Part shown: in pieces, positions 1-32,779 of the stretch
How positions within the stretch are numbered: the first letter of the stretch is position 1
How the letters are laid out: the number at the start of each line of letters is the position of its first letter
Virus record (IMG/VR): IMGVR_UViG_3300032315_000162
Coordinates: 1 to 32,779 of that record
Strand: one strand, 5' to 3'
DNA from: a virus
Length of the DNA: 32,779 bases
Translations under genes and position numbers: made by a program
Notes under the pieces: generated by a model
What the model was told of the DNA's origin: nothing
The model's input: only the letters and a program-made list of their open reading frames with translations
Databases searched by the model: none

Positions 1-867
1 GAACGGGCTGAAGGCTTGGATTGTTGGCCCGTTATACAAATTGATTGTTTTAGCCGTAGCCTGTGTGTTCGTATCCACAAACCTGCTTGACTGCAACGTA
101 AGCAACACAGTATTTGTGACTGGCGTAAGTGGAGATGTTGGAACAGTAATGCTTGAACCAGCACTTTGATAAGGGCCAGAACCTTTAACAACACGAAGGT
201 TGCTTATGTACCCAACAACGCCCGAACTGTTACTCGTAGGGTTTGGGTTAAATCCGTCACCCGTAACAGGTCTCAAGGCTCCATTTATATAATTATTACT
301 GTCTGTATAAGTGCTTCCCTCTTGAACGCCGTCAACAAACATTTTTGTGCTTGTCCCAGTGCGGGTAACAACGACGTGATGCCATACGTTATAAGTAAAC
401 GTAGATGTCTGCGTAATTCTGTCTGCACTATTTACATAAAACTTTAATTTATCAGTTACGTCAACATAAATTGTTGGGTATAAACCGTTTGCAAGGTCGG
501 GGCGAGAATCATAAACTAAAGTAAGAGCGCTTCTCTTTGAAATATTTATCCAAAGTTCTATTGTGAAATCGCTAGTACCAAACGCAAAATCTGATTCTCC
601 ATTTAAATAGATTGCAACAATATTATTGCTGGCGCTTCCAAGATAAGTACCCCACCCCGTCTGACTAAACGGCGAGAACGTACCCTGCGTCGTGTTGCCG
701 TTGCGGGTGATGGTGAAGTTATTGCTTGATGAATCGAGGAACGTATTGTTCTGCGCTCCGTTCGTGCCGTTGCCGGGAAGCAGCAGCGTGACACGGTTAA
801 AGAACTCATCAACAGCAGCAGCTATTGCGGTTCTAGCCCCCAACAGCATAGACATAATGCCACTCAT
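1..867 (-). CDS. LamG/concanavalin-like tail or decoration protein, 3' part cut by window edge
   Basis: The minus frame is open from the ATG at 867 to position 1 (289 codons) with no stop. The middle (roughly residues 95-215) has the features of a LamG/concanavalin-like jelly roll, including a segment reading WHHVVVTRTGTSTKMFVDGV. On both sides of it is the motif family that often frames such domains in phage proteins: a FLDSSSNNFTITRNGN-like stretch ending in FSPF near residues 44-59, and FVDTNTQ ... QAFSPF at residues 264-289. The ATG overlaps the stop of the upstream gene (ATGA). Such proteins sit on phage tails or capsids and may bind surface glycans; that role is inferred. If the genome is circular, the protein continues at 32779 and ends at 32504, giving about 380 residues. 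The window edge, not a mutation, ends the frame here. Confidence 0.85.
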   Translation of the reverse strand, partial: MSGIMSMLLGARTAIAAAVDEFFNRVTLLLPGNGTNGAQNNTFLDSSSNNFTITRNGNTTQGTFSPFSQTGWGTYLGSASNNIVAIYLNGESDFAFGTSDFTIELWINISKRSALTLVYDSRPDLANGLYPTIYVDVTDKLKFYVNSADRITQTSTFTYNVWHHVVVTRTGTSTKMFVDGVQEGSTYTDSNNYINGALRPVTGDGFNPNPTSNSSGVVGYISNLRVVKGSGPYQSAGSSITVPTSPLTPVTNTVLLTLQSSRFVDTNTQATAKTINLYNGPTIQAFSPF

Positions 868-1682
868 GTGACATTCCCTGTAACTACGCAAACAGTACCA
901 CTAATGAATAGGATCGTAGCTATACCCCTAGTCGCTAACGTCATCGTATCTTTGTCCGTATTAGTTCCAGCGATATAAGCTGTCGTAATAGAACAAGTAA
1001 TCGTGATATTGCCTGTCGTATTGTTAAAAATAGAAACAATATCGCCAGCAGCAAATGTTGAGTTTGGAATAGTGATTGATCCACTTGTTCCAACACCAAC
1101 AAATTCACCGATGTCTGTAAGTGCTAGTGTGTATGAGCTAGTTTTGTCTGAACCAGACTGAGGAACATTCAAATAGCCAACCGTATAGTTAGCTCCACCG
1201 TCAGGAATGGTAACCGTTCTATTAGCAGATAACGTCGCAGGAGTTAGCGTCGCAGCATAGGAAGACGTACCGCCAGCCCTTCCAGCAATAACGATAGCAT
1301 CCTGTGTTGACGCAACCTCAGAGCGAAGCGCATTAGCCGCCCTAAACGTCTGAGCAGCCGTAAATGTCTGTTCAGTATTTGTTATAGCAGCAACATCAGC
1401 CGCATAAGTTACAAAGACATCCTTAGCACCAGCACCGAAATTAACAGCGTTATTGCTGTTAGATGATTTCAGTACCGTAGTACGAGCTAACGTACCCGTT
1501 CCAACAGTACCGAGACCAATCTCATAATCCGCACCGAGAGTAATTGTGTAATAGCAAGTATTACCATTGCCTATCGCCGATCCGAAAGTACGAAAGCCCG
1601 TTACTGCGCCGTCCAGTGTTAATGTGCCTGTGCCGGTCGTGGTGGACGTTTCCCGAACTCGGTCAGCAATGACTAATGGCAT
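864..1682 (-). CDS. Thr/Gly-rich virion structural protein (probable tail fibre or baseplate component)
   Basis: 272 residues, rich in Thr, Ser, Gly, Ala and Val, with almost no charged stretches: the composition of a beta-structured phage fibre protein. The N-terminal part (MPLVIADRVRETSTTTGTGT) resembles the start of a common class of phage structural proteins that begin with a short alpha/beta segment followed by beta-repeats. The C-terminal third has TIPNSTFAAGDIVSIFNNTT-like text typical of capping jelly-roll folds. The gene starts 4 bases after the preceding gene ends and overlaps the LamG gene by 4 bases, so it belongs to the late operon. No enzymatic motif is visible. The structural role is inferred from composition and position between the tail adaptor and the LamG protein. 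Confidence 0.72.
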   Translation of the reverse strand: MPLVIADRVRETSTTTGTGTLTLDGAVTGFRTFGSAIGNGNTCYYTITLGADYEIGLGTVGTGTLARTTVLKSSNSNNAVNFGAGAKDVFVTYAADVAAITNTEQTFTAAQTFRAANALRSEVASTQDAIVIAGRAGGTSSYAATLTPATLSANRTVTIPDGGANYTVGYLNVPQSGSDKTSSYTLALTDIGEFVGVGTSGSITIPNSTFAAGDIVSIFNNTTGNITITCSITTAYIAGTNTDKDTMTLATRGIATILFISGTVCVVTGNVT

Positions 1683-1685
1683 AGA

Positions 1686-2072
1686 TTACTCCAGAGTTAC
1701 GGAAAGGTTGCCTGTCGAGATCGTGAACACGTCACCAGAAGCAATCGACTTAGACGCATCCAATGGTGTGAAATACAACAGGTTGCCGGTAGTCAATGCA
1801 TCCAGAATACCGATATGAGTCACAGTACCCCATGTACCAGTAGCAGTTGGGAAAGTAACTGACGCGCTATTCGTCGATACACCGTTGCTAGGCGCACCAA
1901 ACGTTACCGCTGTACGAGCATACGAACCACCAGATACCTCAGTACCTGTATTGCCCTCACCAGGATCGCTTGTGTAAAGACCTACATAAACCGTTGTCGG
2001 GCTTGTGTAGGCTGTATTGCGGAGAGTAACGTTAATTAGCGCGTTCTCCAGATAATTTGACATCTCAGCCAT
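1686..2072 (-). CDS. Small virion structural protein
   Basis: 128 residues. The N-terminus (MAEMSNYLENALINVTLRNT) followed by VYVGLYTSDPGEGNTGTEVS is the pattern of a widespread phage structural protein found next to tail or fibre genes. The rest is beta-rich and Thr/Ser-rich with no membrane segment and no catalytic motif. It starts 4 bases after the stop of the adaptor gene and is followed 4 bases later by another structural gene, so co-translation is likely. The exact position in the virion cannot be read from the sequence; a tail-fibre-base or head-tail-junction role is possible. Confidence 0.7.
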   Translation of the reverse strand: MAEMSNYLENALINVTLRNTAYTSPTTVYVGLYTSDPGEGNTGTEVSGGSYARTAVTFGAPSNGVSTNSASVTFPTATGTWGTVTHIGILDALTTGNLLYFTPLDASKSIASGDVFTISTGNLSVTLE

Positions 2073-2075
2073 GAT

Positions 2076-2696
2076 TTACCTCACGTTATAAGACATAGAC
2101 ATAGGTTGACCACTATACTCACTTGCTTGGTCGGACGTAGAGATAGAATCAATCGCCCTAGAATACAAGGAAGCCCAAGTTTGCACCCTTGCATCATTCA
2201 TCAAATACGGCTCTGCCTCTGCCAAAGACGCATATAGCAACGCATCAGGCACATAAGCCAAGAATACGTTACTAGCTGTCGAATCTGATAATACAGGAGG
2301 CTTGGCGTAATACAACATCTGCGCCGTATAAGACGAATCTGGAACCGGAGCTAACTGCATCTCCGCACCGAGAATAGTGTAATCAATGGGCTTGCCGCCA
2401 TCCGTTACCCTAGATTCCTGATAAAACGAGTTAGGAGCCTTGTAACGTAGCGTAGTAATCGGAATCGTATTGAGATGAATATCCCTCATCTCTAAGAAAT
2501 CGGTAGGTAATCCAAGTGTTGAATCACCGCCCGTTGTACTTGCTGTAGCTACCATTAGCATCTGACGAATTCTTAGGTCTCTCTGCAACCTAGTCTCAGC
2601 CAGACGGATAAAGTCCGGAATAACCGATGTCAGATCACTACGAGCCAGATAGTTAGCTATCGTTGTTTTTAACTCGCTATAGGTCGTAAATGCCAT
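2076..2696 (-). CDS. Head-to-tail adaptor (P22 gp4 / T7 gp11-type)
   Basis: 206 residues. The N-terminus (MAFTTYSELKTTIANYLARS) followed by IPDFIRLAETRLQRDLRIR is the hallmark of the phage adaptor / tail-tubular-A-like family, which forms the ring below the portal. A conserved middle gives LPTDFLEMRDIHLN and a YTAQMLYYAKPPVLSD segment; the C-terminal helices (YVPDALLYASLAEAEPYLMN) also match that family. Its place after portal, scaffold and coat matches the P22 order, where gp4 follows the coat gene. P22 gp4 is somewhat shorter. The role as connector ring is family knowledge plus synteny; confident on the class, less on the exact P22 or T7 equivalence. Confidence 0.8.
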   Translation of the reverse strand: MAFTTYSELKTTIANYLARSDLTSVIPDFIRLAETRLQRDLRIRQMLMVATASTTGGDSTLGLPTDFLEMRDIHLNTIPITTLRYKAPNSFYQESRVTDGGKPIDYTILGAEMQLAPVPDSSYTAQMLYYAKPPVLSDSTASNVFLAYVPDALLYASLAEAEPYLMNDARVQTWASLYSRAIDSISTSDQASEYSGQPMSMSYNVR

Positions 2697-2697
2697 G

Positions 2698-3351
2698 TTA
2701 TTCCTCTAGCTGCTCAAAATCTTTCCAACCGTACTCGTAAGTGCCGATGTGCCGGATGTGCATCGATAGTTCATGGTCTACATACGTCTGGAAGCCCTCA
2801 GAACCAGCCTTAACGCAGAAGTACACATCCTCGCCACATACCCCGTTAGAACCCCATCCAGCATCAAACCAAGGTCTTCCGGTCTTCTCAAACACTTCTC
2901 TACGGATCATTACAGCACCAAACCCAACCGCTGTAACTTCCTCAATTCCCTCTTTGCCGCGAGAGTCAATATTCGACCACTTACGAACCTCTGTATCACC
3001 TTCCATATACCTTGTGAGTATCTTGGCGGTAGGAGTTACAGGCTTCCTTCTAGTCGTTGCATTTACACCAACAATCGGCACATCTCGACTTAACAATATG
3101 TCAATGATGTCAGGTGGGAACCGCATATCGCTATCAATAAACAATAGCGCGTCACATCCTTCACCTAATGCCACTTCTGCCAACTTCTCACGCTGGTCAA
3201 ATATCAGCGTTCCTGGCATTGTGTAAAGGCTTAATCCACCTTTACCATCTTTGCAACGTACTGACGCATCATGCGCTGTCATTCGAGCAAAGTCAAAAGC
3301 AAAACCAGTATGCACCTCATCCCGGCATGGGACGCAAACACCAACTCTCAT
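2698..3351 (-). CDS. Glycosyltransferase-like protein (GT-A fold) within the structural operon
   Basis: 217 residues. The start (MRVGVCVPCRDEVHTGFAFD) and the DALLFIDSDMRFPPD segment, with a DSD at residues 73-75, are those of a GT-A glycosyltransferase using a nucleotide-sugar and a divalent metal. Later GVNATTRRKP and a C-terminal GEDVYFCVKAGSEGF ... HIRHIG region match small phage-borne members. ATGA overlap with the upstream 100-residue gene couples them. It is separated from the two other glycosyltransferases (10359-11599) by the whole head block. Substrate is unknown: virion protein decoration or host surface-polysaccharide change are both possible. The family call is firm; the biological target is inference. 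Confidence 0.8.
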   Translation of the reverse strand: MRVGVCVPCRDEVHTGFAFDFARMTAHDASVRCKDGKGGLSLYTMPGTLIFDQREKLAEVALGEGCDALLFIDSDMRFPPDIIDILLSRDVPIVGVNATTRRKPVTPTAKILTRYMEGDTEVRKWSNIDSRGKEGIEEVTAVGFGAVMIRREVFEKTGRPWFDAGWGSNGVCGEDVYFCVKAGSEGFQTYVDHELSMHIRHIGTYEYGWKDFEQLEE

Positions 3352-3650
3352 ATAGTACCCTTATACGTTTTCCATACAGCATTATCAGGATCGTTCAGCC
3401 ACCTAGCGAAACCGACCTCATCGACCACGTTAAAACCCTTCATAATCCCTTTTTGGTTCAGTACATCTATGACCGTAAAGGGTATTCGAGCAACGTGATG
3501 CAGTTCATTTAAGTGTCCTTGCCGAGACTTATCGTAGTCCAGTTGCTTCTTATTGGCTTCGATAATCTCCGTTACATCCTGCTTAGTCTCGATGACAATC
3601 CCGCCATCACCGTCTTCAAATGCTGTTTGAGTCCGTATCGGATTACTCAT
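3348..3650 (-). CDS. Hypothetical protein downstream of the coat gene
   Basis: 100 residues, soluble, mixed charge, with no signal peptide, membrane segment or motif I recognise. It begins MSNPIRTQTAFEDGDGGIVI and ends near ARWLNDPDNAVWKTYKGTI. The start is supported by an AAGGA sequence just upstream. It is the first gene after the coat protein and lies beyond a strong RNA hairpin; its stop overlaps the start of the glycosyltransferase. Position suggests a minor head protein or an accessory to the glycosyltransferase, but nothing in the sequence decides this. Confidence 0.65.
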   Translation of the reverse strand: MSNPIRTQTAFEDGDGGIVIETKQDVTEIIEANKKQLDYDKSRQGHLNELHHVARIPFTVIDVLNQKGIMKGFNVVDEVGFARWLNDPDNAVWKTYKGTI

Positions 3651-3708
3651 AAATTCCTTGTTTTAGTAAGCCTATAACAAGAGCAATAATGCTTTCCTTA
3701 TTATAGTT

Positions 3709-3732
3709 CTCCCCCACCGTTAGGCAGGGGAG
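3709..3732 (-). promoter_or_regulatory. Stable RNA hairpin just after the coat gene
   Basis: The minus-strand RNA reads CTCCCCTGCC, loop TAAC, GGTGGGGGAG. This gives a 10-bp stem with two adjacent U-G / G-U wobbles and otherwise Watson-Crick pairs. On the plus strand the same two positions would be C-A mismatches, so the structure favours minus-strand RNA. It lies 13 bases after the coat stop and before a 100-residue gene. There is no U-run behind it, so it is more likely a partial terminator or an mRNA-stabilising / processing element that keeps coat expression above that of the following genes. Confidence 0.6.
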
Positions 3733-3744
3733 AGTTGCTACTTA

Positions 3745-4689
3745 TTACAGAGCCATGTTCAAGTCAGCGATAATGCCGTGAGCAGCCTCGTTCTTGACTT
3801 CCAGAGTAACTTCAGCCAGAAGCTGAGTGTTCTCGCTGTCGCCGGTCTTAGCCAGATCATTAGTCTGGAATGGACGGAGATAAGCCAGAGCAGCATACTC
3901 AGGATCGAGAACCAGAGCATCACGAACACGCATGAAGCGGTTAGGAACAACCGACATCGTGCCAAAGTCCGACATATAAACATCAGCCGCACCGATAATG
4001 GTGGTCGGAGTATTGCCAGGAGCCATGTAACGCTGTGCAGCGATACCAGCAAACGACGATACCTTCTGCTTACCAAGCGCACCAACCATCAGAATCTTTG
4101 GCGAACCGCCCGATACGAACACCTCGGAAACAACGGTCTTCAGCAGAGCTTCAGTGAAGGTACGCTGTGTGCCATCGGTACGAGTAGAAACACCGATTGT
4201 CGCAGGGTCAACACCACTTGCACCAACGTCCGAGTTAGTCTTGATCCACGACAGGATCGAACCCATAGTACGAGCGATTGTCGATGTACCAGCCGAACGA
4301 CCTTGGTTAGCGCACAGGATGGTTTCCAGATCACGCTTCAGTTCAGCCGATGCTTTAGCCAACTGATAAGCCTTTTCCGACTTACGACCAGCCTTGTTCA
4401 CTGTGTCCAGAGTACCGGAGACTTGAACAGTCTTTTGGATGATCTGAGTGTAGTTACCAAGACGGACGGTAGGCGACAGAGTTGCCGATGTAGCGTCTGC
4501 ACCTTCAATCGCAGCGTTAGCAGTAGTAGCCGCAGCCAGCGAGTCAGTCTGCCACTCATGATAAACGGCAGTAGCCTTAGTCTTGCCAATCGACGACATG
4601 AATGGTGTCTCAGTTGGCGAGATGTCATAGATGATGTCGGTCAAATCTTCCCGCTGACCAATCGCGGTATGTGCTGTAAATGTAGGCAT
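3745..4689 (-). CDS. Major capsid protein (SU10 / DUF5309-like, HK97 fold)
   Basis: 314 residues, a normal length for the family. The N-terminus (MPTFTAHTAIGQREDLTDII) then YDISPTETPFMSSIGKTKA is the signature of SU10-type coat proteins. Further family-like stretches are WQTDSLAAATTANAAIEGAD, RLGNYTQIIQKTVQVSGTLD, PKILMVGALGKQKVSSFAG and the C-terminal VKNEAAHGIIADLNMAL. It follows the scaffold gene directly (9 bases) and is bounded downstream by a strong hairpin. Family members adopt the HK97 coat fold and assemble the shell with help of the scaffold. The ATG has an AAGGAATTAT-type ribosome site. I regard the identification as reliable. Confidence 0.9.
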   Translation of the reverse strand: MPTFTAHTAIGQREDLTDIIYDISPTETPFMSSIGKTKATAVYHEWQTDSLAAATTANAAIEGADATSATLSPTVRLGNYTQIIQKTVQVSGTLDTVNKAGRKSEKAYQLAKASAELKRDLETILCANQGRSAGTSTIARTMGSILSWIKTNSDVGASGVDPATIGVSTRTDGTQRTFTEALLKTVVSEVFVSGGSPKILMVGALGKQKVSSFAGIAAQRYMAPGNTPTTIIGAADVYMSDFGTMSVVPNRFMRVRDALVLDPEYAALAYLRPFQTNDLAKTGDSENTQLLAEVTLEVKNEAAHGIIADLNMAL

Positions 4690-4698
4690 GATAATTCC

Positions 4699-5664
4699 TT
4701 ATAAAAATCGTTCAAATGCTTTAGCGGCATCAGCGACCCTTCCGGTCTGCCTAGCCTTGGCTTTTAGTTTTTTCAGTTCATCGTTGCTATCACGAGGCTG
4801 AGAAACACCCGATTTCATTACCTTCGGAGCCTCGTTAACCTTCTTAGTGATACCCGGCTTTGCAGACTGTAATTTGTCGTACTGCATCGCCTTCCATAAC
4901 GTTAGAACCTGCCGAGAGTCATAAACCCCCGATAATTCCTGTTCCGAGAAACCTAGCTTCTGACCAAACTCACGCAGTTCTCGACGAGCTACTTCACCCT
5001 TTTGTGGGTCAGCATACTCAGGTATTGCCTCTGCCAGCTTACGAGCTTCAGCCTGTATCACATGACCGAGTTGCTCCTGACGTTCCTGATCCTGCTGCAT
5101 CGCAATTCGCTGTCGTTCAGCCTGAACTTGAGCTAACTGCTTTTCCCGCTGTGATAACTCTGCAACCTTAACTGCGTACCCAATAGGGTCGGTTTCCTTC
5201 AGATACTCCAGATTCTCAGTTTCTGGCTGCTGGTTAAGCATTTGCTCAATTACCTGCAACCGTTCTGCGTATTGGTCACGCAGATACCTAGCTTCCTCGA
5301 TACGCGCCTTCTCTGCTTCTACGGCTTTGCGTTCTTCTGCTACAGCTTGCGATTTCTTCGTATAGTCTGTGCCAAGTTGATAAGACTTGATAAGCTCATC
5401 AAGCGTTACCTCTTTTTCTTCACCAGCGGCTTTAACGCGGTATCGAGGCTGCTCGGCTTCTTCTTCGCCATCATCTTGTTCTACCTCCGATTCGTCATAA
5501 GACTCCTCGGATTCGGCTTCGCTATCATTGGCTTCGAGTTCGGTTTCCGGTTGTTCCTGTTCGGAGCCTTCTTGCCCACCCATAAGACCCATGATAGCGT
5601 CGGCTGCACCACCTACGTTTAACTCAGCATTTCCCTCGGGAGTCGTGCTTTGAGTATCGCTCAT
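4699..5664 (-). CDS. Capsid scaffolding protein
   Basis: 321 residues. The first third is strongly acidic (about residues 30-75 are dominated by Glu, Asp, Ser and Gln), followed by a YRVKAAGEEKEVTLDELIKS motif and a long coiled coil of Glu/Lys/Arg/Gln (about residues 100-215), ending in a basic segment (KKLKAKARQTGRVADAAKAF). This acidic head, central coiled coil and basic C-terminus is the usual architecture of podovirus scaffolding proteins, whose basic tail touches the coat. The gene sits between portal and coat, as in P22 and T7. No protease motif is visible. The call rests on architecture and synteny. Confidence 0.85.
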   Translation of the reverse strand: MSDTQSTTPEGNAELNVGGAADAIMGLMGGQEGSEQEQPETELEANDSEAESEESYDESEVEQDDGEEEAEQPRYRVKAAGEEKEVTLDELIKSYQLGTDYTKKSQAVAEERKAVEAEKARIEEARYLRDQYAERLQVIEQMLNQQPETENLEYLKETDPIGYAVKVAELSQREKQLAQVQAERQRIAMQQDQERQEQLGHVIQAEARKLAEAIPEYADPQKGEVARRELREFGQKLGFSEQELSGVYDSRQVLTLWKAMQYDKLQSAKPGITKKVNEAPKVMKSGVSQPRDSNDELKKLKAKARQTGRVADAAKAFERFL

Positions 5665-5704
5665 ATATAGTTTCCTAAATTATATCGGGAACTGCCCGAC
5701 TCAG

Positions 5705-5935
5705 TTACAAAATTTTCAGCCGCTTTTCGTCTATCAACTTCTGTGCCGATAGGCTCTCAAGGTAGGCTTCAATCTTCTCAAATGACCTTAGTTGTTGGTA
5801 AGCGTTTTCTCTTACCGCTGCGTCACCAAACTCACTCATAGCAAATTTGTTAATCTCTACTGACCGGAGTTCTTCTAGCATTGCCTGAAAATACTCGTCT
5901 CTCAGCAGATTCTCAGCCCATTGGGATTTGTCCAT
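5705..5935 (-). CDS. Small helical protein between portal and scaffold
   Basis: 76 residues, predicted almost wholly alpha-helical and charged (MDKSQWAENLLRDEYFQAML to EKIEAYLESLSAQKLIDEKR). It overlaps the 3' end of the portal gene by 23 bases in another frame, showing tight packing in the head operon. Small helical proteins occur at this place in many related podoviruses, but their function is generally unknown. It has no membrane segment and no metal-binding residues. A head-assembly accessory role is a guess from position. Confidence 0.65.
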   Translation of the reverse strand: MDKSQWAENLLRDEYFQAMLEELRSVEINKFAMSEFGDAAVRENAYQQLRSFEKIEAYLESLSAQKLIDEKRLKIL

Positions 5936-8039
5936 TCATACCCTTAGTTAGATTACCCAGTTCCTTAATCGTCTTCAGGACAATATCAGCCTGTTTGTTA
6001 CGGCTATCCTCGTCAGCCAAGTCCATAGCCAGAATCGCTTGCAACTGCTTGACCGCTAACTCTGCCTCACGAATCCGCATATCCATAGCGTCCTTCTCTG
6101 CCTTCATCGCTATTTCAATGCCTTTACGGGTATATTCAGCCTCTAGCGATTGTTTCTGTAGTTGCAACTTAGCAGCCTCAATCTGAGCCTTAGCTTCAGT
6201 CTTTTCACGCTCCACCTCTGCGATTATGCGAGTAGCCTCTGCTTGCATATCTGGCTGCGGTTCCTGCGGCTGTGACAGTTGCTCGTTCTGCTCAGGACTG
6301 ATCTCGTTAATGAAAGCCTTAGCATCCTTGAAGCCAGCCGATTCAATCAGTCTAGCCAAGGTATCGCGGTACTGAGCCACAGATACCAGAGGATTAGCCG
6401 CACCGAACTGCGTAAGCACCTGCTCCTGCTTGCCTAGAATCATCTGGAGCATGGCGAGTTTCTGCTCACGATCTCCTGAACCCAAGCCTACGTTAATCGC
6501 CACATCGTATTGATTCGTCCATGAGCGAGGATCAAACGTCACAAACTTGCCACGCATACGGACAATCTTGGCTTGATCCTGATACTTGCCCAATAGATGC
6601 AAAATGCCCTTAAACAGCGATTTAACGCCTGTTTCAGCAAAAATTCGAGCGATCAGTTCCAGCTTGCCAGAGTTCGACTTCATCATCGCGGCAATAGCCG
6701 TAGCCGATACGTTATTCAGTACGTCAGGATCAAGACCCTGTTGCTGGTCGCTAACGCCTGTACGCTTAGCCTGAACCTGATCCATGTACTCAAGCAATGG
6801 GAAAGCCTGAGCCGTTACCGCAGGAACCTCAATCGGCATAATCGAACCAGCAGACTTCATGCGAACAACACCGCCAGGAGTAGCGTTCAGCACGTCATCG
6901 AGATTCACCTGACCATCAACAACCCCAATACGGGCATTGTTCGTTAGGTATAGGTTATCAAGCATCTGACGGGTTACAGTGGACTTGATTAGCTGGATGT
7001 CCATCGTCCGGTCTGCCAAGCTCTGACCAAAGAACTTGTGCGGAATAGGGATTGGACACAGGCTGTGGAACGGAACTAAGTCACATTCCTCGTCATCTAG
7101 GATTTCGCTACCGGCGTAGGTAATCTTCCGCAGTTCAGCGATACCGTCACCATTAACGTCAATCCGTATATAGCACTCGTATACCTCACAGACCTGCATC
7201 GTAGGATCAAGGCTGATATTCTCATCCGGCTGCTCACCCTGAGAGAATCGGGCTACTCGCTCTGTGGTGTACTGAAGATCGTCATAGCTAGGCAGACCCT
7301 CGACCACATCCTTGTCAAAGCCCATCGCTACCAACTCACTACGAGTCATCAAGCGACGATGAGCCACAAACGGGCTATCTTCAATAGTTCTTGCCGATTT
7401 GCTAATCAGGAATTCTTCCGGCGGTACGTTCTCAATCTTTACGCAACCGTACTTTTTGACCTTCTTAACTCTTACGTCATAGTAAGGAATCTGGATCGGG
7501 AAACCCATTGGGTCAACGCCACCGTCAACAAACTCAACGTTCTGGCTGACCACCTCAATGGCAGGATCAGACAGTAGCAGGGCTAATTCGTCTTCGGTCA
7601 GGTTCTTGTAGGACTCTTTGTTAACGTCCTCTTTGGCATCCCAATACGCCTTGACTACGCCAACCTTCATCATCAGCGCGTCTTTGAACCAGTTATGCAG
7701 GATGATTAGACCGTCATTCTCGCGGTAAAAGACCCAGTTGCAATAGTCGGTAGCCTGTCTAGCAGACTGCTCATCTTCTGGAGTCTGTGGCTCAAAAGAG
7801 ACAATATCCTCGGTAGTCGTAAAGACTCGGATAAGTTGTGGCAACGCACCGTCAATAGCCTCAGCTACCTCACCAGTGACGATCTGGCTGCGACCTTCAA
7901 CCTCGTTACCATAGGGATAACGCAGGTAATACTCCAGAGCCTTAGCCCGTTGGTCTGTAGTCTCGGTATCAATGTAACCAATAGAGTTATCGATTTCATT
8001 CTCGATAATGCTCTTGATCTGACCGTCATCCATCTTCAT
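5913..8039 (-). CDS. Portal protein (P22 gp1-like)
   Basis: 708 residues, close to the 725 of P22 portal. The N-terminus carries TTDQRAKALEYYLRYPYGNE and EVEGRSQIVTGEVAEAIDGA, then LPQLIRVFTTTEDIVSFEPQ, a pattern typical of this portal class. The middle holds GDGIAELRKITYAG and a FGQSLADRTMDIQLIKSTVTR segment. The C-terminal 130 residues are a Gln/Glu/Ala/Lys-rich coiled coil (about residues 580-690), comparable to the long helical barrel of P22 portal. It lies 26 bases downstream of the large terminase and upstream of scaffold and coat. The portal forms the dodecameric ring through which DNA is packed and ejected. A second ATG two codons in (MDDGQ) is also possible as start. Confidence 0.9.
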   Translation of the reverse strand: MKMDDGQIKSIIENEIDNSIGYIDTETTDQRAKALEYYLRYPYGNEVEGRSQIVTGEVAEAIDGALPQLIRVFTTTEDIVSFEPQTPEDEQSARQATDYCNWVFYRENDGLIILHNWFKDALMMKVGVVKAYWDAKEDVNKESYKNLTEDELALLLSDPAIEVVSQNVEFVDGGVDPMGFPIQIPYYDVRVKKVKKYGCVKIENVPPEEFLISKSARTIEDSPFVAHRRLMTRSELVAMGFDKDVVEGLPSYDDLQYTTERVARFSQGEQPDENISLDPTMQVCEVYECYIRIDVNGDGIAELRKITYAGSEILDDEECDLVPFHSLCPIPIPHKFFGQSLADRTMDIQLIKSTVTRQMLDNLYLTNNARIGVVDGQVNLDDVLNATPGGVVRMKSAGSIMPIEVPAVTAQAFPLLEYMDQVQAKRTGVSDQQQGLDPDVLNNVSATAIAAMMKSNSGKLELIARIFAETGVKSLFKGILHLLGKYQDQAKIVRMRGKFVTFDPRSWTNQYDVAINVGLGSGDREQKLAMLQMILGKQEQVLTQFGAANPLVSVAQYRDTLARLIESAGFKDAKAFINEISPEQNEQLSQPQEPQPDMQAEATRIIAEVEREKTEAKAQIEAAKLQLQKQSLEAEYTRKGIEIAMKAEKDAMDMRIREAELAVKQLQAILAMDLADEDSRNKQADIVLKTIKELGNLTKGMNGQIPMG

Positions 8040-8065
8040 AGCACATCCTTACGGAGTTTTGCCTA

Positions 8066-9322
8066 TTATACAATCCATTTTGTAGAAATTGGCAACGTTG
8101 TCTGCCATGAACTATCTCGCTCGTCAAGACCTATTGCAAGGTATCTAAAAGCGTCAGACGCATGGCTAGACCAATCATGTAGCGGCTTCTCATAGAATAT
8201 CTGCCTACGCTCGTCATGCTCCCGACGGTAGTTTCTCAGCGCATCTAGTCCCTGCTTGACCCTTGGATGGAACCAGCATCTCGGCAACAAACGTCTAACA
8301 GCTTGTATCCCATCAGCGACAGGTAGTCTAGGCGCAACCGTTATCGATAGCCCTGCTTCCTCTAAGACCTCTTTGCGGCTTTTGCCTGTGCCTAGTTCCC
8401 TTACCTGTACGTCATGCGGCAGGATATGGCTAAATCCTTCGTAATCGTTCTCTCGCAGCCAGTTGACGTACCAATCTAATCCCTGTCCGTGGTTTTCGAC
8501 GAAATCGAGTAATCTAATCTCTTTTCCAGCCAGTTGAGCAACCCATATAGCAGTCGAGTCACCCATTCCAATATCCCATGCAGTAAAGCTACGGCACAGA
8601 TCATCGCGAGGAAAGTCAGTAATATGGCTATCCCTTTCAAGGTCATTAATAATTTTGCCATAGTAAGACCCTTCGACCGCTGCGTTAAAGGAACACTCGA
8701 ACTCCTGGTTGTACCTATCCTCGCCCATATCTCGATAGGCATCTTTTAGTTCTGACTCTGGCAAAACGCCTGTCTGACTAGCCTTGAACTCTAAGAACTT
8801 CCAGCCATCCTCGGTCTTAGCCCTCTCCGCTAACTCAGCGAAATGGTTAGCACCTTTAGGAGTGCCAATGAAACTAGCCCACCCAAGACGGTCGGCAAGA
8901 GCAGGTCGGACGATTTCGTTCCAAATGCGTGGGTTCTGATCGCCAACTTCGTCGATAACCACGCCATCAAAATACTGACCCCTAAGACTGTCAGGATTAT
9001 CAGACCCATATAGACTAACCCTACGCCCATAAAAATCAGCGCGTAACTCAGAGACATTGTAGGTAGCTCCTAGTGACCGTGTGTACTTCTGAAGGTAATC
9101 CCACGCTACTCGCTTGGCTTGTCCGTAGGTTGGCGCAATGTAGGCAAATCGTGGCTCTGGCTTGTCGCACTCGATAGCGGACTTAATGAGGTGGTTGATA
9201 GCCGAAACAGTCTTGCCAAAACGCCTGTGCGCGACAACCACTGTGAATCGATGGCTGTCGATAGCCTCATGTATCTGTAGCTGGAGTTCCCTCGGCTCGT
9301 AGTCAATGACAATTTCAGTCAT
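8066..9322 (-). CDS. terL: Terminase large subunit (ATPase and nuclease)
   Basis: 418 residues. The ATPase domain shows a Walker A at AHRRFGKTVS (K37, T38) and a Walker B at FDGVVIDEVGDQ (D124, E125), followed by a FIGTPKGANHF coupling motif. The RNase-H-like nuclease domain provides acidic residues at TAWDIGMGDST (D250), LPHDVQ (D304) and SSHASDAFRYL (D390). The protein cuts concatemeric DNA and drives it into the prohead through the portal. Its start overlaps by one base the stop of a 32-residue zinc-ribbon gene (TAATG), so translation is probably coupled. The packaging strategy (cos, pac or direct repeats) cannot be told from the protein alone. Confidence 0.95.
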   Translation of the reverse strand: MTEIVIDYEPRELQLQIHEAIDSHRFTVVVAHRRFGKTVSAINHLIKSAIECDKPEPRFAYIAPTYGQAKRVAWDYLQKYTRSLGATYNVSELRADFYGRRVSLYGSDNPDSLRGQYFDGVVIDEVGDQNPRIWNEIVRPALADRLGWASFIGTPKGANHFAELAERAKTEDGWKFLEFKASQTGVLPESELKDAYRDMGEDRYNQEFECSFNAAVEGSYYGKIINDLERDSHITDFPRDDLCRSFTAWDIGMGDSTAIWVAQLAGKEIRLLDFVENHGQGLDWYVNWLRENDYEGFSHILPHDVQVRELGTGKSRKEVLEEAGLSITVAPRLPVADGIQAVRRLLPRCWFHPRVKQGLDALRNYRREHDERRQIFYEKPLHDWSSHASDAFRYLAIGLDERDSSWQTTLPISTKWIV

Positions 9323-9420
9323 TAGTGCTGGCTTGTAGGCTGCTTGTAGCCACAGTTAACGCATTGACCAGCAATCATAAAAGCACTGCACATCGGGCAG
9401 TTAGTCTGTTTGTAGCTCAT
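9322..9420 (-). CDS. 32-residue zinc-ribbon microprotein between the terminase subunits
   Basis: ATG at 9420 overlaps the stop of the small terminase (ATGA), and its TAA overlaps the ATG of the large terminase (TAATG). The protein has two CxxC knuckles, CPMC at residues 8-11 and CVNC at 20-23, followed by GYK: a complete minimal four-cysteine zinc ribbon. The gene exactly fills the gap between two packaging genes and is coupled at both ends, which argues strongly that it is translated. It is too small for standard gene callers. A role in terminase assembly or simply in coupling translation of TerS to TerL is inference. Confidence 0.72.
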   Translation of the reverse strand: MSYKQTNCPMCSAFMIAGQCVNCGYKQPTSQH

Positions 9421-9755
9421 TTCTTTCCTCCCCATCTGATAACCATCTCTTGAGCTTCCCCGTCCTTACCTGTCACCTCAGTCCTTGCCAGCTTAGGTAT
9501 GTGGTACTCACTCAGCTTCTGCATTAGGTCTAGTGCCTTAGCCGGATCAGGCTTTAACCCTAGCACCTCATCGCCTTCAGCTACCCTCTGAAGCCATCTG
9601 TCCATGTAAGGCACGTTCTTCTCTAGCAGAGTAGCTATAGCGTTACGCACTACTGTAGTGGACTTATTCGGCACTCCTGCTGGTCTACCCTTACCTGCAT
9701 TAGTTAGACCAGGATACGCTGTAACTTCTTCCTCTTTACTGTGATCTGTTTCCAT
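9417..9755 (-). CDS. terS: Terminase small subunit-like protein
   Basis: 112 residues. The N-terminal half contains GLTNAGKGRPAGVPNKSTTV, the typical beginning of small phage proteins placed before the large terminase (a basic GRPxGxxNK segment followed by helices). The rest is helical (VVRNAIATLLEKNVPYMDRW) with a C-terminal GKDGEAQEMVIRWGGKK. It lies directly upstream of the zinc-ribbon gene and TerL, where the DNA-recognition subunit is expected. Family members bind the packaging start site and stimulate TerL. The call relies on synteny and the N-terminal pattern; a classical helix-turn-helix is not obvious. Confidence 0.75.
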   Translation of the reverse strand: METDHSKEEEVTAYPGLTNAGKGRPAGVPNKSTTVVRNAIATLLEKNVPYMDRWLQRVAEGDEVLGLKPDPAKALDLMQKLSEYHIPKLARTEVTGKDGEAQEMVIRWGGKK

Positions 9756-9787
9756 TTTTGCATTATCCTCTGGATGTCATGCTTACT

Positions 9788-10348
9788 CTAAGCTACCAAC
9801 TTTAACGACTCACATAATGCCTTATACGGATAAATTGCAGAATTTACAACTATTGCCTTTCTCATCTTTGGCAACGGAACTAGCTTTTCATCCATGACGC
9901 TATGAATCTTGGAGACATTCAAAATGTAAATATCGCCATCTTTTGCATTGAAGCTACATACCTTCTTTATTTCGTCCAGACTAAAAACGCTTCCGTTAGT
10001 CTGATTGGGTAACTTTCCTACCGTCGGCTCATCTATCGAAAACTCATAAAAATTTGTCGCTTCGTCGGTGGTGTTCATATAAAAATTTACTGAAACCTCT
10101 GTCCCGCTGTCTGTGTGTGGGTATGCTGCATGATTTATTGTCATATATCTAACAATTAAGTCTTTGTGCATAAACTCCGGGAACAAATCCAACGGGCTAG
10201 CCTCATCAAGCCACTTCACCTCGTAATATTTAATCCCGTAAAAGACTCCACAACTTTCTAACCCATATCTGACTGTTTCTCTTTCTATCAAGAAAGAATC
10301 TTCGTTAAAATTATGGCAACAATCTACTTTTGTGAAGTAATCAACCAT
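9788..10348 (-). CDS. 2-oxoglutarate/Fe(II)-dependent oxygenase-like protein
   Basis: 186 residues. The segment YPHTDSGTEVSVNFYMNTTD carries an HxD pair (H78, D80) on a jelly-roll-like strand; a second histidine follows in ILNVSKIHSV (H149), and R163 in RKAIVVNSAIYPY is suitably placed to bind 2-oxoglutarate. HxD...H...R is the metal and cosubstrate set of this superfamily. Close phage relatives act as hydroxylases on unknown substrates. The gene follows two glycosyltransferases in the same direction (10 bases from the second), so a shared pathway such as making or modifying a sugar or peptide group is plausible. The fold assignment comes from motif reading only. Confidence 0.65.
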   Translation of the reverse strand: MVDYFTKVDCCHNFNEDSFLIERETVRYGLESCGVFYGIKYYEVKWLDEASPLDLFPEFMHKDLIVRYMTINHAAYPHTDSGTEVSVNFYMNTTDEATNFYEFSIDEPTVGKLPNQTNGSVFSLDEIKKVCSFNAKDGDIYILNVSKIHSVMDEKLVPLPKMRKAIVVNSAIYPYKALCESLKLVA

Positions 10349-10358
10349 TTAGACTAAC

Positions 10359-11042
10359 TTAACCGTAAATAAGTTCGTACATATCGGGACGGTGTTCCAT
10401 TATCCACGCCCTCGGTTCCTCATGGCATTTCTTGAAATCAACGCCTATCGTCTGGCTCCCTGCATGATGTACATAAGCCCTACTGACGAAATGCTGATAA
10501 CCCGCCACGTTTAAGTCATGACATATTATATTATCTGAATACCAATTAGTTGACGGAAACTTTGCAATATCCCACGCTTCCCTGCTTATCGACGCGAAAA
10601 TAGGCGCAATGACCGGAGTCAACTTGATCTGATGCTCACTTTCCCACCTCAACCCCAACCTTTTATCTCCATCCACCGGAAACCTGATGTTCTGATCCGG
10701 CAACACATAGTCCGATCTTGCACCTAAGAATCCGTATTTCACGCCCCTAGATTCCAGAATTCCCGCATCTTCCCTCATTAACGATAGCGTATCTGGATTA
10801 AGTACCACGTCATCGTTAGCTAAAATCAATGAGTCGTAGTCACCATCTTGGAAAGCATAGTCAACCGCTGCGTTATAGGCATCCCCAAAAGTGGAACCGT
10901 TATTTGGTATCACCTTATGTGTCGTATTTATCGGGTTTTTCGAACTTATGTAGACCGGAATGTCGTTAGCGTAAACACTAATCGATTCCAATAGCACCGA
11001 AATCCCTTTGTTTCCTACCGTACAGATGACTATTGCTTGCAT
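10359..11042 (-). CDS. Glycosyltransferase-like protein (GT-A fold)
   Basis: 227 residues. It starts MQAIVICTVGNKGISVLLES, has GDAYNAAVDYAFQDGDYDSL with the nearby metal-binding ANDDVV motif (D77, D78), and a later WYSDNIICHDLNVAGYQHF region typical of acceptor-side segments of small GT2-like enzymes. No membrane anchor is visible, so it probably acts in the cytoplasm. Start and stop are tightly coupled with its neighbour: its ATG overlaps the last base of the preceding glycosyltransferase. The sugar donor and acceptor are unknown. It may decorate virion proteins, phage DNA bases or host glycans; no base hydroxylase is seen to support DNA. Confidence 0.72.
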   Translation of the reverse strand: MQAIVICTVGNKGISVLLESISVYANDIPVYISSKNPINTTHKVIPNNGSTFGDAYNAAVDYAFQDGDYDSLILANDDVVLNPDTLSLMREDAGILESRGVKYGFLGARSDYVLPDQNIRFPVDGDKRLGLRWESEHQIKLTPVIAPIFASISREAWDIAKFPSTNWYSDNIICHDLNVAGYQHFVSRAYVHHAGSQTIGVDFKKCHEEPRAWIMEHRPDMYELIYG

Positions 11043-11599
11043 TAAATGTCCAAGACTCCGGGTATATGCATGACCCTATAGTTCGTTTCGATCTTTTTTC
11101 CGGAAAACCTCATTAACTGCTCAACAACACCCCAATCATGGGCATATCCGTCACCCCAAACAATACCTAGTGATCTCTTATGAGCAATGCAGGACGTGCC
11201 AATAAAACCCTTACCTAATGTTACTGACCGACGATCCAGATTAACGTAATCATCCCACCACAGCCAATCAGCATCTAAATGCTCAACAATTCTGGCTAAA
11301 TGATGCTCTCCGAAAACATCGTCAGAGTCTAAGTACGCAATGTAGTCGCTGGTCGCAGCTTCAATTCCCTTGTTTCTAGGCAAGCCACTAAAAGGAGAAG
11401 ACTTAGGCAAAGGCTCTAAGCACGTTACTGGATACTCTGAGGCTATTTTGACCGTTTCCTCGCAACCATCGGGAACAATGATTAACTCACCTATCCCCTG
11501 CGTTAGAAAGCTCTCTATCGCCCTTCTTAACTTGGCTGGTCTATCTGCCGCGCAACCTGAATACTCTCCTAAGAAACTTGGTAAAACGACACTTATCAT
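11042..11599 (-). CDS. Family 2-like glycosyltransferase
   Basis: 185 residues. The N-terminus (MISVVLPSF) and the order IIVPDGCEETV, SGLPRNKGIEAATSDYIAYL and then DSDDVF (D91, D93, D94) follow the GT2 pattern: nucleotide-binding beta strand, the R-N-x-G motif (R75-G78) and the metal-binding DxD. Such enzymes move a sugar from a nucleotide sugar to an acceptor. The start overlaps the stop of the preceding small gene (ATGA). At 185 residues it is on the short side, basically a catalytic core without a membrane domain. With the next gene it forms a glycosyltransferase pair. Confidence 0.82.
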   Translation of the reverse strand: MISVVLPSFLGEYSGCAADRPAKLRRAIESFLTQGIGELIIVPDGCEETVKIASEYPVTCLEPLPKSSPFSGLPRNKGIEAATSDYIAYLDSDDVFGEHHLARIVEHLDADWLWWDDYVNLDRRSVTLGKGFIGTSCIAHKRSLGIVWGDGYAHDWGVVEQLMRFSGKKIETNYRVMHIPGVLDI

Positions 11600-11892
11600 T
11601 TCTTCTTGTTTCTTGCGGATATGGCTGCGGCTTTCTTCTTAGCGTCTGCCTTGGAACTAGCTCCCCATGCCCGTAAAGATAGTAGCAAACGAGTAGGCTC
11701 ACCATTTTTATACTCTGCTCCCGGCATATTCCCCATCCTAGCTAGGAATGATGCGCGTCTAGGATTGTCACCAGACTTGACCGGAGACTTTAGGTCTGAA
11801 CCCGGATTCTCAGCCTCGTAGCTCTTGCGACCCTTTTCGTTAAGACCGCCCTTCGGGTTCTTACCAGCCTTCTTAGTCCATGCTGCTGCCAT
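11596..11892 (-). CDS. Small basic phage protein (WTKKAGKNPKGGLN type)
   Basis: 98 residues, strongly basic. It has the recognisable layout of a family common in phages and in some bacteria: AAAWTKKAGKNPKGGLNEKG, then RKSYEAENPGSDLKSPVK, RRASFLARMGNMPG, EPTRLLLSLRAWG and a Lys/Ala-rich tail. The function of the family is unknown to me; basic charge suggests nucleic-acid contact. It overlaps the 52-residue gene upstream by 20 bases and is coupled by ATGA to the first glycosyltransferase. It is the last of a cluster of four small lysine-rich proteins. Confidence 0.75.
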   Translation of the reverse strand: MAAAWTKKAGKNPKGGLNEKGRKSYEAENPGSDLKSPVKSGDNPRRASFLARMGNMPGAEYKNGEPTRLLLSLRAWGASSKADAKKKAAAISARNKKK

Positions 11893-12031
11893 TCTTGCCC
11901 CGCTTTTTCTTACCCATAGGAATCTTGATCTCGATTTCTATCTCATTAACACCGTTCTTTTTCTTCTCTTTTTCTTCGTCTAAATACTCTTTCAGCAACT
12001 CTTTGTCAGATTTCTTTTTCCCGTTCTTCAT
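11873..12031 (-). CDS. Lys/Glu-rich 52-residue protein
   Basis: ATG at 12031 overlaps the stop of the gene before it (ATGA), and the frame ends at 11873 inside the next gene. The protein starts MKNGKKKSDKELLKEYLDEE, continues with a charged helix, then a short beta-like alternation (NEIEIEIKIP) and a basic tail (MGKKKRGKNGSS). Composition is dominated by Lys and Glu. I do not recognise a family. Reality is supported by coupling on both sides and by three neighbours of the same small lysine-rich kind in the same operon. Confidence 0.65.
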   Translation of the reverse strand: MKNGKKKSDKELLKEYLDEEKEKKKNGVNEIEIEIKIPMGKKKRGKNGSSMD

Positions 12032-12195
12032 TTTTTCTTCCTCGGCTTGGCTGTTTTGGCGGCTTCCTTAAAATCTGCCTTAGTAGGCGCACCCTTAGAA
12101 CCTACCTTACGCATCTTCTCGCCAGAACCTTCAGCGATACGTTTACGCTTGGCATTGATCGCATCGTACAAACCAGGATCACCCTTCTTTTTCAT
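12028..12195 (-). CDS. Basic 55-residue protein
   Basis: ATG at 12195 overlaps the previous stop (ATGA) and its stop overlaps the next ATG in the same way. The sequence starts MKKKGDPGLYDAINAKRKRI and goes on with AEGSGEKMRKVGSKGAPTKA and a helical basic tail. This DPGLYDAINAKRKRIAEGSGEKMR layout recurs in small phage proteins found beside DUF6496-like genes. Function unknown; high Lys/Arg content suggests binding to DNA or RNA. It is too short for the usual gene-length cut-off. Confidence 0.68.
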   Translation of the reverse strand: MKKKGDPGLYDAINAKRKRIAEGSGEKMRKVGSKGAPTKADFKEAAKTAKPRKKK

Positions 12196-12356
12196 TTCTT
12201 ACCCTTCGAGGCTTTACGACCTTCCGACAGCGCAATGGCAATCGCCTGATCCTTGGACTTGACCACCTTGCCACCCTTACCGCTGTGCAAAGTACCCTCC
12301 TTAAACTCCTTCATTACCTTGCCTACCTTCTTCTGCATCTTTGTCGGCTTTTTCAC
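12192..12356 (-). CDS. DUF6496-like small basic protein
   Basis: 54 residues from a GTG at 12356. The GTG overlaps the TGA of the preceding nuclease gene (GTGA) and has a GGAGG five bases upstream, which decides this start over the ATG six codons further in. The body reads KVGKVMKEFKEGTLHSGKGG followed by KSKDQAIAIALSEGRKASKG: the pattern of a small family (EFK-GTLHSG ... QAIAIALSE) spread through phages and bacteria. Its function is not known. It begins a row of four coupled, lysine-rich microproteins. Confidence 0.78.
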   Translation of the reverse strand: MKKPTKMQKKVGKVMKEFKEGTLHSGKGGKVVKSKDQAIAIALSEGRKASKGKK

Positions 12357-12643
12357 TTGACCTCCAGATAACCGTTTTCAAAAAGTAAACCTATCGTCTT
12401 GCGGTGCGCTTCTTCCCACATCTCGACCCGTTCCTGCTTAGATAGATTCTTGCCCTGATCTAGTTCGGAATGGCACAAAAAACAAAGGCTAGCAATTCGA
12501 TAATCACTAGCCTTTATACTCTTTCCCTTGCCATCCCGCAACTGGTTGCTGTGGGCTGCTACTACTGTCCCGTCCTCCCTTCCGCAGTGGCAACACGGTA
12601 GCTTTCGGGCGGTCTCTAGTAGCTTTTTGTTTCGGTAGTTCAA
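12353..12643 (-). CDS. HNH-like nuclease, DUF1364 family
   Basis: 96 residues from a TTG at 12643 that overlaps the upstream stop (TTGA). MNYRNKKLLETARKLPCCHC is the usual DUF1364 beginning. The metal-binding layout is CCHC (residues 17-20), VAAHSNQ, and CFLCHSELDQG, i.e. two Cys knuckles around a histidine-containing beta-beta-alpha core. Members are found in lambdoid and related phages near recombination and replication genes and are thought to be structure-directed nucleases. The choice of TTG is supported by the family N-terminus. Located among microproteins of the leftward early operon. Confidence 0.8.
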   Translation of the reverse strand: MNYRNKKLLETARKLPCCHCGREDGTVVAAHSNQLRDGKGKSIKASDYRIASLCFLCHSELDQGKNLSKQERVEMWEEAHRKTIGLLFENGYLEVK

Positions 12644-12819
12644 TCTGTCGTTTTCTCCACATTTAGCATAGCCCTCTGGATTTCTTTGGCAAACTTCCTG
12701 ATCTCCGGCTCATGATAATACTCAAGATTACCGAAGCAACGCTCCATCAAAGCGTTTATCTCACGCTTAGTTAGCTTCCTAACTTTAACGGGCAGATTCT
12801 CGAATAAAGGCTGCTGCAT
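12640..12819 (-). CDS. 59-residue conserved-looking helical protein
   Basis: ATG at 12819; the frame ends at a TGA (12640-12642) that overlaps the TTG start of the DUF1364 gene. The protein begins MQQPLFENLPVKVRKLTKRE and continues INALMERCFGNLEYYHEPEI, then a basic helix. All-helical, soluble, one cysteine. The LTKREINALMERC segment resembles small proteins found in other phages next to DUF1364 genes, function unknown. It is only 59 residues long and lies in a different frame from a longer but meaningless open frame at 12785-13012. Confidence 0.7.
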   Translation of the reverse strand: MQQPLFENLPVKVRKLTKREINALMERCFGNLEYYHEPEIRKFAKEIQRAMLNVEKTTD

Positions 12820-12845
12820 ATAGCCTCACGATAGCTTCCATCATT

Positions 12846-13025
12846 CTACCCTTTTTGATTAAATCTCTGGCTCGGATAATTGACGAAACTCTCTCCCTCG
12901 TTGCACTCCTCGCAGCAGGTAACGATCTCGCCAGACATATCCCTAGCCCTTGGAACCTCATCCCAATCAACCACCCAACCGCACCACTCACATTGTGCCA
13001 AATTGCTATCATCGATCTCGTTCAT
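12846..13025 (-). CDS. 59-residue zinc-finger-like protein
   Basis: ATG at 13025 overlaps the stop of the 108-residue gene (ATGA). The protein is acidic and carries CEWC (residues 12-15) and CCEEC (37-41), a likely four-cysteine metal site with a 21-residue loop between the pairs. It starts MNEIDDSNLAQCEWCGWVVD. The coupling and the paired cysteines make it more credible than the competing 75-residue frame on the same strand. Possible DNA- or protein-binding adaptor; function unknown. Confidence 0.72.
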   Translation of the reverse strand: MNEIDDSNLAQCEWCGWVVDWDEVPRARDMSGEIVTCCEECNEGESFVNYPSQRFNQKG

Positions 13026-13348
13026 TGTGTCACCCTATCCATTGTTCGATTAGAAGCCTCCTGAGACCGCCATACGTCGATCCTAGCCTGTGCTGCTATC
13101 AACTTCCACCTAAGCTCCTCAGCAGCCTCTACAGCCGCCTGAAGCCCTTTTAGTAAGGCTTGGTACTCTGGATGAGCATAAGCCTGATTCTCCCTGTCAG
13201 CGACCGTATTTCCTATTGCCTGACTGAACAGGATTGCTTTCTTGCTTTTCCGAAACTCCTCTAGGTAAGTAACCTCGGCTTTAGCCTTGGCGTAAGCCGT
13301 AGAGTTCCGGTAGATAAAGTCGATTGCCTCATGAGGATCAACCTGCAT
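13022..13348 (-). CDS. Helical phage protein of the 'AKAKAE-YLEEFRKSKKA' type
   Basis: 108 residues from ATG 13348, which has an AGG six bases upstream; a longer TTG start at 13384 is unlikely. The sequence shows YAKAKAEVTYLEEFRKSKKA, ENQAYAHPEYQALLKGLQAA and EELRWKLIAAQARIDVWRSQ: a long amphipathic helical protein, with a pattern seen in many phages of Gram-negative bacteria in the recombination/replication region. Function not established. It overlaps the 59-residue gene upstream by 11 bases and the zinc-finger gene downstream by 4 bases. Confidence 0.75.
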   Translation of the reverse strand: MQVDPHEAIDFIYRNSTAYAKAKAEVTYLEEFRKSKKAILFSQAIGNTVADRENQAYAHPEYQALLKGLQAAVEAAEELRWKLIAAQARIDVWRSQEASNRTMDRVTQ

Positions 13349-13517
13349 ACCGAGCCTCAGTAATGGAAACTCGGATTGCCTCAATCAGCTTCTCAGCGTT
13401 CTCCGGCGAGATAGATAGGTTTGCGCTACCGTTGGACAACATCACGTTAATCCAGACGTTCTTGCCAACCGTATCGACGAAAATTGCTGTGTGTTGGGTT
13501 GTTCCTTCAACTTTCAT
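13338..13517 (-). CDS. 59-residue hypothetical protein
   Basis: ATG at 13517 with an AGGGGG ribosome site a few bases upstream; TGA at 13338-13340 overlaps the next gene. The protein reads as a beta-strand-rich half (TTQHTAIFVDTVGKNVWINV) followed by SISPENAEKLIEAIRVSITE, a helix. No recognised family, no cysteines, no membrane segment. The good ribosome site and tight coupling to the downstream gene support it. It is one of several genes missed by a 60-residue cut-off. Confidence 0.7.
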   Translation of the reverse strand: MKVEGTTQHTAIFVDTVGKNVWINVMLSNGSANLSISPENAEKLIEAIRVSITEARYAG

Positions 13518-13556
13518 ATTGCCCCCTAAAAACCGGGGTTTCCCCCGGATGGTTAA

Positions 13557-13745
13557 TTAACGATGATTGCAATTTGCTGCTACGTTCTCAAAAAATCTTG
13601 CTCCCTTGTATGCGCTGCCTTGCTGAGTTCCGGGGCAAGAACATTGGATAATTAAACCGTATCGTGGGTCAATAAATGCTGGATGCAGTTTTGTTCCTGA
13701 TCTGCCGATTTTTACTGAGCCTTGCTTGTTTACTTGGTTTTCCAT
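13557..13745 (-). CDS. 62-residue hypothetical protein
   Basis: Starts at ATG 13745 with AGGGGAAACAA just before it. The protein begins MENQVNKQGSVKIGRSGTKL and contains DPRYGLIIQCSCPG and a final ENVAANCNHR, so three cysteines and two histidines that might hold a metal. No known family. The gene is the first after the operator-like repeat cluster at 13807-13855, so its expression may be set by that region. Confidence 0.6.
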   Translation of the reverse strand: MENQVNKQGSVKIGRSGTKLHPAFIDPRYGLIIQCSCPGTQQGSAYKGARFFENVAANCNHR

Positions 13746-13806
13746 TTGTTTCCCCTTTGCTAATACCGTGTTGGTATGGCTAAATCTTATCTATTACATT
13801 GCTTTG

Positions 13807-13855
13807 GGTAAACACATTTATTTCTATTGGTAAACACATTGCTATAGGTAAACAC
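13807..13855 (+). repeat. Three direct GGTAAACAC repeats (operator- or iteron-like)
   Basis: GGTAAACAC occurs at 13807-13815, 13829-13837 and 13847-13855, spaced 22 and 18 bases, each preceded by a TTGCT or TTTCT element and followed by a T-rich stretch (consensus about CTATTGGTAAACACATT). The cluster fills the gap between the VRR-NUC gene and the 62-residue gene. The minus-strand reading of 13813-13834 matches 18123-18144 at 19 of 22 positions, so the same factor may bind both regions. A small dyad, ATACC-5-GGTAT, lies nearby at 13763-13777. Repressor operators are the simplest reading; a secondary replication element is the alternative. Confidence 0.7.
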
Positions 13856-14133
13856 TATTCCCTGCAAACCTCTTTCACCGCCTTTATCGCGTCAATTACG
13901 TTACTGACAACAGTTACTTGCCCTTTCCAACTGTGATGCCATAAGACCTGATCCGGCGTGAGCTTGGCTTTCTCATCCCGTTTTATCTCTAGCAGGACGT
14001 TTTTACCCTTGTAGCCTACGAGAATATCCGGGCAACCTTTGCCTACGCTATGCAGATGCTCGACTTCCATCCCCAAGCGTCTTAGCTCTTTGACGATCTC
14101 GACCTGATTGGAATCCACTCGTTTATAGACCAC
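13855..14133 (-). CDS. VRR-NUC domain nuclease
   Basis: 92 residues from GTG 14133, chosen for an AAAGGGGA ribosome site six bases before it; a GTG at 14163 would add ten residues and a longer overlap. The core motif is HSVGKGCPDILVGYKGKNVL followed by LEIKRDEKAKLTPDQ: the PD...(D/E)xK signature of VRR-NUC proteins, with catalytic D in PDI and E, K in LEIK. Members cut branched or flapped DNA, and phage ones are often stand-alone like this. It lies downstream of the helicase, so a role in resolving replication or recombination intermediates fits. Confidence 0.85.
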   Translation of the reverse strand: MVYKRVDSNQVEIVKELRRLGMEVEHLHSVGKGCPDILVGYKGKNVLLEIKRDEKAKLTPDQVLWHHSWKGQVTVVSNVIDAIKAVKEVCRE

Positions 14134-14341
14134 GCCAATCCCCTTTCTCGCCTCGGTTCCCACGTTCCCACTGAGTCCGGCAATCTTTCTCTAACCTATC
14201 CGCAGCTTTATCGCCTCGCTTCTGCCTGACCAAAGATAGATAGCTCATTGCCTTACCCCTGTCCTCTACTCTCCAGAGTAAAACTTGTCGGACTTCACAA
14301 CGATGCCTATGCTCTAAAACTTCCTCGGTTGTCAAAGTCAA
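14123..14341 (-). CDS. 72-residue small phage protein
   Basis: The sequence starts MTLTTEEVLEHRHRCEVRQV, followed by YLSLVRQKRGDKAADRLEKD and a WERGNRGEKGDWRGL ending. This EHRHRCEVR ... WERGNRGEKGDWR pattern recurs in small proteins of phages infecting Burkholderia-like and other Gram-negative hosts (possibly the DUF7696 group; name not certain). It overlaps the helicase gene by 35 bases and the nuclease gene by 11. Highly charged, helical, function unknown. Confidence 0.7.
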   Translation of the reverse strand: MTLTTEEVLEHRHRCEVRQVLLWRVEDRGKAMSYLSLVRQKRGDKAADRLEKDCRTQWERGNRGEKGDWRGL

Positions 14342-15305
14342 TTCTTGCCCCTATCCTCTCCACAAACTGCTGGCTTAGACTGTCGTACCAAAGTCCGTAC
14401 CACTCCTGACAATCCCCGTTCCGCTGCTTCTCGCACATTAGGTAGGTATCCGGCTGAGTCTCGTCTATCTGCTCACCCCTGTTCTTAGCGTTTTCTTTCT
14501 TCTTGTTGCGCCACACCAAAAAGACGTTATCCACCTGATCCGAGATAGAACCCGATCCTTTTAGGTCGTTCTTGTTGGGCTGCGTCTCGTCCGTCTGCTG
14601 CTTTCGGATATGGTGGACTAGGTGAACATGAACGTTATGATCTCTCGCTAGTGCAGTTAGTTCGTCAATAAAAGACTTCTGACCGTTGAAGTCATCCTCG
14701 TTCTTAACGCACTTCATTAGGCTGTCGATGATAATGTGCTTAACGCCTAGCTCTGTGGCGCAGTACCTCGACATAGCAATTACCTTCTCCGGCGTAGTAG
14801 TTCCCTGCTGGTCGTAAAGGTACATTTTGTCGGACAAGAACGACTCCATCCGGTCAACCATCTTCGTGATAAATCCTGCCCTATCATGGGTTAGTGGATC
14901 GTCCAGCGATTCACCGGAAAACTGTCTAAGCATCCGTTGTAGCGTCCTTTCTGGCTTCATTTCGAATGACGCTATGCAGACCGATTGACCCTGCTTGACC
15001 AAGTGCAGCGCAATTTGACCAGTGATTAAGGATTTACCACCACCGTTAGAACCAGCGTAAACAGTAACCTCACCCTCACGATAGGCAAAGGAATCATGTG
15101 TCTTCGTCCAGGGCATTACGACTTTTGCCTGTACCGTTGTCGATAGATAAGACTCTTTGACCGACTCCAGCCAATCCTTAGCCTTCCTTACGCGAATCGT
15201 TACATCGTTAGCGTGAAGATACTTTTCTACGTCAATGGCTTCCGATTTGAGGATTCTGGCTTTCCTAGCCTCGTCTAGTTCTATTGCCCGTGATTCAAGA
15301 CTCAT
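14307..15305 (-). CDS. Replicative DNA helicase (SF4 / DnaB-T7 gp4-like RecA core)
   Basis: 332 residues. After a short N-terminal part comes the RecA-like motor: Walker A AGSNGGGKSLITGQ (K91, S92), Walker B HIIIDSLMKCV (D194), VHVHLVHHIRKQ and DLKGSGSISDQVDNVFLVWR, the H3/H4-like segments seen in T7 gp4 and Twinkle-type helicases. There is no TOPRIM domain and no zinc finger in this chain, so it is a helicase without primase activity. It overlaps the preceding gene by 11 bases. With the stand-alone primase zinc domain (15603-16031) and the initiator (16869-17474) it forms the phage replication set. It would unwind DNA as a hexamer at the fork. Confidence 0.88.
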   Translation of the reverse strand: MSLESRAIELDEARKARILKSEAIDVEKYLHANDVTIRVRKAKDWLESVKESYLSTTVQAKVVMPWTKTHDSFAYREGEVTVYAGSNGGGKSLITGQIALHLVKQGQSVCIASFEMKPERTLQRMLRQFSGESLDDPLTHDRAGFITKMVDRMESFLSDKMYLYDQQGTTTPEKVIAMSRYCATELGVKHIIIDSLMKCVKNEDDFNGQKSFIDELTALARDHNVHVHLVHHIRKQQTDETQPNKNDLKGSGSISDQVDNVFLVWRNKKKENAKNRGEQIDETQPDTYLMCEKQRNGDCQEWYGLWYDSLSQQFVERIGARIDFDNRGSFRA

Positions 15306-15594
15306 AGTTTCGCTCCTTAATCTTTGCCAGTAGCATCGTCGAGAACTCGCTTGGCTTTTTCGTTAGGTTCCAGATCGTCTTGACCTCTGCGGTAGATAAG
15401 TCTTTCCATCCAGCATCAACGACTTTCCAAATAGCATCAACAACTCCCTCTGGCTCAGGCTCTTTCGGAAACTCAATCAGCGGCTCTCCGGCTAATCTTT
15501 CTGCAATGGCTTTCGTTAGAGCATGGTTCGTGTACATCAGCTTTAGAATATTCAGTAGCTCCTCAGCCTCATCTGTCGTTAGTTCAATCGTCAT
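15295..15594 (-). CDS. Hypothetical protein between primase-like and helicase genes
   Basis: 99 residues, acidic and helical, starting MTIELTTDEAEELLNILKLM with a GGGGAG ribosome site directly upstream of the ATG. A second half (DAGWKDLSTAEVKTIWNLTK and FSTMLLAKIKERNYES) looks like a small helical domain. No motif recognised. Its place just before the helicase, overlapping it by 11 bases, would suit a helicase loader or a primase partner, but the sequence itself gives no proof. Confidence 0.62.
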   Translation of the reverse strand: MTIELTTDEAEELLNILKLMYTNHALTKAIAERLAGEPLIEFPKEPEPEGVVDAIWKVVDAGWKDLSTAEVKTIWNLTKKPSEFSTMLLAKIKERNYES

Positions 15595-15602
15595 AATCTC
15601 CC

Positions 15603-16031
15603 CTAGTTAATGTAGCTTACCGCTTCGTTGATTCTGGATAGAGCCGTTTTAAGCCGTTTTCTATCCTCGGCTGATACTTCCCTACCCTCGCTCACGTCAA
15701 ACGCCGCTATCGACGTTACAAGTGCCTCAAATTGGATTATTTTCAGCAGGTCTGTTGCGTAAAACGGTCTGCGTACTGGTTTATTGAAATGTTGTTCCTT
15801 AAGGTAATTGATATTGTTGTCGTTAGGAAATAGGTCTGTCAAGTCCATTCCGACAGCTTCAACGATTTGATGCGCTGAACATCCGGCAAAGCACTTGAGC
15901 AGGATTCGACCGTCATCTGTTTCCGTTATGGCAAGGCTTGGTGATCTGTCAACGTGAGCAGGACAACAAGCTATCCAACGACCTTTAGAGCCTTTGACCT
16001 TTTCGAGTTTGTTTAGCAAGTCTCCAATCAT
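15603..16031 (-). CDS. Stand-alone primase zinc-binding domain protein (CHC2-like)
   Basis: 142 residues from ATG 16031, chosen over an upstream start at 16076 because it follows the previous stop by one base and has a GGAG site. The N-terminal half is a CHC2-like zinc ribbon: RWIACCPAHVDRSPSLAI (C23, H26), LLKCFAGCSAHQIVEA (C47, C51), then LTDLFP, as in DnaG and T7 gp4 zinc domains that read the primer start site. The C-terminal half is helical and has no TOPRIM or polymerase motif. So it may guide the host primase or another protein rather than make primers itself. Neighbours are the initiator, the PAPS-reductase-like gene and the helicase. Confidence 0.82.
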   Translation of the reverse strand: MIGDLLNKLEKVKGSKGRWIACCPAHVDRSPSLAITETDDGRILLKCFAGCSAHQIVEAVGMDLTDLFPNDNNINYLKEQHFNKPVRRPFYATDLLKIIQFEALVTSIAAFDVSEGREVSAEDRKRLKTALSRINEAVSYIN

Positions 16032-16032
16032 C

Positions 16033-16872
16033 TTAGTCTCCACAAAAGCAAGAAATGGCTTCTTCATCCATTCCAAACATATCTATTTGTTCGTTAGCAA
16101 ATTTATATATTTCTGCATAACTTGGACGATCCTTCCTAAACCTCGCTCCATCGCCAAACTTTTTATTGCTTGATTGAGCGTGTTTTTCCATTTCCATCCA
16201 CCAGATAGCTCGTTCAGGCTTTTCTTTTACTAAGCTCAAAATTTGATGCGCTGGCTTTAGGAAACATAAATCACAGTTCCCGTGCATGGTTACGCCATTC
16301 ATGTTTGGCAAACCTAAGTCAAACGATTGATTTGACCAAAAATCAAATATTGTTTTCTTAGTAACTCCAGCAGATACCAACGGTAAGCGGCTTATGTCCA
16401 TCTTTGCAGCCCGTCTAGGCTCATCAGCCCTTATTCCAACCCAATCCGAGTTTTCCTTATGCTCTATCCCGAGAGACTTCATGTATTGGTGAATTACACC
16501 AATTTTTAATTTAGCCGTACAAATTCGAGCAACAGGATTAGGAAGGTATGGACTTCCATTTTGGTCAATCAACTGAAAAAACGGTTCGCCATTCCTAGAA
16601 GCCGTTTCAAAAGTCACGCGCCTAAACCTCTTAGAAGTTTCTGCGTGATACTGATATTCCAGCCAATGAATTTCTACGCCCCACTCTTTACTGCACTGAT
16701 CCACAAATCTCAAGGTCGCTTCTTCCTCCTTCCCAGTATTGGCAAAACATACGATTGCCTCGTCAGGAAGCCCTTTATTGGCTTGTAAAACCCGCCACAA
16801 TAGGTAGGCAGACGTTCTGCCACCTGAGAAACTTATGACCGTAGGCTCGTCAATTAGAAATGGGTTTCTCAT
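16033..16872 (-). CDS. PAPS reductase / PP-loop ATP-pyrophosphatase family protein
   Basis: 279 residues. The PP-loop is at TVISFSGGRTSAYLL (S16-S21). Further family features are IVCFANTGKEEEATLRF, PNPVARICTAKLKIG (C118) and WVGIRADEPRR. Cysteines C200-x2-C203 (HGNCDLCFLKP) and C275-x-C277 at the very end (SCFCGD) together with C118 may hold an Fe-S cluster, as in DndC-like members. In phages these proteins are either sulfate-assimilation relatives (CysH-like) or nucleic-acid-modifying enzymes. The position between the initiator and the primase-like gene (ATGA coupling at the start) favours a DNA- or nucleotide-linked role, but this is inference; no other Dnd or Ssp protein is visible. Confidence 0.82.
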   Translation of the reverse strand: MRNPFLIDEPTVISFSGGRTSAYLLWRVLQANKGLPDEAIVCFANTGKEEEATLRFVDQCSKEWGVEIHWLEYQYHAETSKRFRRVTFETASRNGEPFFQLIDQNGSPYLPNPVARICTAKLKIGVIHQYMKSLGIEHKENSDWVGIRADEPRRAAKMDISRLPLVSAGVTKKTIFDFWSNQSFDLGLPNMNGVTMHGNCDLCFLKPAHQILSLVKEKPERAIWWMEMEKHAQSSNKKFGDGARFRKDRPSYAEIYKFANEQIDMFGMDEEAISCFCGD

Positions 16873-17474
16873 AGAACTCGTCTCCCAATAGAATTTTGTT
16901 GAGTCTGGACTTTAGGTTCGTAAACATCTATCCAATCGCTAACGATGCTCTTTTGCAATACCGCTGACGTATCGATACCCTTATTCTTCATTTTTTCCAA
17001 TTTAGAAATCATTAAATTAACGGCTCGATCTGTCATCGGCTTCTTTAACTTTTTCCGCATTTCAACAAAGTCGTTCCAATCAGTTTTATTTAACCAATCA
17101 GGAAGATCTAACGAAACAGACTTCTTCTCTGTCTCTTTCTCTGTCTCTCTCTCTGGGATAGCAAGTTGCAAGCAAGGTGCTAGCATAGTGCTAGCATCAA
17201 CAAAAAAGCCATTATCTATCAATGGCTTAAGTCCTAACTCTATATCCTTGCTAGCAATACGCAAGCGAAATGCTAGTTCTTCGCTAGCAGCATTAAAACT
17301 ACCGTCTTTTGACTCACTTGCTAGCAACCAAAGTAAAGGTGCTATCGCCTTGCTAGCAATCGGTAGGTTCATGTATGCCCTATCGTTAAGCAAGTCTCGA
17401 TGCAGCTTGATCCAAGGTGGACACCGATCCCGATAGTGCTGGAACTTTTCCCAGTTTTTAGGCTTGAGGAGCAT
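16869..17474 (-). CDS. Replication initiator / helicase-loader-like protein (lambda O-like role)
   Basis: 201 residues from ATG 17474, which has GGAGG seven bases upstream; a longer frame to 17528 lacks such a site and overlaps the previous gene more. The N-terminal domain (CPPWIKLHRDLLNDRAYMNL onward through LAFRLRIASKDIELGLKPLI) is the winged-helix layout seen in phage and plasmid replication proteins. A Glu/Lys-rich linker (PERETEKETEKK) leads to a C-terminal helical domain (NDFVEMRKKLKKPMTDRAVN ... SDWIDVYEPK) like those of helicase-loading DnaT/DnaD-type proteins. An iteron array lies inside the coding sequence (17157-17359), as lambda ori lies inside gene O. Interaction with the helicase is inferred. 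Confidence 0.75.
   Translation of the reverse strand: MLLKPKNWEKFQHYRDRCPPWIKLHRDLLNDRAYMNLPIASKAIAPLLWLLASESKDGSFNAASEELAFRLRIASKDIELGLKPLIDNGFFVDASTMLAPCLQLAIPERETEKETEKKSVSLDLPDWLNKTDWNDFVEMRKKLKKPMTDRAVNLMISKLEKMKNKGIDTSAVLQKSIVSDWIDVYEPKVQTQQNSIGRRVL
17157..17359. other. Candidate replication origin: GCTAGC iterons inside the initiator gene
   Basis: The palindrome TTGCTAGCAA occurs exactly at 17248-17257, 17318-17327 and 17350-17359. GCTAGC cores also occur at 17179, 17190 and 17283, with one-mismatch forms at 17157, 17168, 17261, 17272 and 17341. Within two clusters the cores are spaced exactly 11 bases (17157/17168/17179/17190 and 17250/17261/17272/17283). Eleven is not a multiple of three, and the core is read in at least two phases (Ala-Ser and x-Leu-Ala), so amino-acid repetition does not explain it. 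A polypyrimidine tract (17121-17154) borders the array. The arrangement recalls lambda ori, where O-protein iterons lie within O. Confidence 0.72.
17206..17228. repeat. Inverted repeat between the two iteron clusters
   Basis: AAGCCATT (17206-17213) and AATGGCTT (17221-17228) are perfect reverse complements around the 7-base loop ATCTATC. The dyad stands in the AT-rich gap (about 17197-17247) separating the two 11-base-spaced iteron clusters. It may extrude, mark the melting region or act as a primer start site; it could also be a chance dyad inside coding DNA. Confidence 0.55.
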
Positions 17475-17676
17475 ATTTTTCCTCCATACCGCCAGCCCAT
17501 AAATTTTCCATTTCTTCATGGAAATCATTGACCACCATTTTTATTTCTTTAGCTTGATCTGGAGTCAAAACTATTGACACTTCCTGCCCATGAATTGATG
17601 AGTTTTGCTTTAGAACAAGGCAACCTACGTCACTAATGTATGCCTCTAAATCATCTGTTGCTCTAAATTTCAACAT
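17458..17676 (-). CDS. First gene of the leftward operon, 72-residue hypothetical protein
   Basis: I take the ATG at 17676 as start; an in-frame TTG at 17688 sits too close to the terminator-like leader. The protein begins MLKFRATDDLEAYISDVGCL, has VSIVLTPDQAKEIKMVVNDF and ends acidic. It looks like a small alpha/beta protein with no known family. The last 17 bases overlap the start of the initiator gene, and its 3' end carries the initiator's GGAGG site, so initiator translation is probably coupled to it. Expression would depend on read-through of the structured leader that ends about 14 bases before the ATG. Confidence 0.68.
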   Translation of the reverse strand: MLKFRATDDLEAYISDVGCLVLKQNSSIHGQEVSIVLTPDQAKEIKMVVNDFHEEMENLWAGGMEEKYAPQA

Positions 17677-17689
17677 TGCTTTTTCCAAT

Positions 17690-17770
17690 AAAAAAAGCCC
17701 TAGGAGAGACTCTCACCAATAAAGGTGTTGGCGGACTGGTGGGTAACCAGCAGAGTCCCTTCTAGGGCTT
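17690..17770 (-). ncRNA. Structured leader RNA: three-way junction ending in a terminator-like U run
   Basis: In minus-strand RNA, AAGCCCTAG (17770-17762) pairs with CTAGGGCTT (17703-17695), and AGGGACTCT (17760-17753 plus 17752) pairs with AGAGTCTCT (17713-17705, one G-U). Only an A/C mismatch separates them, giving an 18-bp closing stem. Inside are CTGGT-TACCC-ACCAG (17750-17736) and CACC-TTTATT-GGTG (17727-17714), joined by TCCGCCAA. The stem is followed by seven U's (17696-17690). It lies between a promoter (17799-17827) and the first gene of the replication operon, so it can act as an attenuator, a riboswitch-like sensor or a target for antitermination. A 5-bp hairpin (CACGC/GCGTG, 17778-17793) sits at the RNA 5' end. 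I cannot match it to a known RNA family. Confidence 0.75.
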
Positions 17771-17798
17771 ACCCAAACACGCCGCCAAGCGTGACTAA

Positions 17799-17827
17799 AC
17801 TATACCTTAACGTTTCGTAATTGACAA
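17799..17827 (-). promoter_or_regulatory. Sigma-70 promoter for the leftward replication operon
   Basis: On the minus strand a -35 box TTGTCA (17827-17822), a 17-base spacer and a -10 box TATAGT (17804-17799) make a near-consensus promoter. Transcription would begin near 17792, run through a small hairpin and then through the structured leader at 17690-17770 before the first gene. The promoter overlaps the 3' end of the upstream 58-residue gene. Spacing and both hexamers are good; no activator is needed on sequence grounds. Confidence 0.75.
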
Positions 17828-17976
17828 ATCTTGCAAAGCTCAAAGTTGCCGAACTGAATCGCTGATCTGGATCGTTTACATCCAGCGCAGTACCGTAGAC
17901 CAAAGTTATAGGTCTTAGTCGTTCCAGTTTTGTCGCTTGACGTTACTACTAAGGATTTTGAAGGTTCTTCTTTCAA
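17800..17976 (-). CDS. 58-residue zinc-ribbon protein upstream of the leader
   Basis: Frame from TTG 17976 (AGAGGG seven bases upstream) to TAG 17800-17802. The C-terminal half is a clear four-cysteine ribbon: YCAGC (C30, C33) and LCKIC (C48, C51) in GLRYCAGCKRSRSAIQFG and NFELCKICQLRN. The N-terminal half is Ser/Thr/Lys-rich. Such small ribbons are common in phage early regions and may bind DNA, RNA polymerase or host regulators. The start is uncertain because the frame remains open further upstream without an ATG. It overlaps the 52-residue frame at 17915-18073. Confidence 0.62.
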   Translation of the reverse strand: MKEEPSKSLVVTSSDKTGTTKTYNFGLRYCAGCKRSRSAIQFGNFELCKICQLRNVKV

Positions 17977-18073
17977 TGGTCTGCCCTCTAGGTGTTGTTT
18001 TTCTAACTTCCGGCTGCTTATCCGGCTTAGTCTTAGTTTCTTGCAATTGTTTTAAGTATTTTTCGTATTTCAT
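17915..18073 (-). CDS. Basic 52-residue protein, possible
   Basis: ATG at 18073, TAA at 17915-17917. The product (starting MKYEKYLKQLQETKTKPDKQ, later TTPRGQTIERRTFKI) is very basic, as expected of a nucleic-acid-binding early protein. It overlaps the 58-residue zinc-ribbon frame by 62 bases in another frame, so one of the two may be non-coding or this ORF may serve mainly to translate into the ribbon gene. The ribosome site is weak (CTGAGATA). Together these two frames account for most of the otherwise empty stretch 17.80-18.07 kb. Confidence 0.45.
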   Translation of the reverse strand: MKYEKYLKQLQETKTKPDKQPEVRKTTPRGQTIERRTFKILSSNVKRQNWND

Positions 18074-18085
18074 TATCTCAGAATG

Positions 18086-18144
18086 TTGACGTTTGGTAAT
18101 AGAATGTTTCTATAGGTTTACATTTACTAATAGAAATATATTTG
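18086..18144 (+). promoter_or_regulatory. Divergent early control region: candidate promoter with operator-like repeats
   Basis: On the plus strand TTGACG (18086-18091) is followed by TATAGG (18111-18116, spacing 19) or TCTATA (18109-18114, spacing 17), an imperfect sigma-70 promoter for the plus operon starting at 18205. TAATAGAA occurs twice (18097-18104 and 18128-18135), and TTTCTATA lies between them in the opposite sense. The segment 18123-18144 matches the minus strand of 13834-13813 at 19 of 22 bases. These look like operators for a phage repressor or Cro-like protein; the HTH protein at 19913 is the obvious candidate. The remainder to 18204 is AT-rich, with an AGGGG ribosome site before the first gene. 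Confidence 0.55.
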
Positions 18145-18204
18145 CACTAACCTGTTAATCTGTGGCACTATTTCGAAGCGGTAACTCACTAGGGGATAAA
18201 TATT

Positions 18205-18525
18205 ATGAATGACCAAGAGTTTGAACAATACCTGATCTCTGAACTGCTTGACGGACATCCTAACGATGTTTTGTGTCACATGGACGCTGCAACCGTTGAG
18301 GAAGAATTTAGCGAACTTCTGTTTGTCTGGTCAAGACACCAAAAAGACGCAGACGCACTTAAAGACGGTATGCAGCGGTTTCTAGTCGGAATGATCGACC
18401 GTATCGTTAAGGAGCAGCGACTACCCCCTTACCAGCCAACTGACGAAGACGATTACATCGAACATCAAGATAGGCTGTATCAGGAACGTAAAGACCGTGA
18501 AGCAGAAGAAAGGAGCAGAGCATGA
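18205..18525 (+). CDS. First gene of the plus-strand operon, 106-residue acidic protein
   Basis: Starts MNDQEFEQYLISELLDGHPN with an AGGGG site nine bases upstream. Very acidic and helical, with a C-terminal segment rich in Glu, Arg and Asp (YQERKDREAEERSRA). I recognise no family. As the first early gene of a recombination operon it might be a host-takeover or regulatory protein. Its stop overlaps the ATG of the next small gene (ATGA). Confidence 0.7.
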   Translation: MNDQEFEQYLISELLDGHPNDVLCHMDAATVEEEFSELLFVWSRHQKDADALKDGMQRFLVGMIDRIVKEQRLPPYQPTDEDDYIEHQDRLYQERKDREAEERSRA

Positions 18526-18629
18526 AACTATTCAATCCAGACGATAAGGTAGCGGACTTCATTGACCGTCATGCTTTTTGGGTAATCGTGGCAATATTGA
18601 TCCTTTCTATGCTACTGGATAACGTATGA
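18522..18629 (+). CDS. 35-residue single-span membrane microprotein
   Basis: ATG at 18522 overlaps the preceding stop, and its TGA (18627-18629) overlaps the next ATG. The product starts MKLFNPDDKVADFIDRHAFW and then has a hydrophobic helix, VIVAILILSMLL, before a short polar end. So it is a one-pass inner-membrane peptide. Coupling on both sides supports translation. Function unknown; early membrane peptides of phages can affect superinfection or host physiology. Confidence 0.62.
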   Translation: MKLFNPDDKVADFIDRHAFWVIVAILILSMLLDNV

Positions 18630-18796
18630 CATCAATCCTAGACCCATCATTCAAATATGTACCATCTGGCAAAACTAATATTCGTCGGACTTTTGAACGT
18701 ATTAGAAAGGAACAAAAGGAGGCTGCAAAAATACAAGCTACTAAGGAAGCACAACCTAACAATATTATTTTCAATAAAAAATTCGCTAAAGGATAA
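18626..18796 (+). CDS. Basic 56-residue protein
   Basis: ATG at 18626 overlaps the stop of the membrane peptide (ATGA); TAA ends three bases before the Erf gene start. The product starts MTSILDPSFKYVPSGKTNIR, followed by an Arg/Lys/Glu helix and a basic tail ending KKFAKG. An AACAAAAGGAGG sequence within the gene is internal and not its own site. No family recognised; being strongly basic and next to the annealing protein it may bind DNA. Confidence 0.6.
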   Translation: MTSILDPSFKYVPSGKTNIRRTFERIRKEQKEAAKIQATKEAQPNNIIFNKKFAKG

Positions 18797-18799
18797 ATA

Positions 18800-19459
18800 A
18801 TGGATAACTACCGTCAACAGCAGGAACAAGAAGAACAGCAGCAATGGCTTGTATACGCACGACTTCAGCAAGCCAGAGTCAAGCTCCAGAACATAGAACT
18901 CAAGAAGTCAGGGCATAACAAGTTTGCAGGTTATCGCTATTTTGAACTGACCGACTTCCTGCCTACCGTTAACTCAATATTCGCTGAACTTGGACTCTGC
19001 CATACGCTAGAGTTCACCAGCGAACTAGCGACAATGCGCGTCATTGATACGGTTAACGGTGGATGCGCTAAGTTCACCTGTCCTATGGCTTCGGCTCAGT
19101 TAAAAGGCTGTCACGATGTCCAGAATCTAGGCGCATCTATTACCTACATTACTCGGTATCTGCTCGTTATGGCTCTAGCTATCTGTGAGCATGACGCACT
19201 AGATGCGACTACAGGATCAGAAGAACCTAAGTCATTAAAGCCTATTACTAAGTCCGTATTCGATACGTTAGACGAACAATCACAGGAAGAAATCAAAAGC
19301 TACGCAGCCGATGTAATTATGCTGATTCACAAGGATCAGGTATCCGAGGCTGTGGAGTACATCAATTCGCTGGAGCTAGATGCAGATTGGAAGACTGCAC
19401 TCTGGTCACAGTTGGATAGCAAGCAACGTAGTGCAATCAAGAAATTTACTAAAGGATAA
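18800..19459 (+). CDS. erf: ERF-family single-strand annealing protein
   Basis: 219 residues. The family core is visible: KSGHNKFAGYRYFELTDFLP, TVNSIFAELGL, then CPMASAQLKGCHDVQNLGAS and ITYITRYLLVMALAICEHDA, the ERF signature of a YRYF motif followed by a Gly-hinged helix. Phage P22 Erf-type proteins anneal complementary single strands and promote circularisation and recombination of incoming DNA. Here it follows a Gln-rich N-terminus and has a charged C-terminal domain. The next gene encodes an SSB-like protein two bases downstream, the usual partner of an annealing protein. No exonuclease of the lambda Red type is adjacent. Confidence 0.9.
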   Translation: MDNYRQQQEQEEQQQWLVYARLQQARVKLQNIELKKSGHNKFAGYRYFELTDFLPTVNSIFAELGLCHTLEFTSELATMRVIDTVNGGCAKFTCPMASAQLKGCHDVQNLGASITYITRYLLVMALAICEHDALDATTGSEEPKSLKPITKSVFDTLDEQSQEEIKSYAADVIMLIHKDQVSEAVEYINSLELDADWKTALWSQLDSKQRSAIKKFTKG

Positions 19460-19461
19460 AC

Positions 19462-19701
19462 ATGGAATACGACAACACTAATCGCGGCATGTTAGGACGC
19501 AACACTAACAAGCAGTCTGACAAGCATCCAGACTATAGCGGCACGATCAATATTGACGGTCGTGATTACTGGCTCTCTGGATGGCTCAAGGAAGGCAAGA
19601 ACGGTAAGTTTTTCTCTCTAGCGGTTAAAGAGAAAGAGATAAAAAAAGCACCAGCCAAGAATGATTTTAAGGATGACGATCTAAGCGACGCACCATTTTG
19701 A
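19462..19701 (+). CDS. Small SSB-like protein with acidic DDDxxDAPF tail
   Basis: 79 residues. A compact beta-rich middle (PDYSGTINIDGRDYWLSGWL then KEGKNGKFFSLAVKEKE) resembles half of an OB-like sheet, and the C-terminus ends DDDLSDAPF, very like the acidic tip by which bacterial and phage SSBs recruit partner proteins. It directly follows the ERF gene. No full SSB is present in the genome, so this may be the single-strand-binding partner. Family name cannot be fixed by eye. Confidence 0.68.
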   Translation: MEYDNTNRGMLGRNTNKQSDKHPDYSGTINIDGRDYWLSGWLKEGKNGKFFSLAVKEKEIKKAPAKNDFKDDDLSDAPF

Positions 19702-19769
19702 TGATTAGCTACGAGGGAAAGTTGCATTGGCTTTTCGACCACAAGTCGTCAAGGATAGAACCAATGTAA
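19701..19769 (+). CDS. Possible 22-residue leader peptide
   Basis: ATG at 19701 overlaps the SSB-like stop (TGATG) and runs 22 codons to TAA 19767-19769, which overlaps another ATG (TAATG). It encodes MISYEGKLHWLFDHKSSR and a few more residues. It may only keep ribosomes moving toward the HTH gene. The 140 bases beyond it hold no good gene; a longer in-frame extension of the HTH gene to 19769 or 19727 is possible but less likely. Confidence 0.3.
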   Translation: MISYEGKLHWLFDHKSSRIEPM

Positions 19770-19876
19770 TGAGTACCTCACCCAACAGCCTAGCGATAGG
19801 TGGCGCATATAACCTACGCAGCATACGCACAGGCTCCTATCAGGTACGAGTCTCCCTCTGTGTGAGTATGCCGACT

Positions 19877-19893
19877 GACCGCCGTAAGCGGTC
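19877..19893 (+). promoter_or_regulatory. Hairpin before the HTH gene
   Basis: GACCGC-CGTAA-GCGGTC is a perfect 6-bp dyad with a 5-base loop, 19 bases before the HTH gene start and just upstream of its AGGAG site. It could limit ribosome access or serve as the operator of the HTH protein for autoregulation. No U run follows, so it is not a terminator. Confidence 0.5.
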
Positions 19894-19912
19894 TATTAAC
19901 TCAGGAGAAAAA

Positions 19913-20104
19913 ATGAAACTGTTGGACTATCTAAAAGAAACCTACGAGATCAAGAATGACCGTCAATTGGCTATCCGTATCGGGGTATCCATGCCAACGA
20001 TCAGCAAGATTCGTAACGGGCATAACGGAGTGTCGGCTGAAACAAAGATCGCCATACACAAGGCTTTCGATATACCTATCGCAGAAATTGAGGAGTTTTT
20101 ATGA
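19913..20104 (+). CDS. Small helix-turn-helix regulator (Cro/XRE-like)
   Basis: 63 residues from ATG 19913, with AGGAGAAAAA just upstream; longer frames from ATG 19769 or TTG 19727 add a segment that does not look like protein. The HTH is NDRQLAIRIGVSMPTISKIR followed by NGHNGVSAETKIAIHKAFDI, a canonical XRE fold of the Cro size. It likely acts as a repressor of early promoters, with the repeats near 18.1 kb and 13.8 kb as candidate sites. There is no larger CI-like repressor in the window. Its stop overlaps the MazG-like gene start (ATGA). Confidence 0.8.
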   Translation: MKLLDYLKETYEIKNDRQLAIRIGVSMPTISKIRNGHNGVSAETKIAIHKAFDIPIAEIEEFL

Positions 20105-20415
20105 GCTTTGAGATTACGGAATTAGAAGTTATCAGATGGGCTGAGGCTAGAGGCATCATTAGGAATTCGGACTCTAAGACACAGCTTCTTAAAGCGGTAT
20201 CAGAAATGGGAGAGTTAGCCGATGCAGTTATCAAACGAGACCGTGACGCAATTATTGATGGAATTGGCGACGTTCTTGTATGCCTTATTGTGGCTGCTGC
20301 TATTGAAGATGTCGATGTAAAACAGTGTTTAAGGGCTGCATACGAGGAAATCAAAGACCGCAAAGGCTACCTAAATAGGGATGGCGTATTCATCAAGGAA
20401 GAAAGGAATATCTAA
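20101..20415 (+). CDS. MazG-like nucleotide pyrophosphohydrolase
   Basis: 104 residues. LLKAVSEMGELADAV (E35, E38) and DAIIDGIGDVLVCLIV (D53, D57) give the metal-binding layout of the all-alpha NTP pyrophosphatases. The usual Glu of the ExxD half is Gly54, as in other small phage members that read D(G/A)xGD. Such proteins hydrolyse (d)NTPs, or may lower ppGpp levels in infected cells; activity is not shown here. It overlaps the HTH gene by four bases and the next gene by one. Confidence 0.78.
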   Translation: MSFEITELEVIRWAEARGIIRNSDSKTQLLKAVSEMGELADAVIKRDRDAIIDGIGDVLVCLIVAAAIEDVDVKQCLRAAYEEIKDRKGYLNRDGVFIKEERNI

Positions 20416-20609
20416 TGGGCAGACCTCGTAAGAATCCAGATGACCCTAAATGGCAAGAGCCAACAGAAAGCCACGTTAATGAAGATTGGCGTATCTTCTT
20501 CGCAGCGGCTCTAGGAGGATTAATCGCTAGGGGTGGCGGTCAGACTTATGAACAGATGATAAAGACGGCTTCAGAAATCGCTACAGAGGCTCAGAAATCC
20601 ATTCAATAA
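20415..20609 (+). CDS. Last gene of the plus operon, 64-residue hypothetical protein
   Basis: Starts MGRPRKNPDDPKWQEPTESH after TAATG coupling with the MazG-like gene. The N-terminus (GRPRKNP) resembles an AT-hook-like basic patch; the C-terminal half is an Ala/Gly-rich helix (FFAAALGGLIARGG). No known family. Its 3' end carries the first copy of a 12-base tandem repeat and lies 17 bases from the stop of the convergent phosphoesterase gene. Confidence 0.65.
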   Translation: MGRPRKNPDDPKWQEPTESHVNEDWRIFFAAALGGLIARGGGQTYEQMIKTASEIATEAQKSIQ

Positions 20610-20629
20610 TCCATTCATAAATCCATTCA
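20596..20629. repeat. Three 12-base tandem repeats at a convergent gene junction
   Basis: AATCCATTCA occurs at 20596-20605, 20608-20617 and 20620-20629, with exact 12-base periodicity. The array covers the stop of the plus-strand gene, the 17-base gap and the stop of the minus-strand phosphoesterase gene. There is no hairpin and no U run, so a classical terminator is absent between the converging operons. The array may be a protein-binding site or a simple replication-slippage duplication. Confidence 0.65.
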
Positions 20630-21580
20630 TGTATCTATTAGCTCACCTCGGAAATAGAACTGATCGTCAATGATCTGCACTAGCTCTGGTGGCATTAGCT
20701 GACCATCAATGAAGTGCAATACCGCAAATCCTGACCGCCAGTTCTTAGGGCTATCCTCAGCGTAGTCAAACTGAGACCCATCGATAAACGCTAGAGTCCC
20801 TGTATCTACACCGTATCTCGTACCGTTATAGTCAGTCCAAGGCGTAACTTTAAGGCTATGTAAATGACCAGTAACGATCGAAACACCGGACTTTAGCGTA
20901 TTGTTGTACACAGCATGGATGCCATTGTGATAACGATGTTTAATCATTACCTTGTCATTGACCATAACGCTAGTGGAGAACTTCCATCGAGGGAAATGGT
21001 CTCTTAAATCCATACCCTCAACGCCCTTCCAAGTATCCCCTACCTGAGCCGCTAAACGAGCGTTAAAGCGCATATCATGGTTGCCCCATGTCCAGTGTAG
21101 GGTAGCACCTTTTGCAGCCTTCTCGACCTCTCCTAGACGCTCCTGACAGGCTTCTAGCTCCTGTTTTACGCTAGGAGTTGAACCCCATCCAGATACAGGA
21201 TGACGAGAGATACTAGCCCCGTCAAACACATCGCCATTCATAATGACCATCTTAGGCTTAACCGCTTTGATGACCTTTATCAATGCCTTGTGTGCTGGAC
21301 TAACCTCATCTGGCATATAGTGGCAGTCTGAAGCTACAACCACATATCCGTCAGAAATATCTACTAAAGTCCTTACATTGTTATCTGGATATGTAATCTT
21401 GAAATCAGGGCTTTGTGGTGCTGTACCCCTTAAAACGATAGAGAGCTTCTTTTCTATAGCCCTACGTCTTATGTGGATGTTTCGTATGTTGATGCCTAAT
21501 GCGTGAGCTACTTGTGTTGGACTGCCTGTCTCATTCCACAGACGAATAAACTCCTCGTCTGTACACGATTTGCGAACCAT
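20627..21580 (-). CDS. Calcineurin-like metallophosphoesterase with N-terminal HTH
   Basis: 317 residues. An N-terminal region (FIRLWNETGSPTQVAHALGI, then RNIHIRRRAIEKK) looks like a DNA-binding HTH. The phosphoesterase part follows with ASDCHY (D85, H87), MNGDVFDG (D117), TWGNHDMR (N167, H168), HRYH and GHLHS (H239, H241), i.e. the five metal-binding blocks of the calcineurin-like fold. This combination is frequent in phages and may form a nuclease acting on specific DNA, comparable to SbcD-type enzymes. It is the last gene of the late operon in its direction. Confidence 0.85.
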   Translation of the reverse strand: MVRKSCTDEEFIRLWNETGSPTQVAHALGINIRNIHIRRRAIEKKLSIVLRGTAPQSPDFKITYPDNNVRTLVDISDGYVVVASDCHYMPDEVSPAHKALIKVIKAVKPKMVIMNGDVFDGASISRHPVSGWGSTPSVKQELEACQERLGEVEKAAKGATLHWTWGNHDMRFNARLAAQVGDTWKGVEGMDLRDHFPRWKFSTSVMVNDKVMIKHRYHNGIHAVYNNTLKSGVSIVTGHLHSLKVTPWTDYNGTRYGVDTGTLAFIDGSQFDYAEDSPKNWRSGFAVLHFIDGQLMPPELVQIIDDQFYFRGELIDT

Positions 21581-21588
21581 AAATCACC

Positions 21589-21786
21589 TTAGTTAGTTGC
21601 TCTACGATACTCTCCGCACCATTGATCCTCTGCGGTAATGGCAAAAGAGAAGCCAACTACATCTTCGCCAGGAATAATGTAAGGAGGCAATCTCCTACAT
21701 TCCCCGAATTCTTCTTTTTTATCGCCTACATAGAAACTACAGGTACGGCACATCGGCATACAATCGTCAGGAATCTTCTTTTTCAA
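21589..21786 (-). CDS. Cysteine-rich small protein
   Basis: 65 residues from TTG 21786 with GGAG five bases before. Cysteines at CMPMCRTCSFYVG, GECRRLPPY and WCGEYRR are six in number, with C13-x2-C16 the central pair: a metal-binding or Fe-S-like small protein of a class common in phage genomes. Soluble. It precedes the phosphoesterase gene by 8 bases, so the two are likely a transcription unit with the promoter at 21801-21829. Function unknown. Confidence 0.68.
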   Translation of the reverse strand: MKKKIPDDCMPMCRTCSFYVGDKKEEFGECRRLPPYIIPGEDVVGFSFAITAEDQWCGEYRRATN

Positions 21787-21800
21787 ATTGGCTCCGATAT

Positions 21801-21829
21801 AACATATAAATATGAAATAAGTATTTCAA
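21801..21829 (-). promoter_or_regulatory. Candidate promoter for the Cys-rich / phosphoesterase pair
   Basis: Minus-strand TTGAAA (21829-21824), a 17-base AT-rich spacer and TATGTT (21806-21801) fit a moderate sigma-70 promoter. It begins at the end of the spanin gene and would give the last two genes independent, perhaps early, expression. The -10 box matches the consensus at four of six positions only. Confidence 0.45.
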
Positions 21830-22290
21830 CGGTTGTATTCTCTAATAATCGTCTGTAGAGCCTCTAACCGCCTGATCGAATCTCGGCAAGATTCATAATT
21901 CTCTATTACGGTCTCGGCAACGTCTTTAGCGGCAATGGTGGAGCCATTAGCTCCGGCGGTACTGCTATCCGGCATACTGGCTGTTGCGGCTGCATCGTGG
22001 AGCATCCCGAAAGAAGAACTAATAGGGCAATCATTCGATACACGATCAACCTCTTTCGTTAGTGTCCGATAAACGATCCGATCCTTTCTGGCAGACTCGA
22101 CTACAGTCTTTGCTACAGAATCGGCAACTTCCTGCTGCTTCTTGAAACTCTCTACCGCAGCTAAAGCACTTGCAGCCCTTTCCGCATCCCACCTTACCTG
22201 AACGGACTCCTGCCCCATCACATAACATTTCCATCCTGCCCCCGCTAGTACCAAACAAGTCACAGCAACCGCAGCTATTCTCCAATACAT
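21826..22290 (-). CDS. Rz: Rz-like inner-membrane spanin
   Basis: 154 residues. The N-terminus (MYWRIAAVAVTCLVLAGAGW) is one membrane segment, followed by a long periplasmic helical part (AERAASALAAVESFKKQQEV, then VVESARKDRIVYRTLTKEV) and a Ser/Ala/Thr-rich zone. Rz proteins pair with the outer-membrane lipoprotein Rz1 to fuse both membranes in the last step of lysis. The gene overlaps the lysozyme by 16 bases and contains Rz1 in another frame. Length is as usual for Rz. Confidence 0.85.
   Translation of the reverse strand: MYWRIAAVAVTCLVLAGAGWKCYVMGQESVQVRWDAERAASALAAVESFKKQQEVADSVAKTVVESARKDRIVYRTLTKEVDRVSNDCPISSSFGMLHDAAATASMPDSSTAGANGSTIAAKDVAETVIENYESCRDSIRRLEALQTIIREYNR
21906..22043 (-). 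CDS. Rz1: Rz1-like outer-membrane spanin lipoprotein, nested in Rz
   Basis: 45 residues from GTG 22043 (AGAGG six bases before); an ATG at 22034 would give 42. The product has a short signal peptide, IALLVLLSGC, with lipobox LSGC, then STMQPQQP and a proline-rich body (AVPPELMAPPLPLKTLP): the classic Rz1 layout. It lies wholly inside the Rz gene in the alternative frame, as in lambda. After lipid attachment to the cysteine it would anchor in the outer membrane and bind Rz through its proline-rich part. Too short for a normal gene-length filter. Confidence 0.85.
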   Translation of the reverse strand: MYRMIALLVLLSGCSTMQPQQPVCRIAVPPELMAPPLPLKTLPRP

Positions 22291-22736
22291 AGTCTGTACT
22301 CCTGCTGGCGACGGGTCGTTAAACCCTTCAATTCCTTGCCGTTAAACTTGTTCCATTTCAGCAACTCTTTACAAGCAGCCGAATAGTCACGCATTTTTAA
22401 GTTCTTGACAAGAGTGGACTTACAAGCAGCACCAGTGCCGATGTTGTATGACCATGAAACGATAGCGTCCCATTCATGCTGATACATTGGGACATCACCA
22501 ATGCAGCGTTTTAGGTCTTTTTGGAAGGATTCGGTATGCTGAGAGAGCTTGATTAACGCTCTGATAGGGTCGGTTTTGTCACCGATCTTGACGTTATGGG
22601 TATCGCCGAACCCAATGGTAGGAACATCACCTTGGACTGGGATGTAAGCAGATTCTCGATAACCTTCGTGAACAGCAATGCCAATCAATGCCGCCGCAGA
22701 CAGCGTTAAACTAGCAATGACTGTCCGACTACTCAT
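22275..22736 (-). CDS. Signal-anchor (SAR) endolysin, GH24 lysozyme
   Basis: 153 residues. An Ala/Ser/Gly-rich weak membrane segment (VIASLTLSAAALIGIAV) precedes the active site, the mark of SAR endolysins that reach the periplasm by themselves and are released later. The catalytic region reads HEGYRESAYIPVQGDVPTIG (E24, T40). Where T4 lysozyme has Asp20 this protein has Pro33, with D37 a few residues later; the same spelling is seen in phages of Burkholderia-like hosts. The rest (EWDAIVSWSYNIGTGAACKS, TTRRQQEYRLC) is standard for the family. It degrades peptidoglycan. The gene is coupled to the holin upstream and the spanin downstream. Confidence 0.9.
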   Translation of the reverse strand: MSSRTVIASLTLSAAALIGIAVHEGYRESAYIPVQGDVPTIGFGDTHNVKIGDKTDPIRALIKLSQHTESFQKDLKRCIGDVPMYQHEWDAIVSWSYNIGTGAACKSTLVKNLKMRDYSAACKELLKWNKFNGKELKGLTTRRQQEYRLCIGE

Positions 22737-22920
22737 CGTCTGATTGTTTCTTGGCTATCTTTAAGTGCTGCATCTTGAACCAGATATTGACCAACAGACC
22801 GATTACAGCAATGGCTAGACCGCCTAAAGCCGCGAACTCATTAGCCGTTAGCCCAAAAAAAACAGCAGTCGCAGAACCGCTGTAAGTAACTACTGATGCT
22901 GTTTTAGTTATATCCGTCAT
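22729..22920 (-). CDS. Pinholin-like holin
   Basis: 63 residues with two hydrophobic segments: a weak one (VVTYSGSATAVFFGL, about residues 10-24) and a stronger one (EFAALGGLAIAVIGLLVNIW, about 27-46), then a Lys-rich cytoplasmic tail. This two-segment plan with a Ser/Gly-rich first helix resembles the phage 21 pinholin, which suits a SAR endolysin next door. Its pore or depolarisation would trigger release of the endolysin. It overlaps the S74 fibre gene and the lysozyme gene by four and eight bases. Confidence 0.82.
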   Translation of the reverse strand: MTDITKTASVVTYSGSATAVFFGLTANEFAALGGLAIAVIGLLVNIWFKMQHLKIAKKQSDDE

Positions 22921-24077
22921 TTTGAAGCCTCTAGCTGTTCGATACGCTGGCTCATCTCTTTTACCGCATTAATCAGAGCAAACGTGAGTTCAGATGTATC
23001 TACAATCTTAAAGCCCTTATCATCCGTCTTTACACAATTAGCAAATGCAGTACCTTCTAACTCTTGAGCAATAACCCCAACAAACTCTTGTGATGGGCTA
23101 CCAGACTTCATGAACTCAGCGGTATAACGATAGTTCTTAGGATTAACCTGTTTTAGCTCGGCTAGACCCTTATTGTAGGCTGTGATGTCTTGTTTGTAAC
23201 GAGAATCTGAGTAGCTGTTAAACGATCCACCACCGACCTTTTGAACGTCTGACAGGTCAAAACCAGCCGATGCAGCACCCACAAACAGGCGCATATTGCC
23301 AGCAATACGAATCTGAGCCTCAGCACCATTCCAAAAAAGTGAACTTGTGTTTGTGAAGTTATAACCACCTTCAGAAACAGGTGCGCTACCAAATGTTTTT
23401 GTACCGCCAAATGTTTGCGATCCTGTAGTTACAACACCGGAAACAGTCGATGACGCTACAGGCAACGCAGACGATGCCCAAGAGCTACCGTTAGACGTTA
23501 ATACATGACCGCTAGTGCTTGGAGATACCGTAGATATAGCTGACGTACCTGCACCCACCAATACAGCACCTGTGGACAGTGATGTTGATCCAGTGCCGCC
23601 ATTGGCAACGGCTAGTGTGCCACTAAGTACCAGACTTCCAGACGTTGTTACAGGAGAACCAGTTACTGTAACTCCTGATAGGTTAGACGTTAGACCTACG
23701 CTAGTTACCGTACCTGTTCCCGGTGTCACAGTACCCCATGCAACGCTAACACCGTCAGTCGTTAGGTATTTACCTGAGTTGCTTGTCTGAGAAGGCATCA
23801 GAGCGTTAATCGCTGTAGGTGCTGTAGTGTTCCCAGTACCACCCTGATTTATCGGCAAAGCGTTCGTTAGGGTTACAGTGCCACTAACAGACAAGTTACC
23901 GCCAACAGTAAAGTTATCTCCATCAGACCCTGCTTGCTGGTCTTTTAACTGAGACATCAACTCACGGATAGCGTTATTTATGTTTGATGGCGCACAACCT
24001 TCAGCAATGTTAATCCCACCGATGTCAGTGTTATTAGCCGCTGTTGCGCTGTATTCGCTAATCTTGTTCTTTGCCAT
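22917..24077 (-). CDS. Tail fibre with C-terminal S74 autoproteolytic chaperone
   Basis: 386 residues. The N-terminus (GGINIAEGCAPSNINNAIRE at about residues 18-37) is a common fibre attachment motif. A long Gly/Ser/Thr repeat region follows (NGGTGSTSLSTGAVLVGAGT and similar). From about residue 288 the intramolecular chaperone appears: SYSDSRYKQDITAYNKGLAE with a candidate Ser/Lys pair (S290, K295), LKQVNPKNYRY, QEFVGVIAQELEGTAF and a final helix (LINAVKEMSQRIEQLE). S74 chaperones trimerise the fibre and then cut themselves off. This is the probable receptor-binding protein. Confidence 0.87.
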   Translation of the reverse strand: MAKNKISEYSATAANNTDIGGINIAEGCAPSNINNAIRELMSQLKDQQAGSDGDNFTVGGNLSVSGTVTLTNALPINQGGTGNTTAPTAINALMPSQTSNSGKYLTTDGVSVAWGTVTPGTGTVTSVGLTSNLSGVTVTGSPVTTSGSLVLSGTLAVANGGTGSTSLSTGAVLVGAGTSAISTVSPSTSGHVLTSNGSSWASSALPVASSTVSGVVTTGSQTFGGTKTFGSAPVSEGGYNFTNTSSLFWNGAEAQIRIAGNMRLFVGAASAGFDLSDVQKVGGGSFNSYSDSRYKQDITAYNKGLAELKQVNPKNYRYTAEFMKSGSPSQEFVGVIAQELEGTAFANCVKTDDKGFKIVDTSELTFALINAVKEMSQRIEQLEASK

Positions 24078-24085
24078 GATTATCC

Positions 24086-25993
24086 TTACTGACCCAATAG
24101 CCCAGTTACAGTACCCAAACCGGCAGCCATAGGAACATTACCCACAGCCCTTTGTTGCATCCTTTTGCGTAATTCTTGCATTATCGCTCTCTGTTCAATA
24201 GGATCAGACGCAAATAGACGCTTCTGCAATTCTGCCGATGTTTCTCCGCTAATACCTTTAGTCCTAGCAGCACCTTGGCGCAGTAGTTCCATAGCAGCAC
24301 CACCGATGCCACCAGTTGCATAACTTTGAGCCAATCCAGCAGCTTTACCAACACCCTCGCTAGTCGCTAAACGCTCACCAGTTTGGGAACCGCCAATAAT
24401 GCCCTTAGCTGTCTTTGACTGACGCTCTAAAGCATCTACATACTGAACAAAATCCTTATACTGATTCTCGTCAGTAAACGCATAACGCATCAAGGATTTC
24501 TGTTTATCACTCTTAAAGATTTGGCGAGTAAAGTCACCGCCTTTGAAGTTTTCCAAACGCTTGTTTACGTCAGCCATCATACCAAGACGGAAAGCCTCTT
24601 TCTCAGAGTCATTCATCTTCTTTAGCTTGTCGTAGGCTTCTTTGAAGTCAAGTTTCTGGTAATCCTGACCAGTTTCGAACGATGACCGGATACGCTCGTT
24701 ATCAGCAAACTCCTTGTTTGCCTTTGCGTAATCTGGATTCTTAGCCTTAATTAAATCATTAAACTCGCGTCTTACGTTAGATACATCTCTGCCGTAAGAA
24801 GTAACTTTTCCAGTAATAGAGTCAGTATTTGATTCAACAATACGATCTAAGCCAATCTTGATTTGATGCAAAATCTTCGTAGGAACAAACTGAGCGTTTC
24901 TAACTTGCTCTAAGTCAGGCAATGTATCACCGTAAACACTAGCTCGTTTCTGTGCTTCTTCGTAAGCCTGTTGGAATACAGGACGATCAACGTATTTCCT
25001 AAAGTCGCGAGCATCCACAGCAAGAGAATAGGCTTTAGGATACTTAGCACTAGCCATCGCTTGCTGGTTTTCTCCTAAGAATTGCAGGTATTCGTAACCG
25101 TTAGCATTTTTGCCAAGTCCAGCACGTTGAACCAAACCCTTAACAATATCGTTAGGTTGGTCAATCATGCGAGACTCAAGAAAACGCAATGTTGAATCCT
25201 TTTGAGCAGACGGAATTACATAAGCCGAATAAGCCAAATCCTGAAGGCTCTTGCTAATGTCTGCCAATACAGGACGAGGAACGTTAAGACGCTCCATTTC
25301 CTGCAATACGGATTGAGCTTCGTTAGGCGTTAGATTGTCTTTCTTTAGGGCATCAGCAATCAGTTTTGACGCTGCTGTAGGCTGATCGCCAACACCTGAA
25401 GCCACTAGAATATTTTTGATTACGCTACCAGCACCACGAATTGCGGCAGGTACAACAGCACCAGCAGTAGCACCAAAAACACCAGTTTCTAAGGCTTTAC
25501 CAGAAACATCATCAGTCGCAGTACCAACGCCAGTTAATGCACCAGTAACCCCGCCAACACCAGCACCTCTAGCTATCTGACCCGGAAGTGTTCTACCAGT
25601 TATTGCCTCCTGGACAACTGGAGCAGCCTTGCCAAGCGTCTTAAATGCAGCCAATGGAGCCAATAAAGCACCACCAAACTCTGTTACGCCGCCCGTAACA
25701 GGATATTCAGCCTGAAATGCCCCTTGTTGCGCTCTAAGACGGTCTCTAAGTTGCTCGTATTGTTTGCCAGATACAGCACCAGACCGCAAAGCAGCCTCAA
25801 GTTCCTCAGCAAATCCAAAAGTTGCGCCTTGAGCAGCAGACCTAGCCGCTTCTACTCTAGGAGAGAATGGAATCTTTTGCTCCATTACGGAACCCTGCAT
25901 ATTTCTCTGGATAGCAGCAGAAATTTCCTGATCTGTCATGTAATCAGGAAACTCAACTTTCCCCATGCCGGGAACCTCAATAACCTTTGCCAT
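24086..25993 (-). CDS. Internal virion / DNA ejection protein (large)
   Basis: 635 residues. The N-terminus (IEVPGMGKVEFPDYMTDQEI followed by SAAIQRN) is a short motif found at the start of many phage internal virion proteins. A Gly/Ala/Thr-rich region (about residues 137-190) has glycine-zipper character and could insert into membrane; the remainder is long helices rich in Lys, Glu and Gln. It is the third of three large proteins between the lysis block and the tail genes, as P22 gp16/gp20/gp7. Its stop lies nine bases from the fibre gene. No lytic transglycosylase motif is seen. Ejection role is inferred from order and composition. Confidence 0.72.
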   Translation of the reverse strand: MAKVIEVPGMGKVEFPDYMTDQEISAAIQRNMQGSVMEQKIPFSPRVEAARSAAQGATFGFAEELEAALRSGAVSGKQYEQLRDRLRAQQGAFQAEYPVTGGVTEFGGALLAPLAAFKTLGKAAPVVQEAITGRTLPGQIARGAGVGGVTGALTGVGTATDDVSGKALETGVFGATAGAVVPAAIRGAGSVIKNILVASGVGDQPTAASKLIADALKKDNLTPNEAQSVLQEMERLNVPRPVLADISKSLQDLAYSAYVIPSAQKDSTLRFLESRMIDQPNDIVKGLVQRAGLGKNANGYEYLQFLGENQQAMASAKYPKAYSLAVDARDFRKYVDRPVFQQAYEEAQKRASVYGDTLPDLEQVRNAQFVPTKILHQIKIGLDRIVESNTDSITGKVTSYGRDVSNVRREFNDLIKAKNPDYAKANKEFADNERIRSSFETGQDYQKLDFKEAYDKLKKMNDSEKEAFRLGMMADVNKRLENFKGGDFTRQIFKSDKQKSLMRYAFTDENQYKDFVQYVDALERQSKTAKGIIGGSQTGERLATSEGVGKAAGLAQSYATGGIGGAAMELLRQGAARTKGISGETSAELQKRLFASDPIEQRAIMQELRKRMQQRAVGNVPMAAGLGTVTGLLGQ

Positions 25994-27579
25994 TACTCAA
26001 TCCTTCCGGTAGCAGGGTTATATTTCTTTGTAGGAACAGCAGGAGCCTCTATCTTGTAATACTTAGAATATTTGCTGCCAACAGGATCGTTACTCATTAT
26101 TTCGTAGTTCTGCTGATGAGAAGCTATCTTTTGTTGAGCAATCTTCTCAAGCGACGAAAGCAATGACCTAACTTCAACATCAGTAAAGTCACGCAAGTTA
26201 CCAGCAGCAGCCCTAGCGATCAAATTACGTTCGTTCTCTGTGATTGCGCCTTGACCCTTCATTGCCTCAGCAGCACTCAACTCTAATGAGGCAAGTCTCT
26301 GCATTGCAACAGCAGTATTTGCTAGTTTTTCTTGGGTACTCTTTCCAGACACACCCAAAGCAGTAGCAAATTGGTCAACGGCTCGAGGTGCGCCAGATTG
26401 GAAACCTGAGTAAACACCTTTATCTAACAATGGTTGAATACTCTGAATTGTTTTAACAGTATTAACGGCAGATTTAGCTTGTTGGAAAGACGCTCTAGTA
26501 TCTTCAACGACCCCTTTGGCAAATTCCTTTTCCATCTCTCTCGTACCCATATCGATACGAGTAGCACCAGCAGTCCTTTTTTGAATATCTCTGTTATACA
26601 AGACATCATCCAAGCGACCAATTTCCTCGGAGCTAAGTTGTCTAATGCTCTTATTAGGGAACAATTTTGCAGCTACACGACGATCTTCATTCGTATAATC
26701 TTTTTCTTTAGTAACAAACTCGGTTGCTCGTTTGTTAATATCCTGCAAGCCTTGCCTTAAATCATTTCCGCTAATACCGCCGGTCATTGCTAGTTGCTGT
26801 AAATCATCAACTTCTAGTTTGAATTGATCTGGAACGCCAGCCTTGATTCCACCAAAATCAAATTCCTCTACAGCACGTCTTGAGATTTGCTTATCAAGAG
26901 TCTCAATCTGTTGCAGATTGTTAGCAATGATGTCTCTAGCAGATTTTGAAGGAATCGCAGATAAACGAGTGTTTTGAGAAAGCAACTCCTGCTTTCTTGA
27001 CATTAGTGGATCAGGTTTAGGAGCCTGACCGGTTACCGTAACTGGTGGCAAAACATTTTCGTTAGGAGCCGCTTCAGGCATTTCCGTTTGTGGCGCAGCC
27101 ATAGCAGCAGCGGGAACCATAGCAGTAGGAGCCGGAGCAGCACTAGGCGCACCAGTCAATGCCTGTTGCAACGGAGCCATCTCAGCAAAGTATTTGATAG
27201 CCTCAGCAGGATTAGCTCGGATATAAGCAACCATCATCGGGTCGTTAGCTACTCTTGGGTCAGCCAATAACTGATTGATCGCGTTAATCTGCGCTCTGGA
27301 TTGCTGTAACTTCTGAACCTCTGCCATTTGACCGATACCAGCCTGATACGTCTGACCTGCACCAGAAAAGCCTTGAGCAGCAGCCGTTAAGATATTCTGT
27401 AGCGCAGAGCGAGGATAACCACCGCCACCCATTCCTTGAGCCAAAGAAGCACCAAAACCTAGCAAGCCAGCTAGGTTAGAACGCCTCTCTAATGCAGTCT
27501 GCTCCTGTGGACTCAACAACCCTTGATAAGCAGTCGGAGTACCACCAAAGATATTAGGAATGTAATCTTCTAGTGCCAT
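25993..27579 (-). CDS. Internal virion / DNA ejection protein
   Basis: 528 residues, starting MALEDYIPNIFGGTPTAYQG, with a Gly/Ala-rich N-terminal third (LAGLLGFGASLAQGMGGGGY), a Pro/Ala linker (APSAAPAPTAMVPAAAMAAP) and a long helical C-terminal part. Start and stop overlap the neighbours by one base or lie within eight, showing an operon of ejection proteins. Composition and order match the P22-like gp7/gp20/gp16 set. No enzymatic motif was found; the helices may form part of the transient ejection conduit through the envelope. Confidence 0.72.
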   Translation of the reverse strand: MALEDYIPNIFGGTPTAYQGLLSPQEQTALERRSNLAGLLGFGASLAQGMGGGGYPRSALQNILTAAAQGFSGAGQTYQAGIGQMAEVQKLQQSRAQINAINQLLADPRVANDPMMVAYIRANPAEAIKYFAEMAPLQQALTGAPSAAPAPTAMVPAAAMAAPQTEMPEAAPNENVLPPVTVTGQAPKPDPLMSRKQELLSQNTRLSAIPSKSARDIIANNLQQIETLDKQISRRAVEEFDFGGIKAGVPDQFKLEVDDLQQLAMTGGISGNDLRQGLQDINKRATEFVTKEKDYTNEDRRVAAKLFPNKSIRQLSSEEIGRLDDVLYNRDIQKRTAGATRIDMGTREMEKEFAKGVVEDTRASFQQAKSAVNTVKTIQSIQPLLDKGVYSGFQSGAPRAVDQFATALGVSGKSTQEKLANTAVAMQRLASLELSAAEAMKGQGAITENERNLIARAAAGNLRDFTDVEVRSLLSSLEKIAQQKIASHQQNYEIMSNDPVGSKYSKYYKIEAPAVPTKKYNPATGRIE

Positions 27580-27586
27580 AGATCAC

Positions 27587-28039
27587 CTATAACAGACTGA
27601 ATTGTGGGACTGACGATTGATAGTCCATAGATGGCGCAGAAGGCATCGGATTACCTCTCAATAACCCAGCAGTCATTGGCGGTTTTGGAGTCAATTCTTC
27701 TTGTGCAAGATTGGATGCCAGATTCATCGCCATTGGGTTTTCTTTCCCAAACTGCATGAACGCTTTAGGCACTTGCTGTAGGGTTGACATCAGGCTAGGA
27801 GCAACCATCGCTTGACCAGCAGCCGTATTGATAGCACCCATACTAGCCGCAGGAGCAGCAGCGATATTCGCAGCCTGAGCAGCACCAGCAGCACTACCAG
27901 CAGCACCAGCAGCACCAGCAGCACCACCAAATACGCCGCCACCGATACCGCCTAATAGCGCACCAGTTAGAGGATTACCACCCCTAGCAGCAGACGTTAT
28001 GCCACCTAACGCAGCACCGATAATCATTGGCGCACCCAT
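27587..28039 (-). CDS. Gly/Ala-rich internal virion protein
   Basis: 150 residues. The N-terminal 80 residues are almost only Gly, Ala and small hydrophobics (GALLGGIGGGVFGGAAGAAG followed by AAGSAAGAAQAAN), a glycine-zipper type that inserts in membranes. The C-terminus (LTPKPPMTAGLLRGNPMPSA) is Pro-rich. Small Gly/Ala-rich proteins of this kind accompany the ejection proteins of podoviruses. The start is coupled to the preceding gene through TAATG. The nine-base DNA repeats at 27878-27926 lie within it. Confidence 0.68.
   Translation of the reverse strand: MGAPMIIGAALGGITSAARGGNPLTGALLGGIGGGVFGGAAGAAGAAGSAAGAAQAANIAAAPAASMGAINTAAGQAMVAPSLMSTLQQVPKAFMQFGKENPMAMNLASNLAQEELTPKPPMTAGLLRGNPMPSAPSMDYQSSVPQFSLL
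27878..27926. repeat. Nine-base near-tandem repeats in a Gly/Ala-coding stretch
   Basis: AGCAGCACC units recur about five times on the plus strand with small interruptions; on the minus strand they spell Gly-Ala-Ala and Ala-Gly-Ala runs. Spacing is in multiples of three, so protein composition explains them. Slippage here would lengthen or shorten the glycine zipper in frame. Confidence 0.6.
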
Positions 28040-29136
28040 TATTTACCCCCTTTTGTAGCTGTGCTAGTTTCCAGTGGAGTCCCTTGGAAAATGTCGGTTG
28101 CTTTCTTCAAGAAATCAAACGGCAATTCTTGAGCCTTTAATCTACCCATAATCGCATCTCTGTCGTAAGCCTCACGACCCTGACCAACCTGTAGAAGTTT
28201 CTGAATATCTGCGTAATCCTGAGCCGCCAATGTCGGAGCCATACCAGCAGCTTCTCGTTGTCTCGCTAGATCAGCAGACGTAATATCAGAAGCCGCACTC
28301 AAAGCACCTAGACGAGCTCTCATAGCCGCTTCCTCACCTGCTGACAGACCAGACGCAGCAGCTAATCTATTCTGCATTAACTGCTGCTCTGCTTGTGTCA
28401 AGCCACCAGCACCAGCAAATCTATTCGCTATAGCCTGTTGCTCTAGGTTGCCTAAACGACCCATAGCAGCCTCTTGAGCCTGACGCTCTGCTTGGTAATT
28501 CTGTAGATAAGCCTGTTGATTCTGTTCCGCTAATGCTCTCGCTAAGACATCCTGAGATTTAGCTGTTTGTTGTGCCATCGCACCAGAACCATAACGACCA
28601 GCAGCAGCAGCCTTAGCCTGTAAGTCCTTCATGCTTTCGCCGAAAGACTCACCAGCCAAACGGTTAGCCTGAGATAAAGCACCCTTTAGGAACTCGCTAC
28701 CACCACCTAGATAAGCACCGCCAGCAGTCGATTTCGTTAGACGAGCAGCCTCAGACTCTGGCTGACCTTCCATCATTGATCTGTAAAACCCTTCGGCTTG
28801 GCTAGGTGCGCCATCCATTACGGAGCGATAGAAGCCAGCAGACGGATCGTAAGCACTCATCCCCATAGCCTCGATCTTTCCGGCATAAGGATTTGTGTAG
28901 CCCATTTGTTGAGCTACTACACCTTGAGCCTGACGAGTCAATGGAGAACCAGCCAAGGCACGTTCTTCAGCCATTGCCATAGCTCGTCGAGTAGCATCAG
29001 ATGCGCCAACGGCTAGGGTTTCTGGTAAGCCACCAGTACCCTGATAGAGTCGCTTGGCTTCTTCTAAGCCGAATTTAAGAAACGGCTTAAATTCCGGGTC
29101 GATTTCCGTTTTTGTTGAGCTTCCACCGCCACCCAT
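28039..29136 (-). CDS. Internal virion protein (ejection-complex component)
   Basis: 365 residues starting MGGGGSSTKTEIDPEFKPFL, a start seen in many phage internal proteins. The body is an Ala/Gln/Glu/Arg-rich helical protein with repeated A-x-x-x-A spacing (MAEERALAGSPLTRQAQGVV; AMGRLGNLEQQAIANRFAGA). No membrane helix and no catalytic site. It is the first of the ejection set in transcription order after the GNAT-like gene. Role inferred from position and composition. Confidence 0.7.
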   Translation of the reverse strand: MGGGGSSTKTEIDPEFKPFLKFGLEEAKRLYQGTGGLPETLAVGASDATRRAMAMAEERALAGSPLTRQAQGVVAQQMGYTNPYAGKIEAMGMSAYDPSAGFYRSVMDGAPSQAEGFYRSMMEGQPESEAARLTKSTAGGAYLGGGSEFLKGALSQANRLAGESFGESMKDLQAKAAAAGRYGSGAMAQQTAKSQDVLARALAEQNQQAYLQNYQAERQAQEAAMGRLGNLEQQAIANRFAGAGGLTQAEQQLMQNRLAAASGLSAGEEAAMRARLGALSAASDITSADLARQREAAGMAPTLAAQDYADIQKLLQVGQGREAYDRDAIMGRLKAQELPFDFLKKATDIFQGTPLETSTATKGGK

Positions 29137-29137
29137 A

Positions 29138-29539
29138 TCACACCTCGCTAATCCATTCTTTAGGACGGAAGCCGTAAGCCTTAGCCCTACGAGTCCATCC
29201 CCGACGATGGCTAGAAAAACTCAGGTATTTCATACCGTTTTCTCTTGCCATATCTTTGATAAATTGTAAACCTTTTTCAACCGATTGATAATCATTTTCT
29301 AACGCCCAAGCAGCCCAAACGTGGAGTTTCTGCTCTATCGGCTGTAATACAAAAAAGCCAACAAAATGATTATCCTTGAGCCCGACAAATAGAAAAGATT
29401 TCCTATTCCAACAGTCTGCGTACACATCCTCTGGTATCCAATTCTCTGGACTCCGCTTTTTTATTTCCTCTAGTCCGGGCTTGACGCTTTTCCACCAATC
29501 TCTAAGTTGGTCAGGCTCGATAAATTTGAATTCAATCAT
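29138..29539 (-). CDS. GNAT-like protein (T7 gp13-type internal protein)
   Basis: 133 residues. KSFLFVGLKDNHFVGFFVLQ followed by LHVWAAWALENDYQSVEKGL and RRGWTRRAKAYGFRPKEW is the acetyltransferase-like fold used by T7 gp13 and related virion-assembly proteins, which sit right before the ejection genes. Whether it still binds acetyl-CoA is unclear, as the Q/RxxGxG/A pyrophosphate loop is not preserved. It precedes the 365-residue internal protein by one base. In T7, gp13 is needed for virion assembly but is not part of the mature virion. Confidence 0.75.
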   Translation of the reverse strand: MIEFKFIEPDQLRDWWKSVKPGLEEIKKRSPENWIPEDVYADCWNRKSFLFVGLKDNHFVGFFVLQPIEQKLHVWAAWALENDYQSVEKGLQFIKDMARENGMKYLSFSSHRRGWTRRAKAYGFRPKEWISEV

Positions 29540-30327
29540 CCGACGATTATGTACCCGTAAGTTTTGTTTGCCGTACTGTTAGCCCAATGACTGACAGTCG
29601 CCTCACCTTGCTGCTGGCTTGAAACGTAAAGATTCTTTGTTGCTGATGGCGCAGCATAGGATACCGTAACAATAGCACTAGGAACTGCCGGACGAGTAGG
29701 AGATGTACTCGTATCAAAATGCTCTAGTGAAACGCTAGTGCTAGTAGTTCTCCACATAATTTCGACATAATCACCTGCGTTCATTTCTACAAAGAAATTT
29801 ATCGCAGCAATTAGGTGAGATGGATCGCCTGCGCTTTTCCTGGCAGGTAGGTGGAATCGGCTATTTGAATTAGCTATATTAGTGCCATTCTTGCGGAACC
29901 AAATATCTACGTCTTGACCATCATTTGACGTATTTTTGTACTGCAAAGAAAACTGAATATTGTAAATTCCATAATTCCTGACGTTAAGCCTAGAACTATT
30001 GGAAAGAAAAACTCCATTGGAAAAATCTGTTGTGTTAAAGGTAACTGCATAGGCTGTAGTCGTGTTCGCAGCCGTTTGGTCTGTGGAGTCCTGAAACGCC
30101 CCATAGGGAGCCGAATTAGCCTCGGCAGCACTAGATACCGGAACAAAGAAAATAAGGCTGTCGTTGCCTATACGACCGTCGTACAGGGTCGTTGTGACCG
30201 CATTTCCTGTCGCTAGGGTCAGAAGTCCTGAGTTATTCGTCTTTCCGTCCATAACGCCACGAACAACCTCGGCAACATCACGCTCCGAGGCTCCAAATGG
30301 CGGTAATGTGCGAAATTGACGGGTCAT
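29536..30327 (-). CDS. Jelly-roll virion protein (C1q/TNF-like)
   Basis: 263 residues. The N-terminus (LPPFGASERDVAEVVRGVMD then GKTNNSGLLTL) is a tail-attachment style found in phage fibre proteins. The middle gives a jelly-roll of strands: VRNYGIYNIQFSLQYKNTSN, DVDIWFRKNGTNIANSNSRF and VEMNAGDYVEIMWRTT, the pattern of C1q/TNF-like knobs. A C-terminal YVSSQQQGEATVSHWANST follows. It may be a receptor-binding or surface-exposed tail knob. It overlaps the gp10-like gene by four bases. Confidence 0.75.
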   Translation of the reverse strand: MTRQFRTLPPFGASERDVAEVVRGVMDGKTNNSGLLTLATGNAVTTTLYDGRIGNDSLIFFVPVSSAAEANSAPYGAFQDSTDQTAANTTTAYAVTFNTTDFSNGVFLSNSSRLNVRNYGIYNIQFSLQYKNTSNDGQDVDIWFRKNGTNIANSNSRFHLPARKSAGDPSHLIAAINFFVEMNAGDYVEIMWRTTSTSVSLEHFDTSTSPTRPAVPSAIVTVSYAAPSATKNLYVSSQQQGEATVSHWANSTANKTYGYIIVG

Positions 30328-31985
30328 CGATCACCAGCTTTCGTTACATCTACGTCAACAGCCACCACAGTACGCCAGTTGCTACCCGTAGGACGTACCT
30401 TTACCCTGTGATAGTTGCCGCTAGACCGCACAGATACCCGATTAATCGAGTCTGGAGAGGCATAATCCGTAAAAATCACGTTATCTTGGAGCAATACTCG
30501 ACCAGATACCGCTACATCGCCACTACCGTTGTCAACAATCGGCTTAACTAACGTCATTAAGCTCCTGCCAATGTCTAAATCGTTAGTTGTTACAGAGGCT
30601 TCAGCATAATCGCCCGTAAATCCGTACACTTTTTGACCGTAAACCGCAGCCAAGAACCAAGTCCCGCCAGCATAAGCTCGGTCATCCAGCGTAATCGACG
30701 CAGCATCAATCGATGGCAACGATAAAATACAGTTACTCGTCGTAATCGTGCCTGATGCCGCCGTAGTAAACGTAAAACTGTTGTCGTTTACTCGCGTTAT
30801 TTGGTAAAACCCGTCAGCAGCACCGCCAGATGTTGCATCAAAGTAAACAAAAGCATTGGTATTTAACCCGTGATTAGTTGCAGTTACAGTAACCACATTG
30901 GTTGTGCGAGTGTAAGTACCTGCTAACGTATTAGTTCCAGGAGTAATCGAGAGTTTATCCAATGCCTCTAACGAAGCCGAGGAAGTCACCACATAAGAGA
31001 TAGACTTAACGTCAATCGTAGAGTAAGACCAGCGATTTAGCTTCTGGCTGTAAATAAGTAATTTGTTACCTGCGGCTGTTGGAACAACCCAAACAATAAG
31101 CGATCTCACAGGGTCAACCGTTGCACTCATCTCGTTAACTACTTTGCTAATCGAGACATTCTCAAAGAACCAACGGTCAACCTTCTCAGCACCAATTGCC
31201 GTAACCGTTTGTCCGTTACAGGCATAGAAACCATCATCCGCTAGGAAATAGGTAATCCCCGATAACTGAGCAATCGAGCCGTTAGCGATACATCCCAAAG
31301 ACCGAGAAATAGCATCAAACTGGAAAAAGAACGGACTACCAGCATACGTCATCCGGTAGATCGCCTTTTCCAAGAAGATCAGCCCGTATTCACCGCCAGC
31401 GATACCAGTAATATCGCCACCGTCAGGAAGCACCTGAGCATCAGCTTGGGCAGCTAAGGATGGAGTCCAAACAGTCTCGTTATTAATATCCGACCAGTAA
31501 ACTTTAGATTCCTCGCCAGCTACGTTAGCTGCAACAACGAAATCTCGAACTACTGTAACAAACTTAGCAATAGGCGCATCAGCGGCTAGGTCTGCAAATG
31601 CCGTACTTGAACCTAAGTCGTAAGCCTGTAACTTAGCATTACCGTCAGCAGCAATAACTACAGCACCAAACTGCGTCACATCCCATGCCAAAGCCGAATA
31701 ACCGCCAGCCTTACTAACATCGGTATACGAGTTGTTTGACGTATCGAACTTGTACAACTTAGAAGCACTAGCCGCAAACAAGACATTCTGACCGCCATAC
31801 TTACCACCAAAGCAAGTCAGCAAAGTCTCGGAAGCCTGAGTCTCATCGTTAGGATACGGCTCGATATTCGGAATAGGCGCATAACCGTTAGCAACTGGAT
31901 AACAGTTCACTGCATCCGATACCGCCTGAATGATACTCGGCTGATCCGGTAGCCACTCACCAAAGTTTATTCTTGTCGTTGCCAT
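30324..31985 (-). CDS. Tail-hub / packaged-DNA-stabilising protein (P22 gp10-like)
   Basis: 553 residues. It starts TRINFGEWLPDQPSIIQAVS DAVN-like text and has repeated short beta-sheet motifs (KLYKFDTSNNSYTDVSKAG; WSDINNETVWTPSLAAQ; DITGIAGGEYGLIFLEKAIY; YFLADDGFYACNGQ) typical of the beta-propeller-like P22 gp10 family. In P22, gp10 joins gp4 to the tail tip and keeps the packaged DNA inside. P22 gp10 is about 470 residues; the extra part lies near residues 350-430, where a TYTRTTNVVTVTATNHGLNT segment looks inserted and fibre-like. Position after the adaptor group fits when the genome is closed. Confidence 0.8.
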   Translation of the reverse strand: MATTRINFGEWLPDQPSIIQAVSDAVNCYPVANGYAPIPNIEPYPNDETQASETLLTCFGGKYGGQNVLFAASASKLYKFDTSNNSYTDVSKAGGYSALAWDVTQFGAVVIAADGNAKLQAYDLGSSTAFADLAADAPIAKFVTVVRDFVVAANVAGEESKVYWSDINNETVWTPSLAAQADAQVLPDGGDITGIAGGEYGLIFLEKAIYRMTYAGSPFFFQFDAISRSLGCIANGSIAQLSGITYFLADDGFYACNGQTVTAIGAEKVDRWFFENVSISKVVNEMSATVDPVRSLIVWVVPTAAGNKLLIYSQKLNRWSYSTIDVKSISYVVTSSASLEALDKLSITPGTNTLAGTYTRTTNVVTVTATNHGLNTNAFVYFDATSGGAADGFYQITRVNDNSFTFTTAASGTITTSNCILSLPSIDAASITLDDRAYAGGTWFLAAVYGQKVYGFTGDYAEASVTTNDLDIGRSLMTLVKPIVDNGSGDVAVSGRVLLQDNVIFTDYASPDSINRVSVRSSGNYHRVKVRPTGSNWRTVVAVDVDVTKAGDR

Positions 31986-32503
31986 GTATCACTCACCGGA
32001 GAAACTTTCGTCCATTCTTCACCGTAAATCATGCCTTCAGCAACGACCACAGCCCTAGCACTAATTGACCCTGTTGCCGTTGATCTTCTTACCCCACCAA
32101 CGCAACGAACATCAGCCTCAGCAGTAATCGCAGCAGATGCTAAAACAGCATTGTTAGCAATCGCTGTAAATCTACCTACGCCAACAATCTGAGCAGCCGC
32201 AAACTTAGCAATTCCACCTGCCGCTGTAACCGTAGCCCTACCTAAAATAGCCGCTACAGCAGACCTAGAGTAGCCTCCTAGCGCAGTGACTACGGCACGA
32301 CCAGTAACCGAGGCTGAACCCTGTATAGCCCCCTCAGCAGCCGTTACGATAGCCCTGCCAAGGATTGCACCAGAAGCACTTACTCGCTTAGTTCCAACCG
32401 CAGTAACTAACGCTCGACCGTTAATCGCCCCTGACGCTGTGACAAGCGTAGTAATGCTATCTTCAGATATCGCAGCAGCAGATAACGGTAGGAATCCAAG
32501 CAT
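31967..32503 (-). CDS. Ala-rich repeat structural protein
   Basis: 178 residues built from about six imperfect repeats of about 22-25 residues with the core (I/V)xGRA-VTA (SGAINGRALVTAVGTKRVSA; GAILGRAIVTAAEGAIQ; ASVTGRAVVTALGG; AAILGRATVTAAGG; later GSISARAVVVAEG). A short aromatic C-terminus (GEEWTKVSPVSDTWQ) follows. The repeats suggest a beta-solenoid or beta-helix decoration protein. It overlaps the gp10-like gene by 19 bases and starts one base after the stop at 32504 in the edge gene. Function unknown beyond structural. Confidence 0.65.
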   Translation of the reverse strand: MLGFLPLSAAAISEDSITTLVTASGAINGRALVTAVGTKRVSASGAILGRAIVTAAEGAIQGSASVTGRAVVTALGGYSRSAVAAILGRATVTAAGGIAKFAAAQIVGVGRFTAIANNAVLASAAITAEADVRCVGGVRRSTATGSISARAVVVAEGMIYGEEWTKVSPVSDTWQRQE

Positions 32504-32779
32504 TTATAGACCCGTTGTCGTTAGGGCAGGAATATCAGCAGTTGATAGCGATTGTAGTTGCTCAGATGTTAATGGATCAAGTTGGATTGATACAGATTGA
32601 TTTTCAGCAATAGTCTCAGGCAATGCGTACTTAACCCATTCCTCAGTCGATTGCGACCAAGACCACTTATAGCCGTCCTCATCAGCAGGCTTCGGATCAC
32701 GAATTACCCAACCCGGGGGATACCACCAGACCACTTCCTTGCCTTCTGGTGCTTCAGGCTTATCCGGCACTTCAATCCA
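32504..32779 (-). CDS. C-terminal part of the edge-spanning protein (probably the LamG protein's end)
   Basis: The minus frame is open from the window edge (32779) to the stop at 32504-32506, giving 91 residues. A GTG at 32770 could be a start but has no ribosome site that can be seen, and three more codons (W I E) precede it in frame up to the edge. The segment reads PEAPEGKEVVWWYPPGWVIR and DPKPADEDGYKWSWSQSTEE, a C-terminal extension typical of phage tail or decoration proteins. If the ends are joined, it continues the LamG frame of 867-1 in phase without a stop. I therefore annotate it as the 3' part of that gene. Confidence 0.72.
   Translation of the reverse strand, partial: WIEVPDKPEAPEGKEVVWWYPPGWVIRDPKPADEDGYKWSWSQSTEEWVKYALPETIAENQSVSIQLDPLTSEQLQSLSTADIPALTTTGL

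Follow-up and report, generated by a model that had tools for sequence, protein, structure and literature searches.

Within the window analysed here (the whole of viral record IMGVR_UViG_3300032315_000162, 32,779 nucleotides), we identified an array of short palindromic sites inside the gene of a putative replication initiator, which we read, with a probability of roughly 0.86, as the initiator-binding part of the replication origin of this freshwater-type phage. Sequence comparisons show that selection at the DNA level holds both the phased palindromic sites and an adjoining purine tract, the conserved core being the block of sites next to that tract. An origin inside the phage's own initiator gene had been proposed in an earlier sequence-only reading, and this proposal gains support from an array that is unique, kept with the N-terminal domain of the initiator and lost where that domain is swapped.

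The initiator gene and its iteron array

The initiator gene (16869..17528, minus strand) is a 219-codon open reading frame matching two PHROG families: phrog_26426 ('replication protein') over residues 19-135 (1.2e-31), also matched by 72/72 relatives, and phrog_678 ('replication initiation O-like') over residues 126-213 (1.2e-21). On the basis of these matches we classify its product as an O-like/DnaD-like replication protein. Relatives with 95% identity align from residue 1 (L005) or 19 (L006), and because relatives begin at Met19, translation probably starts from the ATG at 17474-17472. The putative N-terminal DNA-binding-type domain (17190..17468, minus strand; residues 21-113) is modelled by AlphaFold2 (pLDDT 89.5) as entirely helical, with a tail that is poorly ordered, and shows a match to the DnaD-like phrog_186 in 44/72 members and a weak match to Pfam DnaD_N in 12/72. 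It includes Tyr32 of an FQHY motif (codon 17433..17435, minus strand), whose column distinguishes the two iteron classes described below. The C-terminal O-like domain (16890..17126, minus strand; residues 135-213; phrog_678), which presumably recruits helicase, is common to the natural chimeras. In a full-length AlphaFold model (pTM 0.49), a disordered linker (residues about 112-146) joins the helical N-domain to a C-domain that is small and likewise helical. While the PHROG matches bear out the initiator-like character first ascribed to this protein, the winged-helix fold proposed with it is weakly supported; such a fold is no more than likely for the modelled N-domain, since no significant match to solved structures was obtained, the structural models giving no fold match in the PDB below E=0.7 and no sequence relative with a solved structure being convincing.

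Downstream of the initiator, on the same strand, are genes for a PAPS-reductase-like protein, a CHC2-type zinc-ribbon primase fragment or primase-like protein (15603..16076, minus strand; PF01807 at 5.7e-5, slightly under the cut-off; phrog_6088 DNA primase, 3.9e-16) and a phage DnaB-like helicase (14307..15305, minus strand; PF03796 DnaB_C, 2.2e-21; phrog_239/19), the last being the likely loading target of the initiator. The gene on the opposite side, Erf, is divergently oriented. The PAPS-reductase-like gene (16033-16872), placed between the initiator and primase-like genes, looks like a variable insertion, since it is present in L005/L006 (61-69%) and was not found at that place in L007, L008, L009 and others.

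Eleven plus-strand sites matching GCTAGC with at most one mismatch were identified within 17157-17357, in agreement with the three exact copies of TTGCTAGCAA (starting at 17248, 17318 and 17350) and eight further sites originally noticed. These are organized in three clusters. Cluster A (17157..17195; units 17157 GATAGC, 17168 GCAAGC, 17179 GCTAGC and 17190 GCTAGC, in 11-bp steps) adjoins the purine tract and forms the core array, its position and spacing being kept in relatives. Cluster B (17250..17288; units at 17250, 17261, 17272 and 17283, also in 11-bp steps) is retained in near relatives and variable in more distant ones. To these two clusters, whose exact 11-base spacing had been recognized previously and is confirmed here, we add cluster C (17320..17357; units at 17320, 17341 and 17352, in steps of 21 and 11 bp), which is partly kept in most relatives.

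In the genome-wide count suggested earlier as a test of enrichment, exact GCTAGC occurs 8 times in the window against 10.2 expected, with 6 of the 8 falling inside the array (180 bp); as the total is not unusual, the signal of the array lies in its clustering and phasing. The densest other 200-bp stretch of the window holds 6 sites (at most one mismatch) compared with 10 at the array, and a scan of the whole 32.8-kb window with 64 palindromic hexamers, again allowing one mismatch, recovered runs of three or more at 11 bp in clusters A and B only. An equal density of sites elsewhere, which had been named as refuting the proposal, is not borne out by whole records of 16 related phages either: the 17-bp tandem core (a pair of units) is restricted to the initiator gene in the 14 records that have it and is absent from 2/16, one of which is the chimera L047. 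GC skew along the window follows gene orientation, with no usable inversion, and is therefore uninformative for the origin.

Directly after the last unit, the coding strand carries a polypurine tract (GAGACAGAGA; 17123..17155, minus strand), corresponding to the polypyrimidine border of the array reported from the other strand, which encodes the charged linker ERETEKETEK; core array and tract together encode predicted-disordered linker (residues about 111-136). A GAGA-type search located the beginning of the tract 3 or 14 (=3+11) bp past the last recognised unit in 128/152 genes. Across relatives the tract averages 53% A and 38% G, and its duplex stability is unexceptional. Clusters A and B are separated by an A+T-rich spacer (17196..17249; 54 bp, 69% A+T) containing an 8-bp dyad (17206-17228), both of them features that had been noted before. 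The 60-bp interval at 17190 ranks in the 96th percentile for low duplex stability, and the spacer is a possible melting site.

Relatives, core spellings and exchanged domains

A first scan of viral contigs yielded 80 relatives of the initiator. In a blind spacing test of 144 unique N-domain relatives, covering all 64 palindromic hexamers at spacings of 7-24, the best spacing was 11 bp in 132/144, as the proposed conservation of spacing predicts, and the best motif was almost always GCTAGC or GATATC. In-phase steps between units equalled 11 bp in 307/316 cases. A protein conserved without its iterons had been named as the case that would speak against an origin; relatives keeping the N-domain were found to keep the array, in 152/165 unique N-domains. 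The array was not seen in the other 13/165, some of which have an HNH insertion or truncated sequence there. An HNH endonuclease domain inserted at the linker/array position was observed in the initiators of L075, L076, L277, L280 and L281, where the array is absent; the insertion corresponds to PF01844 in L075 and starts similarly in L277/L280/L281. Iodobacter phage PhiPLPE, an isolated relative, has the array. Limnohabitans phage DC33 (L089, PQ492659.1), a 39-kb circular record with a tailed-phage-like gene layout, bears Inoviridae in its GenBank taxonomy line.

Two spellings of the core were identified, GCTAGC in 71/71 array-bearing FQHY-type relatives and GATATC in 81/81 array-bearing FQHF-type relatives, with column 32 (Tyr/Phe) the only N-domain column splitting the two classes without overlap. 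Searching by DNA alone retrieved FQH-type initiator genes of the corresponding type: coding-compatible GCTAGC arrays lay in FQHY genes at 87/98 loci (38 with previously unseen N-domains), and GATATC triple arrays in FQHF genes at no fewer than 63 of 80 examined loci (46 of them with N-domains not met before), the remaining GATATC loci including several truncated or variant genes. No crossover between residue and spelling was found among the 87 Y and 63 F genes from this retrieval. In five F-type phages an upstream GCTAGC cluster is present besides GATATC. GATATC triple arrays were also observed in L384 and L420 within open reading frames unlike FQH-type initiators, that of L384 being followed by a purine tract (23/24 purines). 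Taken together, the sequence associations make Tyr/Phe 32 a strong lead for a specificity determinant of the core spelling, and only a lead, because Tyr/Phe changes number only about four on a tree of 152 relatives, for which a topology with one F clade could not be rejected (p-AU 0.41).

A natural domain exchange was identified in seven relatives (L047, L048, L050, L055, L064, L065 and L070), which share the same C-domain (78-92% identity; 84-92% in all but L055) and possess an unrelated N-domain, corresponding to DUF1376 in the two relatives tested. These phages keep the Erf gene, as well as helicase and primase-like genes at 87-95% where covered. The GCTAGC array is absent from all seven, and from the entire record of L047. 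The loss of the array where the N-domain has been exchanged indicates that the array belongs to the N-domain. Other repeats are carried in its place, those examined also being 11-bp periodic: the DUF1376-type L047, L048, L050, L055 and L064 have repeats of this period (e.g. GTTSAAC), after which comes AACCAATAACCATAAACCAATAACC-type DNA coding for a recurrent peptide, TNNHKPITNN. Phasing at 11 bp was rejected as a rule for all phage initiators, since neither Rac ydaU nor Acinetobacter phage Abp95 shows this periodicity. Rac ydaU (L308:1003-1791) has GTTACGC/GCGTTAC-type repeats followed by GAGGAAGAGGAAGAGGAAG, a layout of iterons plus purine tract without the 11-bp phasing.

These patterns bear on two other functions that the array might serve. 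It could be an operator or roadblock for the initiator or a phage repressor, with the origin elsewhere, e.g. in the AT-rich intergenic DNA near 18.05-18.15 kb. Many phage repressors use palindromic sites, other contigs have intergenic GCTAGC arrays with no FQHY gene nearby, and duplex stability in the window is lowest in intergenic DNA, at 18044-18150, ~700-900 bp from the array. Nevertheless, the sites here lie deep in a reading frame rather than at a promoter, the conserved core adjoins the purine tract in fixed phase, and arrays go with the N-domain and not with neighbouring genes, which together leave this explanation unlikely. Known iteron initiators often autoregulate, and it is possible that the array is both operator and origin. 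Still less probable is a partition, cohesion or packaging site of another protein, present in the initiator gene by chance. Although the binding protein cannot be named from the window alone, arrays are lost exactly where the initiator N-domain is replaced while the helicase, primase-like and Erf genes stay, and the core sequence tracks a residue of the initiator itself.

Selection on the DNA and conflict with the reading frame

The iteron units fall in all three codon phases, and the seven 11-bp pairs observed were reached in 0/20,000 protein-preserving recodings using the codon usage of the window (mean 0.44, max 4) and in 0/20,000 synonymous-codon shufflings inside the gene (mean 0.70, max 5). 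Codon shuffles within the gene for 40 random relatives, a comparison of low power, gave 18/40 with at most 15/300 shuffles reaching the observed count. Among close relatives, codons with their third base in an iteron showed a uniformity of 0.756 against 0.307 expected, while for codons outside iterons the values were 0.572 and 0.412, the excess at iterons being the larger (p=1.3e-6). Moreover, the alanine codon is set by the phase in which an iteron is read, GCT being used in 24/24 cases at one site and GCA, likewise in 24/24, at a second, which excludes an origin of the array in protein sequence or codon usage. Hence, while relatives conserve the repetitive peptide DASTMLAPCLQLA, there is next to no chance that the DNA repeats simply follow from repeated ASxxLA peptides in the protein or from codon bias: the synonymous-site test refutes it, the linker is predicted to be disordered, and F-type relatives have a different core sequence at the same place and spacing. 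The view that protein repetition does not explain the repeats, first drawn from their differing codon phases, is thereby upheld.

The purine tract is also selected as DNA, as its codon biases indicate: GAG accounts for 92% of glutamate codons in the tract compared with 40% elsewhere, and ACA for 100% of threonine codons compared with 39%. An Arg-AGA bias in the tract partly reflects the choice of window, which does not apply to the Glu-GAG and Thr ACA-over-ACG biases.

Closer examination of individual units revealed a conflict between the GCTAGC spelling and the reading frame. GCTAGC includes TAG, and three units at 11 bp place this stop codon in all three frames, so that an open frame through a GCTAGC array requires degenerate units at regular places. 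In the stop-creating frame, 0/56 units are exact, the usual forms being GCTTGC or GCTATC, compared with 53/101 and 60/69 in the other two frames (113/170 together). GATATC arrays, free of any stop constraint, have exact units in every frame (66%, 68% and 89%). Seen from the coding strand, units 17168 and 17261 of the window are GCTTGC and lie precisely in the stop-creating frame, which explains part of the one-mismatch units. Since TAG falls in every frame, searching by DNA alone for three exact GCTAGC units yielded nothing but stretches without an open frame across the array. Such runs of at least three exact GCTAGC at 11 bp were observed in L318/L320/L322/L333 (one sequence), L323, L327, L340, L332, L337 and L342; no FQHY motif was found in the fetched stretch around them, and they are possibly operators or origins of other systems. 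In the FQHY-type L319, the array (2994-3021, reverse strand) has three exact GCTAGC units, the initiator frame ends at a TAG inside it, and one more unit lies past the stop.

More speculatively, Tyr32 or Phe32 alone might set the core as GCTAGC or GATATC, respectively, with the switch to GATATC favoured since it is stop-free and ends the collision between frame and origin. We hold this idea with more doubt than confidence; if true, it would amount to a readable, one-residue origin code moulded by overlap coding.

A proposed mechanism and its relation to known origins

With sites every 11 bp, successive sites lie on one face of the helix. We propose that the N-terminal domain binds each palindromic site, and that initiator copies, their units one turn apart, would stack along that face. 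Strain from this stacking may then open the DNA beside or within the purine tract, or at the A+T-rich spacer, after which the C-terminal O-like domain would load the DnaB-like helicase encoded by the phage itself. Residing on the same DNA, initiator and origin travel together, and exchange of the N-domain is also exchange of the origin.

Several known systems share parts of this arrangement. In lambda and the Stx phages the origin lies inside the initiator gene O, and helicase recruitment follows (PMC7466680). As in lambda ori, the array consists of inverted-repeat iterons in the initiator gene, between the codons of the N- and C-domains, with a purine-rich tract downstream on the coding strand. 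However, lambda iterons are 18-19 bp long in 20-24-bp steps (39034, 39054, 39078, 39101), compared with 6-10-bp palindromes every 11 bp here, and the tract of lambda is AT-rich (AAAAGAAAAAAGAAAAGA), unlike that of the present array. The iterons here also occupy codons of the folded domain, unlike those of lambda. The C-domain matches the O-like phrog_678, but no similarity between the initiator and lambda O itself was detected by BLASTP. A search for a strongly AT-rich unwinding element next to the array turned up only the moderately unstable spacer. The original description of a lambda-like origin holds for layout and logic only, and not for spacing or the unwinding element.

In pSK41-type RepA_N plasmids, an N-terminal DnaD-like domain binds to Rep boxes in the middle of rep; the ori of RepA_N initiators encodes the linker, and C-domains differ between hosts (PMC5703833; PMC7145576). 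The family described here is alike in a central array, presumed to act as origin, that encodes the linker. A DnaD-like N-domain may be shared as well, given the phrog_186 match in 44/72 members, whereas the RepA_N domain itself (PF06970) was not matched in the initiator. SPP1 gp38 binds the direct repeats of oriL within its own gene 38 (PMC6316719), a likeness of layout; SPP1 differs in having an AT-rich unwinding element next to its repeats and in possessing oriR as a second origin. At Vibrio cholerae ori2, six 12-mers bound by RctB are arranged head-to-tail on one helix face, spaced regularly at 10 or 11 bp (PMC6090056). Read as the gap between 12-mers, this spacing gives about two turns per unit, compared with one turn here, and the RctB sites have Dam methylation sites and occupy a separate origin region, while the present array lies inside the initiator gene. 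From sequence features, the family may best be filed as a widespread, one-turn, two-spelling intragenic origin, which resembles lambda O, SPP1 oriL and RepA_N and departs from lambda in spacing and AT-rich element and from RepA_N in domain. No description of GCTAGC iterons or of this initiator family was found in the searched literature, subscription papers lying outside it.

The origins of most environmental phages are unknown, and here they would be readable directly from DNA in hundreds of phages, with the array pattern alone retrieving initiator genes. The family also offers natural experiments: the core is spelled in two ways, domains have been swapped, and arrays are degraded at precisely those units that would otherwise introduce a stop codon. 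With this variation it becomes possible to test how initiator specificity shifts and how an origin survives inside a gene, as well as whether an initiator stacked at one-turn intervals is able to open DNA that lacks an AT-rich element.
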